NCBI GenBank assembly: GCA_016214035.1
Contig: JACRPF010000007.1
Span: 62,001-126,000 of the forward strand
Length of the DNA stretch: 64,000 bases
Direction: 5' to 3'
From: Spirochaetota bacterium
GTDB taxonomy: Bacteria; Spirochaetota; Brachyspiria; Brachyspirales; JACRPF01
In this document: in pieces, positions 1-64,000 of the stretch
Position numbering within the stretch: position 1 is the stretch's first letter
Layout: each line of letters starts with the position of its first letter
Position numbers and translations under genes: made by a program
Notes under the pieces: model-generated
Database searches by the model: none
The model's input: the letters and a program-made list of their open reading frames with translations, nothing else
What the model was told of the DNA's origin: nothing

Positions 1-1812
1 GAGCTGTCCCTTACCTTCATACTGATAGATGGACATTCCATTCAAACCCTCGCTGATATAGGCCTTGTCTTTATACACACTTACATAGAATATATTTGCT
101 GTTGATCTGATCGTAGTGACCTCTTCAATCTCAGGCCATAGTTTGACCACCTTCAATCCGGACATTCCCGCGGCAACCAGCGCGTATCCGTCAAGAAACG
201 CGACATTCCGGACCTGTCCTCCCGGTCTGTAAACCCGATGGTCTTTTTCAGGCATTGCACGGTACGCCGGGATTTGTATGGGCTTCTCCGATTCTCTTTC
301 ACAGGGCAGCGCGCCTGCCACTTTTGCGATATGAAACCCGCTTTTACCGCAGGCCATGAGGACATAGTCTTTGACCGCAGTAATACCGACGACCATACCG
401 GGATTATAGTGATTGATCACAACAGGCTTCTTGGGGTCTTTGATATTGACAATAAAAGCGCCGTTGAACGTGTCAGCGCAGTACATCAAATCCCCTGATG
501 CTTCCGCGCTCCACATGTCAAAACCGCCCCCGTCAAAAAACGCGGGGAACTGCACCCGAGAAATAAACTCGGGCTGTGAAGGATCCTTCAGCGAATATAT
601 TTCAAGACCGTGCCCCATACCATAACCCTCGTCGCCTTCCGCCTTCGGCGCGGGCACGCCCCTTCGATGATGGCCGGTTGACACGAAGATCAGGCCGCCG
701 AGGACATATACTCCGTCACCGTAGCCCTGAAGCTCCCGCTCTGATACCGTTTTCGGGATCCCGGGATTGCTGATATCGATCGTCGTCAAACGCCCGGCGC
801 CCCAGTCCCCCGCATAGGCATAACCGTTTCGTATATCAACGGATTGTGCTTCATGCGTTTTGATCTTGCTTATAAAAACCGGCTTGGCCGGGTTTGAAAC
901 ATCTATGAACTCAACGCCGTACTGACGCTGTGCAACGGCAAGGATGCTGCCGTTGACCTGCACTCCGGTGGCAAGCTCAATGGTATCATACTGGCAAATG
1001 AACTTCGGATTTTTGGGGTCCTTCACGTCAAAGATAAACAGCCCGTCATTCCTTGCCGTCACATAGGCAATGTTGTTTTCAACAGCAATTTGTCTGCCCT
1101 TGCCGCCAAATATCACCTTGGAAACCACCACAGGCTTCTCCGGGTCAGCGATATCGACTATAAATAAATTGTACTGCGCTGCGACATAGGCGTACGTTCC
1201 TTTCGCGCATACATCCATTGCACCGCTCATGTCCAGTGTTGCCACGGGCTCCAATTTAGCGCCGTAGTTTGCCGGAACGACAGTAATGCTTTCCTGTTTT
1301 TTTTCTTCTTTCATCGTATTTCCCTCAGCAGGATTAACAATTCTTATAGCGTCAGCCATGACAAATCCGTCCGTGTCTTTGTTCAATATAGTAATGCCGC
1401 CCTGCCCTTTTAAAAAAGTAAATGTGCCCAGCTTGCGCCAGCCGTTTTCGTGCTTGTTCTCTTTCATAGTAACGATTACCGTTTTTATCCCGTCCTTGCA
1501 TTCAATGATTACCGGAACATTTGATGCCCTGTTCGCATGCGGAGAATACATGATATACAGGTCACGTATTCCTTCTATTTCAGGCGGGAGCTTAAAGGTG
1601 ACGCTTTTTTGACCTTTATCGGAATTGGCATCGTGCATACAATTTTTGCCGGTTATAAATTTACCGCTATATTCGCTCATGGTCCATTTACCCTGAAAGC
1701 TCACGTGAACGGAATCTTCTGTGTCCAGTATGATCCCGCCGGCGGATAAAAAGAGGGCTGTACATAACGTGATTATTGCGACATGCATTACCAGTACGGG
1801 ATTATTTTTCAT
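1..1812 (-). CDS. Secreted LVIVD-repeat protein with N-terminal golvesin-like domain (partial, C-terminus off window)
   Basis: An uninterrupted reading frame of 604 codons runs on the minus strand from ATG 1812 off the left edge, so the C-terminus is missing. A Shine-Dalgarno-like GGGGA lies about 10 nt upstream. Residues 1-25 form a signal peptide (MKNN followed by a hydrophobic stretch). Residues about 40-160 resemble the golvesin/xanthan-lyase C-terminal-like beta domain, ending in the typical GFVMADAIRIVN pattern. From about residue 190 there are successive beta-propeller-type LVIVD repeats of about 45 residues, such as LFIVDIADPEKPVVVSK, LFIFDVKDPKNPKFI and VEFIDVSNPAKPVFISK. The family is extracytoplasmic and its biochemical role is unknown; ligand or surface binding is an inference. 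The neighbouring AraC gene ends about 108 bp upstream of this start, on the same strand. Confidence 0.85.
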   Translation of the reverse strand, partial: MKNNPVLVMHVAIITLCTALFLSAGGIILDTEDSVHVSFQGKWTMSEYSGKFITGKNCMHDANSDKGQKSVTFKLPPEIEGIRDLYIMYSPHANRASNVPVIIECKDGIKTVIVTMKENKHENGWRKLGTFTFLKGQGGITILNKDTDGFVMADAIRIVNPAEGNTMKEEKKQESITVVPANYGAKLEPVATLDMSGAMDVCAKGTYAYVAAQYNLFIVDIADPEKPVVVSKVIFGGKGRQIAVENNIAYVTARNDGLFIFDVKDPKNPKFICQYDTIELATGVQVNGSILAVAQRQYGVEFIDVSNPAKPVFISKIKTHEAQSVDIRNGYAYAGDWGAGRLTTIDISNPGIPKTVSERELQGYGDGVYVLGGLIFVSTGHHRRGVPAPKAEGDEGYGMGHGLEIYSLKDPSQPEFISRVQFPAFFDGGGFDMWSAEASGDLMYCADTFNGAFIVNIKDPKKPVVINHYNPGMVVGITAVKDYVLMACGKSGFHIAKVAGALPCERESEKPIQIPAYRAMPEKDHRVYRPGGQVRNVAFLDGYALVAAGMSGLKVVKLWPEIEEVTTIRSTANIFYVSVYKDKAYISEGLNGMSIYQYEGKGQL

Positions 1813-1829
1813 ACGATGTTTCCCCACTC

Positions 1830-1845
1830 TATTCTCCGGAGAATA
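1830..1845. promoter_or_regulatory. Perfect 16-bp palindrome upstream of the LVIVD gene (candidate operator)
   Basis: TATTCTCCGGAGAATA reads identically on both strands. It lies 18 bp upstream of the LVIVD start, between it and the AraC gene. Its position suits a dimeric regulator or a hairpin in the 5' leader. The bound factor is unknown. Confidence 0.35.
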
Positions 1846-1919
1846 ACGCAGGCATTACCGCTTAAGCTATTACACATGGTATACTAGTACTGCGAACATG
1901 CTGCCGGGTAAATGGAAAA

Positions 1920-2744
1920 TCATGCCCGTGATGGTACTTTCTTGCTCCGCCGGAAATCCTGCGGGCTCTGCCCCACGTGACGCATAAAAAGCTTCGAAAA
2001 ATATCCCGGGTCACGGAACCCGACGTCGAAGGCGATATCGCCGATACGATTCGTGGTGGTCAGCAATTTCTCCCGGGCCGCCCCGAGCCGGACGCGTATG
2101 AGCATTTCCACAGGAGCGGCGCCGAACGCCGCGTGAAACGCGCGTGAAAAACGGAAGGGGGAAAACCCGGCGACAGCGGCAATGTCCTTCAGGCGCAGCG
2201 GCTCGGGAAAATGCGTTTCGATAAACCGCCGCGCGGCGAGCAGCCGCTGGTCAACCGCGCGTATCGTTTCCGGTTCCGATAGCCGGGCGATTTCGATCAG
2301 CAGATTTTCGATCATATTCTGCAGCAGGACAGGATGCGGCGTGTCGCGTGACGTCAACTCTTCATCGATGCGATGGAGCGCCTCGGCGAAAAACGCTGCC
2401 GAACGGCAGGCGACAGGGGTCTCAACGGGCACCGCGTGCCGCTTCATCCAGTGCGCGATCTTTTTCCCGCGTATGAATATCCAATACTGCCTGAACCCGC
2501 GTTCGTGCCCGTAGTAAAGGGGTGTCCCCGGCGGGAACACCAGCACCGAATGCGCGCTGATCTTTTTGCGCCCGCCGCGCAGCAGAACGGTCACGGGCGT
2601 TTCGAAATAGATGACCAGCCATGCATCGCGTCCTTCCGCAAGACGGAAAAAGTTCTCCCGTTTGAAATGCCCGAGCGAGGACACGGCGCATGCGTTCACT
2701 GCTCCGGCATGCTCATTTGCGAAATAACGATATAACCGCCGCAT
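1920..2744 (-). CDS. AraC-family transcriptional regulator
   Basis: A 274-residue protein. The N-terminal half (about 1-150) is a cupin-like sensor domain (FETPVTVLLRGGRK, then VLVFPPGTPLYYGHE). The C-terminal 100 residues carry the two AraC helix-turn-helix motifs (LRLKDIAAVAGFSPFRFSRAF, then IGDIAFDVGFRDPGYFSKLF, ending GQSPQDFRR). This layout is typical of AraC activators of sugar catabolism. It reads towards the LVIVD gene and could control it; that is inference from adjacency. The ATG at 2744 is supported by a promoter whose -10 box ends only 6 nt upstream, predicting a leaderless mRNA. Confidence 0.9.
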   Translation of the reverse strand: MRRLYRYFANEHAGAVNACAVSSLGHFKRENFFRLAEGRDAWLVIYFETPVTVLLRGGRKKISAHSVLVFPPGTPLYYGHERGFRQYWIFIRGKKIAHWMKRHAVPVETPVACRSAAFFAEALHRIDEELTSRDTPHPVLLQNMIENLLIEIARLSEPETIRAVDQRLLAARRFIETHFPEPLRLKDIAAVAGFSPFRFSRAFHAAFGAAPVEMLIRVRLGAAREKLLTTTNRIGDIAFDVGFRDPGYFSKLFMRHVGQSPQDFRRSKKVPSRA

Positions 2745-2750
2745 ACATGC

Positions 2751-2778
2751 AGTATATCCGTCGCCGCTCTATCGTCAA
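2751..2778 (-). promoter_or_regulatory. Promoter of the AraC gene, predicted leaderless
   Basis: On the minus strand TTGACG (2778-2773) and TATACT (2756-2751) are separated by 16 bp. The ATG at 2744 begins 6 nt after the -10 box, so transcription would start at or next to the start codon. Confidence 0.65.
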
Positions 2779-2914
2779 GCGGTGTTTTTCGTGATTGCCG
2801 GACCGCCCGCCTGCGGAGCCGCATTGCTCACTCTGTACGGAAACCCGTGGGAACAGCACCCGCAGCTGAACCGGCAAAGAAAGCCGTATAACGTGCGGTG
2901 CATCTTACCGAACA

Positions 2915-2972
2915 AAACGCCCCGTAATTCGATATACACCGGTGCACCGGGTTAACAAGTTACGGGGTGTTT
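2915..2972 (+). repeat. Stem-loop, possible terminator or leader structure
   Basis: AAACGCCCCGTAA (2915-2927) pairs with TTACGGGGTGTTT (2960-2972) with a single G-U position. The 32-nt loop contains the palindrome CACCGGTG. The right arm is followed by a moderately T-rich stretch. There is no plus-strand gene directly upstream, so its role is unclear. Confidence 0.4.
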
Positions 2973-2983
2973 CTATTTGTTGG

Positions 2984-3050
2984 CGGTTTTAGAGGACAGC
3001 GGGGCATGGTTCGACAGGCTCACCAACAGCCCCGCTGTCCTCTAAAACCG
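2984..3050. repeat. REP-like long inverted repeat (22-bp arms)
   Basis: The arms at 2984-3005 and 3029-3050 are perfect inverted copies (CGGTTTTAGAGGACAGCGGGGC and its complement, given here only as ends of the stem). The 23-nt loop contains GGTTCGACAGGCTCACCAAC. This loop resembles the TTCGACAGGCTCA motif of short palindromic repeats dispersed in many environmental bacterial genomes. A RAYT transposase, the enzyme class linked to REP elements, lies 4 kb away. Confidence 0.6.
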
Positions 3051-3074
3051 GTATCCCGAACAAATCCAATTGAT

Positions 3075-3215
3075 TCGGGCGGTCGTCCGGGATTTCCGGA
3101 CGGTTGCCCGGAAGCGCCGGGCGATTGCCCGGAGACTCCGGACGACCGGGGAGAAGACCGGGCGATCGTCCGGAAGTCCCGGGCGGTTGCCCGTATGTTC
3201 TGGATGATCGGGGAT
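3075..3215. repeat. Tandem array of about seven 21-bp quasi-palindromic units
   Basis: A 16-bp quasi-palindrome of form CCGGRCGRTYGYCCGG recurs with 5-nt spacers at 3075, 3096, 3117, 3138, 3158, 3179 and 3200. The period is 21 bp, with one 20-bp step at unit 4. The best copies are CCGGGCGATTGCCCGG (3117-3132) and CCGGGCGATCGTCCGG (3158-3173). The outer units are more diverged. Each unit can fold as a hairpin on either strand. Confidence 0.7.
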
Positions 3216-3367
3216 TTTAAATGTCCGGTGGGAATTCCTGGAAAACACGCAAAATTGAATAAAAATACGATGCCGGGGTATTGTATATGCGCTATCCGGA
3301 AGAATATTGGCACAAATGTATGATTGGGGTAATCATCTGCGGTTTGCCGGAACTTTACAATATTAAA

Positions 3368-3395
3368 TTGACAATTATATCCGGAGCATTATAAT
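3368..3395 (+). promoter_or_regulatory. Strong consensus promoter heading the AT-rich island
   Basis: TTGACA (3368-3373) and TATAAT (3390-3395) are both perfect consensus boxes, spaced by 16 bp. The promoter lies 33 bp upstream of a 53-codon ORF and about 220 bp upstream of the mrr-like gene. It is the only clear promoter for the three-gene island. Confidence 0.75.
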
Positions 3396-3427
3396 TATGA
3401 AATCAATCTCAGGGGATATCTGATAAT

Positions 3428-3589
3428 ATGAACGTTGCTATACTGAATGAATCGGGTGTATCGGTAATAACACAGGCTATTCAATCTTCTTATATCAAAC
3501 CGGAATCCGAGCTTGTACGAATGTCGTCTATTCCGCCATTAAGCCCTATTAACGAATTGCGTCTATTTGTAGTTGTGCGAAGTGCATAA
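3428..3589 (+). CDS. Short ORF downstream of the island promoter (hypothetical, 53 aa)
   Basis: ATG 3428 to TAA 3589 encodes MNVAILNESGVSVITQ through LRLFVVVRSA. An AGGGGATAT stretch lies about 12 nt upstream as a weak ribosome site. No family is recognised and there is no membrane segment. It may be a genuine small protein, a leader ORF, or a remnant. The strong promoter just upstream is the main reason for listing it. Confidence 0.3.
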   Translation: MNVAILNESGVSVITQAIQSSYIKPESELVRMSSIPPLSPINELRLFVVVRSA

Positions 3590-3617
3590 CGATATCAAAT
3601 ATTATGCGGAGTAATAA

Positions 3618-4490
3618 ATGACATATAAAGGCCCTAAATTCATGCAGTATTGCTTACCTATAATCAATATATTAAAAGATCTTGGCGGGTCTGGTAATCC
3701 ATCAGAAGTCACTGATTTGGTTATTGAAAGATGCAATATCTCAGATGAAGATCAAGCAGTAACAAATAAAAATGGTGGTTCAAAGGTTAAAAACCAAATT
3801 GCTTGGGCAAGGTTTTATTTGGTTAAGTTTGGGATATTAGAAAGTGACTCCTATGGAATATGGTCAATTGATAAAAAATATTTGACAACAGATTTTACAA
3901 ATGAAGACCTTTTAATTCGATTTAAACAATTTCATAAAGAGTATCATAAATTACGAAAAGGAAATAGTGAACAAGAAGATGCTCATGAAGAAGATTCTGA
4001 AGATGATTCACCAGAAGAAGTATCAGTAAAAAATTATCGTGAAGAATTATTTAACATTATTCAAACAATTAGCCCAAATGGATTTGAAAGACTTTGTCAA
4101 AAATTATTAAGAGCAGCTGGTTTTGAAAATGTAAATGTAACAGGTCGATCAAATGATGGCGGTATTGATGGTCATGGAATTGTTAAGGTTAATGCATTTG
4201 TTAATTTTAAAGTTGTTTTTCAATGCAAACGATATAAAGGCAGTGTAAGCCCTTCAATTGTTAGGGATTTCCGTGGCTCAATGGATGGTAGAGCTGATAA
4301 AGGAATTATAATAACAACGGGTACATTTACAAGTGAAGCAAAAAAAGAAGCACAAAGGGAAGGTGCAATTCCAATAGAGTTAGTCGATGGTGAAAGTATG
4401 ATAAATCTATTTGAAAAACTGTTATTTGGATTAAAAGAAATAAAAACATATGCAGTTGATTATTCGTTCTTTGAAGAGTTTAAATTATGA
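3618..4490 (+). CDS. mrr: Mrr-family restriction endonuclease (type IV-like)
   Basis: A 290-residue protein, close to the length of E. coli Mrr. Residues about 5-95 match the Mrr N-terminal winged-helix domain. An acidic linker follows (about 118-133, rich in E and D). Residues about 140-275 are the Mrr catalytic domain, with GFERLCQKLL, GGIDG (181-185) and FQCKRYK (201-207); these supply the D-QxK motif of the PD-(D/E)XK nuclease fold. Mrr enzymes cut DNA with foreign methylation, so a defence role is expected. GC content is far lower than in backbone genes, suggesting transfer. The stop is followed within 20 bp by an attC-like structure. Confidence 0.88.
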   Translation: MTYKGPKFMQYCLPIINILKDLGGSGNPSEVTDLVIERCNISDEDQAVTNKNGGSKVKNQIAWARFYLVKFGILESDSYGIWSIDKKYLTTDFTNEDLLIRFKQFHKEYHKLRKGNSEQEDAHEEDSEDDSPEEVSVKNYREELFNIIQTISPNGFERLCQKLLRAAGFENVNVTGRSNDGGIDGHGIVKVNAFVNFKVVFQCKRYKGSVSPSIVRDFRGSMDGRADKGIIITTGTFTSEAKKEAQREGAIPIELVDGESMINLFEKLLFGLKEIKTYAVDYSFFEEFKL

Positions 4491-4500
4491 TATCGCTGGC

Positions 4501-4604
4501 CACTTCGAACAACATCGGGTTCGCGACATGCCCCACTGCCGCTGCTCGCGAAGCTCGCCGATTCTTGGCATTTCTGCACATCGCAAACACCGAGAACGTT
4601 AGGC
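4501..4604 (+). other. attC-like recombination site 1 (integron cassette boundary)
   Basis: AACATCGGGTTCGCGA (4511-4526) pairs imperfectly, with single-base bulges, with TCGCAAACACCGAGAACGTT (4581-4600). The site ends in the core GTTAGGC (4598-4604), which matches the GTTRRRY consensus. Extrahelical bases in a long imperfect palindrome are characteristic of attC sites. The left inverse core (CGAACAAC) is degenerate. The next gene starts 38 nt after the core. Confidence 0.5.
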
Positions 4605-4641
4605 ACAAATTGACAATACAAACCATGGATATGAAAAATAT

Positions 4642-6060
4642 ATGAAGAAGTTACTTTCTGTTGGCTATGAAATACCTGGGCATTCAGACTGTTATATCAA
4701 CTTTCGTTCGGACTCATCGTTATTAGATGCTGATGTTGTTATTTTCTTACCTGATATTTCAAATTATAAAAATGATTCATGGAATGCTTATTATCAAAAT
4801 AAAAGATTCTTAAATGAACATTCATCATTTGAACTTGTTGAAGATATAAATCATTGGAAACGAGAATTGAAAAGTTTACTTGATGTTGGCAAAACAGTTT
4901 TTATAGTATTTTCTGGATATGAAGAAGTATTTATTCATACTGGCCGGAAAGAATATTCTGGTACTGGAAGAAATCAAAAAGTAACAAATCTTGTTAGTGA
5001 AATCAATAATTACTCAATCTTTCCGATCAATGTCCCTACCATAATACCCAAATCTGGTAATGAAATCAAATGTTGTGGGAATCCATATTTCACTACATTT
5101 TGGTCGGAATTTAAAGATTATTTATCTTATGAGTCTTATTTTGATGGTGATATACCAGTTCCACTTTTTATCACAAAAAATGGAAACAAACCAGTCGGTG
5201 GTCTATTTAAAATAAATAAAGGAAATATAATAATTCTCCCGTCAATACAATATGATAAAAAAGAATTTACTTCTAAGAATGGGAAGAAAATTATTTGGAA
5301 TACTAAAGGATTAGCTTGGGGTAATCGTTTAGTTAATTCATTATTAGAAATTGATAAATCTTTGGTAGCCAATAATGAATTTACTCCTCCTCCTGATTGG
5401 GTGAATTCTGATGATTTTCAAACTGGACCAGAAAGAACAATTCAGAGAAAAATTATCGAAATTGAAAAAAGCATCGACATTCTAATAAACGATAGATCAC
5501 AACAATATATAAGTTTATCAAACGAACAAATATTTAAAGGGCTATTGTATGAGAAAGGCAAGGCTTTAGAATTCTCAGTTATAGCTTCCCTTAGAGTTTT
5601 AGGCTATACAGCAGAGAATTACGATGACGGTATCGACGAATTTGATCAGATAATAACCTCTCCTGAAGGTGACAGATTTTTAGGCGAATCTGAAGGAAAA
5701 GATAATTCAGCAATTAATATTGATAAATTTAGACAATTAGAAAACAATATCCAACAAGATTTTACCAAAGAAAATGTAACATTACATGCTATTGGAATTT
5801 TATTTGGCAATGGGTATAGGTTATTATCACCAGAAAAAAGAGAAACTCAATTTACCGATAAATGTAGAACCAACGCTAAACGATTAAATGTTATATTGAT
5901 ACAAACAATGGATCTGTTTTCTGTAATAAAATATCTAAAATATAATAACGATGATATTTTTAAAAAGAAATGCAGAGAGGCAATTATAAATTCAAAAGGA
6001 GAAATTGTCATATTTCCGAAACCCGAAGTTAGTTTGCATTCTGCACCTAACACGGCGTAA
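4642..6060 (+). CDS. Hypothetical protein with putative PD-(D/E)XK-like C-terminal motif
   Basis: A 472-residue AT-rich protein of no recognised family. The first 270 residues look globular and mixed alpha/beta (DADVVIFLPDISNY, GKTVFIVFSGYEE). Residues about 305-360 read GKALEFSVIASLRVLGY, then GIDEFDQ, then FLGESEGKD. The spacing E-D-ExEGK suggests a restriction-like nuclease core; this is inference from motif only. The protein ends ...SAPNTA with its stop codon inside an attC-like site, as integron cassette products often do. It lies between two such sites, in the same orientation as the mrr-like gene, and has no promoter of its own. Confidence 0.6.
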   Translation: MKKLLSVGYEIPGHSDCYINFRSDSSLLDADVVIFLPDISNYKNDSWNAYYQNKRFLNEHSSFELVEDINHWKRELKSLLDVGKTVFIVFSGYEEVFIHTGRKEYSGTGRNQKVTNLVSEINNYSIFPINVPTIIPKSGNEIKCCGNPYFTTFWSEFKDYLSYESYFDGDIPVPLFITKNGNKPVGGLFKINKGNIIILPSIQYDKKEFTSKNGKKIIWNTKGLAWGNRLVNSLLEIDKSLVANNEFTPPPDWVNSDDFQTGPERTIQRKIIEIEKSIDILINDRSQQYISLSNEQIFKGLLYEKGKALEFSVIASLRVLGYTAENYDDGIDEFDQIITSPEGDRFLGESEGKDNSAINIDKFRQLENNIQQDFTKENVTLHAIGILFGNGYRLLSPEKRETQFTDKCRTNAKRLNVILIQTMDLFSVIKYLKYNNDDIFKKKCREAIINSKGEIVIFPKPEVSLHSAPNTA

Positions 6061-6107
6061 TGTGCGCGGCGCCACCTATCGGTCGCATGCGCCGGAAACG
6101 CTAGACA
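6044..6107 (+). other. attC-like recombination site 2 (integron cassette boundary)
   Basis: The site starts with ACCTAAC (6045-6051), a perfect RYYYAAC inverse core, and ends with GCTAGAC (6100-6106), one mismatch from GTTRRRY. The arms around ACGGCG and CGCCGG pair imperfectly, and the centre contains GGCGCC. Length is about 63 bp, within the usual attC range. The upstream gene's stop codon (6058-6060) lies inside it and the next gene starts 25 nt beyond the core. Confidence 0.55.
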
Positions 6108-6131
6108 ACATGCAAAAAGGCCTACGAAATA

Positions 6132-7142
6132 ATGAGTATTGAAATGGCACATCGATTCTTTGAAAAATATGAGGAGCTATTACAGAAAGCCGATTTTATT
6201 AAACTTTGCAAGAGACTTTCTTTTCAGTTAAACGGAGTTCTTGGGCGAGATTTAAATGAGGTGGAATCCGTTAAACAATGGGTTGATATTTTTAATAGGA
6301 CTCCACATTTGAACATCCCTGGGTATGAAATCAGTTTTAATTCTGTTTTTATACATGGTTTTAATCACTCAGATAAAGGCTCTTATCCTTCTGGTGTCGA
6401 GTTTGACTACTTAAATAACTTAACAGAAAAAAGAGAGCTTGCTGATATTATTTTTACAACCTCCTTCTATGAAAATAATAACAAGATACTTGAGAAAATA
6501 TCTTTTAATCAAGCAAAATGGGGAGCAATCAAAAGGACAACTTCGAGTTGGGAGATAGATAAAGAACAATTATTCTTACTTACAAACTTTCCTAGATTTT
6601 CAGGAGCAAATGGTTCATTGATTCCTAATACTGATTTCAATATTGAAGATTTTTCTAGATGTCTTGGCTCCTATGGATTAATGACAACAGAGAACTTTAT
6701 ATATTTATCAGCAAGGAATTTACAACAACTGATAGGCGGAAAAAAGACAATAAACCTCAATGACTTTAAGAGCATCCCTTCAATAAACGCACATCCAGAC
6801 TACCATAGATATTATCACTATATACCCTCAATATTTTCAAAAACGTTTTGCAATAACACATATGAATTTATTACTGATTATTTAAGTGGTAGAATTGGAG
6901 AAGTAATTATTGGAGTGTTTTTACAAAATGACAGTGCAAGATTTCTTTTTCATAATATTTTGTCCGCCATTAAGAATTTAACTAACAGTCAAGATTTTAC
7001 GCGTGATTTTACTGAGTTTCTAAACAAATATGGAGACTTTAACGAAAATGACAATTTGACTAATGTCGAATATAAATTTTCCGAGAATTTGGGAATTGTT
7101 CAACTGAAGATTAAGATTGATAAAGAAAAAGGCATCGAATAA
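6132..7142 (+). CDS. Hypothetical protein, nuclease-like ELAD...QAK motif
   Basis: A 336-residue AT-rich protein of no recognised family. Residues about 100-130 contain ELADIIFTTSF followed by KISFNQAKW. An acidic D strand followed by QxK is the signature of many PD-(D/E)XK-type proteins, so a DNA-related or defence role is plausible but unproven. No signal peptide or membrane segment is seen. It is the last of three AT-rich same-strand genes and starts 25 nt after an attC-like core, consistent with a gene cassette. Confidence 0.6.
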   Translation: MSIEMAHRFFEKYEELLQKADFIKLCKRLSFQLNGVLGRDLNEVESVKQWVDIFNRTPHLNIPGYEISFNSVFIHGFNHSDKGSYPSGVEFDYLNNLTEKRELADIIFTTSFYENNNKILEKISFNQAKWGAIKRTTSSWEIDKEQLFLLTNFPRFSGANGSLIPNTDFNIEDFSRCLGSYGLMTTENFIYLSARNLQQLIGGKKTINLNDFKSIPSINAHPDYHRYYHYIPSIFSKTFCNNTYEFITDYLSGRIGEVIIGVFLQNDSARFLFHNILSAIKNLTNSQDFTRDFTEFLNKYGDFNENDNLTNVEYKFSENLGIVQLKIKIDKEKGIE

Positions 7143-7149
7143 TGCACGA

Positions 7150-7181
7150 TTGCCGAACTCAGGCTCAGACGCTATCGGCAG
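7150..7181. repeat. Small hairpin after the third cassette gene
   Basis: TGCCGA (7151-7156) pairs with TCGGCA (7175-7180). The structure lies between two copies of the 10-mer AATAATGCAC (7138-7147 and 7193-7202). It is too short and too poor in core motifs to call a third attC, but it marks the right end of the AT-rich island. Confidence 0.3.
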
Positions 7182-7210
7182 ATGGTACTACAAATAATGC
7201 ACTCCCCACA

Positions 7211-7254
7211 CTACACCAGCGCTTTCAATTCCATTATAACTTAATCTGATCTTC
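7211..7254. repeat. Degenerate duplicate of the degT 3' end (left copy)
   Basis: This 44-bp segment matches the 45-bp 3' end of the DegT gene (7910-7954). The first 22 bp are identical and the rest is diverged with a one-base indel. It brackets the RAYT gene on the left, and the RAYT reading frame ends inside it (EDQIKL, versus EDQDTV in DegT). Confidence 0.65.
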
Positions 7255-7845
7255 GATTCCATATCGTATATACCCATCACCATCTTGCGTTCCCATGCGC
7301 TCACACCATCGCCGCGGGTTATCTTCGATGTATTGCCGCACACGATTACATTCATCGTCGTCACGGATGATATGATCGTAAAAGCGCGGTTGCCAGCAGA
7401 ATTCTATTGCATGTATCCGGGCGAATTGCGTAACCGCCGATTTGAATCCGCGGATGATCGACGCGAGATTTTTCGATTGCGGTGAAAATGAATTGACCGC
7501 AACGCCGTGGGTATCGGTAGGCGCGCGATGCGTCGCGCGCCTACCGATACCCACGGCTACATTATTATAGCTGTTTTCACCGATGATGATAATCCCGTGT
7601 ATGTGATCGGGCATCAACACGAATGCATCCAGCGTGATATTCATGTCGGGACGTATAGCCGGCGTTTTATGCCATTCATCCCGTGTAACACTGCCGATAT
7701 CCGACGGAATCATTTTACCATCGACAATCTCGCCGAAATACGGCATTCGCTGTCCGGTGCAGATGGTAACAAAATATGCGCCGGGCTGTGAATAATCGTA
7801 TCCCGCAAGCCGTGCAGAACCGTTTCTGTATTTCCCGTTACTCAC
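7234..7845 (-). CDS. REP-associated tyrosine transposase (RAYT, IS200/Y1-like)
   Basis: A 203-residue Y1 transposase-like protein. It has the N-terminal YDYSQPGAYFVTICT start typical of RAYTs, the HUH motif in MPDHIHGIII, and the C-terminal FYDHIIRDDDE...YIEDNPRRW segment carrying the likely catalytic Tyr. RAYTs are domesticated single-copy transposases that act on REP hairpins. Between the HUH motif and the Tyr region an in-frame 54-bp near-perfect palindrome (7504-7557) encodes GIGRRATHRAPTDT. The gene is bracketed by duplicated degT 3'-end sequence. It appears intact. Confidence 0.85.
   Translation of the reverse strand: MSNGKYRNGSARLAGYDYSQPGAYFVTICTGQRMPYFGEIVDGKMIPSDIGSVTRDEWHKTPAIRPDMNITLDAFVLMPDHIHGIIIIGENSYNNVAVGIGRRATHRAPTDTHGVAVNSFSPQSKNLASIIRGFKSAVTQFARIHAIEFCWQPRFYDHIIRDDDECNRVRQYIEDNPRRWCERMGTQDGDGYIRYGIEDQIKL
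7504..7557. repeat. Perfect 25-bp-arm palindrome inside the RAYT gene
   Basis: The arms at 7504-7528 and 7533-7557 are exact inverted copies with a 4-nt loop (TGCG). The stem centre is GC-rich (GTAGGCGCGCGA). Its length is divisible by three and it leaves the transposase frame open, so it looks like an inserted mobile palindrome tolerated as a protein linker. Confidence 0.75.
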
Positions 7846-7909
7846 CTGTTCAATCCCCGCGCAAACTTCCGCGGATGTATATGTTATTACGTGCTTGAAG
7901 CGCGCCGCC

Positions 7910-9013
7910 CTACACCAGCGCTTTCAATTCCTTTATCACCGTATCCTGATCTTCCTTCGGCATCTCGTTATAGATCGGCAGTGCGAAGATATCCTCGCTC
8001 ACCTTCTCCGAGACCGGCATATCGCCTTTTTTATAGCCGAGATTCGCGAAGCATTCCATGAGGTGCAGCGCCTTCGGATAATATATCGCCGTGGGTATGC
8101 CGTTACGCCCGAGCCCTTCGATGATGGCCGCGCGTTTAGGCGACCGTATGCAGTACTGCGCATACACCGATTCATTGCCTTTGTCGATGACCGGAACAGT
8201 GAGACTGCCCGCTAGTCCGGCGTTGTATATCGCCGCGCGTTTTCTCCGCTCGCTCATGTCGGCGTCGAAACCGTTGAACTTCTCGAGGAGTACCGCGGCC
8301 TGAAGATTGTCGAGCCGCCCCGTCATACCGATGCGCGTGTGATGATATTTCGTCTGTTCGCCGTGATGGCGTATCATCTTCATATCATTGATGAGTTTTT
8401 CATTATCGGTGAACACCATGCCGCCGTCGCCGAAACAGCCGAGCGGCTTTGCGGGAAAGAACGAGGTGACGGCAATGTCGCCGAACGAGCAGGCTTTGCG
8501 TCCGTTCCGCGCCGCACCGAACGCCTGACACGCATCCTCGATGACGAAGAGGTTATGCTTCTTGGCGATAGCGCTTATTTTGTCGTAATCGGCACATTGA
8601 CCGAAGAGGTCTACCGGGATGATGCCGACGGTACTTTTGGTGATGCTTGCTTCTATCTTTGACGCATCGATATTATAGGTCTTCTCGTCAATATCCACGA
8701 AGACCGGTTTCGCGCCGAGGAACGCAACGGCTTCGGCGGTGGCGATGAACGTGAACGCGGGAACGATGACTTCTTTAGTGCGGTTGTCGTTCTCGGGTGA
8801 AAGACCGAGCGCCATGAGCGCAATGAGAAGCCCGTCCATACCCGACGATACGCCGGCCGCATACCGCGAGCCGGAATACTTTGCGAGCGTTTCCTCGAGC
8901 TCGGTGAGTTCGGGGCCGAAGATGAACTGACTCCGCGAGATGACCGATGCTATTCTCGCGTCCATTTTTTCTTTTCGTGCCAGATACCCTGCGTGCAGAT
9001 CCATGAATTTCAT
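7910..9013 (-). CDS. DegT/DnrJ/EryC1/StrS-family PLP aminotransferase
   Basis: A 367-residue fold-type I PLP enzyme of the sugar aminotransferase family. FIFGPELTELEETLAKYSG near the N-terminus, GLDPV-like VPAFTFIATAEAV, DLFGQ, EDACQAFGA and the Schiff-base lysine in SFFPAKPLG (about residue 189) are all visible. It probably transaminates a keto-sugar nucleotide for surface glycan synthesis; the substrate is not predictable. The ATG at 9013 follows an AAGGAAA ribosome site. It lies 12 bp downstream of the STAS gene on the same strand. Confidence 0.92.
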   Translation of the reverse strand: MKFMDLHAGYLARKEKMDARIASVISRSQFIFGPELTELEETLAKYSGSRYAAGVSSGMDGLLIALMALGLSPENDNRTKEVIVPAFTFIATAEAVAFLGAKPVFVDIDEKTYNIDASKIEASITKSTVGIIPVDLFGQCADYDKISAIAKKHNLFVIEDACQAFGAARNGRKACSFGDIAVTSFFPAKPLGCFGDGGMVFTDNEKLINDMKMIRHHGEQTKYHHTRIGMTGRLDNLQAAVLLEKFNGFDADMSERRKRAAIYNAGLAGSLTVPVIDKGNESVYAQYCIRSPKRAAIIEGLGRNGIPTAIYYPKALHLMECFANLGYKKGDMPVSEKVSEDIFALPIYNEMPKEDQDTVIKELKALV

Positions 9014-9025
9014 ATGGTTTCCTTC

Positions 9026-9355
9026 TTAGTGAACGTCGTCTATTGAATTGAATATCAGAAACAGGTCTTTCACCTGCCCCATCTCGAAAAGCCTGTCGAC
9101 ATTCGGCATGATATTGCAGAACGAGAACATCTTGCCGCATTTTTTGATGGACTTGAACATCATGATGAGTATTCCCATGCCGCTCGAATCGATGAACGTA
9201 ACGCCGCCCATATCGAGACAGACATGCGTTATCTCCGGTTTCTTCTCGATAAGCTCAAGCGCCGTCTTTTTAAGCCGGTCGGCATTATACAGATCGATAT
9301 CGCTTTTGATATGGATAAACTGAATCGTTCCTTTTTGCGTAAAATCGATATTCAT
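9026..9355 (-). CDS. STAS-domain protein (anti-sigma factor antagonist)
   Basis: A 109-residue single STAS domain of SpoIIAA/RsbV type. The phosphorylatable serine lies in the conserved VTFIDSSGMGILI segment (about residues 53-65). Such proteins release sigma factors or act in partner-switching when dephosphorylated. No kinase or phosphatase partner is adjacent; the sensor kinase at 36.6 kb is of a different type. It precedes degT by 12 bp and they may be cotranscribed. A TATAAT lies on the minus strand near 9410, about 55 bp upstream. Confidence 0.88.
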   Translation of the reverse strand: MNIDFTQKGTIQFIHIKSDIDLYNADRLKKTALELIEKKPEITHVCLDMGGVTFIDSSGMGILIMMFKSIKKCGKMFSFCNIMPNVDRLFEMGQVKDLFLIFNSIDDVH

Positions 9356-9464
9356 ATCTACTCGCGTTCTCGTTTTCGCAGCGGCTCAGCACATCGTCCG
9401 CTGGAACCATTATAACACATTTCTAAAATAAATGGTGATATTACCCGCGAAATACGCATACCGG

Positions 9465-10094
9465 TCACAGACCGAGCGCGGAAAGCCATGCCGCGGCGAG
9501 GAGCGCATGTCCCGCCGTTGTGGGATGACATCCGTCACTGGTCCAGCGTACGTCCTTCGCCTCGCGTATGGCTTTTTTCTGTGCTTCACGGGCGGGAACG
9601 TAGACCGCTTTGTATTCCTTTGCAAACGCGATAACGCTCTCGGTGCGTTCATCAAGGAGACGCGCGAGTTCGGTGTCGTTATCCTCGGTAATCGTCGTGG
9701 GGCTCATGAGCACGAGCTGACGCACGCCGCCGGCAAGCGCCCGGTCGATGAGCTTCCGGTAATTCGCCTTGTACTCGTCGATGGTCACATAGGTCTGATT
9801 GTTCCACATACCGCGCAATCGCCACACATCGTTCACGCCGATGGATATCGAAAGCACATCCGGCTTCAATGCCACGCAGTCCGCATCCCAGCGTTCGAGC
9901 AGTTCTGTTGTCCGGTTCCCGCCGACGCCGCGATTGAGTATCGTGAGTTTTTTGTCCGCATGCCGCACCTGCAGATAGCCGCGGATCATCGCCACGTAAC
10001 CGCCGCCGAGATTGTCAGCCGCGGAAACGCGCCCGCAGTCGGTAATGCTGTCGCCCTGAAAAAGTATCGTGTCATTGTTTTTGATAGCGCTCAT
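9465..10094 (-). CDS. SGNH/GDSL hydrolase family protein
   Basis: A 209-residue SGNH hydrolase. Block I is ILFQGDSITDCGR (catalytic Ser about residue 15), block II has GVGGN, block III IGVNDVW, and block V DGCHPTTAGH (catalytic Asp and His). There is no signal peptide, so it is cytosolic, probably an acyl or acetyl esterase acting on sugars. The ATG at 10094 has a clear AAGGAG. It follows dtd by 12 bp on the same strand. Confidence 0.9.
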   Translation of the reverse strand: MSAIKNNDTILFQGDSITDCGRVSAADNLGGGYVAMIRGYLQVRHADKKLTILNRGVGGNRTTELLERWDADCVALKPDVLSISIGVNDVWRLRGMWNNQTYVTIDEYKANYRKLIDRALAGGVRQLVLMSPTTITEDNDTELARLLDERTESVIAFAKEYKAVYVPAREAQKKAIREAKDVRWTSDGCHPTTAGHALLAAAWLSALGL

Positions 10095-10106
10095 CGGAAT
10101 CTCCTT

Positions 10107-10547
10107 TTAATTCAATTCGTAGATTATCGTAACCGGACCGTCATTCACGAGCCGGACATCCATCATCGCCTGAAAGCATCCGTTCTTTGTCCGCGGGAAT
10201 ACACCGGTAAATGCGTCTACGAACGAGGCATAGAGCGTGCGTGCTTCCTCAACCGGCATGGCATTATCATACGAAGGGCGTTTCCCTTTCGATATATCTC
10301 CGGCAAGTGTGAACTGCGAGACAAGAAGCACTTCACCGCCGATGTCGTTCACCGAGAGGTTCATCTTGTCGTTTTCATCGGAGAATATCCGCATCCCCGC
10401 TATTTTATCGATGGCTTTCGGGAACAGCGCGGCGGTATCGCCCTTTTCAAGACCTACGAATACGAGAAGGCCTTTCCGTATTTCGGCCACTGTTGCGCCG
10501 TCAACATGGACGGCAGCCTCTTTGACGCGCTGAATGACGAATTTCAT
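10107..10547 (-). CDS. dtd: D-aminoacyl-tRNA deacylase
   Basis: A 146-residue protein of the exact family length. It hydrolyses D-aminoacyl-tRNAs (and Gly-tRNA-Ala), recycling mischarged tRNA. Both active-site signatures are present: SQFTLAGD near residue 78 and NDGPVTI (the Gly-cisPro type motif) near the C-terminus. The N-terminus MKFVIQRVKEAAVHVDG is canonical. It is followed on the same strand by the SGNH hydrolase gene. Confidence 0.95.
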   Translation of the reverse strand: MKFVIQRVKEAAVHVDGATVAEIRKGLLVFVGLEKGDTAALFPKAIDKIAGMRIFSDENDKMNLSVNDIGGEVLLVSQFTLAGDISKGKRPSYDNAMPVEEARTLYASFVDAFTGVFPRTKNGCFQAMMDVRLVNDGPVTIIYELN

Positions 10548-10551
10548 AGTG

Positions 10552-10965
10552 CTAAACGGCGCTTTTTATGTATTCTTCTGCATTCATTATAATTAAATCT
10601 GATTTTTTATAATCCTGTTTGTTTCTTGTAATTATAACTTTAATCTTATTGTTTTTTGCCGTATATATTTGAATTGCGTCTTCGAAATCATTAAAATCTG
10701 ATTCAGAAGCACTGCATATCTCGTTTTTCCCTACATTCAATATCCGTATGATCTGCTGCAGCTTCTTAATACCGCTCATCGCTTTTTCGTGATTTGTATA
10801 TTTTCGTAGCACGTAATACACATTTGAGAATACTAAGCTGGAAGTATATCCCTCTATATCACCGACCTCGATCTTTGTAAATAATTGTTCGATGAATTGA
10901 ACATCCGGCTCTCGATTTAATAAAAGATCAAGAATCACATCCGAGTCAAGAAATACTTTATTCAT
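10552..10965 (-). CDS. PIN-domain ribonuclease toxin (VapC-like)
   Basis: A 137-residue PIN protein. The N-terminal acidic residues lie in FLDSDVILDLLLNREP, and later acidic positions fall in SDFNDFEDAIQIY and near ITRNKQDY. PIN toxins cleave RNA using Mg2+. It overlaps the upstream antitoxin gene by 4 bp (ATGA-type coupling). Codon use is more AT-rich than in the flanking genes, consistent with a mobile toxin-antitoxin cassette. Confidence 0.87.
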   Translation of the reverse strand: MNKVFLDSDVILDLLLNREPDVQFIEQLFTKIEVGDIEGYTSSLVFSNVYYVLRKYTNHEKAMSGIKKLQQIIRILNVGKNEICSASESDFNDFEDAIQIYTAKNNKIKVIITRNKQDYKKSDLIIMNAEEYIKSAV

Positions 10966-11210
10966 AGATATTTCTTTGACAATCTTTCTGCAATAATATC
11001 CTTATAGTCAGATGAGATATTGCCGCCCTTTACCATCCCTTTTAATTGTCTTGTGATCGGCGCAGATTTGTGATTATTCATTCTCTTATTATCTAAGGAT
11101 TTCAGGTAATTTTCAACGATTGAAGATATGCTCGTGTGTTTTTTCTTTGAGTATTCCTTCGCATGAGTAATGACTTCTTTATCGAGAAGCAACGTCAATT
11201 TTGACTGCAT
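10962..11210 (-). CDS. Antitoxin of the PIN toxin (ribbon-helix-helix-like)
   Basis: An 82-residue basic protein. The start KLTLLLDKEVITHAKEYSKK and the helix SISSIVENYLKSL match the ribbon-helix-helix-like DUF6364 type of antitoxin that precedes PIN toxins. Its C-terminal half would bind the toxin. It is the first gene of the pair. The promoter just upstream overlaps a perfect palindrome, as expected for autorepression. Confidence 0.8.
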   Translation of the reverse strand: MQSKLTLLLDKEVITHAKEYSKKKHTSISSIVENYLKSLDNKRMNNHKSAPITRQLKGMVKGGNISSDYKDIIAERLSKKYL

Positions 11211-11219
11211 TTCAATTCT

Positions 11220-11233
11220 CCTATACGTATAGG
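11220..11233. promoter_or_regulatory. Toxin-antitoxin operator palindrome
   Basis: CCTATACGTATAGG is a perfect 14-bp palindrome placed directly after the -10 box of the toxin-antitoxin promoter, about 10 bp upstream of the antitoxin start. It fits an operator bound by the ribbon-helix-helix antitoxin. Related TACGTA cores occur at 11247 and 11341. Confidence 0.6.
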
Positions 11234-11262
11234 AATATAATCTACAATACGTACGAAGTCAA
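11234..11262 (-). promoter_or_regulatory. Promoter of the toxin-antitoxin operon
   Basis: On the minus strand TTGACT (11262-11257) and TATATT (11239-11234) are separated by 17 bp. The start site would fall within the adjacent palindrome. Confidence 0.65.
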
Positions 11263-11336
11263 GATGGGTTGCGAAATATGACCCTCGTTATGCTGTTTTA
11301 GATATCTGTTATGCTGAAAATGATATTTACAATTCG

Positions 11337-11350
11337 ATAATACGTATTAT
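11337..11350. promoter_or_regulatory. Second TACGTA palindrome, upstream of the glycosidase gene
   Basis: ATAATACGTATTAT is a perfect 14-bp palindrome 32 bp upstream of the 11382 start. It shares the ATACGTAT core with the toxin-antitoxin operator. It could be a second site for the same regulator or an operator for the glycosidase gene. Confidence 0.4.
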
Positions 11351-11381
11351 TATACCCGCATCATCATCCCGGAGGGCTTCC

Positions 11382-13343
11382 ATGAGTAACGATATTCTCG
11401 GCAATTCGTTCCTGCTCGGCGTCAATTACTGGCCGCGGCACCGCGGACCGCGCATGTGGAGCGAATTCAATGCCGATGAGATAGACGGCGAGTTTGCCGA
11501 GATAAAAGCCATGGGGATGAACACCGTACGTATATTCCCCGTCTGGGACGATTTCCAGCCGCTCAAGGAAGTAGGCGTTGGCGATAAATGGCGCGAGATT
11601 GTCATGCGGAACGACGAGATGACAAGCTCAATTGAAAACCCCGCCATGATAGACGAGAAGATGATGAAGCATTTCGACACCGTACTCGCCCTCGCGGACA
11701 AGCACGGCCTTAAGCTCATCGTGGCGCTCATGACCGGCTGGATGAGCGGTATGCTCTTTGACGTAAGCTGGCGGAAGAACCGCAATATCTACACCGACCC
11801 GTTTATGATGAAGTGGCAGCTCCTCTACTGCGGCACCTTCGCAAAACGGTATTCCGACAGCAAGACGATAATCGGCTGGGAATACGGCAACGAGCACAAC
11901 TGTTTCATGCACTGCCCCACCGGTGAATCGGCTTGGACGTGGCTCCGCTCCATCGCGAACGAAATACGCGTCAACGACCGCAATCATCCCGTTGTCTCCG
12001 GCATGCATTCGCTCACACCCTACGCAACCGACGGAACACCCTGGGGCATCGATGCCACCGCCGACAGCGCCGACGTCTTCACAGTTCACCCCTACCCGCC
12101 GTTCACTCCCGGCACCTTCATGGACTCACTCAATTCCATGCGCCCCAATCTGCACGCCACGGCGGAAAGCCGTTTCTACGCGTCGCTCGGTAAAAAGCCC
12201 TGCCTCTGCGAAGAGACCGGCACGCTCGGCGACACGAATCTCTCGGAACTCTCGTCGGCGGATTTCATTCGACGGAGACTATTCAGTCTGTTCGCCAACG
12301 GCGACCTCGGCTGCATCTGGTGGTGCGGCGTTGATTTCTCCTGCGGCGAAAAACTCCCCTACCGCTGGGTTCAGATGGAAAATGACGGACTCGGTCTTAT
12401 CGACGTGAATAAACGGGTAAAACCGGCCGGGCAGGAATTCAAAAAGTTCTCCGCCGTTACCGCGAAACTGCCGAAACTCCCCGATACAAAAAAGCGCGCA
12501 GCCATCGTCATCCGCGACCGCGAGATAGGCGGCGGCGAAAAATGGACGCTCTTTTATAACGCCTATGTGCTCTGCAAACAGGCGGGCATCGAGGCGGACT
12601 TCGTCTATCCGCACGACTCGCTCGACAACTATGACCTCATCATCTGCCCGTCGATTGCGGGGCATTCGAACTATTTTGCGACAAGCTGGAACCGCATCAT
12701 GAAACGGGTGGCAAACGGCGCCACGCTTTTCCTCTCATACGACGGCGGCCATTTCACGCGCTCTGCCGAGGTCTTCGGTCTTACACGCACCGACCGTGAA
12801 CCGATGAAACCGGGCATGACGGCAAAAGCGGAATCATCAGTGCCGAAATCGCTCAAAGACCTTACGCTCACCGTCAAACAGGAATGGAATCTCAATCTCC
12901 GCGACACGAGCGGCACGGTGCTCATGCGCTGGAACGACGGAACACCGGCGATGACGGAACACGCGTTCGGCAAAGGCAAAGCGATATTCCTCGGCGTAGG
13001 CATCGAGGCGCAGCGCGGCCGCACGAATTACGCGCTTGAGAATGACAGCGTGTGGCGCGTCTATGATTTCCTGCGAACCACGGCGGGCATCACTGAAAAG
13101 ATCGAACTTGCCGATGCTCCATTTATCGAGCGGACATATCATGCAGTTTCAGATAAAGAAGGATATTTCACCGTTATCAATCATACCGACAAAGACATCA
13201 GTGTGTCTATTACCGCCGAAAAATCGCCGACCGCACTTACGGTCATCAATGACGGTTATGGTGCAAAGGCGGAAAAAAGCGGTCCGTCATGGAAGATATC
13301 GCTTCCGGCATTCGGCTGCGGGATATTTAAAGCTGCGTGGTAG
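11382..13343 (+). CDS. Glycoside hydrolase with (beta/alpha)8 barrel and GATase-like domain
   Basis: A 653-residue cytosolic enzyme without signal peptide. The barrel (about 1-350) has clan GH-A features: GVNYWPRHRGP, MNTVRIFPVWDDF, the acid/base Glu in GWEYGNEHNC (about residue 171) and the nucleophile Glu in CLCEETGTLG (about 277). Residues about 365-550 (AAIVIRDREIGG...LIICPSIAGHSN) resemble the glutamine-amidotransferase-like middle domain of GH42 beta-galactosidases, and a beta-sandwich tail follows. A GH5- or GH42-related beta-glycosidase is likely; the substrate is unknown. A GGAGG site precedes the ATG. The adjacent AraC gene is convergent. Confidence 0.82.
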   Translation: MSNDILGNSFLLGVNYWPRHRGPRMWSEFNADEIDGEFAEIKAMGMNTVRIFPVWDDFQPLKEVGVGDKWREIVMRNDEMTSSIENPAMIDEKMMKHFDTVLALADKHGLKLIVALMTGWMSGMLFDVSWRKNRNIYTDPFMMKWQLLYCGTFAKRYSDSKTIIGWEYGNEHNCFMHCPTGESAWTWLRSIANEIRVNDRNHPVVSGMHSLTPYATDGTPWGIDATADSADVFTVHPYPPFTPGTFMDSLNSMRPNLHATAESRFYASLGKKPCLCEETGTLGDTNLSELSSADFIRRRLFSLFANGDLGCIWWCGVDFSCGEKLPYRWVQMENDGLGLIDVNKRVKPAGQEFKKFSAVTAKLPKLPDTKKRAAIVIRDREIGGGEKWTLFYNAYVLCKQAGIEADFVYPHDSLDNYDLIICPSIAGHSNYFATSWNRIMKRVANGATLFLSYDGGHFTRSAEVFGLTRTDREPMKPGMTAKAESSVPKSLKDLTLTVKQEWNLNLRDTSGTVLMRWNDGTPAMTEHAFGKGKAIFLGVGIEAQRGRTNYALENDSVWRVYDFLRTTAGITEKIELADAPFIERTYHAVSDKEGYFTVINHTDKDISVSITAEKSPTALTVINDGYGAKAEKSGPSWKISLPAFGCGIFKAAW

Positions 13344-13349
13344 CGCTGT

Positions 13350-14225
13350 TCATCCAGCCTGGTTGGAACGTTTTCTATAATCACGCGGCGACATGCTGCA
13401 GTATTTTTTAAATATTTCGTTGAACTGACTCATCGATCCGAAACCCGACGACAGCGCGATATCTATCACCTGCTGATGTGTGGTCATGAGCAGCCGCTGC
13501 GCATGCCAGACCCGGTGACGATTGATGAATTCCGGTATCGTCGTCCCGAACTTCGTCCGGAAAAGCCCCGCGATATGATCCGCCGATACTCCGGCGATTT
13601 CCGCTATCTTTTCGGCATAAAGCTCATCAGTGTAATGTTCCGCGATATAGCGCGCCGCCGCAATCAGCTTCCCGCCGCCCGCGCGTGATACGTCTGCCGA
13701 AGCGAACTGCGTCTGAAACCGCATCAACCGCGCCCGTATTTCCATCAATGCTACGCCGAGACGTACGCTGTCGCGCGAGGCGATATCGTCCGACCATTGT
13801 GCGAATGACAACCGGTCGATGGATGAACGCTTCATGTCACGTTCAACGAGCATACCGCCGGACAACACCGCTTTTATAAACGCCGGAGAAAGCTCCCATG
13901 ACAGAAACCATGAGAGCGGAATATGTATGAACGACAATGACTTCACGCGTTTGCGTGCGAGCCGCTGATGCGGAACGGCACCCCAGAACATGGTGAACCG
14001 GTCACGGGCAAGCACCACCTGTTTCCCGCCGATAAGCCAGGTGAGACTTTCGCCGTCAAGCAGATTGAGCTCAATATCCTGATGACTGTCCGGGTCACTC
14101 ATCGGCGTGCAGTCGGTGCTTCCGGCACTGAGACCATAGGCGAAACGCGGCACAAAAACTCCCTGCATCGTGATACCGGAAAACCGGAGATTCGATGCCC
14201 ATCGTCCGGAAGATTCCGGAGACAT
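13350..14225 (-). CDS. AraC-family transcriptional regulator
   Basis: About 291 residues from ATG 14225; an upstream in-frame TTG at 14279 is less likely. The N-terminal part is a ligand-sensing domain (LLDGESLTWLIGGKQVVL, FTMFWGAVPHQ). The last 100 residues carry two HTH motifs (AEKIAEIAGVSADHIAGLFR and VIDIALSSGFGSMSQFNEIF, ending SPRDYRKR). It is divergent from the GH140-like gene at 14272 and convergent with the 11382 glycosidase, so it probably regulates this sugar locus. A TATAAT (14240-14235) lies only 9 nt upstream of the ATG. Confidence 0.88.
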   Translation of the reverse strand: MSPESSGRWASNLRFSGITMQGVFVPRFAYGLSAGSTDCTPMSDPDSHQDIELNLLDGESLTWLIGGKQVVLARDRFTMFWGAVPHQRLARKRVKSLSFIHIPLSWFLSWELSPAFIKAVLSGGMLVERDMKRSSIDRLSFAQWSDDIASRDSVRLGVALMEIRARLMRFQTQFASADVSRAGGGKLIAAARYIAEHYTDELYAEKIAEIAGVSADHIAGLFRTKFGTTIPEFINRHRVWHAQRLLMTTHQQVIDIALSSGFGSMSQFNEIFKKYCSMSPRDYRKRSNQAG

Positions 14226-14271
14226 TGAAAGTATATTATACACAGCTGAAAAGTAAACGCATGGAGTCACT

Positions 14272-15558
14272 ATGCTCAAGGTTCATCACACACAGCGATA
14301 TCTCAGTATCGACGGCAAACCGTTCTACTGGCTCGGCGACACCGCCTGGCATCTCTTTCACCGGCTCACCTTTGATGAAGCGGTCCGCTACCTGAACGAC
14401 CGCGCCGCAAAAGGATTCACGGTCATACAGGCGGTAATACTCTGCGAATATGACGGTTTCAAACCGAATGTAAACGGCGATGTGATATTCGACGCGATGG
14501 ATGTTTCGAAACCGAACAGCGCGTATTTCAAACATATCGACCGCGTCATGGATGCTGCCGCGAAACTCGGCCTCTACATGGCGCTGATACCGGTATGGGG
14601 CGACAAGGTGGGAACGGGATTCTGGGGTGAAGGGCCGACGCATTTCATCAACGAGCAGAACGCCCGTGATTACGGGAAGTTCATCGGTGCACGATATCGC
14701 GATTATCCGGTGATATGGATGAACGGCGGCGACAGGCCCGCCGACGGCAATGAGCATATCTGGAATGCGCTCGCTGAAGGACTGAAGGAAGGCGATAAGG
14801 ACACTCATCTTATGACCTATCATCCCTGCGGCGGACGGTCTTCATCCGAGTGGTTCCACAACACCGACTGGCTCGATTTCAATATGCTGCAGACGGCGCA
14901 TCAGATACATGCGAACACCTACACACCCATCGCCGTGGACTACAGCCGCACTCCCGCAAAACCGTGCATCGTGGGCGAATGCGGCTATGAAGACCATCCG
15001 AGCGCCGGCGGTGAAATCTACATCGACGATTACTACGTGCGCATGGGCGCATACTGGTCGGTGTTCAGCGGCGCGTTCGGCAATACCTACGGCTGTCACG
15101 ACATCTGGCAGTTCTATGACCCGAAACGTTACAAGCCCATCAACCGCGTACGTACGCCGTGGTATGACGCGCTCGATTTCCCCGGCGCTTCGCAGATGGC
15201 GCATCTCAAATCGCTTATGCTGTCACATCCGTTCTTTGAACGCATACCCGACCAGTCGATAATAGGCGACAACCAGAAAGCATCCGGCCTGCCCCACGTA
15301 CGGGCAACGCGTGACGGCACGAAAGGAAAATCCGATGCGAGCTATATCATGGCATATTTCGCGGCACCGGCGAGTGTCGGCATCCGTACGAATGTCATCG
15401 CGTCGAAAAAAATACGCTGCCGATGGTACGATCCGCGGAACGGAACCTATCGCGATGCGGGCGTCATCGATAACAGCGGAGAACCGATGTTCTCACCGCC
15501 GTCTACCTGGCGCGAAACGGATTGGGTTTTAGTGCTGGATAAAGCAAACGGTCAGTGA
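14272..15558 (+). CDS. DUF4038/apiosidase-like glycoside hydrolase (GH140-like)
   Basis: A 428-residue cytosolic TIM-barrel protein. The start LSIDGKPFYWLGDTAWHLFHRLT, then GFTVIQAVIL, PVIWMNGGDRPAD and CIVGECGYED are the marks of the DUF4038 domain, found in GH140 apiosidases that act on rhamnogalacturonan II. The C-terminal about 90 residues match the collagen-binding-like beta domain that usually follows (RCRWYDPRNGTYRDAG). Catalytic acids probably lie in MNGGD and GECGYED. A GGAG sits 6 nt before the ATG. Its 3' end overlaps the convergent Smr gene by 7 bp. Confidence 0.85.
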   Translation: MLKVHHTQRYLSIDGKPFYWLGDTAWHLFHRLTFDEAVRYLNDRAAKGFTVIQAVILCEYDGFKPNVNGDVIFDAMDVSKPNSAYFKHIDRVMDAAAKLGLYMALIPVWGDKVGTGFWGEGPTHFINEQNARDYGKFIGARYRDYPVIWMNGGDRPADGNEHIWNALAEGLKEGDKDTHLMTYHPCGGRSSSEWFHNTDWLDFNMLQTAHQIHANTYTPIAVDYSRTPAKPCIVGECGYEDHPSAGGEIYIDDYYVRMGAYWSVFSGAFGNTYGCHDIWQFYDPKRYKPINRVRTPWYDALDFPGASQMAHLKSLMLSHPFFERIPDQSIIGDNQKASGLPHVRATRDGTKGKSDASYIMAYFAAPASVGIRTNVIASKKIRCRWYDPRNGTYRDAGVIDNSGEPMFSPPSTWRETDWVLVLDKANGQ

Positions 15559-15827
15559 TACGCCTTGCTGTTGTCGTGTTTGAAATGCACGAATATCCGG
15601 CCGTTGTTCTTGCCGTCGTTCTCGACACGGTGATACTGGTTCTTGATCCGCGGTAAAAGAAGAAAACGCTGCACATGCTTTTTCAGCTGACCGCTGCCCT
15701 TGCCGCAGATGATCTCGATCGTCGGTATCCGGTGCTCGACAGCCTCTTCTACAACGCGATTGAGTTCGCTGTCGATCTCGTCGCCTTTATTGAAAATATC
15801 GTGCAGGTCGAGTTTTATTTTTGACAT
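15552..15827 (-). CDS. Smr-domain protein
   Basis: A 91-residue single Smr domain, the endonuclease-like module also found at the C-terminus of MutS2. Signatures are the N-terminal LDLHDIF (LDLHG-like), PTIEIICGKGSGQLKKHV (the HGxG-type loop written GKGSG) and the terminal GGRIFVHF-like NNGRIFVHF. Stand-alone Smr proteins act on RNA or branched DNA; the exact role here is unknown. No operon partner is evident. Confidence 0.85.
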   Translation of the reverse strand: MSKIKLDLHDIFNKGDEIDSELNRVVEEAVEHRIPTIEIICGKGSGQLKKHVQRFLLLPRIKNQYHRVENDGKNNGRIFVHFKHDNSKAYH

Positions 15828-15965
15828 TACGGAACGTCCTTTGGAAATGCTTTATATGGAACAGTATAGCGGTACAACGTAGTTAGGTCAAGCGCTGACA
15901 TTTTACACGAGCCCGCAGCATCATACGTGATTATTTTTACTTTTTCTTAAAGCTTAGATTATTAA

Positions 15966-16178
15966 CTTTACTGTCGCTTTCGCAATCCATCCCTGGATTG
16001 CTCGCTATGCGGCTTCCATGCCGCCGCTCGCCTAAGGCATCCATGCCCTACGGCTTGCGCTCGGCGATAGCGCGGATATTGTACATGCTGCGTTATCGTA
16101 CCGCATCCATGCGTTCATGGGTACTATCAGTTATTAAGATCGGGTTGCGGAAAAGTCCGCGCTATCTTGCGTATTCCC
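15966..16178. repeat. Dispersed hairpin-rich repeat, copy 1
   Basis: This fills most of the gap before prfA. It opens with TTTACTGTCGCTTTCGC and contains consecutive hairpins with similar loops: GCAATCC/GGATTGC, GCGGC/GCCGC and GGCAT/ATGCC. It then has GCTTGCGCTCGGCGATAGCG and TGTACAT. A shorter relative sits at 49481-49577 with the same blocks in the same order. No ORF is convincing inside it. Confidence 0.6.
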
Positions 16179-16225
16179 CCAAGATATGATACCGTACCTG
16201 TCACAAAATTTACGGAGCGAAACTC

Positions 16226-17302
16226 GTGCTTCAGAAACTTGCCGAACTTGAAGAGCGGTACGAACACATCATCGCCTTGCTGTCCGACAGCGCGATCATG
16301 AAAGATTCCCGCGCCATTCAGAACCACATGAAGGAAAAGGCCGAGATCGAAGAGATCGTCGAGCGCTATCGCCGCATCAAAGCGATAGACCGGGCTATCA
16401 TCGAAGCACAGGACATCATCAACGAAGGCGCCGATAAAGAAATGATCGCCATGGCCGAAACGGAAAAAGCGGAGCTTGAGAAAGAACGCGCCGCGGCAAT
16501 GGAAACAATACAGTTTCTGCTCATACCGAAGGACAAGCACGAAGGTAAAAACATCATCATCGAGATACGCGCGGGAACGGGCGGCGAGGAATCGGCGCTC
16601 TTCGGCAGCGATCTCTTCCGTATGTATAACCGTTTCGCCGAGCGCAAGGGCTTTACCGTCGAAATCATCGACGCGAACACCACGGAACTCGGCGGTTTCA
16701 AAGAGATCATCTTCTCGGTCAGCGGAAAAAACGTTTATAAATACCTTAAATATGAAAGCGGTACGCACCGTGTGCAGCGCGTGCCGAAGACCGAAGCATC
16801 AGGCCGGGTGCACACATCCGCGGCTACGGTGGCCGTTCTTCCCGAGGCGGAGGAAACCGACGTTGTCATCCGCGACGAGGATCTGCGCATCGACGTCATG
16901 CGTTCCGGCGGCGCCGGCGGCCAGCACGTGAACAAAACCGAATCCGCAGTGCGAATGACACATATTCCCACCGGCATCGTGGTGGTCTGTCAGGAACAGA
17001 AAAGCCAGATTAAAAACCGCGCCAAGGCGCTTCAGGTCATGCGTGCGCGGCTCCTTGAAAAAGAGGAGAACGAACGCCAGTCAAAAGAGGCGTCGGAACG
17101 GAAATCACAGATCGGCAGCGGCGATCGTTCGGAAAAGATCCGCACCTACAATTTTCCGCAGAACAGACTCACCGACCACCGCGTTAACCTCACACTGTAT
17201 AATCTCGACATCGTCCTTGACGGCGCTATCGATGAAATCATCGAGGCGCTCATGAAAGATGAAAAGGACCGTCTGCTTGCCGCTTTTGCCGGCAAATTAT
17301 AG
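16226..17302 (+). CDS. prfA: Peptide chain release factor 1
   Basis: A 358-residue class I release factor that recognises UAA and UAG and triggers peptide release. The catalytic GGQ lies in [18 protein letters not shown] (about 225-240). The codon-recognition region around [15 protein letters not shown] is RF1-like. The start is GTG 16226, preceded by GGAGCGAAA about 8 nt upstream; no ATG fits as well. The 3' end is followed by the tRNA-Gln promoter. Confidence 0.96.
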
Positions 17303-17347
17303 CCCGTAACAACCTTTATTTTTAGCAAAAATTCGCACATTTTTGAC

Positions 17348-17375
17348 TTGACAAAAAGTAATTTTCATGTATAAT
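17348..17375 (+). promoter_or_regulatory. Promoter of tRNA-Gln (and probably prs-ctc-pth)
   Basis: TTGACA (17348-17353) and TATAAT (17370-17375) are perfect boxes 16 bp apart. The predicted start is about 20 bp before the mature tRNA. No other promoter is obvious before prs. Confidence 0.8.
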
Positions 17376-17403
17376 GCCTGCACCCTTTTGATACCCAGAT
17401 TGC

Positions 17404-17475
17404 TGGGGTGTCGTCAAGTGGTAAGACAGCAGGTTTTGGTCCTGTTATTCGTGGGTTCGAATCCTACCACCCCAA
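17404..17475 (+). tRNA. tRNA-Gln (anticodon TTG)
   Basis: A 72-nt cloverleaf. The acceptor arms TGGGGTG (17404-17410) and CACCCCA (17468-17474) pair fully. The D-loop has AAGTGGTAA. The anticodon stem GCAGG/CCTGT encloses TTTTGGT with anticodon TTG. The T-loop is GGGTTCGAATCC. CCA is not encoded. Confidence 0.95.
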
Positions 17476-17541
17476 AAGCGGTTGCCTCTTGACGAAGAGG
17501 TGATTGTTATTTTATATCTCAGGCAATGCCAGGGAACGGCC

Positions 17542-18486
17542 ATGTTGAATTATGACATCCGTGTTTTCAGCGGCTCGTCGAACAGACCGCTTGCTGAAAA
17601 GATAGCATCAGAACTCGATCTCACCCTCGGTGAGATGGAGCTGTCGCGCTTTGCCGACAATGAATGCTTCGTTCAGGTCAAGGAAAGCGTCCGCAACAAG
17701 GACGCCTTCGTCATACAGTCAACCTCCAATCCGGGAAACGAACACTGGATGGAAATGTACCTCATCATCGACGCGCTCCGCCGCGCTTCCGCAAAACGAA
17801 TCACGGCGGTCATCCCCTACTACGGCTATTCACGTCAGGACAGAAAACACATCCCGCGTGTGGCGATCAGCGCCAAGCTCGTGGCGAATCTCCTCACGAC
17901 AACCGGCGTCGACCGCGTGCTCGCGATGGATCTCCACGCAGCGCAGCTCCAGGGTTACTTCGATATACCGGTCGATCATCTGACGGCGGTATCGGTATTC
18001 ATCAAGCGCTTCAAGGCACTGGATCTTTCCAAGATAATGATCATTTCGCCGGATATCGGCGGCGTGGTACGCGCGCGGAAATTCGCGTCGTATCTCAACC
18101 TCGATATCGCCATCATCGACAAACGGCGGCCGAAGGCGAACGTCAGCGAAGTGATGCACATCATCGGCGATGTCGCGGGCAAGGACGGCGTCATCATCGA
18201 CGACATCATCGACACCGGCGGCACCATCGTGAAGGCGGTTGAAGCGCTCAAGAAAGCCGGCATGGGAAAGATATACGTTGCCGCGACACACGGCGTATTT
18301 TCGAACGACGCGCTCAAGCGTCTGAACGACAGCGGCGCCGAACGGATCTTCGTCGGCGACAGTATCCAGGTGAAAGGCGTCGAGCAGTATCCGAAGATCG
18401 AAGTATTATCGCTGGCGCCGCTCTTCGCCGAGGGCATACGCCGCATCCATAAAGAGGAATCAGTTAGTTCGCTATTTTTAGAATAA
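17542..18486 (+). CDS. prs: Ribose-phosphate pyrophosphokinase
   Basis: A 314-residue class I PRPP synthase, making PRPP from ribose 5-phosphate and ATP for nucleotide, histidine and tryptophan synthesis. Visible signatures are IRVFSGSSNRPLAEKIA, YYGYSRQDRK, the MDLHAAQLQGYFD metal/ATP motif, the flexible-loop DKRRPKAN, and the PRPP-binding DGVIIDDIIDTGGTI. The start is ATG 17542 (MLNYDIRV) with AGGGAAC upstream; an in-frame TTG at 17482 lies too close to the tRNA. It is followed by rplY/ctc in an apparent operon. Confidence 0.95.
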   Translation: MLNYDIRVFSGSSNRPLAEKIASELDLTLGEMELSRFADNECFVQVKESVRNKDAFVIQSTSNPGNEHWMEMYLIIDALRRASAKRITAVIPYYGYSRQDRKHIPRVAISAKLVANLLTTTGVDRVLAMDLHAAQLQGYFDIPVDHLTAVSVFIKRFKALDLSKIMIISPDIGGVVRARKFASYLNLDIAIIDKRRPKANVSEVMHIIGDVAGKDGVIIDDIIDTGGTIVKAVEALKKAGMGKIYVAATHGVFSNDALKRLNDSGAERIFVGDSIQVKGVEQYPKIEVLSLAPLFAEGIRRIHKEESVSSLFLE

Positions 18487-18524
18487 ACGACCGATCTGAT
18501 GAATATCAACATACGAGGTAGAAA

Positions 18525-19268
18525 ATGGAAACCATGAAAATCGAAGCTATCAAGCGCACGAACGCGCAGAAAAGCGTGAATAACGATCTGCGCACGAAAG
18601 GCTATATCCCGTCAATCATGTACGGCAAGGAAAACACGCTCATCGCGGTAAAACGCGCCGCATTCGACAAGGTGTTTTCGAAATCCGGCGAACACTCGCT
18701 CATCGACATCGTCATCGACGGCGAAGGCAAAGCGCGCCGCGTGCTCATCAAAGATTACGCCATCGACCCGGTCGAGCGTCATATCATCCACGTCGATTTC
18801 CTCGAAGTCGATGAGAACCGCAAAATCCGCACGAACATCCCGGTGCACCTCACCGGAACACCCGCCGGCATCACCGAAGGCGGCGTACTCGAGCATTCGC
18901 AGTATACCGTGTACGTGCAGTGTCTCCCGTCGAACATCCCCTCACACATCGACATCGATGTCACCCAGCTTAATATGGGCGAATCACTTCACCTCTCCGA
19001 CCTCGTCATGCCCGCCGGCGTTGAACTCGTCGACGATCCGAAAAAAGCATTGTGCGCGGTCGTTGCTCCGGCGAAACTCGAAGAAGTCAAACCGGCGGCT
19101 GCAGCTGCCGCAGCTCCCGCGGAAGGCGAAGCGGCAGCGGCTGGCGCAGCACCTGCGGCCGGCGCGGCTCCGGGAGCCGGTGCGGCATCTGCGGCCGGCG
19201 CAAAAGACGCCAAAGCAGAAGCAAAGCCCGAAGCAAAAGGGGCAAAGGACGCCAAGGCCAAGAAGTAG
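18525..19268 (+). CDS. rplY: 50S ribosomal protein L25/general stress protein Ctc
   Basis: A 247-residue Ctc-type L25 that binds 5S rRNA. Residues 1-95 are the L25 domain (IPSIMYGKENTLIAVKR) and about 96-185 the TL5/Ctc C-terminal beta domain (IRTNIPVHLTGTPAGITEGG). The last 60 residues are a low-complexity Ala/Gly/Lys tail, longer than in most homologues; its function is unknown. A GAGGT precedes the ATG. The order prs-ctc-pth suggests cotranscription of translation genes. Confidence 0.94.
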   Translation: METMKIEAIKRTNAQKSVNNDLRTKGYIPSIMYGKENTLIAVKRAAFDKVFSKSGEHSLIDIVIDGEGKARRVLIKDYAIDPVERHIIHVDFLEVDENRKIRTNIPVHLTGTPAGITEGGVLEHSQYTVYVQCLPSNIPSHIDIDVTQLNMGESLHLSDLVMPAGVELVDDPKKALCAVVAPAKLEEVKPAAAAAAAPAEGEAAAAGAAPAAGAAPGAGAASAAGAKDAKAEAKPEAKGAKDAKAKK

Positions 19269-19319
19269 TGGCGGTGAACGTTGGGCGATACATTCCTGCA
19301 GCAGCATGAAGGAAACAGC

Positions 19320-19886
19320 ATGAAATTGGTGTTGGGGCTCGGAAACCCGGGCGACTTCTATGCCATGCATCGGCATAATATCGGTTTTATTATGATCGAA
19401 CGGCTGGCAAAGAACCTCGGCATGAAGATGGACATCCGTAAAAAGAAGACCATCTTCGCCCGCGGCAAGATGAACAACATCGAATTCCTCCTCTTGAAAC
19501 CGCTCACCTTCATGAATCTCTCCGGTGAAGCGGCACTATACATGGCCAGTTTCATGAAGATCACCGTGAAAGACGTCATCGTAATATACGACGATATGGA
19601 CATACCGCTCGGAAAGTTCAAAGTGCGTGTCGGCGGCAGCGACGGCGGACACAACGGCGTGAAATCCATCGCCGAATCGCTGAAAAGCCCGGAGTTCACC
19701 CGAATACGCATCGGCATCGGCAGACCGAAAAAAGGCGGCGATATCGCCGATTATGTGCTCTCGCCGTTCACCAAAACAGAACGCGAGAATCTCCGCACAA
19801 TTTCCGACGGCATCATCGACGCGGTCAAGCTCTGTATGTTCCAGTCACCGGTAATAGCGATGAACAAATACAATAAGCGTGACTGA
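19320..19886 (+). CDS. pth: Peptidyl-tRNA hydrolase
   Basis: A 188-residue enzyme that releases peptides from peptidyl-tRNAs dropped by ribosomes. Conserved parts are LGLGNPGDFYAMHRHNIGF (catalytic His about residue 20), LLKPLTFMNLSGEA, VIYDDMDIPLGK and GGSDGGHNGVKSI. The start is ATG 19320 with AAGGAAA; the in-frame TTG at 19281 is rejected. Its 3' end overlaps the methyltransferase start by 8 bp, implying translational coupling. Confidence 0.96.
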   Translation: MKLVLGLGNPGDFYAMHRHNIGFIMIERLAKNLGMKMDIRKKKTIFARGKMNNIEFLLLKPLTFMNLSGEAALYMASFMKITVKDVIVIYDDMDIPLGKFKVRVGGSDGGHNGVKSIAESLKSPEFTRIRIGIGRPKKGGDIADYVLSPFTKTERENLRTISDGIIDAVKLCMFQSPVIAMNKYNKRD

Positions 19887-21936
19887 CAGAACGGAACCGC
19901 AGCTACCTGCATCAGCAGCGGTTCTCCGCCGCATCACGAAAAAATATCCCGATAGTTTCTTCAGGATCGCGCGCATCGTTTTACACTCGCTCTGGCGAAG
20001 AACAGGCATCGTCGATACCGGCAGCAGTGCTGCGGTGTCATTCGAAACTATTATCGTTACGCGTTACGGGTTTGATCCTGCTCACTTTCACGCCGTCATC
20101 AATTTATATCAGGATGAACCGCCGCTGCCGTCTTCAATCTCCGACGAACTTTCAGCATCGATAATCGCGCACGGCATTGATACGGACACCGTCACCGCCG
20201 CATTTGAAACGGCACTGGCGGCTGATACGCCCGACGGCACCCATTATACCCCGCCGGAAGTCGTGACATTCATGTTCGAACGCCTGCGCATCCATAACGC
20301 ATCAGAACAGATCATCTATGACCCCGCCATGGGCTGCGGCGTATTTCTGCTTGAGGCCGCACGACGCGGGCTTTCCGGTTTCACTGACAGCACACACGAT
20401 ACGGCAGAACGCTACCGCACTGTCGTTGAATCGCTCCACGGTGTAGAAATCGATTCGCGCGCGCATCAGACGGCGCTCGTCAACCTGCTCATAACACTCG
20501 CCCCCGCGGCACGGCATCTCATGGAACGAAACATTACTCCCCCGAAACTTCGGCTCAATCTCGTCTGCGCCGATGCGCTCACCCGAACCGATGCTGGATT
20601 TGCCGATATCGTCATCATGAACCCCCCGTATATCGGAGAGAAGGGGCACAAGGCGCTTTTCGACCGCACGATGCGTGAGGCCCCGCGCTGGCGTAAACAC
20701 TATCAGGGCAAAATGGACTACGCATACTGGTTCATCATCCGCGGGGTCGAGTCGCTTAAACACGGCGGGATGCTCTGCGCCATCACGTCATCGTACTGGC
20801 AGACGGCATATGCCGCCTCGACATTGCGGCAGTATCTGCTCAATCATGTACGCATCCGCGAGATCACATCGCTCGGCAATATGCCGTTCCGGTTTGCCAA
20901 AGGTGTTCATACCGCCGTCTCGGTATGTGAGCACTGCTCAGATGCGGCGGCACGCGCTGAACACCGGCCGTTCATCATACGCCTTGACAGCCATACCGGA
21001 GCGGCAATGCAATCCATCGCCAGTGCCGCCGGATTGCCGCCGGGAAAGACAGCATCAGGCGTGAGTATTTCTTCTTACACCGCAGCTGAAACGCAGTCGA
21101 TGCTCGGCGGCGGGCCGTGGCATTTCACCAATCCCGAAAAGCGTACCGCCGGTTTTTCGGCGTCCACTCATATTCCGCTCGGCGCCATCTGCGATATCAA
21201 TCAGGGCATGGTGCCTAATCCGCAGCGGACGGCACGCGCGCACGTTGCAGCGGGGTTGTGTGAAAAAGCCGGAGAACCCATTTTTGCCTTCACCGAAGAA
21301 CAGTATCGAACGTTTATTGAAACCTGCACCCCGGATGAACGCGAACACTTCGTCGCGCTCCACAAGAATTCCGATATCGCCGCATTCACACTGAAAAAGC
21401 CGCGGCGCTATGTTCTTTATGTCACCCCCGACACCGATATAGCATCCGCCCCCCGGCTGCATAACCATCTCTCACGCTACAAAGAAATACTCATACACCG
21501 GCGTGAATGCCGGACGGGACGCATCCCCTGGTACTCGCTTCACTGGCCGCGAACCCGTATGCTCTTCACCGAACCGGCTATCGTCTGCCCGTACCATGCA
21601 AAAACACCGGTGTTTGCGGTCGCCGAACACGGCTGTTATGCGGCAACCGATGTGTATTTCATCACCTTGAAAAAAGAAAATACCGTGGAACGTCTTGCAT
21701 GCCTCGCGGCACTGCTCAACGCAGCAAATACCCGGAACTGGTTTGCGGAACACGGTTCACGAAAAGGCGCCATGATGCTCTGTGTCACCAATACGCTCAA
21801 GGACATCCCTATACCGCGAGATTATATCGATAATTTAGATCGTTTCACCGCGGTCACCGAAGCAGCGCTATCATGCATCCGCGGCAATACCGATTGCTCT
21901 GCGGTTGAAAAGCTTTTGCCGAAAGATCTTTTTTGA
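19879..21936 (+). CDS. N6-adenine-specific DNA methyltransferase (TaqI/Eco57I-like)
   Basis: A 685-residue protein starting at GTG 19879 inside the pth stop region. SAM-binding motif I is DPAMGCGVFLLEAA (about 151-164), motif X-like THYTPPEVV lies just before it, and catalytic motif IV is NPPY (about 249-252). The C-terminal 300 residues resemble a TaqI-type target-recognition region (IPLGAICDINQGMVPNP...). No nuclease domain is present and no restriction gene is adjacent, so it is either solitary or a BREX/type IIG-like relative without its partner. Placement in a translation operon is unusual. Confidence 0.85.
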   Translation: MTDRTEPQLPASAAVLRRITKKYPDSFFRIARIVLHSLWRRTGIVDTGSSAAVSFETIIVTRYGFDPAHFHAVINLYQDEPPLPSSISDELSASIIAHGIDTDTVTAAFETALAADTPDGTHYTPPEVVTFMFERLRIHNASEQIIYDPAMGCGVFLLEAARRGLSGFTDSTHDTAERYRTVVESLHGVEIDSRAHQTALVNLLITLAPAARHLMERNITPPKLRLNLVCADALTRTDAGFADIVIMNPPYIGEKGHKALFDRTMREAPRWRKHYQGKMDYAYWFIIRGVESLKHGGMLCAITSSYWQTAYAASTLRQYLLNHVRIREITSLGNMPFRFAKGVHTAVSVCEHCSDAAARAEHRPFIIRLDSHTGAAMQSIASAAGLPPGKTASGVSISSYTAAETQSMLGGGPWHFTNPEKRTAGFSASTHIPLGAICDINQGMVPNPQRTARAHVAAGLCEKAGEPIFAFTEEQYRTFIETCTPDEREHFVALHKNSDIAAFTLKKPRRYVLYVTPDTDIASAPRLHNHLSRYKEILIHRRECRTGRIPWYSLHWPRTRMLFTEPAIVCPYHAKTPVFAVAEHGCYAATDVYFITLKKENTVERLACLAALLNAANTRNWFAEHGSRKGAMMLCVTNTLKDIPIPRDYIDNLDRFTAVTEAALSCIRGNTDCSAVEKLLPKDLF

Positions 21937-22093
21937 AGAAACGACTGCAAATCATTGCAATTATGTGGCATATCAAAACGACATCACTGCAACATGAAAT
22001 AACTATGCAACATTTAGAATTAAGTACAATTGATCAACAACCAGCACCCTGACCGCCGACACAACCATCTCACACATTGCGCGCGCGATGTGA

Positions 22094-22267
22094 GGTGAAA
22101 AATGTGTTTTCCGAGCACCGCATTGTACAACAATAACTTATAGAATCGTAGAATCCACTTCAGAACAACAATACCGGCGCCGCGACACGATGTCGCGGAC
22201 TCAGCACCGTCTGTCCAGGATGGACAGCCGAGTGCGCGTGCGGTGCTCGGAAAACACATTTTCCACC
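22094..22267. mobile_element. MITE-like 174-bp element with 29-bp terminal inverted repeats
   Basis: The termini 22094-22122 and 22239-22267 are inverted copies with one mismatch, containing AATGTGTTTTCCGAGCACCG. Inside are two perfect smaller hairpins, CCGCGACA/TGTCGCGG and CTGTCCA/TGGACAG. No ORF is present. The element lies between convergent genes, where such insertions are tolerated. No clear target duplication is seen. Confidence 0.55.
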
Positions 22268-22299
22268 GAACCAAGCGTGCATCCCCCACATCCCGCACA

Positions 22300-24447
22300 C
22301 TACTTCCCCTCCACCCGTATATTCGTAGTACTCCCGGCCATGCCTTCACCCGGAAGTCCGACCGTGATCTTAGTCCATTCGCCTTCCGCTGCGGCGCCAC
22401 TGCCTTTCCACAATCCGCGCAACGAAATATGCAGCTCTGAAAGCGTATGTCCCGGATCCGCTGCTGAAAGAAGCATTCCATTACTCTCCTTCGACAGCAT
22501 CAGAACGCACGGCTCTTCCGAACGCACTTCCATTTCGCCGGATGTCACCGTACCGTTTTTCCAGAACACAGCTGATATCGATCCGTCAACGGCATCAACA
22601 ACAGCCTGCAGTGAGGGGTCATTGGAAAGCGTTTTCCATAACGGGACCTGCACACGTTGTTCTACATTTACGGCATCCGGCAGCGGCAGTACCGCGTATT
22701 CGTATGAACCGGTTTTTCCTGCATCATGAGCGAGATGCATGCGGACTACGCTACCGGCTGCGGTATCTTTCGTTCCCGTTGTCTTGAGATCAGTCCATTT
22801 TCCGGTTACCTGCCGGATCGTCAGATGCATATCCTGGCCCGGGCCGAAAAGATATGCGATGCCGGCATGCCACACCGCACGGACATCGCCCGTTACTTCT
22901 CCCGACGCCGTTGTACGGCCGGGATTCCATATCGACACATCGCCGCGCAGAAACATCTGATTGACACCGGTAAACAGCGGACCATTTCCGCTGTCCTCGA
23001 TACCGGCGCCGAGCGCTATCATGCCCCAGGGCCGGAAAAACCATGCCTTGCGCGCGGTGACCGGCTCTCGTTTAAAATCCATGGCAATCACCGCCGCGGT
23101 TTTATATACCGCGCCGCCCACCCAGCCGTTGCCGCCGTTCTTGTAATCATCCTTTGATTTCTGTTTCACCGGCTCCGCGATATCGCGTCCCGTGACGCCC
23201 GGAAGTCTCCGCCAGTCGAGGAGCGGCTGCAGATCCTCCTGCTCGTCACCGCGAATGCGGAACCAGGTGACGCCGTCGGACAGATGCAGACCCATTTTGT
23301 TCTCGTCGTTCACGGTTGTCTCGATCCTCATGACGCGCGAACTCATGAGCTTGAGCGATGCAAACCATGACTGCGTTCGCTGCACCAGATATTCGCTTCG
23401 CCAGAAATACCGTGCGCCGAACGGCTCTGCCGCGGTATTCGTAGCCGCATACCGGAGATACACGGCATTCAGTTCATTGCTGCGGCCCGCATCTACCGCC
23501 GAGAGTGCCCGAGCACTGCCGGCGAGGCCTCTCCCCTTCGAGTAGGCGCTTCTCGGTCCGTCAAGCTGCCTGCCGCACGCCGAAAGATCGAACCATTGTC
23601 CCCAGAGCGGCCACTGCGAATGCTCGATAGTGTACCCGGAGAGAAGCGCGATCTTCTCCGGCGGATACGCCCATCGTGTGCCTTGCAGCTGGCGCGCCAG
23701 TTTGATCTGTGTACTGAGCCACGCGTTGCCGTAATTGCCCGTCTGCAGCATCGGCCCGTGCTGATGAAACGACCAGTCCGGCTGCAGTCCCTCATCCGTC
23801 GTCATGCGGACTTCTTCGGTGAGCGCCGTGAGCGCGAGTTTGACGAGGTCATCATCGCCGGTCATGAGTCCGAGAATGAGATTGTTGTTCGCAACCCACG
23901 TTCGGTTCGCTCCGGTGAACTTCTCCTGCTCCTTACCCGCGGCGCGCATCGACTCGAATGCGGTGTTGCGCAGATCATCGGGAAGCACCTCGGCACACAG
24001 CAATAACGCCGGCCCGAGTATCTGGGGAATACCGATGGTCTGATGCCACCAGTTATCGCTTTTGGGTTTTACCGTAAACCAATATTCCAGACAACGCTTC
24101 ACGGCGTCGCCCATGGTTTTGCCTCGTTCACTGTCCCATCCGGCACGCGCCCCGTCCTGTGCGAGCATCTTCACGCGATCCATGTGCTTGGACGGATCGA
24201 AACCGGAACGGGTACGGTCGGCGTAGTTCACGTCCTTCCACGAGCCGTCGGGCTGCAAACCGGAAAGATATTTATCCACGGACGATGCCGATGGCGCCCC
24301 GGCAAGCACCTCCTCGCGTATCGTGTCGAGCACGCGTTTTGCGTCGTCATCGATAGCGCACAAAGATACAGATACGAGCATAAGCAGCAAGGACATAAAC
24401 CGCGGCATGGCAAACCGGATGGTATTTATATTTTTTGTGTAGCTCAT
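22300..24447 (-). CDS. Secreted polysaccharide lyase, PL8-like (hyaluronate/chondroitin/xanthan lyase family)
   Basis: About 715 residues from ATG 24447; ATG 24408 is an alternative. The signal peptide is RFMSLLLMLVSVSLCA. Residues about 25-360 form the alpha/alpha toroid of PL8 enzymes, with candidate catalytic Asn (NNNLILGL), His (SFHQHGPMLQTGNYG) and Tyr/Arg regions (IEHSQWPLWGQWFDLSACGRQLDG). Residues about 390-700 are the beta-sandwich domains. PL8 enzymes beta-eliminate uronate-containing glycans. The promoter's -10 box ends 7 nt before ATG 24447, favouring that start on a leaderless mRNA; the TTG at 24483 is the -35 box. Confidence 0.82.
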   Translation of the reverse strand: MSYTKNINTIRFAMPRFMSLLLMLVSVSLCAIDDDAKRVLDTIREEVLAGAPSASSVDKYLSGLQPDGSWKDVNYADRTRSGFDPSKHMDRVKMLAQDGARAGWDSERGKTMGDAVKRCLEYWFTVKPKSDNWWHQTIGIPQILGPALLLCAEVLPDDLRNTAFESMRAAGKEQEKFTGANRTWVANNNLILGLMTGDDDLVKLALTALTEEVRMTTDEGLQPDWSFHQHGPMLQTGNYGNAWLSTQIKLARQLQGTRWAYPPEKIALLSGYTIEHSQWPLWGQWFDLSACGRQLDGPRSAYSKGRGLAGSARALSAVDAGRSNELNAVYLRYAATNTAAEPFGARYFWRSEYLVQRTQSWFASLKLMSSRVMRIETTVNDENKMGLHLSDGVTWFRIRGDEQEDLQPLLDWRRLPGVTGRDIAEPVKQKSKDDYKNGGNGWVGGAVYKTAAVIAMDFKREPVTARKAWFFRPWGMIALGAGIEDSGNGPLFTGVNQMFLRGDVSIWNPGRTTASGEVTGDVRAVWHAGIAYLFGPGQDMHLTIRQVTGKWTDLKTTGTKDTAAGSVVRMHLAHDAGKTGSYEYAVLPLPDAVNVEQRVQVPLWKTLSNDPSLQAVVDAVDGSISAVFWKNGTVTSGEMEVRSEEPCVLMLSKESNGMLLSAADPGHTLSELHISLRGLWKGSGAAAEGEWTKITVGLPGEGMAGSTTNIRVEGK

Positions 24448-24454
24448 ACAGCAG

Positions 24455-24483
24455 AGTATATGACCGTCACGATGTTCCGTCAA
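24455..24483 (-). promoter_or_regulatory. Promoter of the PL8-like gene, predicted leaderless
   Basis: On the minus strand TTGACG (24483-24478) and TATACT (24460-24455) are separated by 17 bp. ATG 24447 begins 7 nt after the -10 box. Confidence 0.65.
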
Positions 24484-24538
24484 CTGCAGGCGGATGTTTT
24501 GCCGAGCCGCTCTAGCAGCGCATACCGAAACGAGAACG

Positions 24539-26326
24539 CTATTTCCGTTTACCGAGCATAATCAGATCGACGAACATACGCTCAACATTCACGCGATGCA
24601 CCATGATGCGCACGCGGTCGCCGAGCATATACATGTTCCCGCCGCGTCCGGTTAGCGAGTGATCGTCCTCATTGAACGTGTAGCTGTCCTGCGCGAGGTC
24701 GGCGAATCGAACCAGCCCCTCAACGGAGTATTCGGAAATCTCCACAAACACTCCGAACGATGTCACGCCGGTGATGATGGCGTCATATTCAAGCCCCACC
24801 TTATCCTTCAGAAAGCGGGCACCCTTGATCTTCGCGATGTCGCGCTCTGCCTCAACCGCTATACGTTCCTGCTTGGAACAGTGTTCAGCGACGGCTTTCA
24901 GCTGCTGGAAAGCGCCCGCGCCGATATCCTTCGCACCCCGCATGATCTTCTTCAGAAGCCGATGTACCACGAGGTCAGAATATCGCCGTATCGGCGAGGT
25001 GAAATGCGTATAAAACTCGAACCCGAGGCCGTAATGACCGATATTGTCCGTATCGTAATATGCCTGTTTCATGGAACGCAGGAGCAGCGTCAGGAGGAGT
25101 TTTTCATCCGGCTTTCCTTTAATCGATTCCATGAACGGCGCGAAATCAATATCATTCGTCTTCGCATCGTGCGTGAGCTTGTAACCGCGGTTAAAGGCGA
25201 TGCGTTCAAAATTGGCAAGCTTATCCTCGTCCGGCAGGCCGTGCACGCGGTAGAGCGATTCGGTATGCTTTGAAAGATATTCGGCCACAACACGGTTGGC
25301 AAGGAGCATGAGCTCTTCGACAATGCGGTGTGTATCGAGCCGCTTTTTGGGCCCTATCGTCACCGGCTCACCGCGTTCATCAAGAACGATCTTTCTTTCA
25401 TCAAAGTCAAAATCGATACTGCCGGTGGACACACGCTTAGCGCGGAGCACCGCCATAAGTTCATTGGCGTCATGCAGAAGCTTCTTAAGCCAGTCGTCTC
25501 CGGCCGCTTTTCCGTCGATGACATCCTGCGCATAGTTATACGTGAGCCGCGCTTTTGAGCGGATCACCGTGTTCGCAAAACGGTAATTCCTGACCGTACC
25601 GTCTGTTGCGAGGTCCATGATAACGCTCATGGTAAGCCGCGGCACGTTGGGGTTCAGCGAGCAGATGCCGTTGGATACCGCGAACGGAAACATCGGTATG
25701 ACGGTGTCGATGAGGTAAAAGCTGTTCGCCCGTTTAGCGGCCTCCCGGTCGAGTGCGCTGCCCTCGGGGATGAAATGTCCCACGTCGGCGATGTGAACGC
25801 CCACCGTATAACCGCCGTCGGTTTTTGCAACATTGATGGCGTCATCGAAATCCTTCGCATCCTCGCCGTCTATGGTCACCACATCCCATTCCCTGATGTC
25901 TTCGCGGCCGGCAAACGCCGACTCAGGTACTTCCGCGGGAATTCCCTTAAGCTCTGGTTCCACCTTCTTGGAGAAAAACCGCGGAAGCTGATGTTTACTG
26001 ATGATATAGGCAACATCGTCCTTCGCGTTGTACGGCACCGGCATGAACGGTTTGCGTTCGCGTTCACCATCTTTTCCGCCGGGAACTCGTACACTCCGCC
26101 GTGCGGGCGCCGGTGTTCCGCGTGCGATCATTTTTTCGCCGTCACGGGTAAGCCGGAACGTGCCTTTTTTCCGTGCGCGCATGAGAAGCCCCCGATCAAC
26201 GGCTTCGTCGACCAGACGCTCCACGGACCTATATTCCTTCTCGGACAGGTCCAAATGCTTTATCAGCAGATGTTTCTTGACCATTTTATATTTCTGTGCA
26301 AATTGCAGTAATTCTTTGATAATCAT
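24539..26326 (-). CDS. rnr: Ribonuclease R/RNase II family exoribonuclease, short form
   Basis: A 595-residue 3'-5' exoribonuclease. Residues 1-70 are the RNase R winged-helix domain (MVKKHLLIKHLDL...LLMRARKKGTFRLT). A basic linker leads directly to the RNB catalytic domain from about residue 130, with the metal-binding acids in GEDAKDFDDAINV. An S1 domain (about 510-595, YDAIITGVTSFGVFVEIS) ends the protein. The two cold-shock domains normally between HTH and RNB appear to be missing, explaining the short length (usual 700-800). Confidence 0.9.
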   Translation of the reverse strand: MIIKELLQFAQKYKMVKKHLLIKHLDLSEKEYRSVERLVDEAVDRGLLMRARKKGTFRLTRDGEKMIARGTPAPARRSVRVPGGKDGERERKPFMPVPYNAKDDVAYIISKHQLPRFFSKKVEPELKGIPAEVPESAFAGREDIREWDVVTIDGEDAKDFDDAINVAKTDGGYTVGVHIADVGHFIPEGSALDREAAKRANSFYLIDTVIPMFPFAVSNGICSLNPNVPRLTMSVIMDLATDGTVRNYRFANTVIRSKARLTYNYAQDVIDGKAAGDDWLKKLLHDANELMAVLRAKRVSTGSIDFDFDERKIVLDERGEPVTIGPKKRLDTHRIVEELMLLANRVVAEYLSKHTESLYRVHGLPDEDKLANFERIAFNRGYKLTHDAKTNDIDFAPFMESIKGKPDEKLLLTLLLRSMKQAYYDTDNIGHYGLGFEFYTHFTSPIRRYSDLVVHRLLKKIMRGAKDIGAGAFQQLKAVAEHCSKQERIAVEAERDIAKIKGARFLKDKVGLEYDAIITGVTSFGVFVEISEYSVEGLVRFADLAQDSYTFNEDDHSLTGRGGNMYMLGDRVRIMVHRVNVERMFVDLIMLGKRK

Positions 26327-26493
26327 ATTACTCTCTTAAATCTAAAATCTGTTCCCCGACCGTAATCGGGAGACGTACGTAATTTTTTCTCCGCATTCAA
26401 TCGATCTCGTCAAACAATACAACGAACGAAAACGAACACGAGTAAAATATCCTCTTCTCATAACCATGCGCATCACTGCGCGGAATGTTTCTT

Positions 26494-27480
26494 CTATTTC
26501 GTTTGTTTCTCCATACCTGTGTTGCTGAACGGCTGTTCTTTTCCGAAATCGGGAAAATACACCGAACTGCTTTCCATCTCCTGAATGAGCAGATTCTCAA
26601 ACCCGAGCTCAACGGCATAATCCACAACACCGTTATATTCCTTCGGCGTAATGCTGCGCGCGACGGCGGGATATTCATTCGCGCGGTACTTCGGCGCATA
26701 CTGGCTCATGATAGACAGTGTCACGCCGGTCATGCCGTTATCCTTAAGCCAGAGCAGGAACTCATAGCTGCCCGCAATGTCGTCCGGCAATACCAGGTGA
26801 CGTATGATGACACCGCGGACCGCGATATCATCGCTGAACGTCAGCGCACCGCATTGACGATACATTTCCCGGATTGCCTGACGGTTCACGTCGACATAAT
26901 TCACACCGGCATGTGAATAGCGTTCGGCGTGTGCTCCGTCGCTGTATTTCGCATCCGGCAGATACACATCCACGATACCGTCGAGCAGCGTCAGCAGCTC
27001 CATGCTGTCATAGCCGTTCGTATTGTAGACAACCGGAATATCCCCGCCGTCACGATAGAATTGCATGAGCCCCAGCACCGCGGGATAGATATACTGCGTC
27101 GGCGACACCAGATTGATATTGCAGGCGCCTTGATCGGCAAGTTTCCGGTATATCGATGCGATCTCCTGCTCATCGAGAAGATCGCCTTTACCGTCATGGC
27201 TTATTTGATAATTCTGGCAGAACACACATCTGAGATTGCATCCCGCAAAGAACACGGTACCCGATCCGCCTTTGCCGACAATGGGCGGCTCTTCGCCGAA
27301 ATGCAGCGTATGCGATGCAATTGAAGCGCTTCGAAAATCACCTGTAATGCCGCAAACACCGCTTTCATTGCGCGTACGGTCAATACCGCATCGATGTCCG
27401 CAGCATATGCATGCGGCCAGTGTTTGTTCAAATGCCGGTATTCGGGATTGTATGATGTCTGCTTTTTCGGAATAGTTCAT
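26494..27480 (-). CDS. Radical SAM protein, pyruvate formate-lyase activating enzyme-like (PflX type)
   Basis: About 328 residues from ATG 27480. The 4Fe-4S radical SAM motif is GCNLRCVFCQNY. An N-terminal cysteine cluster (ACICCGHRCG...GVCGI) precedes it, as in COG1313 PflX/AmmeMemoRadiSam-type proteins. SPTQYIYP and VDVYLPDAKY are also family-typical. The substrate is unknown. The longer frame from TTG 27531 is rejected because that TTG is part of the -35 box. It is isolated between rnr and lpxB on the same strand. Confidence 0.87.
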   Translation of the reverse strand: MNYSEKADIIQSRIPAFEQTLAACICCGHRCGIDRTRNESGVCGITGDFRSASIASHTLHFGEEPPIVGKGGSGTVFFAGCNLRCVFCQNYQISHDGKGDLLDEQEIASIYRKLADQGACNINLVSPTQYIYPAVLGLMQFYRDGGDIPVVYNTNGYDSMELLTLLDGIVDVYLPDAKYSDGAHAERYSHAGVNYVDVNRQAIREMYRQCGALTFSDDIAVRGVIIRHLVLPDDIAGSYEFLLWLKDNGMTGVTLSIMSQYAPKYRANEYPAVARSITPKEYNGVVDYAVELGFENLLIQEMESSSVYFPDFGKEQPFSNTGMEKQTK

Positions 27481-27503
27481 TAATATTGGTCTGTATGGAT
27501 GAT

Positions 27504-27531
27504 ATACTACTGTTCTTTCAGATAAAGTCAA
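27504..27531 (-). promoter_or_regulatory. Promoter of the PflX-like gene
   Basis: On the minus strand TTGACT (27531-27526) and TAGTAT (27509-27504) are 16 bp apart. They lie about 24 bp upstream of ATG 27480. Confidence 0.45.
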
Positions 27532-27540
27532 GCGGACCGG

Positions 27541-28671
27541 TCATTTTTTCTTCGCACAGGTGATAACAGCTTTCGCCGCGCGAAGTACAGCGCCCGTCTT
27601 TCCGAGAAGCCCGCGCACCCGGGCAAGTTCATCGCGTACCGCACGATATGCGTCCGGATCGTTCAGCCAGAAAGAAATATGCGCGGCTATGGCATCGGAC
27701 GTACAGTCCCGCTGGATGAGTTCAGGCACCGCCAATCTTCCCAGCATGATGTTCGGCATACCTATCATCTGCCCGCGCACCACCATTTTCCCGATCATGT
27801 AGGTGAGCGCGGATGTTCTATAGCATATCACCATCGGAATGCCGTGCACCGCGGCGAGAAGCGATGCGGTACCGCTCGCAAGAATCATCGCATCGGCGGA
27901 GGCGTATACGTCATCGGCGGCGTTCTCCCCTTCGATGATTGTCAGCGGGAGGGCGCTGCGGTCCTTTCGGGATTGTATGGCTTTTTCAATCGCCCTCCTG
28001 TACCGCGCATGAGCAAGCGGCAGCCGGAATTGAATCCTCTCCCCGAATAGGCGATGCAGTTTTACCGCGGCATCGAGGAATACTCCGGTCAACTCCCGTA
28101 TCTCCTGATTTCTGCTTCCCGGCATGATTCCGATCGTAATTTTTTTTGATGAAATCTTGCGCACTTTTCCCGGGGCTATATCTGCGAACGGATGGCCTTC
28201 ACATATTGCCGTACAGCCGTGTTTTTTATACACATCGTAATCGAACTTGAACGGCGCGATTATCAGATCGCATGTAGCCTTGAGCTTGTCGGCATTCGCC
28301 TCGCCCCAGATGCCCACATGCGGCGGGAAATAATACACATTGGGAATACCGTTTTTCCGGCAGTAGCTCGAGAGAATAAGATTGAATCCCTGGTTGTCAA
28401 TCAGAACAACGAGGTCCACCGGATGTGCCGCAAAATACCGCTTGATCCTGCCGTATGCAGCCAGCGACGGAATGATGGCGACCAGCGGCTCTACGATACC
28501 TGCGGCCGAAAGTGCGGTAATATCATCAATGAGCGATACTCCGGCGGCGCGCATATAATCCCCGCCGATACCGGTGAGTTTGACGCCGGGAGCGATCCGT
28601 TTGAGCGCTTTCGCAAGCCCCGCGCCGAGCATATCGCCCGATATTTCTCCCGCGGACATGAAGATGTTCAT
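27541..28671 (-). CDS. lpxB: Lipid-A-disaccharide synthase
   Basis: A 376-residue GT19 glycosyltransferase. It joins UDP-2,3-diacylglucosamine and lipid X into the lipid A disaccharide. The N-terminus MNIFMSAGEISGDMLGAGL, then YYFPPHVGIWGE, GIMPGSRNQEIREL and the C-terminal ASGTASLLAAVHGIPMVICYR are diagnostic. It overlaps lpxA by 4 bp (ATGA), so fabZ-lpxA-lpxB is one operon. The enzyme is peripheral at the inner membrane. Confidence 0.96.
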   Translation of the reverse strand: MNIFMSAGEISGDMLGAGLAKALKRIAPGVKLTGIGGDYMRAAGVSLIDDITALSAAGIVEPLVAIIPSLAAYGRIKRYFAAHPVDLVVLIDNQGFNLILSSYCRKNGIPNVYYFPPHVGIWGEANADKLKATCDLIIAPFKFDYDVYKKHGCTAICEGHPFADIAPGKVRKISSKKITIGIMPGSRNQEIRELTGVFLDAAVKLHRLFGERIQFRLPLAHARYRRAIEKAIQSRKDRSALPLTIIEGENAADDVYASADAMILASGTASLLAAVHGIPMVICYRTSALTYMIGKMVVRGQMIGMPNIMLGRLAVPELIQRDCTSDAIAAHISFWLNDPDAYRAVRDELARVRGLLGKTGAVLRAAKAVITCAKKK

Positions 28672-29453
28672 ACGTGACCGGCGATGCCCCGCTGCGATGC
28701 CTTAAGGAATTCTACGAATATCTTCTGATGTTCGCTAAGTGTTCCGCTTTTCTCATGAAATTCGATAAAATCTTTTTTCGACATCGTGGTATGATACCAT
28801 GCGTCGTGTATCGCTTCGACTGCTTTGATGTCATCGCTTTTAAAACCTTTACGGCGAAGACCTACAAGATTGAGCTTGAAAACCTTTGCCGGATTATGGT
28901 CGGCGAGAGAATACGGCGGAATATCAAGCGCCACCTTTGCGCCGAACCCCAGCATGCAGTACGCGCCGATACGGCAGAACTGGTGGACACCGACACATGC
29001 CGAGATGAATACGTCGCTGAAAATCTCCACATGGCCGCCGCACGACAGATTGTTCGCGGACACCACACGGTCATGCACGATACAGTCGTGGGCTATGTGT
29101 ACATTCTCCATGAAATAGTTATTGTTTCCGACAATCGTGACCCCGTTCTCGTTCTTCGAGCGGTGTATGTTCACGAACTCCCTGAATTCATTACCGTTGC
29201 CGACGAGTGTGCGGCTGACCTTCTTCTTGTCAAAGCTAGTATCCTGCGGCAGATCACCGATGACCGCATGCGAATGTATATGATTGCCGTCACCGATGGT
29301 GAGATACCGCTTCAGGACCACATGCGATTCGATGATATTGTCTTTGCCGATGACAACATCATCCTCGACGATAGCATACGGCCCGATGACCGTCCCGTCA
29401 CCGATGACCGCCGTGGGCGCGATTATCGCCGTCGGATGTATCGTTGCCGCCAT
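28668..29453 (-). CDS. lpxA: Acyl-ACP--UDP-N-acetylglucosamine O-acyltransferase
   Basis: A 261-residue left-handed beta-helix enzyme, the first step of lipid A synthesis. Hexapeptide repeats start at IHPTAIIAPTAVIGDGTVIG, and the catalytic His region is FMENVHIAHDCIVHD. The C-terminal helical part (RRKGFKSDDIKAVEAIHD) is typical. The start is ATG 29453, sharing its A with the fabZ stop (TAATG); the upstream TTG at 29489 is rejected. Confidence 0.96.
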   Translation of the reverse strand: MAATIHPTAIIAPTAVIGDGTVIGPYAIVEDDVVIGKDNIIESHVVLKRYLTIGDGNHIHSHAVIGDLPQDTSFDKKKVSRTLVGNGNEFREFVNIHRSKNENGVTIVGNNNYFMENVHIAHDCIVHDRVVSANNLSCGGHVEIFSDVFISACVGVHQFCRIGAYCMLGFGAKVALDIPPYSLADHNPAKVFKLNLVGLRRKGFKSDDIKAVEAIHDAWYHTTMSKKDFIEFHEKSGTLSEHQKIFVEFLKASQRGIAGHV

Positions 29454-29929
29454 TACTTCGCCTGCGCCTTGTCGCGGTCGACAAGCCATGCGCCGAGATC
29501 AGCTGACGATGCAAGCTCGCCGTCGACCTTTGTCTCACCGTGCATCTGAACGATCGTCGTGGACGAACGCTCGATGAAACGGGTTATCGTTATTTCCATG
29601 CGCATAACATCGCCGGGGATGACCGGTTTTTTGAACTTCACATTGTCGATCGTGGTGAAAAAGATCACCTTATTCTTGACTTCAATGCCTTTTTTGGTCA
29701 ATTTATCGCCGCAATAGATGCCGCCCACCTGCGCCATCGCTTCAAGCTGCAGCACGCCCGGCAGTATGGGATTATCCGGGAAATGGCCGGTAAATTGGGG
29801 TTCATTCATGGTGACGTTCTTGATGCCCACGATGCCGTTCTCAGTAAGCTCGACCACTTTGTCGACGAGCAGGAACGGATAGCGGTGCGGAAGGAATTTT
29901 AAAATATCGTTGATGGTGAAAACGCTCAT
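29453..29929 (-). CDS. fabZ: 3-hydroxyacyl-[ACP] dehydratase
   Basis: A 158-residue hot-dog-fold dehydratase of fatty acid synthesis. The N-terminus INDILKFLPHRYPFLLVDKV carries the catalytic His, and FTGHFPDNPILPGVLQLEAMAQ the catalytic acid helix. It supplies and competes for 3-hydroxyacyl-ACP with LpxA, so its place at the head of the lipid A operon is functional. A GGAGG precedes the ATG. Confidence 0.96.
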   Translation of the reverse strand: MSVFTINDILKFLPHRYPFLLVDKVVELTENGIVGIKNVTMNEPQFTGHFPDNPILPGVLQLEAMAQVGGIYCGDKLTKKGIEVKNKVIFFTTIDNVKFKKPVIPGDVMRMEITITRFIERSSTTIVQMHGETKVDGELASSADLGAWLVDRDKAQAK

Positions 29930-29962
29930 AATGCCTCCGAATCAAATATGTAATAATACGTC

Positions 29963-29991
29963 ATTGTATGTCGCCGGTATGATAATGTCAA
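29963..29991 (-). promoter_or_regulatory. Promoter of the fabZ-lpxA-lpxB operon
   Basis: On the minus strand TTGACA (29991-29986) and TACAAT (29968-29963) are 17 bp apart. A leader of about 28 nt with a GGAGG ribosome site follows. Confidence 0.75.
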
Positions 29992-30008
29992 CCAAATGCC
30001 ACCGGTAA

Positions 30009-30037
30009 TTGCATTTTCACTCTAAACCGGTTACACT
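30009..30037 (+). promoter_or_regulatory. Promoter of pepF
   Basis: TTGCAT (30009-30014) and TACACT (30032-30037) are 17 bp apart, 28 bp before ATG 30066. The TTG of the -35 box creates a false upstream start. It is divergent from the lpx promoter, 18 bp away. Confidence 0.6.
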
Positions 30038-30065
30038 TACTGATATTTTCCGCAAAGGTTTTACC

Positions 30066-31865
30066 ATGGAACAGTCCGCGCTCAGAGCACGAAACGAAAT
30101 TCCCGTTACCGACCAATGGAATCTCACGCCGCTTTTCAACGATGAATCCGCCTGGGAATCCGCATACAGCGATGTAGAGGCGATGCTGCCGCGCTACAGC
30201 GGCTTTAAGGGTACCGTCGCAGCTTCGGCACAGGCGCTCCTGTCGGTCATCGAGTTCGATCTCGATGTATCGCGCCGCATCGACCGTATTTATACGTACG
30301 CGCATCTTAAAAGCGATGAAGATAAAACCAATCAGCGTTATCTAGGTTTCATGGAGCGTATGTCAAACCTCGCCCAGCGCGTCTCCGAAACATCAAGCTG
30401 GATCATGCCCGAGATCATGGCAATCGATACCGCGCGTATGAATGAACTCGCTTCCGACAAACTCCTGGCGCCGTATCGCTTCTACCTTGAAAAGATACTC
30501 CGCATGAAGGCGCATACGCTTTCAGAAAGCGAGGAGCGGCTCATGGCGCTTTCGCAGGAAACGCTGTCGGGCGCGCATGAGTTTTTCAGCCAGCTTGAAA
30601 ACGCCGACATGAAATTCGGCACCATCGTTGATGATAACGGCAGTGCACGCGAACTGACACACGGCAATTTCATCACCTTCCTCATGAGCGAAAACCGCGA
30701 TTTCCGCAAACGCGTATTTGAGCAGTATTACGCGCAATTCGAGGCGCACAAACACGCGCTTGCCACGGCGCATGCGTCATCGGTAAAAGGCGACTACTTT
30801 TATGCGACAGCCCGGCATTACGACAGCGTCCGGTCGTCGGCACTCTACTCGGACAATATCAACAATGCGGTGTACGACAATCTCATCGCCACCGTCAAGA
30901 AAAACCTCGCTCCGCTGTTCAGCTACTACGGCACCAAAAAGAAGTTTCTCGGCGTGAGCGAGCTTCACGCATATGACCTGTATGCGCCGCTGGTAAAAGA
31001 TATAGACTTCCATATGAGCTATGATGAAGCAGTCGAGACCTGCATAGAAGCACTCGCACCGCTCGGCAGTGAGTATTGTGCTGAGCTGAAAAAAGGCCTC
31101 ACCGCCGGCTGGGTGGACCGCTATGAGAACCGCGGGAAACGCAGCGGGGCATATTCGTCCGGCTGTTATGATTCACCGCCGTACATTCTGATGAACTATG
31201 AACCGAAGAACATCGGAAGCGTCTATACGCTCATACACGAGGCCGGCCATTCCATGCACTCGCTTTACTCGCGCAAAAAACAGCCGTACGTATACCACAA
31301 CTACACGATATTCGTAGCCGAAGTAGCGTCGACGGTGAACGAATCGCTGCTCACCGAGCATCTGATGAAACGTTACAGCGGCGACGAACGGATGAAGCGG
31401 TATATCCTCAACCGTGAAATTGAGGACATACGCGCCACGCTCGTACGCCAGACCATGTTCGCCGAGTTCGAGATGCGCACGCATGCCATGCGCGAGGCGA
31501 ACGAGCCGCTCACACTTGAGAGCCTTACCGCGCTGTACACGGAATTGCTCAACGATTATTTCGGCACGTCGATGGTCATCGATAAAGAACTTACGCTTGA
31601 ATATCTGCGCATACCGCATTTTTACTCATCGTTCTATGTATACAAATACGCAACCGGGATATCAGCGGCACTCGCTATCTCACGGGCGCTCGCCGACGGC
31701 ACGCCGGACGCCCGTAAACGCTACCACGATTTCCTCGGCCTCGGCGGGAGCGCCTTCCCCCTCGATGAACTGAAAACGGCGGGCGTCGATCTTTCCACTC
31801 CGGCACCGATCGAAGACGCAATGCGGCATCTCGCCGGACGCATTGCCGCGTTCGCAGGAGTGTAG
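30066..31865 (+). CDS. pepF: Oligoendopeptidase F (M3B metallopeptidase)
   Basis: A 599-residue cytosolic peptidase that degrades short peptides. The zinc motif is HEAGH (about residue 390, in YTLIHEAGHSMHS), with the third ligand in the downstream FVAEVASTVNESL helix. The N-terminal PepF domain (about 20-110) starts at WNLTPLF. The length is exactly typical. The start is ATG 30066 (MEQSALRA) after AAAGG. The ogg gene follows 10 bp later in the same direction. Confidence 0.95.
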   Translation: MEQSALRARNEIPVTDQWNLTPLFNDESAWESAYSDVEAMLPRYSGFKGTVAASAQALLSVIEFDLDVSRRIDRIYTYAHLKSDEDKTNQRYLGFMERMSNLAQRVSETSSWIMPEIMAIDTARMNELASDKLLAPYRFYLEKILRMKAHTLSESEERLMALSQETLSGAHEFFSQLENADMKFGTIVDDNGSARELTHGNFITFLMSENRDFRKRVFEQYYAQFEAHKHALATAHASSVKGDYFYATARHYDSVRSSALYSDNINNAVYDNLIATVKKNLAPLFSYYGTKKKFLGVSELHAYDLYAPLVKDIDFHMSYDEAVETCIEALAPLGSEYCAELKKGLTAGWVDRYENRGKRSGAYSSGCYDSPPYILMNYEPKNIGSVYTLIHEAGHSMHSLYSRKKQPYVYHNYTIFVAEVASTVNESLLTEHLMKRYSGDERMKRYILNREIEDIRATLVRQTMFAEFEMRTHAMREANEPLTLESLTALYTELLNDYFGTSMVIDKELTLEYLRIPHFYSSFYVYKYATGISAALAISRALADGTPDARKRYHDFLGLGGSAFPLDELKTAGVDLSTPAPIEDAMRHLAGRIAAFAGV

Positions 31866-31874
31866 CACCGCACC

Positions 31875-32537
31875 ATGGCAGCACGCAGGGAGCGTATAAC
31901 CGAATTACGGACGCTGTACCGGGAGCTTCGTCCGCGCATCATAGCACGCGAACAGGAATTCAAACGGATATTCAAAACCGCCGACAACGAAGCGCTTTTC
32001 ACCGAGCTTGCGTTCTGCATCCTTACGCCTCAGTCGAGAGCGCATCAATGCTGGAAGGCTGTTACCGAATTGAAGAACCGCGGCCTTGTCATGAACGGCA
32101 GTGCTTCCGCCATTGCCCGTGTGCTATCGGGCATACACGGCGTACGTTTTCACCATAACAAGGCACGCTACATCGTAACCACACGGTCCATGCTTATGCG
32201 CGATGGAGAACCCGACATCCGGCAGTATATCAACCCGGAAGATGTTTTCGGCACACGACGTACTATCGTCCGGCTGGCGAAAGGCATCGGCATAAAAGAA
32301 GCAAGCCACTTTTTAAGGAACATCGGCTTCGGCGAAACGCTTGCCATCATCGACCGGCATGTGCTCAGAAATCTCATCCCGCTCGGTGTGGCCGTGAAAC
32401 TGCCGAACACAATTACCGAAAAACGCTATTATGCACTGGAGCAGAATATCGCCCGGTTCGCACAACGTATCCGAATACCGCTCGCGCATCTCGATTTCGT
32501 GCTCTGGTATAAGGAAGCGCATGATATCTTCAAGTGA
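31875..32537 (+). CDS. ogg: N-glycosylase/DNA lyase (Ogg2-type 8-oxoguanine glycosylase)
   Basis: A 220-residue bifunctional base-excision repair enzyme. The helix-hairpin-helix region GIGIKEASHFLRNIGFGE supplies the catalytic Lys, and LAIIDRHVLRNL the catalytic Asp. ELAFCILTPQSRAHQCW is typical of the Ogg2 (Thermotoga/Methanocaldococcus-like) family, which lacks the N-terminal domain of eukaryotic OGG1. It probably forms an operon with pepF. Confidence 0.9.
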   Translation: MAARRERITELRTLYRELRPRIIAREQEFKRIFKTADNEALFTELAFCILTPQSRAHQCWKAVTELKNRGLVMNGSASAIARVLSGIHGVRFHHNKARYIVTTRSMLMRDGEPDIRQYINPEDVFGTRRTIVRLAKGIGIKEASHFLRNIGFGETLAIIDRHVLRNLIPLGVAVKLPNTITEKRYYALEQNIARFAQRIRIPLAHLDFVLWYKEAHDIFK

Positions 32538-32622
32538 GCCGGGGTAACATAATTTTATGGTTGAGCGCTCTCAAAAACAGCCGATAATCAAGGGGAATCA
32601 TCAGCAAACGCAAGGATTTCCC

Positions 32623-34848
32623 ATGCGCAAAGGCATCGTCGCAACACTCATTCTTTTTCTCGCATCAGTCGCCATCATCCTGTTTTCATTCAGCCTGAGC
32701 GGGCGTCCCTCATACGCACACGGCTCGAGCTCCATGCCGTTCATCACCAACGGCAGCACGGATATCGAGGAAGATGAGGATAAGGTGTTCATCCGCCACC
32801 GCATCGAACCGTACAGCCAGTCATACGGCGGATCGCGCCGTTTCATGGGAAAAAGCATACAGCTCCGCGACCGCAACGACCTCATCGAAACGGGCAATGT
32901 GAAGATTAAACAGCGAGTCTCAATGTCGGAAGACGACGTACTCATCCGCAAGGACGAGACACCGTATCTGTTCTACGGCAATGCGGACAACACCGACACG
33001 CAGAAACTCGACAGCAAAATAAAAGAGGCGGAGATAGCCACGCGCGCGGAAGCCGTCACCGAACCACCGTTCTCGCTCACCATCGACAAAGAAAGCATCT
33101 ACCGGTATGAACCGCTTTCGCTCTACATCGGCGCAACCGGCATAAAACCTGCCGCCGACGAACTTGAAATATATGTACGCCGCAGCGGCAACAAACAGCT
33201 CATCGCGAACGGCGACGAACGCTACGTGATATCGATGCTGCCGTCGGGCAACGGATACCGCGCGGTGTATCTGCACCCTTTCGGCGGAAGCATCGGCGAA
33301 TATGAATTCGTCGTATACGTTGACGATAAAAAGGCGAAACGGGTATACACGAAAGCGTTCTATGTAAAGGGCCGCGCGGTGACGCCGCTTGAAAAGACGA
33401 TGTCCGTTGTCTCCATGGAATACAATCTCCCCATCAGTGAAAAAAAGATACCGAGCCCCAACGGCGGCGCCGAGAACTATCACGCGTTCTACGACTGGGT
33501 CCGCATCATGAACGCCGACACATTCTGGGTACTCGCAGGACAGACCACCGGCTGGGATTCGACGATATCACCTCAGAAATCGTGGGGCAGCATCCCTATC
33601 CGCAATGTGGAACTCCTCGCGGCAAGCCCCAATAAACGCGACGTGAAACTCGGCGCGTATCTGATGAGCTATTTCACACCCGGCTACGGCAATCAGAACG
33701 CGGGCTATACGGTGTCGCTCGGGTACGACCGCGCAACGCAGTCAGTCGCCATTTCACGGCATATCTCGCTCAGCTGCAAAAAACGGCTTAACGACATCAT
33801 CGACCTGCTCAGACGTTTTCAGGACAACAGGAACATCAGCCATCTCGGTCTCGACTTCATCCGTACCGGCGAGACCGACGGATTTGAAATGGCCGACGAG
33901 ATGGTCTCACGTACCGGCGTACGCACACCGGCTGATTGGAACAACATGGCGATTGAAGCAAAAGTGATATGGCTCTCCGGCGAAGTGGGCCGCAGTAAAT
34001 CGATGATGATGAAATGGCGCTGGTTCCGCGCGCATAAAACGGCATCTATCATCCATTCGATTCGAGACGCCGGCATCACAAAACCGATATGGGTGTTCAC
34101 GCTCGGCTGGAATCACGGTCTAGAGCACGGCCAGGACCCGTACATGTTTTTCGACGCGGGCGCCGATATGGACGCGGTAATGCTCTATGAGGCGAACCAC
34201 TATCAGTACAAGCAGATGATGGTGCACTGGCCGGCATATCTGAACGGCAATTACAACGTGCTCGCCGGCAACATGATCGATAAACGCATGCTCGACGGCG
34301 ATGAACTTGCGCAGATGGAATTCTACAAACGTTCCACCGACGCCGCCGCGAAGATGAACCGCAACAACCGCGTGCGCGGTATTTTCTTCCACGACATCTC
34401 CCGCGCGCTCTGGTCGCGCTACCGCGGTGCGGATATCAACGAATGGTCGTATATTAACGCTGCGGTCGCATCGCGTGTGAAGGAAAAATACAACGAGACG
34501 CCGGTATCCACGAAACTGGAACTCGATGAAGAGAACGGACGCGGCACGCTCACGGTGGCGAATCTCACCGGTCTTCCCGTAGAGAACATCTCGATACAGA
34601 CCTTTGCCGGTCCGGAGCTAAAAGGCATCTACCTCTCGCGCAAGGAAATACCATCCCTTGCCGCGAATGAAACACTTGAGGTGCCGTTCACATTCGCATG
34701 GCACGAAGGCAGCAGCGGCGCCAAGACCATGCTCGGCATACGCGTCATACTGCCGCGCGACCAGGTAAGCGCCGTGTTCGTATACACCAACACCAAACGG
34801 CCGCGCGCCATGGTCATGAATACGGAAACGCAGCCCGCGCTGCAGTGA
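32623..34848 (+). CDS. Large secreted or membrane-anchored protein of unknown function
   Basis: 741 residues from ATG 32623, which has AAGGA upstream; the ATG at 32557 would prepend 22 hydrophilic residues. The N-terminus is a signal anchor (GIVATLILFLASVAIILFSFSL). Residues about 160-260 form a beta-sandwich-like region (FSLTIDKESIYRYEPLSLYI). A following domain (about 290-620) has barrel-like segments with candidate acids (HLGLDFIRTGETDGFEMAD, IWVFTLGWNHG, AVMLYEANHY). A C-terminal beta domain ends the protein (TKLELDEENGRGTLTVANLT). It may be an envelope glycan hydrolase, but no family is recognised. Confidence 0.65.
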   Translation: MRKGIVATLILFLASVAIILFSFSLSGRPSYAHGSSSMPFITNGSTDIEEDEDKVFIRHRIEPYSQSYGGSRRFMGKSIQLRDRNDLIETGNVKIKQRVSMSEDDVLIRKDETPYLFYGNADNTDTQKLDSKIKEAEIATRAEAVTEPPFSLTIDKESIYRYEPLSLYIGATGIKPAADELEIYVRRSGNKQLIANGDERYVISMLPSGNGYRAVYLHPFGGSIGEYEFVVYVDDKKAKRVYTKAFYVKGRAVTPLEKTMSVVSMEYNLPISEKKIPSPNGGAENYHAFYDWVRIMNADTFWVLAGQTTGWDSTISPQKSWGSIPIRNVELLAASPNKRDVKLGAYLMSYFTPGYGNQNAGYTVSLGYDRATQSVAISRHISLSCKKRLNDIIDLLRRFQDNRNISHLGLDFIRTGETDGFEMADEMVSRTGVRTPADWNNMAIEAKVIWLSGEVGRSKSMMMKWRWFRAHKTASIIHSIRDAGITKPIWVFTLGWNHGLEHGQDPYMFFDAGADMDAVMLYEANHYQYKQMMVHWPAYLNGNYNVLAGNMIDKRMLDGDELAQMEFYKRSTDAAAKMNRNNRVRGIFFHDISRALWSRYRGADINEWSYINAAVASRVKEKYNETPVSTKLELDEENGRGTLTVANLTGLPVENISIQTFAGPELKGIYLSRKEIPSLAANETLEVPFTFAWHEGSSGAKTMLGIRVILPRDQVSAVFVYTNTKRPRAMVMNTETQPALQ

Positions 34849-34865
34849 CGGCACGCAGCATATTC

Positions 34866-34893
34866 TTGACAATTTTTGCGATGTGCATATAGT
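34866..34893 (+). promoter_or_regulatory. Promoter of the PhnP-like gene, predicted leaderless
   Basis: TTGACA (34866-34871) and TATAGT (34888-34893) are 16 bp apart. ATG 34900 begins 6 nt after the -10 box. Confidence 0.7.
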
Positions 34894-34899
34894 TTCACG

Positions 34900-35655
34900 A
34901 TGAAAATCACGTTTCTCGGAACCGGCACCAGCGACGGCGTACCGATGGTCGCCTGCGGCTGCCGTGTATGCAGAAGCCGTGACCGTCGCGACAACCGCAC
35001 ACGTACTTCGGCGATGATTGAACACGAGGGCAAACGCATCATCATCGATACGGGCATCGATTTCAGGGCGCAGATGCTCAGGCACCGCGTCAACCGCATC
35101 GACGCCATCATGCTCACCCATCCGCACGCCGACCACGTTTTCGGGCTTGATGAACTCAGGCAGTACAACCGCATCGCCGGCACTATCCCCATCTACGCGA
35201 ACCGGTATACGATCGGCGAGATACACACGCGTTTCGGATACTTTTTCAACCCGCCGCAGCGGGGCGGCGGTGTATCAGACATCGATCTTATCGAGATGAA
35301 ACGTCCCATGCAGGTATGCGGTCTCACGGTGACTCCCCTGCCGGTCAGGCACGGCATTCTCGATATTCTCGGATTTCAGATTGAAGACACCGCCTATATC
35401 ACCGACGCAAGCTTCATCCCTGAAACGGTACTGAAAAAAATACGGGGATGCTCGGTACTGGTGCTCAATGCGCTGCGCTACCGCAAACATCCCACGCATT
35501 TCAATATCGCGCAGGCTGTCGCAATCGCCGAGCAGGTGAAAGCGAAACACACCTATTTCGTGCACATGACGCATGACGTGATGCACCGGGAACTTGTCCG
35601 GGAACTCCCGCGGGGCATGGCGCCGGCATATGACGGACTTTCGTTAACGGTGTAA
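34900..35655 (+). CDS. MBL-fold metallohydrolase (PhnP-like phosphodiesterase)
   Basis: A 251-residue metallo-beta-lactamase-fold enzyme. MKITFLGTGTSDGVPMVACGCRVC has the PhnP-type cysteine cluster for a structural zinc. HPHADHVFGLDEL is the HxHxDH metal motif, and the C-terminal HMTHDV and Asp-rich ITDASF complete the site. PhnP-like enzymes hydrolyse cyclic phosphodiesters; the true substrate is unknown. ATG 34900 is chosen over the TTG at 34876 because the promoter lies between them. The 3' end overlaps the convergent dus gene by 12 bp. Confidence 0.9.
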   Translation: MKITFLGTGTSDGVPMVACGCRVCRSRDRRDNRTRTSAMIEHEGKRIIIDTGIDFRAQMLRHRVNRIDAIMLTHPHADHVFGLDELRQYNRIAGTIPIYANRYTIGEIHTRFGYFFNPPQRGGGVSDIDLIEMKRPMQVCGLTVTPLPVRHGILDILGFQIEDTAYITDASFIPETVLKKIRGCSVLVLNALRYRKHPTHFNIAQAVAIAEQVKAKHTYFVHMTHDVMHRELVRELPRGMAPAYDGLSLTV

Positions 35656-36615
35656 ATTATCGATGAACCGTTCGATATCGCCGCGTTCCGTCATAACCAC
35701 CATGGCGATCTTCTCAGCCTTGGTGACCGAGAAATGCCGGCAGTAACGGACAAGATGCTTACGGATATTCTTCACACCGCTTTTCTCGCCGTAGAGATCA
35801 ATCATATCCTTAAGATGCTGATGAATATCGGCACGCATCTGTTCGACCGTCGGCGGAGTGTAGTGTTCCGGATCGGATAATATCTCGCTGAACAGCCACG
35901 GATTGCCGATGCCACCCCTGCCGATCATGAGCGCATCAGCGTTGGTAAGATCGCGTATACGTTCCGCATCCGCACGTGAGTTGACATTCCCGTTCGCGAC
36001 GAACGGCACATGCCGCACCGCCTCGCGCATCCTTGCGGCAGTATCCCAATGCGGCTCACCCGAGAACATCTCCGGCGTATACCGCGCATGCACGGTGATG
36101 AACGCGGCACCCGCGGCTTCCACAGCCTGAACGCGCGCCACCTCGGCTCCGTCACTTTTCATACCGAGCCTGAGCTTTACGGATACCGGCACCGGCGTAT
36201 TTTCCCTGGCCGCCCGGATGATGCGCATCATCTTGTCAGTATCCGTGAGAAGTGCCGATCCGCCGCCCGAACGTATCACCTTGCGCACGGGACAGCCCAT
36301 ATTGATGTCGATGAACGCGAACGGTGAAAAGTCATTGCGCGATACTGCGCCCGCAAAATCGTCCGGATTACCGCCGAACAGCTGCACGGCAAGCGGTTTT
36401 TCCTCGGGTGTATGCCTTGTGAGAAACCATGAGCGTTTGACGTGGTTGCTCCGTGCAAGCGCCGCAGCGCTTACCATTTCAGTGAAAACGAGTGCGGCAC
36501 CGCAGGCACGGACGCGGCGACGGAGCGGATAATCGCTGTACCCGGCAAGCGGAGCGAACATGAGGCGGCCGGGTATTTCCACCCCGCCTGCGATGAGCGG
36601 CGTATCGAATCTCAT
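35644..36615 (-). CDS. dusB: tRNA-dihydrouridine synthase
   Basis: A 323-residue FMN enzyme that reduces uridines in tRNA D-loops. Motifs include LMFAPLAGYSDYPLRRRVRACGA, VQLFGGNPDDF, FIDINMGCPVRKVIRSGGG (catalytic Cys in NMGCP), VSVKLRLGM and ALMIGRGGIGNPWLF. It is closest to the DusB/Nif3R3 class by eye; the exact subclass is uncertain. Its start overlaps the stop of the upstream histidine kinase gene by 4 bp (ATGA). Confidence 0.92.
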   Translation of the reverse strand: MRFDTPLIAGGVEIPGRLMFAPLAGYSDYPLRRRVRACGAALVFTEMVSAAALARSNHVKRSWFLTRHTPEEKPLAVQLFGGNPDDFAGAVSRNDFSPFAFIDINMGCPVRKVIRSGGGSALLTDTDKMMRIIRAARENTPVPVSVKLRLGMKSDGAEVARVQAVEAAGAAFITVHARYTPEMFSGEPHWDTAARMREAVRHVPFVANGNVNSRADAERIRDLTNADALMIGRGGIGNPWLFSEILSDPEHYTPPTVEQMRADIHQHLKDMIDLYGEKSGVKNIRKHLVRYCRHFSVTKAEKIAMVVMTERGDIERFIDNLHR

Positions 36616-38279
36616 ACTGCCGGTATGGTGAAAAAGAACGTTGTCCCTTTCCCCTCGGCCGTGGTAAGCCAGATGCGTCCGCCATGCCGCTCAGTGACTT
36701 TTTTTGCTATGGCGAGTCCCAGTCCGGTCCCGCCGTATTTATGCCCGTGCAGCCGCTGAAAGCCGGCGAAGACCCGGTCGGCATCATCGGCCCGCATCCC
36801 GATGCCGTTATCCGACACGGAAAACTCCCACAGATTGCCTTTCTTTTCCGCCCGGACCGTCACCTCGGGAATGATCTCCGGCGCGTGAAATTTAATCGCA
36901 TTTGAAAGCAGGTTCTGAAACAGCTGCACTAACTGCATCGGATCGGCGTTGAACACCGGAAGACCTTCAGCACGTATGACGGCGTGGTGTTCATCGATGA
37001 GCACGCGGATATTCGCCTTTGCCTCGCCGAGTATAAGCATGCAGTTTACCGGCTTTATCTTGAGCGGCTCGCTGCCGACACGCGCATACGCCAGAAGATT
37101 ATTGATGAGCTGCTGCATCTTATCGCCGCTTCTCACCGCCGCCGCTATGAACGTCTTCGCCTGTTCCTCAAGTGACTGGCCGTAGCGCCGTTCAAGCAGC
37201 TGCAGATAATTAATCACCACCCGCAGGGGCTCCTTCAGATCGTGTGACGCGATATAGGCAAACTGACTCATGCGCTCATGCGACATCGCAAGTTCTTTGG
37301 ACTGCTCTTCAATGCGCCGGCGAAGCACCGTGCCGCGCAGAACGCTGAAAATAAGCCCGATAATAATGAGATACAGCAATCCAAAAAAGACCATAACGGA
37401 TATCAGAAGGCTGCTGTCTGTAGGACGCATCGGGAAACGGGGGTCGACGCGCTTAATAAGGACAATCTCCCAGCCGCGTTCGCTGATGCTGGTCACCGCA
37501 AGGCGTTTCACATGATGGACGGCTCCGCCTATTTTTACCAACGGTGACGTGAGCATTGCATCGAACGGCACGATCGGCACCCCGGCAAACTGGCGATTCT
37601 GATCAGCATATATCTCACCTGTTGCGCGGAAGAGATGCTCCGTATGTCCCGCCGCGAACACAATGCCGCCGGGTGACACCAGGAGCGCGTCAATATCATG
37701 CAGCTGACATCGTTTATCGATGCTTTCAACCGGAAGTTTTATCGTAACAACTCCGTGCGTCCCGCCCGCATCCTTAATCGGCGCACTGCAGTAAATGCCG
37801 CGTTCCATCGTGGTCACACCCACAGCCGGATACGCCATGCTCATACCGCACATCGCGTTGCTGAAATACGGCCTGAATGCATAGTTATTACCCAGGATAT
37901 TACGGCCGCCTTCATAGGTTACCGACTCGACAACGGTACCCTTCGCATCCATTACATAAACCAGTGATGCGCGGTAGATGGCGCGCGCGGCACCCAGAAC
38001 ATCATTGGCGGCGCCGATATGCCCGCCCACGCGCACCGCGTTGTTGATGCTCTGCTGCGCGGCAAGCACCATGGCGGCATCAACTGCGTTTGCTATCTGT
38101 TCATCGATGATGGTCTTAAGTCCGATTCCGGCGATACGCAGCTGTTCAATCTCCGCCTGCCGCCTGAGCGACATGACTGATTGTTTGAAGAGAAAAAACG
38201 CCGATGCAAGCGGCACGAGCAGCGCAAGAACCGTGATGCCGAGCACCAAACCACGTCGGCTGAAAATAAGCACTTTCAC
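36612..38279 (-). CDS. Sensor histidine kinase with extracytoplasmic Cache-like domain
   Basis: About 555 residues. The first membrane segment is about residues 8-30 (GLVLGITVLALLVPLASAFFLF). A periplasmic sensor region with dCache-like YRASLVYVMDAKGTVVES and FRPYFSNAM follows, and TM2 is at about 290-315. The HisKA phospho-acceptor is in SHDLKEPLRVVINYLQ. The HATPase has N (NLLSNAIKFH), G1 (DNGIGM) and G2 (GTGLGLAIAKK) boxes. No response regulator is adjacent. The start is GTG 38279; TTG 38291 is also possible. Confidence 0.9.
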   Translation of the reverse strand: MKVLIFSRRGLVLGITVLALLVPLASAFFLFKQSVMSLRRQAEIEQLRIAGIGLKTIIDEQIANAVDAAMVLAAQQSINNAVRVGGHIGAANDVLGAARAIYRASLVYVMDAKGTVVESVTYEGGRNILGNNYAFRPYFSNAMCGMSMAYPAVGVTTMERGIYCSAPIKDAGGTHGVVTIKLPVESIDKRCQLHDIDALLVSPGGIVFAAGHTEHLFRATGEIYADQNRQFAGVPIVPFDAMLTSPLVKIGGAVHHVKRLAVTSISERGWEIVLIKRVDPRFPMRPTDSSLLISVMVFFGLLYLIIIGLIFSVLRGTVLRRRIEEQSKELAMSHERMSQFAYIASHDLKEPLRVVINYLQLLERRYGQSLEEQAKTFIAAAVRSGDKMQQLINNLLAYARVGSEPLKIKPVNCMLILGEAKANIRVLIDEHHAVIRAEGLPVFNADPMQLVQLFQNLLSNAIKFHAPEIIPEVTVRAEKKGNLWEFSVSDNGIGMRADDADRVFAGFQRLHGHKYGGTGLGLAIAKKVTERHGGRIWLTTAEGKGTTFFFTIPAV

Positions 38280-38280
38280 A

Positions 38281-39078
38281 TCAACCGCCAAGACCGAAAA
38301 GCTTTGCCGCGTTTCCGCCGAGAATACGGTCCTTGTTATCCGCGGGCATGCCGCTGTCCCGTATCCATGCTATTTCGCGGGCTACACTCCCCCACGGCGA
38401 ATCGCTGCCCATGAGTATCCGGTTACTGTCATGCTTCTTTAAAATCCGCATCAGCCGATCCGTTTCTATATAATCAAACGTGAACGACGTATCGATATAA
38501 ACGTTTTTCCCGGCGAAAAATTCAAATGCCTGTTCCCACATCATAAATCCACCGAAGTGCGCCGCGATGATGGTAAGCCTCGGAAAATCCTTCATAACAG
38601 GGGCGAACAGACGCGGCAGTGAATGACCCGGACGCGGATGGCCGATATCGTCGCCGGTATGGAATGCGATGATAAGTCCGAGCGCCTCGGCGCGTTCATA
38701 GACGGGATAGAGTCTGCGCTCATTGGGATAAAAATCCTGATAATCCGGATGCAGTTTTATGCCGGGAAAGCCGTTCTCTTTCAGGAAACGGAATTCGCCG
38801 TCGAGATCACTGTAGTCGTGATGGATGGCCCCGAAGGTGATGATGCCCTCGCGGCGGTTGGCAAGCGCATAGCGGTTGATGCTGTTCACCTGCGACGCCT
38901 TCGTCGCCACCGGCAGCGTCACTGAATGGGTAATCCCGTTCTTCTGCATGGCCGCGCAAAGACCATCGATGGTCCCGTCGCTGTGAAGCGTCACATCCGC
39001 TTCACGCGCCATGTCAACGACATTCGTTGCCGCTATATCAGGCGGGAATACGTGTGTATGTGCATCGACAAGCGCCAT
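38281..39078 (-). CDS. Amidohydrolase family (TIM-barrel metal-dependent hydrolase)
   Basis: A 265-residue Amidohydro_2-type protein. The metal site starts at ALVDAHTHVFPP (HxH), with later ligands in FHTGDDIGHP, IAAHFGGF and GSDSPWG. Members hydrolyse or decarboxylate small aromatic or lactone compounds; the substrate cannot be given. It directly precedes the histidine kinase gene (stop TGA 38283-38281 abuts the kinase start), so they may be cotranscribed. Confidence 0.88.
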   Translation of the reverse strand: MALVDAHTHVFPPDIAATNVVDMAREADVTLHSDGTIDGLCAAMQKNGITHSVTLPVATKASQVNSINRYALANRREGIITFGAIHHDYSDLDGEFRFLKENGFPGIKLHPDYQDFYPNERRLYPVYERAEALGLIIAFHTGDDIGHPRPGHSLPRLFAPVMKDFPRLTIIAAHFGGFMMWEQAFEFFAGKNVYIDTSFTFDYIETDRLMRILKKHDSNRILMGSDSPWGSVAREIAWIRDSGMPADNKDRILGGNAAKLFGLGG

Positions 39079-39102
39079 GAGAAGATTTTTAGACGCCCTT
39101 CT

Positions 39103-39909
39103 CTATTTTTTCTTCAGAAGCGAATCGGATGATGATGCGCCGCTCAGCATGAATGACGATGCCCCGCCGGCAAGATATTTTTTGAAGATATTTATCATGC
39201 TTGCCGACGAGAGCCCGGTAATGTCCAGTTCGCCGTAAAGTTCACGCGCCATTTCATCGGTGAGCATCCACTCTTCGTCGATCACCGGCGAGAAGGTGTC
39301 GCGCGGGGCGCGGACAACACGTGAACGCACGAGTGTTACGAACACACCGTTCTCGTCGTAATAGCCTACCTCGCCCATGAAATAGTTATCCGGCATACCG
39401 AGCATGATATACCAGCTGCCGTAATGGCGGTTGACTTCGATATCCATATGCTGGAATTTATGTTCGATATTGTCCGGCGACAGAAGGCGGAAGATCTTCA
39501 GATGCAGCGCGCGCGAAGCCAATGTATGTTTCGCATAATCGTCATCGGAGATATCCCAATAGGCGAAACACCACTGAGGGTCACGAACGACAATTGACAG
39601 CCGGGTATCGCTGTACCGCTCCGGCAATTCCCGGACGCGGTCTACGAAATCAACTTCCTTGAACGGCACCGGGGTATCGATGGGTACCGATGAACCGACA
39701 ATCGCAATAACCTTCTTCTTAACGGTAATCTTCGGCTTTTTTACGGCGGTTTTGACAACGGTAGCCTTTTTCACCGCAGCGACCTTTTTAATGACCGCTT
39801 TCATCGGGGCTGCCTTTTTCACCGCAGTGGTTTTTTTGACAGAAGGCTTCTTTACCGCTTTCTTCGCAACTTTCGGTGCGGGTGTGGTAAGAGATTTTTT
39901 AATCGCCAT
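39103..39909 (-). CDS. DUF4912 protein with lysine-rich N-terminal tail
   Basis: A 268-residue protein. The first 70 residues are almost pure Lys/Ala/Val/Pro/Thr (KKAVKKPSVKKTTAVKKAAP), like histone H1 or nucleoid protein tails. The DUF4912 domain follows, with the hallmark RDPQWCFAYWDISDDD at about 108-123 and a Pro/Gly-rich beta core. DUF4912 proteins are common in spirochaetes and a few other phyla and have no established function; nucleic-acid binding through the basic tail is inferred. A GAGGAG precedes the ATG. Confidence 0.88.
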   Translation of the reverse strand: MAIKKSLTTPAPKVAKKAVKKPSVKKTTAVKKAAPMKAVIKKVAAVKKATVVKTAVKKPKITVKKKVIAIVGSSVPIDTPVPFKEVDFVDRVRELPERYSDTRLSIVVRDPQWCFAYWDISDDDYAKHTLASRALHLKIFRLLSPDNIEHKFQHMDIEVNRHYGSWYIMLGMPDNYFMGEVGYYDENGVFVTLVRSRVVRAPRDTFSPVIDEEWMLTDEMARELYGELDITGLSSASMINIFKKYLAGGASSFMLSGASSSDSLLKKK

Positions 39910-39978
39910 GGAACGCTCCTCGCCTCAGATACAATACATCTAACGTGCATTAGAATGAACAGAGTGCCTTCTTATATG

Positions 39979-40007
39979 AATATAGCACCATACGCCGAAA
40001 TTGTCAA
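39979..40007 (-). promoter_or_regulatory. Promoter of the DUF4912 gene
   Basis: On the minus strand TTGACA (40007-40002) and TATATT (39984-39979) are 17 bp apart. The leader to ATG 39909 is about 65 nt. Confidence 0.7.
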
Positions 40008-40014
40008 CAAATTA

Positions 40015-40035
40015 CCTGTGTTAACATAACACAGG
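40015..40035 (-). terminator. Hairpin after ileS, possible terminator
   Basis: CCTGTGTTA and TAACACAGG form a perfect 9-bp stem with a 3-nt loop, 12 bp beyond the ileS stop. The following minus-strand bases (TAATTTGTTG) are T-rich but not a pure run. The DUF4912 promoter starts 8 bp further on. Confidence 0.5.
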
Positions 40036-40046
40036 ACACGCCCGCA

Positions 40047-42812
40047 TCATATCGCTTGAGCGCAGCGGTCGCAGAGTTCCGGCTGTTCTTTTATGGTACC
40101 CACGCTCACGCGATGTGTCCAGCAGCGTGAGCATTTCGGCGCTTGGGAAACTACCGCCGACATCACGCACAATGCCCCGTCAACGCTGTTCTCCGGCGGC
40201 GTATCGGTAAGTTTTACCGCGCTGACGATGAATACCTCGTTGAGCTTATCAGCCATGGATGCTATCAATGCCTTGGTCGCATCATCCTTGGGCATTATCA
40301 GAATCTCGCCCTCAAGCGATTTTCCGATAATGCCTTGAGCGCGCGCCACTTCGAGCACCTTAAGCGCCTCGTCGCGAAGTTTGAACACGGTGTCCCACTT
40401 CGCCTCAAGCGTTTTATCGATAAGCGATGCATCCGACGGTATCCAGAGCAGTGTCTGCACCGGTGCGGCATTCTCGCCTTTGTACGAGCGATACACTTCC
40501 TCGGACGTGAACGGCAGCACCGGGGCAACCACACGGACAAGTGCTTCAAGTATCGCATAGAGCACCGTCTGAGCGCTCCGCCGTGTCACCGATTTCTTGC
40601 CGTCACAGTACAGCCTGTCTTTGAGTATATCGAAATAGGTGCTGGATAGCTCCGTATTGCAGTAGTTCACCAACCGCTGATAATAGAGATGAAAATCATA
40701 CGAGTTCAGCTTATCCGCTGCTTCCTTCAGGAATGAATGCAATCGGGAAAGCTCCAGACGGTCCACTTCAGTGAGGTCTTTCACCGCCACGGTATCGTTC
40801 GCCGGATCAAAGTCGCCGATGTTGCCGAGGAGATACCGGAACGTATTGCGTATCTTACGGTATGATTCGGCTGTCTTGTCGAGGAGTTCCTTTCCAAGAC
40901 GAAGGTCCTCTTTGAAATCCTCGCTGACAACCCAGAGCCTGAGTATGTCGGCGCCGTATACCTTGGTTACTTCGTCGGGCGACACCGCATTGCCGGCGCT
41001 TTTGTGCATCGCCTTACCCTGCGCGTCGAGCATCCAGCCGACCGTGATGACATTTTTATACGACGGTGCGTTCCTGAGCGCCATCGCCGGCCAGAGTGCC
41101 GCTTGAAACCAGCCGCGGTACTGGTCGTTCCCTTCTATATACACATCCGCCGGCACCGAAAGTTCTTCCCGTGTCTCAAGTACCGCAAAGCTCGATACGC
41201 CGGCATCGAACCACACGTCAAGGATGTCTCCTTCTTTTTCAAAATCAGTTCCGCCACAGGAGCATTTTGTTCCCGCAGGAAGGAGTTCGCTCACTGGAAG
41301 CGAGAACCACACTTCGACGCCGTGCTTTTTTACAAGCTGCGAAAAATGTGCGACACTTTCTTTGGTGAGCAGATTCTTGCCGCATTTTTTACAGTAGAAC
41401 GCAGGTATCGGCACGCCCCACGCGCGCTGACGTGACAGACACCAGTCCGGACCGTTGGCTATCATATTTTTCATCCGCACATCGCCCCATGACGGCACCC
41501 AGGTGACGTCCTTTGTCGCCTCTACGGTGCGGTTGCGCAAGTCATTGTGGTCTTTCTTGAAAAACCACTGTTCGGTTGCGCGGAATATGAGCGGCGATTT
41601 GCACCGCCAGCAGTGCGGATACGTATGTGTTATCTTTTCGGTAAAATAAAGCACGTTCTTTTCTTTGAGGAGCTCTATCACTTTCGGATTGGCTTCCCAG
41701 ACGCTTACGCCTACCATGTGCGGAAACTCATCCGTATATTTACCCTGATGATCCACCGGCGAGAGCACCGGCAGGCCGTATTTCAATCCGGTCTGATAGT
41801 CATCCTGTCCGTGTCCCGGAGCGGTGTGAACCACACCCGAACCTGTATCGAGTGTGACGTATTCCGCGAAAACCACGCGCGATTCTCGGTCAAGGAACGG
41901 ATGACGGATCGTTAAATCCTCTACTTCCTTAAGCGTAAGAGCAACCGTTTCCACGCTGTTTTTGTCTATGCTTTTTTTACTCAGTACGCTGTCAAGCAGA
42001 TCCTTTGCAAGCACACACCAGTCACCTTCCATCTTAGCGGCGACATATTCAAAGTTGCCGTTGAACGCGCAGGCGGTATTGGCCGCAAGCGTCCACGGTG
42101 TCGTGGTCCATATCATCACATAATTTTTCGCGTTCGCGGTCTTTGCGTTCGCGGGTTTGACAAGCGGGAACTTCACGAATATCGACGGCGAGGTATGGTC
42201 GCTGTACTCCATCTCCGCTTCCGCAAGTGCCGTCTCGCATTCCGGACACCAGTGTATCGGCTTGAGACCGCGGTACACATAGCCTTCATCCACAAGGCGC
42301 GAGAACACATCGACGATGGCCGCTTCATATTCAGGGCTCATCGTCATGTACGGATGCTCCCAGTCTCCGATGCAGCCGAGACGCTTGAACTGTTCGCGCT
42401 GCACATTGACGAATTTACCCGCAGTCTCGCGGCATATACGGCGCAGCGTTTCAAGCGGTACCGTCTTTTTCTTTTCCTTGAGTTCCTTCACAACGCGGTG
42501 TTCGATGGGTAAACCATGGCAGTCCCAGCCGGGAACGAACGGTGTGTCGAAACCGCAGAGCGACTTATACCGGACTATGATATCCTTGAGTATTTTGTTG
42601 AGCGCCGTTCCCATGTGTATATCGCCGTTGGCGTACGGGGGACCGTCGTGCAGGATGAATTTGGGTTTCCCGTTCCGCGCCTGACGCATGGCGGCATAGT
42701 AGTTCTTTTCCTGCCATGTCTTTATCTGCAGCGGCTCTTTCTGCGCGAGGTTCGCTTTCATCGGAAAAGCGGTTGACGGAAGATTTATCGTTTTGCTGAA
42801 ATCGCCGGCCAT
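40047..42812 (-). CDS. ileS: Isoleucyl-tRNA synthetase
   Basis: A 921-residue class I synthetase. The HIGH-type motif is DIHMGTALNKI (about residue 66). The KMSKS loop reads KAMHKSAGN (about 602-606), a variant seen in many bacteria. The CP1 editing domain lies between, with TTTPWTLAANTA. The C-terminal zinc finger CSRCWTHRV...LCDRCAQ identifies the bacterial (ileS1-type) form. An AAGGTAG site precedes the ATG. The leader has an unusual 5' hairpin. Confidence 0.97.
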   Translation of the reverse strand: MAGDFSKTINLPSTAFPMKANLAQKEPLQIKTWQEKNYYAAMRQARNGKPKFILHDGPPYANGDIHMGTALNKILKDIIVRYKSLCGFDTPFVPGWDCHGLPIEHRVVKELKEKKKTVPLETLRRICRETAGKFVNVQREQFKRLGCIGDWEHPYMTMSPEYEAAIVDVFSRLVDEGYVYRGLKPIHWCPECETALAEAEMEYSDHTSPSIFVKFPLVKPANAKTANAKNYVMIWTTTPWTLAANTACAFNGNFEYVAAKMEGDWCVLAKDLLDSVLSKKSIDKNSVETVALTLKEVEDLTIRHPFLDRESRVVFAEYVTLDTGSGVVHTAPGHGQDDYQTGLKYGLPVLSPVDHQGKYTDEFPHMVGVSVWEANPKVIELLKEKNVLYFTEKITHTYPHCWRCKSPLIFRATEQWFFKKDHNDLRNRTVEATKDVTWVPSWGDVRMKNMIANGPDWCLSRQRAWGVPIPAFYCKKCGKNLLTKESVAHFSQLVKKHGVEVWFSLPVSELLPAGTKCSCGGTDFEKEGDILDVWFDAGVSSFAVLETREELSVPADVYIEGNDQYRGWFQAALWPAMALRNAPSYKNVITVGWMLDAQGKAMHKSAGNAVSPDEVTKVYGADILRLWVVSEDFKEDLRLGKELLDKTAESYRKIRNTFRYLLGNIGDFDPANDTVAVKDLTEVDRLELSRLHSFLKEAADKLNSYDFHLYYQRLVNYCNTELSSTYFDILKDRLYCDGKKSVTRRSAQTVLYAILEALVRVVAPVLPFTSEEVYRSYKGENAAPVQTLLWIPSDASLIDKTLEAKWDTVFKLRDEALKVLEVARAQGIIGKSLEGEILIMPKDDATKALIASMADKLNEVFIVSAVKLTDTPPENSVDGALCVMSAVVSQAPKCSRCWTHRVSVGTIKEQPELCDRCAQAI

Positions 42813-42862
42813 AATACTACCTTCTTTGAGAGACTTTCGTCTTCATGTTTTATTTTTCAGAT

Positions 42863-42882
42863 AAAAAACCCGCGTTTCGGGT
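42863..42882 (-). terminator. Terminator-like hairpin at the 5' end of the ileS transcript
   Basis: On the minus strand ACCCG-AAACG-CGGGT is followed by TTTTTT. It starts within a base or two of the predicted ileS transcription start. It is either a very early intrinsic terminator or a 5' stabilising stem-loop. Confidence 0.5.
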
Positions 42883-42889
42883 GCGGCAT

Positions 42890-42918
42890 ATTATAGAGGA
42901 AAGGCGGGGAAATATCAA
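42890..42918 (-). promoter_or_regulatory. Promoter of ileS
   Basis: On the minus strand TTGATA (42918-42913) and TATAAT (42895-42890) are 17 bp apart. The start site would be near 42883, giving a leader of about 70 nt. Confidence 0.65.
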
Positions 42919-43043
42919 CCAAAAATCATCCCGCCGCAGCAGATAGCGCGGTCACCCGGCTTCCGGAAAATGTCACCATAATCCTACTGCAAAATGCGGA
43001 TAATGCTGTATAGTGATACAGATAATTTCACCGGAGGAATGCC

Positions 43044-45854
43044 ATGCGTTCTATCTTCATACTTGCTTTTGCGATACTAATGCCATGCTTCGCCGCACAG
43101 GAAAATATCGCCGCAAACACCGCAGTGACTGTAAGTTCAGTACATCCCGGTACGGACGGAAAAAACCTCACTGACGGCAAAAAATGGGACGGCAAGAACA
43201 GCAGATGGGTAAGCGCAGCCTTCGACACCGCACCGTGGTTCGTTATCGACCTTGGAAAAGAGATGACCTTTAACTGCGTGACGTTTGCATTTTACAAGGG
43301 ATACCCGAGCACTGATTTTGATATCGATGTCTGGGCCGAGAACTCCTGGAAAACGATACGGAATGTCCGCGGCAATGCTTCCGAAGAATGTCAGATATTC
43401 CTGCCGAACATTACCGCATCGAAACTACGGTTCAGACAGCTCCGCGGCGCGTCGGACAGCATGGCGCGTGTCTATGAATGTGAAATTACAAAAGAGCGCC
43501 TTCATATCAGCACCATGCTCAATGCGGAGGACGGCATAATCGACGCGACCAAAGCTCCTCAGGTGACCATCAGCAATGTAACGGATACACCTGCGGCGAT
43601 AACCGTCAACGCGGAAATTACCCCGCTCACCGATGTCGGTTCCGCATCACGTGAACCGGCAAAGACCATCGATATCGCAAATGCCATCGTGTATAAACTC
43701 CCGCTGCCGAAACACTACGGCATTTACCGGTATACGATAACACTGAGCACTGCGGACGGATATACGAAGACCATGAAGACCGGTGTCTATTACACGCCGA
43801 CGAATGCATGGAAAAGTCCTGTATCATCGCCGTTCGGATTGCACTGGAAAGGCGTATCCGCCGCATCATATCGCAAGCTCGGCATACCGTGGCTTCGCTC
43901 ACATGATATGCGGCTGTATTATTGGAACGGCATCGAGGATGACGACGGCAAACAGGATTGGTCGATTTTCAAAAATGCGATACAGGAATCGATTCAGTCG
44001 GATATCCCCAATGTCCTCGTTGTGGAGGGCGCACCGAAACGATATTCAACCGCATACGATGCCGATACGAACTCATGGGGAATACTCGGATACTATCCGC
44101 CATCCGACCTCGGCGCATGGTTCACTAATTATGTGTATCCGCTTGTCGACATCGCGAAATCACTGCCGCACCGCACCTATGAAATATGGAATGAGACCTG
44201 GAGCTATTATCGCTGGCGCGGATTGTACGGAACGCCCGCCGAACTCATGCATTTCAACCGGATAAACTATGAGGAGATAAAGCGGCGGGACCCGTCATCG
44301 CTGGTATTCATCACCGACACACGTCTCGGCAGAACGGACAGCGACTTGTTCTCATACGCAAAGCTCGCTGACGACATGCTTGACCTCGGGCTCCTGCGCT
44401 TCACCGATATCGCCACCTATCACGCATACGGCATGGCCTCTCAGAAATTCGTTGAAACTATAAAACAGCGGCTGTGGAACTTCGGCAGGGACATGCAGCT
44501 GTGGGATACCGAGACCGGACGATACCTCACTCCGGTAAAGATAACCCGCTCGATGGCCGATCATCGCCGGTTCGGGGCGGACAAGATATTCATCTATAAT
44601 CAGGACAGCGACGACATCGCCGAACGGTTCGCGCGCTTTTATACCCCGGATGAGGACAAGCGCCCCACTGAAGAACTTGTGGCATTCTCCGCAATGGCGC
44701 GAAACCTTGATGACGGACTTTTCCTCGGTTGCATGGAGCGCGATGGCGCATTGCTCTATCTATTTGCCAACAAAGGGTCGGCTGTCGTATGCGCAATCGC
44801 CTCCGACAAAGGCGATGCTTCAATTACCATACCGCCTGACACCAAACGCGGCGCATATCAGCTCGATATCTTCGGCAATAGGACGGTACACACCGGCAGC
44901 GCTACGGTACCGGCACAGCGGCCGCTCTATATCGTCAATCCGGCTCCGGAGTTCATACTTGAGTGCATCTCCTCTGAATTGAACACGCGTGCTTCTTTGG
45001 GAAATAAAACCATAACCGCCTCCGACATCCCCGTGTTCAGCGCAGCATCATCTGCGGCATATGCCGGTGAACTTGAAACATTCAGATTGAAACTTGCCGC
45101 CGGACGCACGAATGCATCGATGGACGGGAATGCTCTTTATGATGCGAATTTCATGCTCGATATACTTGACGGGTATCGTGTTCTCAGGGCACGGCAGGAT
45201 AAAGCACACCGCACCAATGTTAATGCCGACCTTTACCCGGTGGCTGAACTCATTGAGAAAGGCATCACCGCAAAGACAAAACAGAACGGCGCGTTACTGA
45301 ACGCCGAACGGATGCTGTCACGCGCCAGAAAATATCTGCAGTTCGCAACGGCGCTTGCCGCTGAAGGCGACGAACCCGGCAGACAGGTGATGCTTTCCAC
45401 GGCGCAATATCACCTGCAGGCTGCACGTTCATATCTGGCGAAGGAAAGCCCGTCACCGATATATTCAGCGAAGATGTATTTCCGCAGTCTTAAAAGCGAA
45501 CTGCGCAGTGATGTGTATGACTTCATCCCCGGTAAGGCACAGCCTGCTGTTGTAAGCATCGCCAATCCGTTTTCAAAGCGGATGAAAGGTGTCATCACGA
45601 TAGCGATTCCCGACGGTGTCACCGCTGATAAAACAACATTCACATACGACACTGCCCCATTCTCACGGGATAATTTCACCTGCTCCGTAAGCGCAGGAAT
45701 ATCAATGAAAAAGGGCAGCACATTTGAAATTCGGGTAACAGACACTACAGGAATCTTGGCTCATATTGCCCGCTGCCGAATTGTTGACACCATGCCGCCG
45801 GCACCGGTTTTGCTGCAAAAAAAGGCAACCGACGCTGTAACGCCCGGAAACTGA
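43044..45854 (+). CDS. Secreted glycosidase-like protein with F5/8 type C (discoidin) domain
   Basis: A 936-residue protein. The signal peptide is residues 1-18 (SIFILAFAILMPCFA). Residues about 20-150 are a discoidin carbohydrate-binding domain (WFVIDLGKEMTFNCVTF...LRFRQLRG). Residues about 260-620 look like a GH-A clan TIM barrel, with a candidate acid/base in YEIWNETWSYYRWRG (about 386) and nucleophile in LWDTETGRYL (about 490), reminiscent of GH39. Helical and beta regions complete the C-terminus. The substrate is unknown. A GGAGG precedes the ATG. Confidence 0.75.
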   Translation: MRSIFILAFAILMPCFAAQENIAANTAVTVSSVHPGTDGKNLTDGKKWDGKNSRWVSAAFDTAPWFVIDLGKEMTFNCVTFAFYKGYPSTDFDIDVWAENSWKTIRNVRGNASEECQIFLPNITASKLRFRQLRGASDSMARVYECEITKERLHISTMLNAEDGIIDATKAPQVTISNVTDTPAAITVNAEITPLTDVGSASREPAKTIDIANAIVYKLPLPKHYGIYRYTITLSTADGYTKTMKTGVYYTPTNAWKSPVSSPFGLHWKGVSAASYRKLGIPWLRSHDMRLYYWNGIEDDDGKQDWSIFKNAIQESIQSDIPNVLVVEGAPKRYSTAYDADTNSWGILGYYPPSDLGAWFTNYVYPLVDIAKSLPHRTYEIWNETWSYYRWRGLYGTPAELMHFNRINYEEIKRRDPSSLVFITDTRLGRTDSDLFSYAKLADDMLDLGLLRFTDIATYHAYGMASQKFVETIKQRLWNFGRDMQLWDTETGRYLTPVKITRSMADHRRFGADKIFIYNQDSDDIAERFARFYTPDEDKRPTEELVAFSAMARNLDDGLFLGCMERDGALLYLFANKGSAVVCAIASDKGDASITIPPDTKRGAYQLDIFGNRTVHTGSATVPAQRPLYIVNPAPEFILECISSELNTRASLGNKTITASDIPVFSAASSAAYAGELETFRLKLAAGRTNASMDGNALYDANFMLDILDGYRVLRARQDKAHRTNVNADLYPVAELIEKGITAKTKQNGALLNAERMLSRARKYLQFATALAAEGDEPGRQVMLSTAQYHLQAARSYLAKESPSPIYSAKMYFRSLKSELRSDVYDFIPGKAQPAVVSIANPFSKRMKGVITIAIPDGVTADKTTFTYDTAPFSRDNFTCSVSAGISMKKGSTFEIRVTDTTGILAHIARCRIVDTMPPAPVLLQKKATDAVTPGN

Positions 45855-45901
45855 CAGCATAATTGAATGAAAAGTGTTGGATAAATTTGACTTTTTTATA
45901 A

Positions 45902-45913
45902 ATTGTATACAAT
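45902..45913. promoter_or_regulatory. GntR-type operator candidate (ATTGTATACAAT)
   Basis: A perfect 12-bp palindrome 31 bp upstream of the SGNH gene, just downstream of a TTGACT (45887-45892) -35-like box. TTGTATACAA is a common operator type for FadR-subfamily GntR regulators, and such a regulator is the next-but-one gene. Autoregulation is inferred. Confidence 0.55.
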
Positions 45914-45943
45914 ATACAGTACACTAAATTATAGGACTTAACT

Positions 45944-46627
45944 ATGAAAATTGACTTAAAATCATCGATTCACGACAAACAGTTCCTCCATATCATCGCT
46001 TTCGGGTCATCGAACACCGCGCGGCATCTTCCCGGCATGCACTGGTTCGACGTCTTTGAACTCGGGTTCAGGCATACCTTCGGACATGCCGGTGCCTGCA
46101 TCAACAGCGGACGCGGCGGGGACACAACGGTTGATCTGCTGTCACGATTCGACCGTGACTGCGCCGCATACAAGCCGGATTTTGTGTTCATCACCATCGG
46201 CGGGAACGATGCAAACCCTGACCGGAAGCTCTCGGCAGATGCGTACCGCAAGAATCTTGTGCTTATCATACAAAAGCTCAAAGCGATGAACACATCGGTT
46301 ATCTTGCAGACCTACTATGCGCCGGACAACCGCAACATGACGCCGGATTTTATGTCGGCATTCAATGAGCGGATGAATATAGTCCGTGAGACCGCCGCTT
46401 CGATGGACACAGCACTCATCGATCACTGTGCGCGCTGGGAGCGTCTACGCGAACGCCATTATGACATCTACCGTCCGCTCATGACCGACGCCATGCATGT
46501 CAATCACTTCGGGAACATGGTGATCGGACTCGACATCGCACGCGCATTGAATCTGCTCATGCCCGACGACGCTCTTTTCATCGCTCCGCGCGCGATACAA
46601 TCGCTCATGGACAGCGAGGAGAAATAA
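45944..46627 (+). CDS. SGNH/GDSL hydrolase family protein
   Basis: A 227-residue protein. Block I is IIAFGSSNTARHLPG (catalytic Ser in GSSN, a variant of GDS), block II has NSGRGGDTT, block III TIGGNDAN, and block V DAMHVNHFGN (Asp and His). There is no signal peptide. It is probably a carbohydrate esterase. It overlaps the GntR gene by one base (TAATG), so the two are cotranscribed and possibly coregulated through the upstream palindrome. Confidence 0.88.
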   Translation: MKIDLKSSIHDKQFLHIIAFGSSNTARHLPGMHWFDVFELGFRHTFGHAGACINSGRGGDTTVDLLSRFDRDCAAYKPDFVFITIGGNDANPDRKLSADAYRKNLVLIIQKLKAMNTSVILQTYYAPDNRNMTPDFMSAFNERMNIVRETAASMDTALIDHCARWERLRERHYDIYRPLMTDAMHVNHFGNMVIGLDIARALNLLMPDDALFIAPRAIQSLMDSEEK

Positions 46628-47238
46628 TGGCGCTCACCCGCACACCGCTTGCCGGACAGGCGTACGAACATCTGCTCGATGAAATACTCAGCGGCAGACG
46701 CAAAGCGGGAGAACGGCTCAGCGAGGAATCCATCGTCAAGGATTTCGGCATCAGCCGCACACCGGCACGCGAGGCGCTTATGAGGCTTGCGGCCGACGGT
46801 GTCATCGAACGTACAGCACGGAAGGGCTGCAGGATAAAACGCATCGACCATGACGAACAGCGCGATGTGTTCATCTGCCGGGCGGAGCTTGAGGTGCTCG
46901 CGCTTACACTCGGTATCGCCAACATCAGCGACAAAGACCTCGACGCAGTTGAATCAATACTCGACAAAGCCATTGGCGATGCGTCCGGTGAATGCGCGCT
47001 GGCCGCCGATGAAGCTCTACATATCCTCATAGCACGAGCAAGCGGCAATAAAACACTGGCACGATTTCTCGACGATGCGCTCCGCATGACTAAAGCATAC
47101 CGCGCGCTCCGTCAGGCGACGAAAGACTCGGCAGCGGCGGCATCGGAACGAAGGCTTATCATCGGAGCGATACGAAGACGTAATCTGGCTGAGGCGACAC
47201 GACTATTACGTGAACATATAATGCAGGGATTACCGTAA
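46627..47238 (+). CDS. GntR-family transcriptional regulator (FCD domain)
   Basis: A 203-residue FadR-subfamily regulator. The N-terminal winged helix (about 8-72) has LSEESIVKDFGISRTPAREAL and GVIERTARKGCRI. The C-terminal FCD helical domain (about 80-200) is typical of repressors that bind small carboxylates or sugar acids. It is translationally coupled to the SGNH hydrolase gene, and the ATTGTATACAAT palindrome in front of that gene is its likely operator. Confidence 0.9.
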   Translation: MALTRTPLAGQAYEHLLDEILSGRRKAGERLSEESIVKDFGISRTPAREALMRLAADGVIERTARKGCRIKRIDHDEQRDVFICRAELEVLALTLGIANISDKDLDAVESILDKAIGDASGECALAADEALHILIARASGNKTLARFLDDALRMTKAYRALRQATKDSAAAASERRLIIGAIRRRNLAEATRLLREHIMQGLP

Positions 47239-47268
47239 GAGCTGTATCGACGCATCACTTTTTTTTTA

Positions 47269-47296
47269 TTGACCTCCGCTCGTTTGTGTATATACT
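47269..47296 (+). promoter_or_regulatory. Promoter of bioA, predicted leaderless
   Basis: TTGACC (47269-47274) and TATACT (47291-47296) are 16 bp apart. ATG 47303 begins 6 nt after the -10 box. Confidence 0.7.
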
Positions 47297-47302
47297 ATTA
47301 CT

Positions 47303-48640
47303 ATGAGCACACAGGAACTCGATAAAAAGCACATCTGGCACCCCTGCTCGCACATGCATGATTATGAGGAGCACCCCGCGCTTCCCGTGACACATGCGAA
47401 GGGCGTATGGCTCCACCTCGAAGACGGCAGAAAGATACTTGACGCGATATCGTCATGGTGGGTGAACATCTTCGGCCACTGCAACGACCGCATCGTACAC
47501 GCCATACAGAAACAGACCGCTGAACTTGAGCAGGTAATTTTTGCGAATTACACACATGCACCGGCTGCGAAACTTGCGGCGCATCTGTCAGCACTGTTCG
47601 ATGATAGACTGCCGAAAGTATTTTATGCGGATAATGGCTCGGCGGCTGTTGAGGTCGCATTGAAGATGTCATACCATTACCGGGTTAACACCGGCACACC
47701 GCTTCGCAAGAAATTCGTCTACGTCAGCGGAGCATATCACGGAGAGACAACCGGCGCATTGTCGGTCGGGGCGCTCGGTCTTTTCAAAAAAGTATATGAA
47801 CCGATGCTGATGGACACCGTTGAAGCGCCGGGGCCGGACTGCTACCGCTGCCCGCTCGGACTGAACCGCGACCTCTGTCACGCGGAATGTTTCACCGGCA
47901 TCGAGCGCGTGCTCAACGAACAGGCGGATCAAATATCGGCCGTCATCATTGAACCGATGCTTCAGGCTGCCGACGGCATGAAGATATATTCAGCGGTATT
48001 CCTCAAAAAACTCCGTGCACTTACCGCTGATCTTGGCATACATCTCATCTGCGACGAAATAGCCGCGGGGTTCGGCCGCACCGGAACGATGATGGCAACG
48101 CATCATGCCGGTATACTCCCCGACTTCGTCTGCGTATCGAAAGGGCTTACCGGCGGGTTTCTGCCGCTCTCGGCGGTGCTCACATCGGAAACGATATACA
48201 AGGCGTTCTACGCGCCGTTCAGCGAGCAGCGGTCGTTCATGCACTCTCATTCATATACAGGCAACGCCATAGCCTGCGCCGCGGCATGCGCGGTATTCGA
48301 TATATTCGGCGAAAGCAATGTGCTTGCGGAGATACGAAAGAGCGGCGCGCATATCCGTGAATGCGCCGACACTATCGCAGAACATCCGCGTGTCGGAGAG
48401 ATACGGAGCATCGGCATGGTTACGGCAATCGAGCTTGTGGCGGACAAAGAGACTAGGACATCGCTTCCGGTGAATGACCGCATCGGTTATCAGATATACC
48501 GCTATGCCGAATCCGAGGGCGTGCTCCTCAGGAACATCGGCGATGTCATCTACTTCATGCCGCCGTATACCATCACCAAAGATGAAATAAAGTTCATGAC
48601 CGATGTCGCAATAAAATCGATTCGCGCCATCTGCGGATGA
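47303..48640 (+). CDS. bioA: Adenosylmethionine-8-amino-7-oxononanoate aminotransferase
   Basis: A 445-residue class III PLP aminotransferase of biotin synthesis, converting KAPA to DAPA with SAM as amino donor. HIWHPCSHMHDYEEHP near the N-terminus and the SSWWVNIFGH segment are characteristic of BioA. The Schiff-base Lys is in VCVSKGLTGGFLPLS (about residue 281). No other bio gene is in the window. It has its own promoter with no room for a Shine-Dalgarno site. Confidence 0.93.
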   Translation: MSTQELDKKHIWHPCSHMHDYEEHPALPVTHAKGVWLHLEDGRKILDAISSWWVNIFGHCNDRIVHAIQKQTAELEQVIFANYTHAPAAKLAAHLSALFDDRLPKVFYADNGSAAVEVALKMSYHYRVNTGTPLRKKFVYVSGAYHGETTGALSVGALGLFKKVYEPMLMDTVEAPGPDCYRCPLGLNRDLCHAECFTGIERVLNEQADQISAVIIEPMLQAADGMKIYSAVFLKKLRALTADLGIHLICDEIAAGFGRTGTMMATHHAGILPDFVCVSKGLTGGFLPLSAVLTSETIYKAFYAPFSEQRSFMHSHSYTGNAIACAAACAVFDIFGESNVLAEIRKSGAHIRECADTIAEHPRVGEIRSIGMVTAIELVADKETRTSLPVNDRIGYQIYRYAESEGVLLRNIGDVIYFMPPYTITKDEIKFMTDVAIKSIRAICG

Positions 48641-48670
48641 ACATCTCCAGCGCCGCCGGAATGACAGACA

Positions 48671-49426
48671 ATGCCTATTGAAACGCTGTACACACTTGCG
48701 CTTGAATATCCCCCAAAACACGACAACAATGCATCGATCCATGATTATCATGAGATAGCGTACATCATCAAAGGTGCGGGGACGGTTGAACTTCATAGCA
48801 AGTCATATGCGGTTATGCCGGATTCCATCATCGTCATCCCGCGCACCACGCATCACCGCGAGTTGGCCGGCAAGACCGGACTGACGGTATTGTTCACCGG
48901 CATCATCATTAAGGATGATAAGATAATCCTGATACCCGCTGTAATCACCGATCCTGCATTCGCGCTTGTCTATCTCTTCCGTTCGATTCTCGAAGAGATG
49001 CATGCAAAGAATACCGCCATTATCCAGCACTATGTAAGTATCGCGGCGATGAAATTAGACCGGATTCTCAATGAAAAACCGGCTGATACAAATACATCAT
49101 ACATCGACGACTCCATCGATTTCATGAAAAAGAATTTCGCAAAGGAATTCGATATAGCCGATATCTCCCGGCGTTACAGCCTGAACAAAAACTATTTCAC
49201 CACGAAGTTCCGCGAAAAAACCGGGCGCTCGCCGGTGAAATTCCTCAACGAATTGCGCATCGATGTTGCACAGCGTCTGCTCATGAGCGGCGAAAGTGTT
49301 CAGGAAACGGCGGTTGCCGTCGGATGTCAGGACCCGTATTATTTCTCACGACTTTTCAAAAAGATCACCGGTGTCCCGCCGCAGAAGTTCAAAGATGGTG
49401 TCCCTGCAAAAAAATCAAACCATTGA
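48671..49426 (+). CDS. AraC-family transcriptional regulator with cupin sensor
   Basis: A 251-residue protein. The N-terminal cupin (about 20-80: HDYHEIAYIIKGAGTVELHSKSY, then IIVIPRTTHHRE) senses a small molecule. The C-terminal HTH pair is FDIADISRRYSLNKNYFTTKF and VQETAVAVGCQDPYYFSRLF, ending in the conserved VPPQKF. It lies 30 bp after bioA and about 300 bp before a dehydrogenase-UroD-Gfo/Idh catabolic operon, which is its more likely target. Confidence 0.9.
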   Translation: MPIETLYTLALEYPPKHDNNASIHDYHEIAYIIKGAGTVELHSKSYAVMPDSIIVIPRTTHHRELAGKTGLTVLFTGIIIKDDKIILIPAVITDPAFALVYLFRSILEEMHAKNTAIIQHYVSIAAMKLDRILNEKPADTNTSYIDDSIDFMKKNFAKEFDIADISRRYSLNKNYFTTKFREKTGRSPVKFLNELRIDVAQRLLMSGESVQETAVAVGCQDPYYFSRLFKKITGVPPQKFKDGVPAKKSNH

Positions 49427-49480
49427 ACAAAATGATATTTACCTGAATCTTTTGCTTCACTCGCATAGATTGTCTTGTCT

Positions 49481-49577
49481 CATTTACCGTCGCTCTCGCG
49501 GTGCATCCGGCACCGCTTGCGCTCGGCGTTAGCGCAGAGTAAGTACATACTCCGCGCATCCTTGCGCATATTTCCCT
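49481..49577. repeat. Dispersed hairpin-rich repeat, copy 2
   Basis: TTTACCGTCGCTCTCGC, then a GCGGTGC/GGCACCGC hairpin, GCTTGCGCTCGGCGTTAGCG, GTACAT and GCGCATCCTTGCG match the blocks of the 15966-16178 repeat in order. It is shorter by the extra hairpin modules. The rest of the gap 49427-49723 shows nothing recognisable apart from the downstream gene's ribosome site. Confidence 0.6.
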
Positions 49578-49723
49578 ATATGTGCCACCATTTAAGCCAT
49601 TGGGTCTGTAGAAAATGTTCCGCGCTAATATCTGAGTTTTGTCCATCCACTGAAAACCATCCATTCCCCACACCGGCATCCCGCTATATATTATGGATGA
49701 CTCGATTCACCAAGGACAAAGCC

Positions 49724-50725
49724 ATGAAAACTGCACTTATAAAAAACATTAGCGATATCATCATCTCGGATACCGAACCGCTTCATGTTTCGGCCAACGG
49801 CATCCGCATCAAAGTCACCGCATCAGGCATCTGCGGCACCGATGTGGCGAACGCGCATCAGGGATTGAGCGCATATCAGCCGTTCGGCCATGAAGTAGCC
49901 GGCACAGTGCTTGAGACCGGGACAAGCGTCACGCGGGTGAAAGCGGGTGACAACGTAGTGCTAGAAAGCGCCAGCGCCTGCGGCATGTGCGACAACTGCA
50001 GGAACGGCAGGCAGGAACTGTGCACCGACATACAGAGTTTCTTCAATAAACCAACCTCATTCGGCATGGCTGAAGAGATGAACGCTCCGGCGATCTCGGC
50101 GATAAGAACATCGCTGTCGCCCGATATCGCCACGCTGAGCGAACCGCTTGCGGTTGCTGTGGATATGGTCCGTCTTGCCGACATCAGATGCGATTCCAAC
50201 GTACTCATCATGGGGCCGGGGCCGATTGGACTTATGGCGCTTGCGCTTGTCAAACGCATGGGCGCACGGAAAGTGTTCATAAGCGGACGTTCAACGAACA
50301 AAGCGCGGCTTGCCGTTGCGGAACGTTTCGGCGTTGACGCAATCGTAGCGCCGGACAAGGTAACATCGTATCCGTACGGCTGCGCTATCGACCGCATTCT
50401 GGTTACAGCACCGCCGCCGGTTCTCAATGACGCATTCGCTGTCGCGGCAAAAGGAGCAGTCGTCTCATATATAGGCATCGGCCACGGAGATGACGCGTTC
50501 TGCAGATTCGATGCAAATGTATTTCATTTCAAGAAACTGCAGCTTAAAGCATCATTCGCGTCACCGGCGCTGTATACACCGCTTGCACTGCAGTATCTTT
50601 CCGAAGGCGTCGTGGACGGTGCGGCGCTCATCTCGCATCGCTTCCCGCTGAAAGATATCGCCCAGGCGATGAAGACCGCTGCGGATACTGCAGCATCAGT
50701 TAAAGTTGTCATCGTACAGGAATGA
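49724..50725 (+). CDS. Zinc-dependent alcohol/polyol dehydrogenase (MDR family)
   Basis: A 333-residue medium-chain dehydrogenase. The start is ATG 49724 (MKTALIKNISD) with AAGGA upstream. Catalytic zinc ligands are in SGICGTDVANAH and FGHEVAGTV. The structural zinc cysteines are in CGMCDNCRNGRQELC. The Rossmann motif is VLIMGPGPIGLMAL. It probably oxidises a sugar alcohol or related polyol. The UroD-like gene follows after 4 bp and the Gfo/Idh gene after that, forming a three-gene operon. Confidence 0.9.
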   Translation: MKTALIKNISDIIISDTEPLHVSANGIRIKVTASGICGTDVANAHQGLSAYQPFGHEVAGTVLETGTSVTRVKAGDNVVLESASACGMCDNCRNGRQELCTDIQSFFNKPTSFGMAEEMNAPAISAIRTSLSPDIATLSEPLAVAVDMVRLADIRCDSNVLIMGPGPIGLMALALVKRMGARKVFISGRSTNKARLAVAERFGVDAIVAPDKVTSYPYGCAIDRILVTAPPPVLNDAFAVAAKGAVVSYIGIGHGDDAFCRFDANVFHFKKLQLKASFASPALYTPLALQYLSEGVVDGAALISHRFPLKDIAQAMKTAADTAASVKVVIVQE

Positions 50726-50729
50726 TGTC

Positions 50730-51698
50730 ATGACGGGAAAAGAACGTATTCTGAAAACACTGCGCTTTGAGGAGCCGGATCGGCCGCCGCATTTTGAGAT
50801 AATGTTCGAGCTTGAACAGGAAGCCTTCGGGATGCAATTCCCCGACAGGAGTGTCTGGGCAACGGCGACAGGCAAGGATCGTGAACAGCTCATCGACCGA
50901 TGCATGGAAATATACGCAAAGATAATCGAACGCTATCAGTGGGACGCACTTGCCGTGTTTTGGCCGTGGAGTGACCCCGCCGGAGTGCGCGCTGCAAAAC
51001 GCCTCTTCGGCGAGTCGATACTTATCGGCAGTATTGTCGGCGATACGGTACACTCGATAGAGAACACGCATGACTGGACGCAGTTTTCCATCGACGTTAT
51101 GGACCATCCGGAGCGCATACACGAAGAAGCAAAACGAAAACGCGACCGCGCGATACACCAGTTCGATCTGCTTGCCGATGCGGGTGCGGACTTCATCCAT
51201 ATCGTCAACGACGTCGCCTTCAACGCCGGCACATTCATCTCTCCTGCACAGATGCGCGAATTCGTTTTCCAGTATCTCGCCGAGGAAGTAGCGCATGTAA
51301 AGAAACGCGGCGTGCTGCCGTTCGTACACACCGACGGAAACATCATGTCCGTACTCGATGATTACATCGCGCTCGGAGCCGCATGCTTTCAATCCGTCGA
51401 CCCGATGGCAGGCATGGATATCGCTGAAGTAAAAAAGCGCTGCCACGGGAAGATGGCGCTTATGGGCAATGTGCAGTGCAGCCTCCTGCAGGACGGACCA
51501 AACGATGCCATCCGCACATCAGCACGATATTGTCTCGAGCATGCATCCCATGGCGGCGGTTACATATTCGGCACATCGAACACGATATTCCCCGGCATGC
51601 CGCTCGCGAACTATGAATATATGCTTGATGTATATCATGAGTTTTGCGAACAACATACCAACATCACACAGGCACAGTCACATCGTCCCCGAGCGTAG
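50730..51698 (+). CDS. Uroporphyrinogen decarboxylase-family protein (URO-D domain, non-haem type)
   Basis: 322 residues from ATG 50730. MTGKERILKTLRFEEPDRPPHFE opens it, and GADFIHIVNDVAFNAGTFISP and FVHTDGNIMSVLDDYIALG are typical of the catabolic UroD-like clade found beside sugar dehydrogenases, whose activity is undefined (methyltransferase-like or decarboxylase-like). It lacks the haem-pathway UroD context. Its last codons (SHRPRA) and stop lie inside a REP-like hairpin. Confidence 0.85.
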   Translation: MTGKERILKTLRFEEPDRPPHFEIMFELEQEAFGMQFPDRSVWATATGKDREQLIDRCMEIYAKIIERYQWDALAVFWPWSDPAGVRAAKRLFGESILIGSIVGDTVHSIENTHDWTQFSIDVMDHPERIHEEAKRKRDRAIHQFDLLADAGADFIHIVNDVAFNAGTFISPAQMREFVFQYLAEEVAHVKKRGVLPFVHTDGNIMSVLDDYIALGAACFQSVDPMAGMDIAEVKKRCHGKMALMGNVQCSLLQDGPNDAIRTSARYCLEHASHGGGYIFGTSNTIFPGMPLANYEYMLDVYHEFCEQHTNITQAQSHRPRA

Positions 51699-51717
51699 TC
51701 GAGGGGTGACTGCGCCT
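51670..51717. repeat. REP-like hairpin overlapping the UroD-like stop codon
   Basis: CAGGCACAGTCA and TGACTGCGCCTG pair with one mismatch around an inner CCCC...GGGG stem with the sequence CCCCGAGCGTAGTCGAGGGG. The inner part resembles the CTGAGCGTAGTCGAAG class of short repeats widespread in environmental genomes. Confidence 0.55.
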
Positions 51718-51735
51718 GCATATAAGGAGAACAAC

Positions 51736-52776
51736 ATGGCGGTCAGATTCGGCATTATCGGTGCGGGTAACATCTCGCGCTTCCATTTCAACGGACTTGA
51801 AAAAGCGGGTGCCGCGATAACGCACGTCGTGGATATCAATGAGACTGCGGCAAAACCGTGGGCCGATAAATTCGGCGCGAAGTATTCGAAGGATTACCGC
51901 GCGCTTATCGACGATAAAAACGTCGATGCGGTTGCGATACTCGTGCACAGCAGATTCCATCGGGAGATCGCGCTGGCGGCCCTCAATGCGGGAAAAGATA
52001 TCGTCTGCGAAAAGACGATGATGGACAATGCGGCGGAAGCGGCAGAGGTTGCGGCAAAAGTAAAAGCGTCAAAACAGTTGTTCTTCACCGCATTCATGAA
52101 GCGTTTTTTTCCCGCTGCGCAGAAGGCAAAGGAGCTCATGCCGTCAATCGGCCGTGTATTCAGCGCCCATGTGCGGTCGTATCAGCCGTGGGGCGACCTG
52201 TTCAATCTTGCATCTGGCGCCAATCATGAATGGATACTGAAAAACTACGGCGGCGCCATCATCAAATGCGCCGGAAGTCACATGCTCGATATGATGCTCT
52301 GGCTGCTCGGCCGGCCGGAATGCGTATCCGCGAATATCGATTTCATACCATCATCAAACATCGACCGGCAGGCGACGGCTATGTTCTCATACGCCGATGG
52401 CACGTCGGCGATATTCGAAACCGCAGGACATCCGCTGTCGAAAATAGGGCTTGAGCGTCTCGGGTGGGACGAATACATAGAAGTGAATGGCACAGATGGG
52501 CGCCTCACATTTGCGACCGTTGTATGGGACAAACCGGAACGGCATGCACCGATACTCACGCATTACGACAACCGCACCGGCGCGACAACGGAATATCGCT
52601 TCGATATTGTCAACCCGTTCGATGTTGAGATGAAGCATTTCTGTTCATGCATCGAAGCGCGTGTTCAGCGTGGACCGGACGTCATCGACGGTTTCGCAGT
52701 GGATACGGTCATCGATTCGATGTTCGCCGCGGCGAAACAGCGTTCGTCGGTGGAAATCGATTGGAAGGGGTTATAA
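51736..52776 (+). CDS. Gfo/Idh/MocA-family oxidoreductase
   Basis: 346 residues from ATG 51736, preceded by AAGGAG; a long upstream frame extension from 51469 is spurious because it runs antiphase through the UroD-like gene. The NAD(P) site is VRFGIIGAGNISRFHFNGL, and the conserved EKTMMDN (EKP-like, with T for P) lies about residue 92. GGAIIKCAGSHMLDMMLWLLG carries the active-site His helix. It probably oxidises a sugar or inositol, as part of the dehydrogenase-UroD operon. Confidence 0.92.
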   Translation: MAVRFGIIGAGNISRFHFNGLEKAGAAITHVVDINETAAKPWADKFGAKYSKDYRALIDDKNVDAVAILVHSRFHREIALAALNAGKDIVCEKTMMDNAAEAAEVAAKVKASKQLFFTAFMKRFFPAAQKAKELMPSIGRVFSAHVRSYQPWGDLFNLASGANHEWILKNYGGAIIKCAGSHMLDMMLWLLGRPECVSANIDFIPSSNIDRQATAMFSYADGTSAIFETAGHPLSKIGLERLGWDEYIEVNGTDGRLTFATVVWDKPERHAPILTHYDNRTGATTEYRFDIVNPFDVEMKHFCSCIEARVQRGPDVIDGFAVDTVIDSMFAAAKQRSSVEIDWKGL

Positions 52777-52777
52777 T

Positions 52778-54433
52778 TCAGCGCGCCTTGTCAGTACGCC
52801 CAGGGTATGTTCTATTGCTATCCATCCGATCACGAACAACAGCAAATGTCGCGCCGCATCGTCCTACCGTCACTATATCGCGTCCGGAAAACTTGTTGAA
52901 TCCGTCTAATCTATAATGAACGAACAGATAATCCGCATGGCCTTCATCGGCGATTGGATATCGATTCCGCAGATAATACTTTGCAGATTCTATCGGACCA
53001 TGAATGAATACAGATTTGGCATTTGTTTCTCCCGAAACGTTCATATATCGTTTGAATTTTTCTACGGTTTCTTTATATGACAGCCCCCAATAATCCGTTT
53101 CAAACTGTGTTGCCGCTTTTTTCATACCGCCGGCGAATGTATTATAATAGGCATATTGATAGGGATGCAGCATTATCATGGTTATCAACGGCATAAGGAG
53201 TATCAGTATCGCTGCAACAGCACCTATTTTAACTAGGAACTGCGGCATATGATCCGCAATATATGCGGCAGTCAGACCAGCAAGTACCGCCAATAATGGA
53301 TATACAAAAATAATGTGCCGGATCTCGTCATAAACGATAGCATGCCGGACTATCAAATATCCTACGGGAAGAACAATCGCGGTGACTATCACAACAAGCG
53401 ATATTACCGGAAGTACAACCCTATTTCCTGTATTTCGAATGGCTCGTGAGATAATGTGCAGCAGCACGCCGACCGAGGCAAGCGCCAGTACATGGAATAT
53501 TTCCGGAAGCTTGTAGAAAAGATGTACCGGAATATATGACGATGGCAGATTCGAGCTCATCAGTGTACGACCTTGAAATAGAACCGGCCCAATCCATGGA
53601 TAACTCGAAAACATACCGATCGACTCTATCGGCCGCAGAAACGGTGACTGCTGCGCCCACGGCCAGAACACCAGCATCACCACCCAGGCAATGCCCCATG
53701 ATGCCGCCGCTGCAAGCCCAAGGCGAAAAAATGTTTTCAATCGCTCATGCAATCCCGGTATCAGTCCGGCAAACGATGCACCATACCACAACGCAAGCAT
53801 GAGCGGGATATAACAGAGAAGCAGGAGTCCGCCGATGCGTATACCGAGTGCTAGACCCATACTTACGCCGAGTTTGATGATTGTATTCCGATTCAGTTTC
53901 GGCAGCTCATATAACATACGGATAGTGAAATACACCGTCCACAGATAAGCCACGGCGAATGGAATATCCTTCGAGTTGATGAACATATGCCCGTAATACG
54001 GCGGGGTAATCGCAAGCAGAAGCGCGGCAAAAAATCCCGCTTTCGGTCCGCCGATATGCCGTGCCAATTTGCAGACGCCGAAAATACCGAAAATTCCGCA
54101 CAGTGCACCGATGAGTTTGCGCGACATATATCTGTCCATCGGTATGAGATTGATGACCGTTTCAACGGTTGCATCATACGCTGCGCCATAATACCGCATA
54201 TTGCCGTCCATTTTCTCATATGAACGGTCCTGCAATCCGCTGACATAATAATTAAACACCGATTTTCCGTAGATACGCTGAATTGGTTCATCATATGAAA
54301 TGCCGTAGTGCCAGAATGTGCACAACGACAGTAACACCAATACCGACAGCAGCATACCGCTCAATTTATCGAACAGATCATACGGCGCAATCTTCGTACG
54401 GAAATCATCAACCATTTTAGTTAATCGCAGCAT
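52778..54433 (-). CDS. GT-C-fold membrane glycosyltransferase (GT39/ArnT-like)
   Basis: A 551-residue polytopic membrane protein with about 10-12 hydrophobic segments. The first luminal loop contains the acidic FWHYGISYDEPIQRIYG (DE motif), and HIGGPKAGFFAALLLAITPPYYGHMFINSKDIP is typical of the PMT_2/dolichyl-phosphate-mannose-type transferases. It would move a sugar from a polyprenyl-phosphate donor to an envelope acceptor. It ends 1 bp from the stop of the convergent Gfo/Idh gene and follows another GT-C-like gene. Confidence 0.82.
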   Translation of the reverse strand: MLRLTKMVDDFRTKIAPYDLFDKLSGMLLSVLVLLSLCTFWHYGISYDEPIQRIYGKSVFNYYVSGLQDRSYEKMDGNMRYYGAAYDATVETVINLIPMDRYMSRKLIGALCGIFGIFGVCKLARHIGGPKAGFFAALLLAITPPYYGHMFINSKDIPFAVAYLWTVYFTIRMLYELPKLNRNTIIKLGVSMGLALGIRIGGLLLLCYIPLMLALWYGASFAGLIPGLHERLKTFFRLGLAAAASWGIAWVVMLVFWPWAQQSPFLRPIESIGMFSSYPWIGPVLFQGRTLMSSNLPSSYIPVHLFYKLPEIFHVLALASVGVLLHIISRAIRNTGNRVVLPVISLVVIVTAIVLPVGYLIVRHAIVYDEIRHIIFVYPLLAVLAGLTAAYIADHMPQFLVKIGAVAAILILLMPLITMIMLHPYQYAYYNTFAGGMKKAATQFETDYWGLSYKETVEKFKRYMNVSGETNAKSVFIHGPIESAKYYLRNRYPIADEGHADYLFVHYRLDGFNKFSGRDIVTVGRCGATFAVVRDRMDSNRTYPGRTDKAR

Positions 54434-54451
54434 AGTCGAATCCTTGTATTA

Positions 54452-56083
54452 TCATTCAACGATTTGTAATAAAAGAAAAAGACCCGTATCAATCGGTGCA
54501 CAGCGCATTGGAATTTCCGCCGAATACATATTATTCATTATCGTAGCAGGAATGGCCGTTTTATCAAACATAAGCCAGTTAATCCTGTTCGATCTGCAAT
54601 CATCAAATAACGCTGAAATACGGCTTGAATTCGTAAGATCAGCAACAGTATACGCCCCTTCAAAATGTCTGCGCACAACCGGATCCTGCCCGCTGTATCC
54701 ATTAACCGTACGTGCATCCGTTTGGAGCATTCCGATCATTTCCTCAAGAACATCTGTCGAAGCCCATGTCGCATAGGGAAACCGTATCACGCTGTCGCCA
54801 CGTTTAAAATATGACGAAAGGCCGTCATATTTCTGTCTGATCTGCGAGTATGAAAACGGCATTGTATCAAGTCGGGCGATAGATTCAGCTCCGATAAAAA
54901 CAACTGCGGCAAAGACAAACGTGATCGCAAAGGTACGAACAGGAATCAATTTGACCGTCTCACGGATACCGACGATCGCAACATACGTGTTGAATCCCGG
55001 GAACAGGTACATCGGTATCGCATAGAATGGATTTGCGGGAATATCTGTATTGCCGATATAGATTGGACCGAAAGACGCGAGATACAGCACTGCGCAGGCA
55101 ATCAGCAATGCCCGCATTGATACGTTCGCGCGAAACGAATGATATACGCCTAACGCGAGCATGAAAAGATAGACAAAACCGGTAAAATGTATCGCCTCAT
55201 GAAGACCCCAATACATGCGGACCGGTTTATGAAACAGTGAAAACGGCGACGCTGTTAAAAATGACTCCGGCCGTGTGCGGCAGGCGAGTATGAGTTTCCG
55301 GGAATAATAACCGAATTGCGTAACCACATGCAGGTAGGGCGCAAGAATCAGATATAGAAAAACGCCGGCTACTGCTGCCGTGGCTGCTATCGCAACAACA
55401 CGACGGGGAATGATGAAATCCCGGCGGACAACATCGACTACACTGCGCCATCGTGCGCCGAGGTATACGGCGACAAACAGCACACCCATAACTGCAACAG
55501 CGGGATCAGCCGCGGCCATAACAACCACCACGATGACAGCGCCGAAAACATACCGTGCGGCATATCGTTCGAAATAGTTATCAATCATGACAAGAACAAT
55601 GAGATACCAGTATCCGCTGAAGAGTTGAAAATGCCCCGTAAGATAATACAGCGGCATAGACGCAAACACGGCCATCAGTGTTCCAAACAGCGCATATCCG
55701 AAATGTTTGAGCTTTCGATACATCCACTCATACACAACGCAGGAAAGGAGTGCGAGCATTAAAACGAAAAGCATATTGAATGCAGCCTGTGGATGTAACC
55801 CCAGCAGCCTGAGCGGGGCATAGATTATCTGGTATATAAATAAATTTGAGCTGAAAGCAAGTGTATTCGACGACGGAAACAGCATTTGGCCGTAATAGAG
55901 CGGCATGCCTTTGAGGATGTTCTGAAACACCTGTTCGAGAACATATAAATTGAACAATGAATCACCGCTGCCGGGAATCACGCTGTTGATATTTGTTAGT
56001 ATCGGCAATCCGACTATCGCAGCCGCTATGCAAAATACACAATAAGCCGCTGCTCGATGATATCGTTCAAGGAATGCGTCCAC
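54452..56083 (-). CDS. Polytopic membrane protein, putative GT-C glycosyltransferase
   Basis: About 543 residues with at least ten membrane segments and a C-terminal soluble domain (about 430-543, SYFKRGDSVIRFPYATWAST). Family membership is inferred from architecture and from the GT39-like neighbour 18 bp downstream. The preferred start is GTG 56083, with GGGAG 6 nt upstream. ATG 56116 and TTG 56134 are in frame but overlap further into a small upstream ORF. Confidence 0.7.
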   Translation of the reverse strand: MDAFLERYHRAAAYCVFCIAAAIVGLPILTNINSVIPGSGDSLFNLYVLEQVFQNILKGMPLYYGQMLFPSSNTLAFSSNLFIYQIIYAPLRLLGLHPQAAFNMLFVLMLALLSCVVYEWMYRKLKHFGYALFGTLMAVFASMPLYYLTGHFQLFSGYWYLIVLVMIDNYFERYAARYVFGAVIVVVVMAAADPAVAVMGVLFVAVYLGARWRSVVDVVRRDFIIPRRVVAIAATAAVAGVFLYLILAPYLHVVTQFGYYSRKLILACRTRPESFLTASPFSLFHKPVRMYWGLHEAIHFTGFVYLFMLALGVYHSFRANVSMRALLIACAVLYLASFGPIYIGNTDIPANPFYAIPMYLFPGFNTYVAIVGIRETVKLIPVRTFAITFVFAAVVFIGAESIARLDTMPFSYSQIRQKYDGLSSYFKRGDSVIRFPYATWASTDVLEEMIGMLQTDARTVNGYSGQDPVVRRHFEGAYTVADLTNSSRISALFDDCRSNRINWLMFDKTAIPATIMNNMYSAEIPMRCAPIDTGLFLLLQIVE

Positions 56084-56183
56084 GTTTTCTCCCGCGATTA
56101 ATATACAGGTAAACATACAGCATCGCAATACCAATCACACACGACAAAATACAGGAGACACACAGCCGAGTCGCCCTTGACAT
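56067..56183 (-). CDS. 38-residue single-span membrane peptide overlapping the GT-C gene
   Basis: ATG 56183 to TGA 56067. The peptide begins MSRATRLCVSCILSC, has one hydrophobic span to about residue 28 (VIGIAMLYVYLYI) and ends in a basic tail RGRKRGRIP. A near-perfect ribosome site (GGGGGGAGGAG) lies 6 nt before the ATG. Its last 17 bp overlap the start of the glycosyltransferase gene in another frame, suggesting translational coupling. No homologue is recognised. Confidence 0.5.
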   Translation of the reverse strand: MSRATRLCVSCILSCVIGIAMLYVYLYINRGRKRGRIP

Positions 56184-56205
56184 GAACACTCCTCCCCCCT
56201 ATAAT
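56177..56205 (+). promoter_or_regulatory. Promoter of the GH2 gene
   Basis: TTGACA (56177-56182) and TATAAT (56200-56205) are perfect boxes 17 bp apart. The spacer's C-run is the complement of the ribosome site of the divergent 38-codon ORF, so the two signals share the same bases. Confidence 0.8.
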
Positions 56206-56233
56206 TCACGGACATTTGAGCTGAGGTAAAACT

Positions 56234-58699
56234 ATGAACATCATCGACCTGCACGGCACCTGGGATTTCCATTCTGCGGACAATATCTACAAAGGATCAC
56301 TTCCCGTGCCCGGCACGGTTTTCCAAGCGCTTGAAAAACAGGGCGTTTTCGGCAAAGGCGGCATATTCCACCGCGAAGAGAACCGTAAATGTCCGGACAT
56401 AGCGCATCGCGATTTCATATTCGAACGATCCGTCACCATACCGGCGGGTTTTCTCACCGGCAACAACCGCCGCGTCTTCCTTGAATGCGACGGACTCGAT
56501 ACGCTCGCTACTATTTTTGTGAACGGCAAGAAAGCCGGTTACGCTGACAACATGCATGTGGGCTGGCGCTTTGATGTCACCACCTTTCTGAAGACCGGCG
56601 ACAACAAGCTTCGTATCGTATTCGACGACACGGTTGAGTTCATCACCGAACGGCAGAAGAAACGCGAGCTTTGGGGCGTCAATGATGCGCTCAAGGGCTA
56701 TGCGCATATACGCAAAAGTCACTGCAGCTACGGCTGGGACTGGGGTCCGCAGATACCCGATGTCGGCATCTGGCGGAACATACGCCTTGCGGCATACGAC
56801 GGCGCGCGTCTTGATGAAGTCCACGTGACACAGAAACATACGCGCACTGCGGTAACGCTTACCATCGATACAAAGATGGACATCTGGGCTCAGGACGACT
56901 ACAAACTGAAACTCACCTTCATCACTCCCGACGGCGAACGGTCGACGACATATCATTCGGCAGGAGACACCATCACAATCGAGGTGAAGGATCCCGAAAT
57001 ATGGTGGCCCAACGGCTACGGCGATCAGCCGCTGTACACGGTAACCGCCGAACTGCTGCGTAACGAAGAATCGATCAATGAAATATCACAGCGCATCGGA
57101 CTCCGTACGATGACCGTACGCCGCAAGAAAGATAAATGGGGCGAAAGCTTCGAATTCCACGTCAACGGCGTGTCGATATTCGCCATGGGCGGCGATTATA
57201 TTCCCGAAGATGTATTTCTCACCCGCGTTACGCGCGAGCGCACCGAACGCCTTGTCCGTGACTGCGCCAAAGCGAACTATAACTGCATACGCGTCTGGGG
57301 CGGCGGCATCTATCCGTCGGATGATTTCTACGACCTTTGCGATGAATACGGACTTGTCATCTGGCAGGACCTTATGTTCGCCTGCGCAACGTATGACGTA
57401 AGCAACAAAGCGTTCTACGACAGTATCGCGCTCGAGGCCCGGTACAATCTCACACGCATACGTCACCATGCATCGCTCGGACTCGTATGCGGCAATAATG
57501 AGATGGAATGGGGATTCGTCGCGTGGGGATTCCCGAAACCGCCGGTGTCAAAGACAGAATATCTCAAACAGTATCAAATGCTGTTCCCATCCATCATCGA
57601 AGAAGTCTGTCCATATGTGTTCTACTGGCCGGCATCACCATCGTCCGGCGGCGACTTCGACGACCCCAACGGCGAGAACAAAGGAGATGCGCATTATTGG
57701 GAAGTCTGGCACGGCAACAAACCGTTCTCCGATTACCGCAACAAATATTTCCGTTTCATGTCCGAGTTCGGCTTCGAATCGTTTCCATCGATGAAGACGA
57801 TAAAGACATTCGCGTTACCTGAGGATATGAACATTTTCTCGCCGGTGATGGAAGATCATCAGCGCTGCGGAAGCGGCAACGGTAAGATACTTAATTATGT
57901 GGCACAGTATTTCCGCTACCCGAAAGACTTCGATTCGCTCGTGTATGTATCCCAGCTTTCACAGGCCGAGGCTATGCGCTTCGGCGTTGAGCATTGGCGG
58001 CGCAACCGCGGACGCTGCATGGGTGCCGTGTACTGGCAGCTGAACGACAACTGGCCGGTGGCGTCATGGGCGTCCATCGATTATTTCGGCAGATGGAAGG
58101 CGCTCCACTATGCCGCGAAACGCTTTTACTGCCCCACGCTCATATCCTGTGAGGAGAAAGGCCACACCGCAACGCTCACACTATCCAACGAAAGCCGTGA
58201 CAAATTAACCGGTACTGTCGCATGGAAACTCGTCACGATGAACGGCAAGACCATACGCGCCGGAAAGAAAGCGGCGTCGGCAAATGCGCTCTCGTCGAAA
58301 GAGATCGTAAAACTCGACTTCAGCAAGGAACTTGCCGGAAACCGTGACCGCGACACGATACTCGCCTATTCATTCACCGATGCGGAATCGAAAGATGTGT
58401 TTGACGGCACGGTCGCGTTCGTTCCGTACAAAACGCTCACGCTGCCGGAGCCTTCGCTTTCGTTCACCATGAAAAAAGACGAGACCGGCCGCATTGCCAT
58501 CGACGTCCGCGCGAAAGCGTTCGCCAAATTCGTCGAGATAGATGTTCCGGCGGGCGATATACAGCTCTCCGACAATTACTTCGACCTCGCTCCCGGCGCG
58601 GTGAAACGCGTTTATATAGAAGAAATAAGCGGAATCACCGCTGCGGCACTTGCGAAAAAGATTTCAGTACGTTCACTCGTCGATACCTTTAATGGATGA
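56234..58699 (+). CDS. Glycoside hydrolase family 2, beta-mannosidase-like
   Basis: An 821-residue cytosolic enzyme. The N-terminal jelly-roll domain (FVNGKKAG...GWRFDVT) is followed by HCSYGWDWGPQIPDVGIWRNI, a strong beta-mannosidase signature. The acid/base Glu is in VCGNNEMEWG (about 423) and the nucleophile in SEFGFESFPS (about 511). YWQLNDNWPVASWASIDYFG is also typical. It removes beta-mannosyl residues from mannan or N-glycan fragments. A GAGG precedes the ATG. The stop overlaps the next gene by 8 bp. Confidence 0.93.
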   Translation: MNIIDLHGTWDFHSADNIYKGSLPVPGTVFQALEKQGVFGKGGIFHREENRKCPDIAHRDFIFERSVTIPAGFLTGNNRRVFLECDGLDTLATIFVNGKKAGYADNMHVGWRFDVTTFLKTGDNKLRIVFDDTVEFITERQKKRELWGVNDALKGYAHIRKSHCSYGWDWGPQIPDVGIWRNIRLAAYDGARLDEVHVTQKHTRTAVTLTIDTKMDIWAQDDYKLKLTFITPDGERSTTYHSAGDTITIEVKDPEIWWPNGYGDQPLYTVTAELLRNEESINEISQRIGLRTMTVRRKKDKWGESFEFHVNGVSIFAMGGDYIPEDVFLTRVTRERTERLVRDCAKANYNCIRVWGGGIYPSDDFYDLCDEYGLVIWQDLMFACATYDVSNKAFYDSIALEARYNLTRIRHHASLGLVCGNNEMEWGFVAWGFPKPPVSKTEYLKQYQMLFPSIIEEVCPYVFYWPASPSSGGDFDDPNGENKGDAHYWEVWHGNKPFSDYRNKYFRFMSEFGFESFPSMKTIKTFALPEDMNIFSPVMEDHQRCGSGNGKILNYVAQYFRYPKDFDSLVYVSQLSQAEAMRFGVEHWRRNRGRCMGAVYWQLNDNWPVASWASIDYFGRWKALHYAAKRFYCPTLISCEEKGHTATLTLSNESRDKLTGTVAWKLVTMNGKTIRAGKKAASANALSSKEIVKLDFSKELAGNRDRDTILAYSFTDAESKDVFDGTVAFVPYKTLTLPEPSLSFTMKKDETGRIAIDVRAKAFAKFVEIDVPAGDIQLSDNYFDLAPGAVKRVYIEEISGITAAALAKKISVRSLVDTFNG

Positions 58700-61097
58700 G
58701 ACAGAGATACGCCGTGCGCTTGCAGAGATACTTCCGCGCATAGAACATCCACAGGAATATCTCGGCGGCGAGATCGGCAGTATCGTAAAACGGGAATTCG
58801 ACGTCCGCTTTGCGCTTGCATTCCCGGACCGTTACACCATCGGCATGAGCAATCTAGGCATTGCGGTGCTGTACACCGCGCTCAACCGCATGGAACAGGT
58901 GTACTGCGAACGCGCATTCATGATATCACACGAGCTTGAGACCGCGCTTCGTGAAAAGAACATCCCGCTGTTCTCGCTTGAGACATATACTCCGCTCGGC
59001 AGTTTCGACTTCGTCGGATTTTCGCTGCAATACGAGATGCTCTACACGAACGTACTCGCCATGCTCACGATGGCGAACATACCGATGCGTTCCACGGACC
59101 GGACGGAAGGACATCCGATAATCATCGCCGGGGGACCGTGTGCGGGAAACCCGATGCCGCTTGCACCGTTCATCGACCTTTTCCTCGTTGGCGAATTCGA
59201 CAGCGAGCTATGCAATTTCGTTACACGATACCGCGAGCTGAAACAGCAAAAGATTCCCCGCACCAATATCATCGCAGCACTCGCCGAATTCCCTTACGCT
59301 TATGCGCCGCAATTCCATTCACGAAATGAGAAGACATCACGCGTACGGCGATGCATCGAACAGGATTTCGAGAACGCGCCGTATCCCGAACAGCCGATAG
59401 TGCCGAACATACGCACCGTCCAGGAACGCTGTGTCGTCGAGATATCGCGCGGCTGCACGCACAACTGCCGGTTCTGCGCTGCCGGAACGATATTCCGCCC
59501 GCTGCGTCACCGGTCACCTGAAAAAGTCATCAACATGATACGCACGATGACGGCCGCGAGCGGTTATGACGAGGTGAATCTCTCCGCACTTTCCGCCGAC
59601 GATTATCCGCATATACGCGAGTTCGTGAGTCATCTGAACCAGTGGGGACAGACGGCGGGATTTTCCATCTCGCTGCCGTCACTGCGCGTGGACAGTTTCG
59701 ATCTTTCCGTCGCGAAAGATATCGCCTCGTTCAGAAAGACCGGCCTCACCTTCGCGCTTGAGGCGGGCGATCAGACCGTACGCAACATGATCAACAAGGA
59801 AGCGTCGGAAGAACAGGTACTGACAATAGCGCGCGGCGTCAAGGAACTCGGCTGGAAAACGGTGAAGATGTACTTCATGATAGGATTCACCGACGATATC
59901 ACCGCCGAAGCCGAAGCGATAGACCGCTTTCTGCAGACGCTGCGCACGACACTCGGTAAAAGCGTGAGCATCAATGTAAGCGTGAATACGTTCATACCCA
60001 AGCCGCACACCCCGCTGCAGTACCGGAAACAGGCCGATCACAACGCGGTACGCACCGCACTTGAAGGACTGCGCGACCGGTACCGCCACACGAACATATT
60101 CCTAAAAACGAACTCGTACGACATGAGCTTCATCGAAGGCGTACTCGCACGCGGCGATGAGCGCGTTGCCGATGCGCTTGAACGCGTGGTATTACTCGGC
60201 GCGCGATGCGACGCATGGATCGAACATTTCAAACTCGAACGCTGGATGCTGGCGTTCTCCGAAACCGGCATCAACCCGGACGATTATCTCGCCGAACGTT
60301 CAACGACTGCACCGCTGCCGTGGGACATCATCGACATGGGCGTGAGCAGGGAATATCTCATCAGGGAATATGAGAACGCGAAGCTGGGTGTCATCACCAA
60401 AGACTGCCGCACGGGGCCGTGCAACCGCTGCGGTCTTGAACGCGAATGCGCCGACGTGAAAGAATTGCCGTTCACACTCCCGGCGCTCCCCGCTGTCGAC
60501 GGCGACATACGTGCCGACGCGGTGGACCGTATCTTCATCCGTTTCGCCAAGCGCGATATGCTCCGCTTCCTCGGTCATTTCGACATAAAAAAGATGCTCA
60601 TCAACGCGCTGGTCATCTCAGGTGCTCGGCTCGCCTACTCGAAAGGCTTTTCACCGAAGCCGCTCGTCACGTTCAATGACCCCTTGCCCTTCGGCGTGGC
60701 AAGCGAAGCTGAATATTGCGAAGCGTCACTCCGGAGTATGTGCGAACCCGATACACTCCTTGAACGCCTGAACGCGATACTGCCGCCAGGCACCCGTATA
60801 CTTTCCATCGAACGCATCGGTATCCATGAAAAACGGTTGGCAACGCACACGAAAACCGCTGTATTCCAGCTGAACTATAACAATGCGGAAAACGCCGCAC
60901 AAGCGCTTGCGCTTCTCGAAGCAAAAGATGCACTCACTGAAAAAACCGGCCGCATCGCAGATTATTCAGCAGCCGGCGATGGCACCGTTCTCACGGTAAC
61001 ACTTAACTACAGTGACAAAAGCATGCGTCTCAGGGATATAAACGCGGAGCTTGCTCCCGTCGCCGGGGAACCGGTATTGGTCACGAAAATCGGATAG
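58692..61097 (+). CDS. B12-binding-type radical SAM protein fused to DUF2344 (TIGR03960/TIGR03936-like)
   Basis: 801 residues from ATG 58692, overlapping the GH2 stop. Residues about 1-210 are the N-terminal domain (GEIGSIVKREFDVRFALAFPDRYTIGMSNLG begins it). The radical SAM cluster is SRGCTHNCRFCAAG (about 252-265). A Cys-rich stretch (CRTGPCNRCGLEREC) lies near 575-590. Residues about 610-800 form the DUF2344 domain (LRFLGHFDIKKML, SKGFSPKP). The family often sits beside RNase E/G and ribosomal genes, and its function is not established. Confidence 0.9.
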   Translation: MDETEIRRALAEILPRIEHPQEYLGGEIGSIVKREFDVRFALAFPDRYTIGMSNLGIAVLYTALNRMEQVYCERAFMISHELETALREKNIPLFSLETYTPLGSFDFVGFSLQYEMLYTNVLAMLTMANIPMRSTDRTEGHPIIIAGGPCAGNPMPLAPFIDLFLVGEFDSELCNFVTRYRELKQQKIPRTNIIAALAEFPYAYAPQFHSRNEKTSRVRRCIEQDFENAPYPEQPIVPNIRTVQERCVVEISRGCTHNCRFCAAGTIFRPLRHRSPEKVINMIRTMTAASGYDEVNLSALSADDYPHIREFVSHLNQWGQTAGFSISLPSLRVDSFDLSVAKDIASFRKTGLTFALEAGDQTVRNMINKEASEEQVLTIARGVKELGWKTVKMYFMIGFTDDITAEAEAIDRFLQTLRTTLGKSVSINVSVNTFIPKPHTPLQYRKQADHNAVRTALEGLRDRYRHTNIFLKTNSYDMSFIEGVLARGDERVADALERVVLLGARCDAWIEHFKLERWMLAFSETGINPDDYLAERSTTAPLPWDIIDMGVSREYLIREYENAKLGVITKDCRTGPCNRCGLERECADVKELPFTLPALPAVDGDIRADAVDRIFIRFAKRDMLRFLGHFDIKKMLINALVISGARLAYSKGFSPKPLVTFNDPLPFGVASEAEYCEASLRSMCEPDTLLERLNAILPPGTRILSIERIGIHEKRLATHTKTAVFQLNYNNAENAAQALALLEAKDALTEKTGRIADYSAAGDGTVLTVTLNYSDKSMRLRDINAELAPVAGEPVLVTKIG

Positions 61098-61125
61098 CAT
61101 TCAGGATCGAACGTTAGTAGTATCC

Positions 61126-61316
61126 CTGACAGACCTTTTTGTATCTCGGAGTAAGCTTTTAATACCTGTGGAGATACATTTTTGTATCTTTTTGAAAGAA
61201 AAAGGTATCTCCGGGACAGCTTTTACTATCTATCGAGGTACCTTTTAAATACTTTTTGGCAGTAAAAGGTTTTCCGGCGAGACCTTTTACTGCCTGTCGG
61301 GATACATTTTTATATC
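61126..61316. repeat. 32-bp-period tandem array with alternating unit types
   Basis: Five consecutive exact 32-bp steps are clear: A1 61157-61188, B1 61189-61220, A2 61221-61252, B2 61253-61284, A3 61285-61316. A partial B-like unit at 61126-61156 precedes them and decayed pieces follow. A units read TTTTAnTrCCTrTsGrG and then rTACmTTTTTrTATC. B units read TTTTTGrmAG and then AAAAGGTwTyyCCGG. The higher-order repeat is 64 bp. GGAGATAC in A pairs with GTATCTCC in B. Confidence 0.7.
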
Positions 61317-61488
61317 AGGGAGAGACCTATTGGATTCTATTTCAGAGAAAAAGTTTTCTCGGAGATAGATTTTATTCATTTACATTCACACATGCGCACA
61401 ACAAAAGACACAACGGCGTTCGAGCGTTGAAAGAACCACCGTATTGAGATAGTTTACATCTTCACTTTTTAATCGCGCAAATCGCGAA

Positions 61489-61633
61489 GGGGAGAAATAT
61501 GTTTCGAGAAGTCGGCAAAGCTGTGCGAGCAAAGCCGGCAATATCGTGTCAAATCAATTATCAGCGTGCAGACAATATCGTGAAACGAGCTTTTGCGAGT
61601 TCTTTGCCGACTTCAAGATACATATTTTTCCCC
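61489..61633. mobile_element. MITE-like 145-bp element with 32-bp terminal inverted repeats
   Basis: The termini 61489-61520 and 61602-61633 are inverted copies matching at 28 of 32 positions, with the perfect core GAAGTCGGCAAAG. The interior carries a direct repeat CAATATCGTG (61550s and 61570s). No transposase is encoded. A 68-codon frame from 61499 follows the repeat and is not judged real. Confidence 0.55.
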
Positions 61634-61812
61634 GAGCATAAAGCGCACCTCTCCTCCACTCCCGCTGGAAAAAATACCGAAAAGGTTTATACTCACCGCG
61701 TCTGAACTATATGAATAGTGCTTTTCCGTAAAGTTTTATATCATATAACACATCAGCCGAGACGCGACAACATGTTCTCATACGATGCGATCGAACTGCG
61801 AGGAGACCCTGC

Positions 61813-63183
61813 ATGACCGACACAATTCTGAAAAAACTGCAAAGCATATTCGGCAGCGAGGAGACGTTCACCGATCGTGAAACGCTTACCGCTTACAGCT
61901 ATGACGCCGCGCATACAGAAATGCTGCCCGAAGTCATCGTGTTCGCGAAAAACGAAGCGCAGATATCGGCGCTTATGAAACTCGCCAACGAAGAACGGAT
62001 ACCAGTGACACCGCGCGGTGCCGGCAGCGGACTTTCCGGCGGCTCGGTGCCATTGTCGAAAGGCATCGTCGTATGCCTCGACAAGATGAAAGCGATAAAG
62101 TCCATCGATACCGTGAACCGCCTCATCACGCTTGAAGCGGGCGTCATCACATCGGATATCGATGCTGCGGTGAACCCGAAAGGGCTTTTCTTTCCGCCTG
62201 ACCCAGGCAGCACGCTCTTTTCAACCATCGGCGGTAATGTTGCCGAAAACGCCGGCGGACTGCGCGGGCTCAAATACGGAGTAACCAAAGACTATGTAAA
62301 GACCATACGCGTGGTGCTTCCCTCGGGAGAAGCGGTAACACTCGGCGCAAAAACGGTCAAACATGTTGCCGGTTTCAATGTTGAACAGCTCTTCGTCGGC
62401 AGCGAAGGACTTCTGGGTATTTTTACCGAGTTCACACTGTCGCTCCTGCCGCTGCCGGAACACCGTGAATCGGCGCTTGCCGTCTATGCGTCGCTTGACG
62501 ATGCGGCAAAGACCGTGGCTGCCATCATCGAAGCCGGTGTAACACCGTCAACACTTGAGATCATGGACCGGTTCACGATAAACGCCATCGAGGATTACAA
62601 ACCGTGCGGACTGCCGCGCGACGCCGAAGCGGTGCTCATCATCGAGACCGACGGTTATCGCGAATCCGCCATACGCGAAATGGAGAAAGTGCAGACGGTC
62701 GCCGCGAAACACGCAGTCACCCGGTTTGTCCGCGCCAAGGACGCCGCTGAACGGGAAATGCTCTTCGAGGGCCGGCGCGTGTCGCTCTCGGCGCTCGCCC
62801 GCGTTAAGCCGACAACGATTCTCGAGGACGCCACCGTCATGCGCAGCCGCGTACCCGACCTCGTCCGCGCAATACAGTCCATCGCGAAAAAGTACGACCT
62901 TATGGTTGGCACCTTCGGCCATGCCGGTGACGGCAATCTGCACCCCACATTTCTCGTAGACAAGAATGACAAGGACATGATGCACCGCTGCGAGATGGCT
63001 GTAAAAGAACTTTTCGCCGCGACTATCGCCATGGAAGGAACGATATCCGGCGAACACGGCATCGGCATCGAAAAAAAACCGTTCCTCAAGGACCAGCTCG
63101 GCGATGCGGGCGTAAAACTTCTGCGGGACATCAAGAAGACGCTTGACCCGAACGGAATCTTGAATCCAGGAAAGATGTTTTAA
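61813..63183 (+). CDS. glcD: FAD-binding oxidase, glycolate oxidase GlcD/D-lactate dehydrogenase-like
   Basis: A 456-residue VAO/PCMH-family flavoprotein. The FAD domain (about 35-210) includes VTPRGAGSGLSGGSVPLSKGIVV and FFPPDPGSTLFSTIGGNVAENAGGLRGLKYG. The C-terminal substrate domain ends in FGHAGDGNLHPTF and GTISGEHGIGIEKKPFL, which are typical of GlcD. It oxidises a 2-hydroxy acid such as glycolate or D-lactate and passes electrons to the partner Fe-S protein. A GAGGAG precedes the ATG. It overlaps the next gene by one base (TAATG). Confidence 0.92.
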   Translation: MTDTILKKLQSIFGSEETFTDRETLTAYSYDAAHTEMLPEVIVFAKNEAQISALMKLANEERIPVTPRGAGSGLSGGSVPLSKGIVVCLDKMKAIKSIDTVNRLITLEAGVITSDIDAAVNPKGLFFPPDPGSTLFSTIGGNVAENAGGLRGLKYGVTKDYVKTIRVVLPSGEAVTLGAKTVKHVAGFNVEQLFVGSEGLLGIFTEFTLSLLPLPEHRESALAVYASLDDAAKTVAAIIEAGVTPSTLEIMDRFTINAIEDYKPCGLPRDAEAVLIIETDGYRESAIREMEKVQTVAAKHAVTRFVRAKDAAEREMLFEGRRVSLSALARVKPTTILEDATVMRSRVPDLVRAIQSIAKKYDLMVGTFGHAGDGNLHPTFLVDKNDKDMMHRCEMAVKELFAATIAMEGTISGEHGIGIEKKPFLKDQLGDAGVKLLRDIKKTLDPNGILNPGKMF

Positions 63184-64000
63184 TGAACGCGCACGAACAG
63201 GCCCGCGAACATCTCCTCATCGCCGCAAAGGAATTCGACCGGTGCATCAAATGCGGCAAATGCCGTTCGGTATGTCCGGTATTCCGTGTCATGGCCAACG
63301 AACTCTTCGTCGCCCGCGGCAAGCTGAAAATTGCGCAGATGGTGGCCGACGGCACGCTGCCTATCACCAAACGAGTCCGCGAGGCGCTTGACGAATGCCT
63401 CATCTGCAAGACCTGTACGGCGAACTGTCCGTCGGGCGTGAGAACAGAAGAGGTCGTTCTGCGCCTGCGCTGGTACATCACTACGATGAAAGGGCTTCAT
63501 TTCGTCAAAGCGATCATTTTTCGCTTCATACTCTGGCAGCGCTGGCCGCTCACCATCGGCGCAAAATGCATAGGTCTTGCACAGCGGATATTCTTCGGCA
63601 TCGGGCCGAAAAATCCCGTACGGCTACTCTTCCCGCTCTTCGGTATTTCACATCGCCGCAATTTCCCGAAGTTCGCGCTCCGGTCGACGCTCGGCAAATA
63701 TCCGGAAGTAGTACCCGCTGTCGGGAAACCGAAAATGCGCGTGGGCTATTTCGTAGGCTGCGCGGCGAATTTCATCTACACCAAAACAGCTGACGCCGTC
63801 ATCGACGTGCTCACTCATTACGGCTATGAGGTGGTCATACCCAAAGCGCAGAAATGCAACGGCACGCCGGTGTTCGCCAACGGCGATTACGACGGCGCGA
63901 AAAAGTTCATGGAGCATAATTTCGCGCTCTTCGACAGATACAAACTCGACGCCATCGTCGTCGCATGTTCGTCATGCGGATTGTCGCTGAAAAAAGAAAT
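63183..64000 (+). CDS. glcF: Iron-sulfur oxidoreductase subunit, GlcF-like (partial, 3' end off window)
   Basis: 272 codons are visible from ATG 63183; the frame is open to the window end. Two 4Fe-4S motifs are present: CIKCGKCRSVCPV (about 21-33) and CLICKTCTANCPSG (about 74-87). The cysteine-rich CCG-type domain starts with VGYFVGCAANFIY, and the first CCG-like motif reads QKCNGTPVFANGD instead of the usual CCGxP. VACSSCG follows. It is the electron-transfer partner of the upstream GlcD-like oxidase. Confidence 0.9.
   Translation, partial: MNAHEQAREHLLIAAKEFDRCIKCGKCRSVCPVFRVMANELFVARGKLKIAQMVADGTLPITKRVREALDECLICKTCTANCPSGVRTEEVVLRLRWYITTMKGLHFVKAIIFRFILWQRWPLTIGAKCIGLAQRIFFGIGPKNPVRLLFPLFGISHRRNFPKFALRSTLGKYPEVVPAVGKPKMRVGYFVGCAANFIYTKTADAVIDVLTHYGYEVVIPKAQKCNGTPVFANGDYDGAKKFMEHNFALFDRYKLDAIVVACSSCGLSLKKE

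Follow-up and report, generated by a model that had tools for sequence, protein, structure and literature searches.

The locus at positions 3368–7142 of the analysed window, the term used here for the whole 64 kb stretch of DNA, is very probably an integron-like capture platform which lost its recombinase. To judge from the sequence comparisons, its cassettes work like those of an integron and the recombinase belonging to them falls outside canonical IntI, because the intact relatives of an integrase remnant found elsewhere in the genome all lack the IntI-specific I2 insertion. Since an attI-like site and a co-directional integrase promoter and gene start are retained, the locus is interpreted as a platform that lost its integrase and goes beyond a group of stray attC sites. 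Contigs of the same genome are designated by the letter C and a number. The following features were assigned in the window, all on the plus strand:

3368..3395: promoter TTGACA-16-TATAAT (TTGACA 3368–3373, TATAAT 3390–3395), from the sequence
3365..3474: putative integrase-gene relic comprising promoter, leader sequence and the initial ~15 codons (MNVAILNESGVSVIT, compared with MNIAQQNSRGVSITH), from local DNA alignment
3428..3589: fused ORF of 53 aa, integrase start joined to attI, from the sequence
3517..3571: attI-like site with two direct repeats before the crossover, ACGAATgTCGTCTATT (−55) and ACGAATTgCGTCTATTTGTA (−20)
3572..3599: cassette 1 head with its G^TT crossover (3572), the complement of 4486–4513 (21 of 26 nt in local alignment; best of 11 tails)
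3618..4490: ORF1 (290 aa), the cassette 1 cargo, a restriction endonuclease of the Mrr type (Pfam, PADLOC)
4486..4604: tail and attC-like site 1 (4499–4611 on the minus strand as modelled), AAC 4511–4513, 1-nt spacer, L arms, 4-nt spacer, GTTAGGC 4598–4604
4598..4625: cassette 2 head, a gapped complement of 6024–6051 (best of 11 tails, score 11.0)
4642..6060: ORF2, 472 aa, unnamed family, stop inside site 2
6024..6106: tail and degenerate attC-like site 2, ACCTAAC 6045–6051, core GCTAGAC 6100–6106
6132..7142: ORF3, 336 aa, possible third cassette with attC lost, from the sequence

Cassette genes and cassette boundaries

A preliminary description of the locus had reported three AT-rich genes on one strand headed by a perfect promoter, and both statements were confirmed: the three ORFs have 28–38% G+C in a backbone of 50–60%, and the TTGACA-16-TATAAT sequence precedes them. 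Its mrr-like gene was likewise recovered as ORF1, in which the catalytic and the N-terminal domain of type IV restriction enzymes are both present (Pfam Mrr_cat PF04471, 109 bits, 1.6e-31; Mrr_N, 8e-18; PADLOC mREase_IV). A defence function of the cassette set may be supposed. ORF2 gave no match in Pfam, PADLOC or NCBIfam and had no relatives in the species collection; homologues were detected in 3 of 392 other sampled genomes and also on Enterobacter plasmids at 36%. Its C-terminal ESEGK resembles a PD-(D/E)XK nuclease motif and might have that role. For ORF3, neither an attC nor an inverted repeat was found on the 3′ side, the head/tail test described below was without signal, and the search returned one weak homologue in the 392 other genomes and no relatives in viral contigs or plasmids. 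Of the three cassettes originally proposed, cassettes 1 and 2 are thus retained, while ORF3 is listed as a possible one. An Rfam scan yielded tRNA only.

Cassettes 1 and 2 are bounded by imperfect inverted repeats of ~25 nt; in cassette 1, GTTGTGCGAAGTGCATAACGATATCA (3572–3597) complements TGATATCGCTGGCCACTTCGAACAAC (4488–4513). The expectation tested was that the head following G^TT pairs with the stretch preceding AAC in the attC of the same cassette, because both would derive from one folded attC of the cassette circle. In five islands of the genome, 11 of 11 cassettes behaved in this way, each head matching best with its own tail and each tail with its own head over 20–28 nt, and none of 20000 permutations was as good. 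Cassette 2 is the weakest of the 11 pairs, and for the second cassette on C6 the test gave no signal. The head/tail complement is also present in the canonical array of this genome on C16. Complementarity between head and tail of canonical cassettes usually comprises the 7-bp core, whereas here it reaches ~25 nt.

attC-like sites and their family

Site 1 was scored with a leave-it-out covariance model built from other loci only, and was the only match in the 64 kb at 70.8 bits (E = 2.3e-17); the alignment of this model had been fitted with an earlier model, so that the structure may have carried over a little information on the site. Its inner arms were not equalled in any of 500 shuffles. Site 2 reached 10.1 bits (E = 0.039) in an unfiltered search of 1.5 kb and its inner arms were no better than shuffles; by eye, however, it has the geometry AAC-A-CGGCG...CGCCG-GAAAC-GCT with spacers of 1 and 5 nt, as in the family of site 1, and the head of cassette 2 pairs best with the 5′ flank of this site. 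Compared with the canonical cores, GTTAGGC of site 1 fits GTTRRRY and its R″ GAACAAC does not fit; in site 2, ACCTAAC fits RYYYAAC and GCTAGAC does not fit. The preliminary description was therefore right in calling site 1 attC-like with a GTTAGGC end and in placing the stop of the second gene (6060) inside the second site, but of the two cores it had named in the latter, weak site only RYYYAAC holds. Folding energies of neither site exceeded those of shuffles on either strand (bottom strand z −0.48 and 0.05), so that the palindromes alone are no proof and other tests were needed.

The genome comprises 5.21 Mb in 22 contigs. A DNA search seeded with site 1 gave related stretches on C2, C6 and C22. 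They lie in gene islands that are AT-rich and uniform in strand, against a G+C-rich backbone, and a covariance model made from these stretches added C19. Altogether, sites of the same family are confined to AT-rich islands on C2, C6, C11, C19 and C22, one incomplete copy on C22 scoring weakly. Of 15 sites drawn from five genomes, site 1 of the window included, most show the geometry AAC-1 nt-L arm...L arm-4/5 nt-GTT. A strict RYYYAAC/GTTRRRY scan recovers the C16 array and misses the sites of this family, and the covariance model gave no convincing same-family site when applied to 30 further genomes from the order. The integron-type nature of the cassettes, as first suggested, is thus upheld by the covariance match, the cognate head/tail repeats, the attI-like site and the promoter, and the proposed search of the remaining genome for intI and attC uncovered the IntI on C16 as well as the same-family sites in the other islands. 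The outcome named beforehand as speaking against cassettes, missing attC matches together with an unchanged intergenic sequence in vertical relatives, did not occur, given the match at site 1 and the lack of convincing sites in the 30 relatives.

Left end of the array

Window positions 3365–3474 align with positions 1939–2048 of locus L052, i.e. the promoter and start of an integrase remnant on C22 (score 75, equalled in 0 of 1000 shuffles). Because of this match, and because the attI-like site follows at 3517–3571, the promoter at 3368–3395 is most plausibly assigned to a deleted integrase gene, and transcription from it would now run into the cassettes. The earlier statement that the window holds no integrase is correct for an intact gene, but promoter and first codons of one appear to be present. 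The 53-aa ORF crosses the G^TT crossover and stops 28 nt upstream of ORF1; the attI frame is likewise open in C22 and C2.

The attI-like site is 85–88% identical over 66–69 bp among the window, C22 and C2, where it precedes the first cassette, and its direct repeats are spaced 35 bp apart. C19 carries a partial copy with one of the two repeats, and no further place in the genome scored above chance. The attI pattern was not matched in the species collection, from which the window's own record may be left out; the sole viral match lies inside a phage coding gene and was discarded as chance. A TTGACA-16-TATNNT promoter is also located upstream of attI in C2 (TTGACA-16-TATACT) and C19.

On C22, an internally deleted tyrosine recombinase of 157 aa is encoded just upstream of attI and reads toward it. 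C2 retains the last integrase codons ATGCAGGTGAATGTATGA, its match to the start of the integrase gene being weak (14 of 1000 shuffles as good), and C19 gave no match to the gene start in local alignments against shuffles. The deletion end points differ between the window, C22 and C2, which suggests separate losses of the integrase gene at the window, at C22 and possibly at C2; loss seems to have occurred more than once. A full-length integrase of the C22 remnant's family (type B) is absent from the assembly, which is 98.2% complete in 22 contigs and could thus miss one, and current recombination activity is therefore unlikely.

Recombinase family

With the N-terminal part of the C22 remnant, full-length recombinases were picked out in other genomes of the same phylum. 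These intact type-B integrases are followed, directly downstream of the stop codon and in the same direction, by attI-like palindromes, with AT-rich genes beyond. Sixteen loci had at least 1 kb of downstream sequence and were usable, and 8 of these showed an attI-cassette arrangement with the head 70–137 bp after the integrase stop and head/tail scores of 14.4–20.2 (locus L101, exactly at 14.4, included). The maximum among 150 random regions was 13.4, and reversed sequence reached 14.6 once in 120, so that the weakest relative is marginal by itself. In the remaining 8 loci no cassette was detected by the head/tail test. Two or three consecutive cassettes were present in genomes G051, G099 and G211. 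In 21 of 25 drafts the 3′ side of the integrase faced the nearer contig end (p = 0.0009), as would be expected if a repetitive array follows the integrase. Two Chryseobacterium plasmids have integrase and attI in common and diverge at GTT; on a Pontibacter plasmid, head/tail pairs were not found.

The type-B proteins are all devoid of the ~31–40 aa insertion (I2) present in IntI1, the plasmid IntIs of Thiodictyon and Proteus and the C16 IntI. Those scanned with TIGR02249 reached 214–227 bits, under the cut-off of 265, compared with 375 bits for the C16 IntI, which serves an array of its own, with attC sites of another family. The best NCBIfam model for the intact type-B integrases was NF040815 (216–248 bits, cut-off 220). 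In the phylogenetic tree, IntI forms a single clade (100/100), and type B and IntI together stand apart from the Xer proteins of the genome (97/97, long branches). The position of IntI relative to type B received 85/52, which leaves their branching order unsettled, and an origin of IntI from type B is not claimed.

Measured against a canonical integron, circularly permuted cassettes with heads complementary to their own attC were found in 11 of 11 cases, and an attI adjoins the integrase gene in the window, C22, C2 and, partially, C19, with equivalents after the intact relatives. An integrase with I2 is lacking in type B, and of the gene itself the window has the start only. The choice between a CALIN and the end of a chromosomal integron, as offered in the preliminary description, hence captures the integron-type cassettes and the missing integrase; it does not cover the retained attI and integrase start, and since the family of the lost integrase lacks I2, the canonical integron then envisaged does not apply.

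Proposed origin and alternative explanations

On a single strand, the original order would have been promoter, integrase gene, attI, cassettes. A type-B recombinase would have joined circular cassettes to attI, most likely by cutting both attI and a folded attC at G^TT. A fully double-stranded arm, such as the one offered to XerC by the CTX phage hairpin, may be provided by the long R stem. Catalysis and the use of single-stranded hairpins are predicted features of this scheme. An internal deletion would then have taken the integrase gene except for its promoter and first ~15 codons, placing this promoter directly upstream of attI and cassettes and stopping their shuffling. With the former integrase promoter moved up to the cassettes, the Mrr gene and ORF2 would be fixed and are probably transcribed from it, the Mrr gene being kept as a fixed accessory gene. 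Since fragments of the integrase gene, with other end points, persist in at least the islands on C22 and C2 as well, repeated loss seems likely.

Among the alternatives, the attI-like sites might be scattered landing sites on which a single integrase acted in trans, and not fossils of separate integrons. Four islands with similar attI and at most one sizeable integrase remnant would agree with this, as would the promoters retained in three islands, but the window and C22, possibly also C2, keep integrase pieces with different deletion end points upstream of attI and an intact helper integrase was not found in the genome, so that this explanation is considered unlikely. The canonical IntI of C16 could instead have inserted the cassettes in trans, the locus being an ordinary CALIN at a secondary site. 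IntI and array do occur in the same genome, CALINs are common (PMC9024848) and insertion at G^TT is shared by both systems. The C16 attC sites (60 bp, AACAAGCGGCTGGAGCCG...), however, constitute another family, because of which the C16 IntI was rejected as the cognate enzyme; furthermore, the islands have their own repeated attI, unlike the sequence adjoining the C16 IntI, the C22 remnant is a member of a family other than IntI, and the geometry of the island attC sites accompanies non-IntI integrases in other genomes. Insertion by the C16 enzyme is accordingly regarded as improbable.

That the inverted repeats are ends of small, MITE-like transposons is very improbable: repeats of 20–28 nt do flank each gene unit, but they differ between cassettes and find their best matches within their own cassette, and the units follow each other head to tail, separated by a single attC-like hairpin that both neighbours share, starting at a conserved attI. 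Hardly any credence is given to the view that the palindromes arose by chance in an ordinary defence island. The Mrr and other defence-type genes and the unremarkable folding energies could be cited for it, as opposed to the leave-one-out covariance match, the complete head/tail pairing and the attI repeated in the genome.

The preferred reading, an integron-like platform deprived of its integrase, leads to a broader proposal, towards which we lean with some reservation: a second kind of integron, in which I2-less, Xer-like tyrosine recombinases capture cassettes at attI by way of attC hairpins whose R stem is long (~20–25 nt) and which have a 1/4–5 nt bulge. It would occur in several genera of this phylum and, because of the attI boundary in the two Chryseobacterium plasmids, in Bacteroidota, and would represent a present-day counterpart of canonical integrons or an intermediate on the way to them. 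The window would illustrate how such a platform freezes into fixed, promoter-driven accessory genes through integrase deletion. It is suggested that a class of platforms is overlooked when integrons are sought through canonical IntI. No description of I2-less integron platforms was found in the literature searched, which left preprints and most subscription journals outside; priority is not established.

Comparison with known systems

The accepted view explains the recombination of single-stranded attC hairpins by integron integrases through their gain of the I2 helix (PMC7790495, PMC4792948), an insertion that moved these enzymes toward single-strand recombination (PMC7790495). Natural arrays beside I2-less integrases make this explanation directly testable. 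A possible model for type B is the XerCD-dependent integration of CTX phage (PMC7790495), in which an I2-less Xer-type recombinase acts on a folded single-stranded hairpin mimicking a double-stranded site; that system differs in having no cassettes, dedicated integrase or attI, and uses the host dif site. The model NF040815, 'site-specific tyrosine recombinase/integron integrase' (XerA-like), is silent on attI, attC and cassettes, and type B has an extra N-terminal region.

Treponema integrons were detected through similarity to the T. denticola intI, and in T. phagedenis attC sites and cassettes were retained after loss of intI (PMC3607928). The gene direction is the same as in those integrons (PMC3607928), with the integrase oriented toward attI and co-directional with the cassettes in the C22 remnant, the intact relatives and the window relic. 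Here, by contrast, several dispersed platforms occur in one genome and attI is kept; the integrase relatives found here lack I2. With canonical integrons and CALINs (IntegronFinder, PMC9024848), the locus shares attI, promoter, promoterless co-oriented cassettes, the G^TT crossover and, as supported for site 1, an attC hairpin with R and L arms; it differs in an integrase family without the IntI-specific insertion and in attC spacers of 1 nt and 4–5 nt.

Features around the cassette island and on other contigs of the same genome

Window 3060-3210 and L052 (contig C22) 1840-1940: degenerate GC-rich repeats of ~18 bp
Window 7234-7845, minus: REP-associated tyrosine transposase-like gene, directly after the cassette island
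Window 10552-11210, minus: PIN toxin/DUF6364 antitoxin-like pair
L052 2592-5818: DUF4297-HerA anti-phage pair, two genes in a single cassette
L052 6420-6445 and 6888-6905: cassette boundaries without apparent attC hairpin
L051 (contig C16) 8808-13414, contig end: canonical integron with divergent IntI
L080 (contig C19) 8150-10880, minus: cassette island

The repeats lie immediately upstream of two of the integrase relics, those in the window and on C22. A short GC-rich palindrome (window 7520-7550, approximately) accompanies the transposase-like gene, and the PIN/DUF6364-like pair is AT-rich within G+C-rich backbone.

On C22, an inverted repeat of 25 nt, mismatched at a single position, bounds the DUF4297-HerA cassette. 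Both of the boundaries without apparent hairpin keep their head/tail repeats, with AACACGGTGTTCG at the apparent hairpin deletion, and seem to be fossil joints whose attC hairpin was deleted. The cassettes of the C19 island comprise an AAA ATPase gene, one that is nuclease-like, and a gene start resembling cytidine deaminase; the crossover there was changed by mutation to GATGTC.

The C16 IntI scored 375 bits to TIGR02249; its array holds at least five 60-bp attCs, with cognate head/tail matches of 11-12 nt, and continues past the contig end.

A homologue of ORF2, the cargo of cassette 2, (36%) adjoins a tyrosine recombinase and insertion sequences on an Enterobacter hormaechei plasmid (L087); the majority of plasmids with an ORF2 homologue are predicted to be conjugative.

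Follow-up and report, generated by a model that had tools for sequence, protein, structure and literature searches.

A REP-type palindrome lies in frame between the HUH and tyrosine motifs of a RAYT-like transposase gene

The 64,000-nucleotide stretch of Spirochaetota DNA analysed here (the window) contains at positions 7504-7557 a perfect palindrome that is of REP type and belongs to a small family private to its genome. Very probably, this is a REP-type hairpin with a double-foot GTAG...CTAC core, set without a frameshift into the flexible linker that joins the HUH strand to the tyrosine helix of a TnpA_REP-like gene, as published for subclass 2.4. Its 25-bp arms (7504-7528 and 7533-7557) are 100% complementary and enclose a 4-nt loop, and its 54 nt make up exactly 18 in-frame codons, A97-G114 (AVGIGRRATHRAPTDTHG), placed between HUH (residues 81-83) and Tyr172, just as the first-pass annotation had described. 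The 28-nt core at 7517-7544 (GTAGGCGCGCGA TGCG TCGCGCGCCTAC, with an AGGCGCG stem) is flanked by a 13-bp, site-specific outer arm at 7504-7516 and its complementary copy at 7545-7557. No second repeat in the window's inverted-repeat listing combines arms of at least 25 bp with 100% complementarity. Further strong inverted repeats are located at 2984-3050 and 3080-3193, and the former has GAGGACAGCGGGGC in common with a palindrome at another locus of the study (L109, 12979-13028), which hints at another dispersed palindrome family.

A chance origin of the 25-bp arms was ruled out. When the transposase gene was recoded synonymously 5000 times the longest arm obtained was 14 bp, and permutation of codons within the gene, repeated 3000 times, gave arms of at most 11 bp. 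As neither procedure approached the observed length, the palindrome is not explained by the protein sequence or by codon usage. Folding of 7504-7557 yielded one clean hairpin both as single-stranded DNA (-38.7 kcal/mol, z -10.3) and as RNA (-57.6, z -9.0). An Rfam search of the palindrome returned no RNA family at gathering level, and an Rfam family was rejected as the identity of the hairpin.

The palindrome is hosted by an intact minus-strand open reading frame (7234-7845, 203 aa, GTG start) whose product displays the features of TnpA_REP/RAYT proteins, namely H81/H83, W151-Q152, Y172 with NP and a Y1 fold. The HUH motif (H81-I82-H83) is encoded at 7597-7605, and Tyr172 of the YIEDNP motif, which we take from its family role to be the catalytic tyrosine, at 7330-7332, both on the minus strand. 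Across an alignment that took in 61 of the 83 available proteins, H81 and Y172 never vary, and H83, W151 and Q152 are almost as constant. The product matches Pfam PF01797 (Y1_Tnp) with an E value of 0.00058 and 20.4 bits, below that profile's cutoff of 23, and NCBIfam NF047646 (REP_Tyr_transpos) with an E value of 5.5e-17 and 62 bits; since the latter score is below the 80-bit equivalog cutoff, the gene is named RAYT-like here and is not filed as a REP_Tyr_transpos equivalog. The best PDB fold match of the AlphaFold model (mean pLDDT 82.7) is 4er8 (E 8.9e-08), the REP transposase of E. coli in complex with a REP hairpin. The least confident parts of the model (pLDDT below 50) are residues 96-104 and 112-114, which fall in or beside the palindrome-coded segment; this segment is thus predicted to be disordered. 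Direct repeats of 35 bp (7206-7240 and 7905-7939, 89% identity) bracket the gene and are identical over one stretch of 22 nt, whose minus-strand sequence has GTAG as its last letters. One of these repeats is the 3' end of an aminotransferase gene (7910-9013, minus strand), a hint at how the transposase unit arrived just past the aminotransferase stop codon.

The family to which the palindrome belongs was delineated with the stem pattern AGGCGCG(N4-16)CGCGCCT, which detected 19 palindromes genome-wide, 17 of them of the same 24-nt length, compared to none for the reversed-pattern control. It is through these 19 that the element is repeated in its genome, as a REP is expected to be. Among relatives, the pattern occurred once in one genome of the same family, whose own reversed control gave two, and was absent from 29 others. 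The first-pass annotation had proposed searching for dispersed copies of the half-site, and exact copies were rejected: GGTAGGCGCGCGA matches nothing in the genome outside the window palindrome, and allowing one mismatch yielded 10 matches vs 28 in the reversed control, leaving the AGGCGCG palindromes as near copies. A search for GGAAC...GTTCC gave 114 matches vs 47 in its control, the pattern being too loose for a family count. The foot of the family varies (GAAG, GCAG, GTAG, GGAG and others) yet its two copies agree in 17 of 18 members; GTAG itself is present only in the window copy, and the foot of 4 of the 19 is neither GTAG nor an exact GNAG variant (A/C/T). Nearest to the window core is a palindrome that differs from it in both feet and in the loop, and that closes contig C20 (L009) and opens contig C5 (L006), two contigs that may be neighbours. 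At the C20 end its arms reach 40 bp, probably through a fold-back in the assembly.

Three distinct RAYT-like genes were found in this genome, the window gene and those at L012 and L013, and all three contain a palindrome in frame in the HUH-Tyr interval. The gene at L012 has a second palindrome near its 3' end, and the palindrome of L013 has one mismatch and a core of the GAAGGCGCGGATATATATC type. Most members of the AGGCGCG family are nearer to the L013 palindrome than to the window core, and the commonest dispersed core type is likewise matched better by the L013 core. The earlier proposal of a REP-like element in the gene of its own mobiliser therefore stands in part: the element is of REP type and lies in frame in a RAYT-like gene, whereas the half-site is unique, the near copies mostly resemble another gene's palindrome, and matching REP flanks are absent. 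Judged from sequence, the enzyme encoded at 7234-7845 is a candidate mobiliser of its own palindrome. No REP copy flanks the gene and the palindrome has no second copy in the window, so both the REPtron arrangement and cognacy are absent, which counts against our best explanation.

Members of the family also reside in genes of other kinds. One in-frame copy, a 50-bp palindrome, was found in the hsdR gene of contig C12. Altogether, 22 perfect palindromes with arms of at least 14 bp are present in 1.264 Mb, four of them crowded into 3.6 kb inside an hsd restriction operon; this cluster (L140 14075-17644, contig C12) includes the palindrome in hsdR and two in a local RAYT-like gene. Between two sigma-factor-like paralogues, L166 contains a full AGGCGCG palindrome (about 1498-1527) and L118 only its left half, which forms an island of identity with L166 amid poorly conserved sequence. 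This comparison provided no clean empty site, as L118 holds half of the element.

From a scan of genome contigs, the best 80 of 248 relatives were retained; 6 of these 80 frames end ahead of the match end, and palindromes, defined as perfect with an arm of at least 10 and a loop of at most 8, were counted in 77 after exclusion of three frames shorter than 400 nt (L036, L058 and L087). Perfect in-gene palindromes were present in 45 of the 77, as opposed to an average of 0.65 of 77 for codon-shuffled genes, and their density was 1.18 per kb inside the genes vs 0.30 in the flanks. With one mismatch allowed and five further genes added, 60 of 82 carried one. These palindromes recur in homologues from many named phyla, including 6 of 8 same-phylum homologues examined that have one between HUH and Tyr, and they differ in sequence from genome to genome. 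This disagrees with the view, left open by the first-pass annotation, that all homologues might share the linker at the protein level with no palindromic DNA. Positions relative to HUH were distributed as 46 genes with a palindrome in the HUH-Tyr linker, 10 with one upstream of HUH (at the identical offset of -36.3 codons in 7) and 8 with one towards the C-terminus, a gene being able to count twice and L013, which has no standard HUH, being left out. Most homologue palindromes have a GTAG-type foot, and in 31 of GTAG or GTGG type the foot is in phase 0 in 23 and in phase 1 in 8, never in the phase that reads TAG in frame. For 21 of the 45, the internal half-site also turns up in the sequence flanking the same locus, compared to 3.7 expected from other loci. 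One homologue, L063, has tandem QNVETQNA-like peptide repeats before HUH, apparently repeated REP-coded units. A plasmid search added two distant relatives and nothing further.

Linker length was used to assess how much DNA was added. The window gene has 51 residues from H83 to K135, or 33 without the palindrome's 18, and of 27 homologues in the alignment whose linker is palindrome-free, 13 have a length of exactly 32 (range 27-57), so that the window gene shows a gain of 19 residues over the commonest value. As the 33-residue remainder is so close to that value, almost all of the palindrome appears to be added DNA, and an ordinary coding linker was rejected on this comparison. For the hsdR copy, 17 extra residues (51 nt, close to the length of its palindrome) are missing in 28 aligned homologues (of 29 fetched loci; L197 failed the length filter). 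The linker of L012, by comparison, is 42 residues, only 10 over 32 despite a 62-bp palindrome. With a gain so much shorter than the palindrome, the latter occupies former linker DNA in part, and simple whole insertion fails to account for every copy; this, together with the 32 of 77 homologues that have no perfect palindrome with an arm of at least 10, also counts against our best explanation.

Beyond the core, the outer arms differ in sequence between family members and are perfectly complementary within each. For 18 of the 19 members, with the contig-end palindrome left out, complementarity extends past the 4-nt foot by an average of 4.33 bp, compared to 0.60 when each left flank was matched with a right flank from a different member; 2000 such shuffles never gave more than 1.5. 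The longest outer arm, 13 bp, is that of the window copy, contig-end case aside. Footed palindromes in the loci of other genomes have a raw mean extension of 0.96 over 47. We tentatively suggest, at somewhat less than even confidence, that REP-type palindromes in this genome grow outward, the double-foot core being extended by complementary copies of its flanks as template switching recurs, inside genes as well; if so, the window copy would be the family's longest such extension outside the contig-end case. This is favoured over a rival that we consider possible and somewhat less probable, in which the core, arriving later than the outer arms, inserted into a pre-existing hairpin, such as an older REP or a terminator. 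This rival is consistent with the A-runs and T-runs that give the outer arms of L169, L179 and L180 a terminator-like look, with the REP dimers inside longer palindromes described by Di Nocera et al. 2013 (PMC3733652) and with the L012 linker gain, which approximates the core alone. However, the hsdR copy gained more than a 28-nt core, which indicates that its outer arms are mostly added DNA, and the gain in the window gene approximates the entire 54-bp palindrome. A literature search with limited coverage of subscription journals located no account of site-specific outer arms on REPs, which is weak evidence of absence. Such arms offer a way to test how bacterial genomes acquire perfect palindromes and keep them perfect.

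The simplest account of the data is a REP-type insertion into a tolerant loop that was filtered for frame and absence of a stop and then kept perfect. The REP-type palindrome of the genome-private family would have come in as a hairpin of single-stranded DNA on which a Y1 nuclease of this sort had acted. Its persistence is plausibly due to tolerance, as it encodes a predicted disordered surface loop, keeps the frame and stays out of the one phase that would turn GTAG into a stop. At replication, template switching from one arm to the other would then keep them identical, and may have lengthened them into the flanks. Such switching between inverted repeats is described as creating and repairing perfect hairpins (PMC8794818), and mutations that extend arm identity are among those reported in PMC3820800; it is from known hairpin creation and repair that we infer arm lengthening here. 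More speculatively, the hairpin in the mRNA may lower transposase expression.

That the hairpin is instead kept by selection for a function, for example one in which the transposase mRNA regulates itself or the enzyme binds in cis a copy of its own substrate, seems unlikely. Its strong RNA fold and the recurrence of in-gene palindromes across phyla would agree with a function, as would paired changes at the fixed upstream site. There, 90.3% of cells are paired in seven homologues (six distinct sequences), and both partners have changed in 4 of 12 stem pairs; the covariation score of 0.311 was reached by 0 of 500 shuffles (mean 0.160), slid controls being far lower. These compensatory changes support pairing and do not prove it, as related sequences can exceed such shuffles; they fit the earlier suggestion that the palindrome is either recent or actively corrected. 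On the other hand, many homologues lack a perfect palindrome, its position varies between the linker, about 36 codons before HUH and the C-terminus, and REPs are found in unrelated genes such as hsdR. An assembly fold-back is highly improbable for the window copy, as this copy lies well within a contig of 273 kb, keeps the reading frame at either end and is bounded by unique flanks, unlike the family palindrome at the C20 and C5 ends, and the two other RAYT-like genes of the genome carry different palindromes in the same protein region.

Palindromic DNA lying in frame within genes is also known from the Rickettsia palindromic elements (RPE), a likeness to the present case. Those elements are tagged by CGTC rather than by the GTAG found here, and the authors of PMC3733652, where they are cited, found no dedicated transposase gene for them. 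GTAG REPs are short GTAG-tagged palindromes, some of which are coding inside genes (Di Nocera et al. 2013, PMC3733652); passages there on intragenic cases concern repair and replication genes, and the host here is a transposase gene. The closest likeness is to subclass 2.4, which corresponds to Bertels group 4 in a table of Quentin et al. 2018 (PMC6006769). According to that account, REPs are uniquely inserted within tnpA_REP genes in this subclass, in frame and generally between HuH and Y; they are of double-foot type, GT[AG]G...C[TC]AC, and the variable insert is described as lying peripheral to the active site. The window gene shares the in-frame REP-type insert between HuH and Y and the double foot. 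It differs in the absence of flanking REP copies, in a palindrome of 54 bp with 13-bp outer arms vs 28-30 bp in most homologues, and in the HuH and Y motifs, its series being DHIH, WQ and YIEDNP compared to the NH[IFV]H, WQ and YIxNNP given for the subclass (PMC6006769). With two motifs differing slightly and flanking REPs absent, membership is a likeness drawn from sequence and is not proven. A palindrome inside a transposase gene is thus a habit already described for subclass 2.4, and what is less familiar in this genome is arms of unusual length that vary between sites. To this known, little-studied habit, our analysis adds a genome with three different RAYT-like genes, each bearing a palindrome, and quantifies the habit at 45 of 77 homologues drawn from the best 80 of 248, with the internal palindrome tied to REPs flanking the same gene in 21 of those 45.
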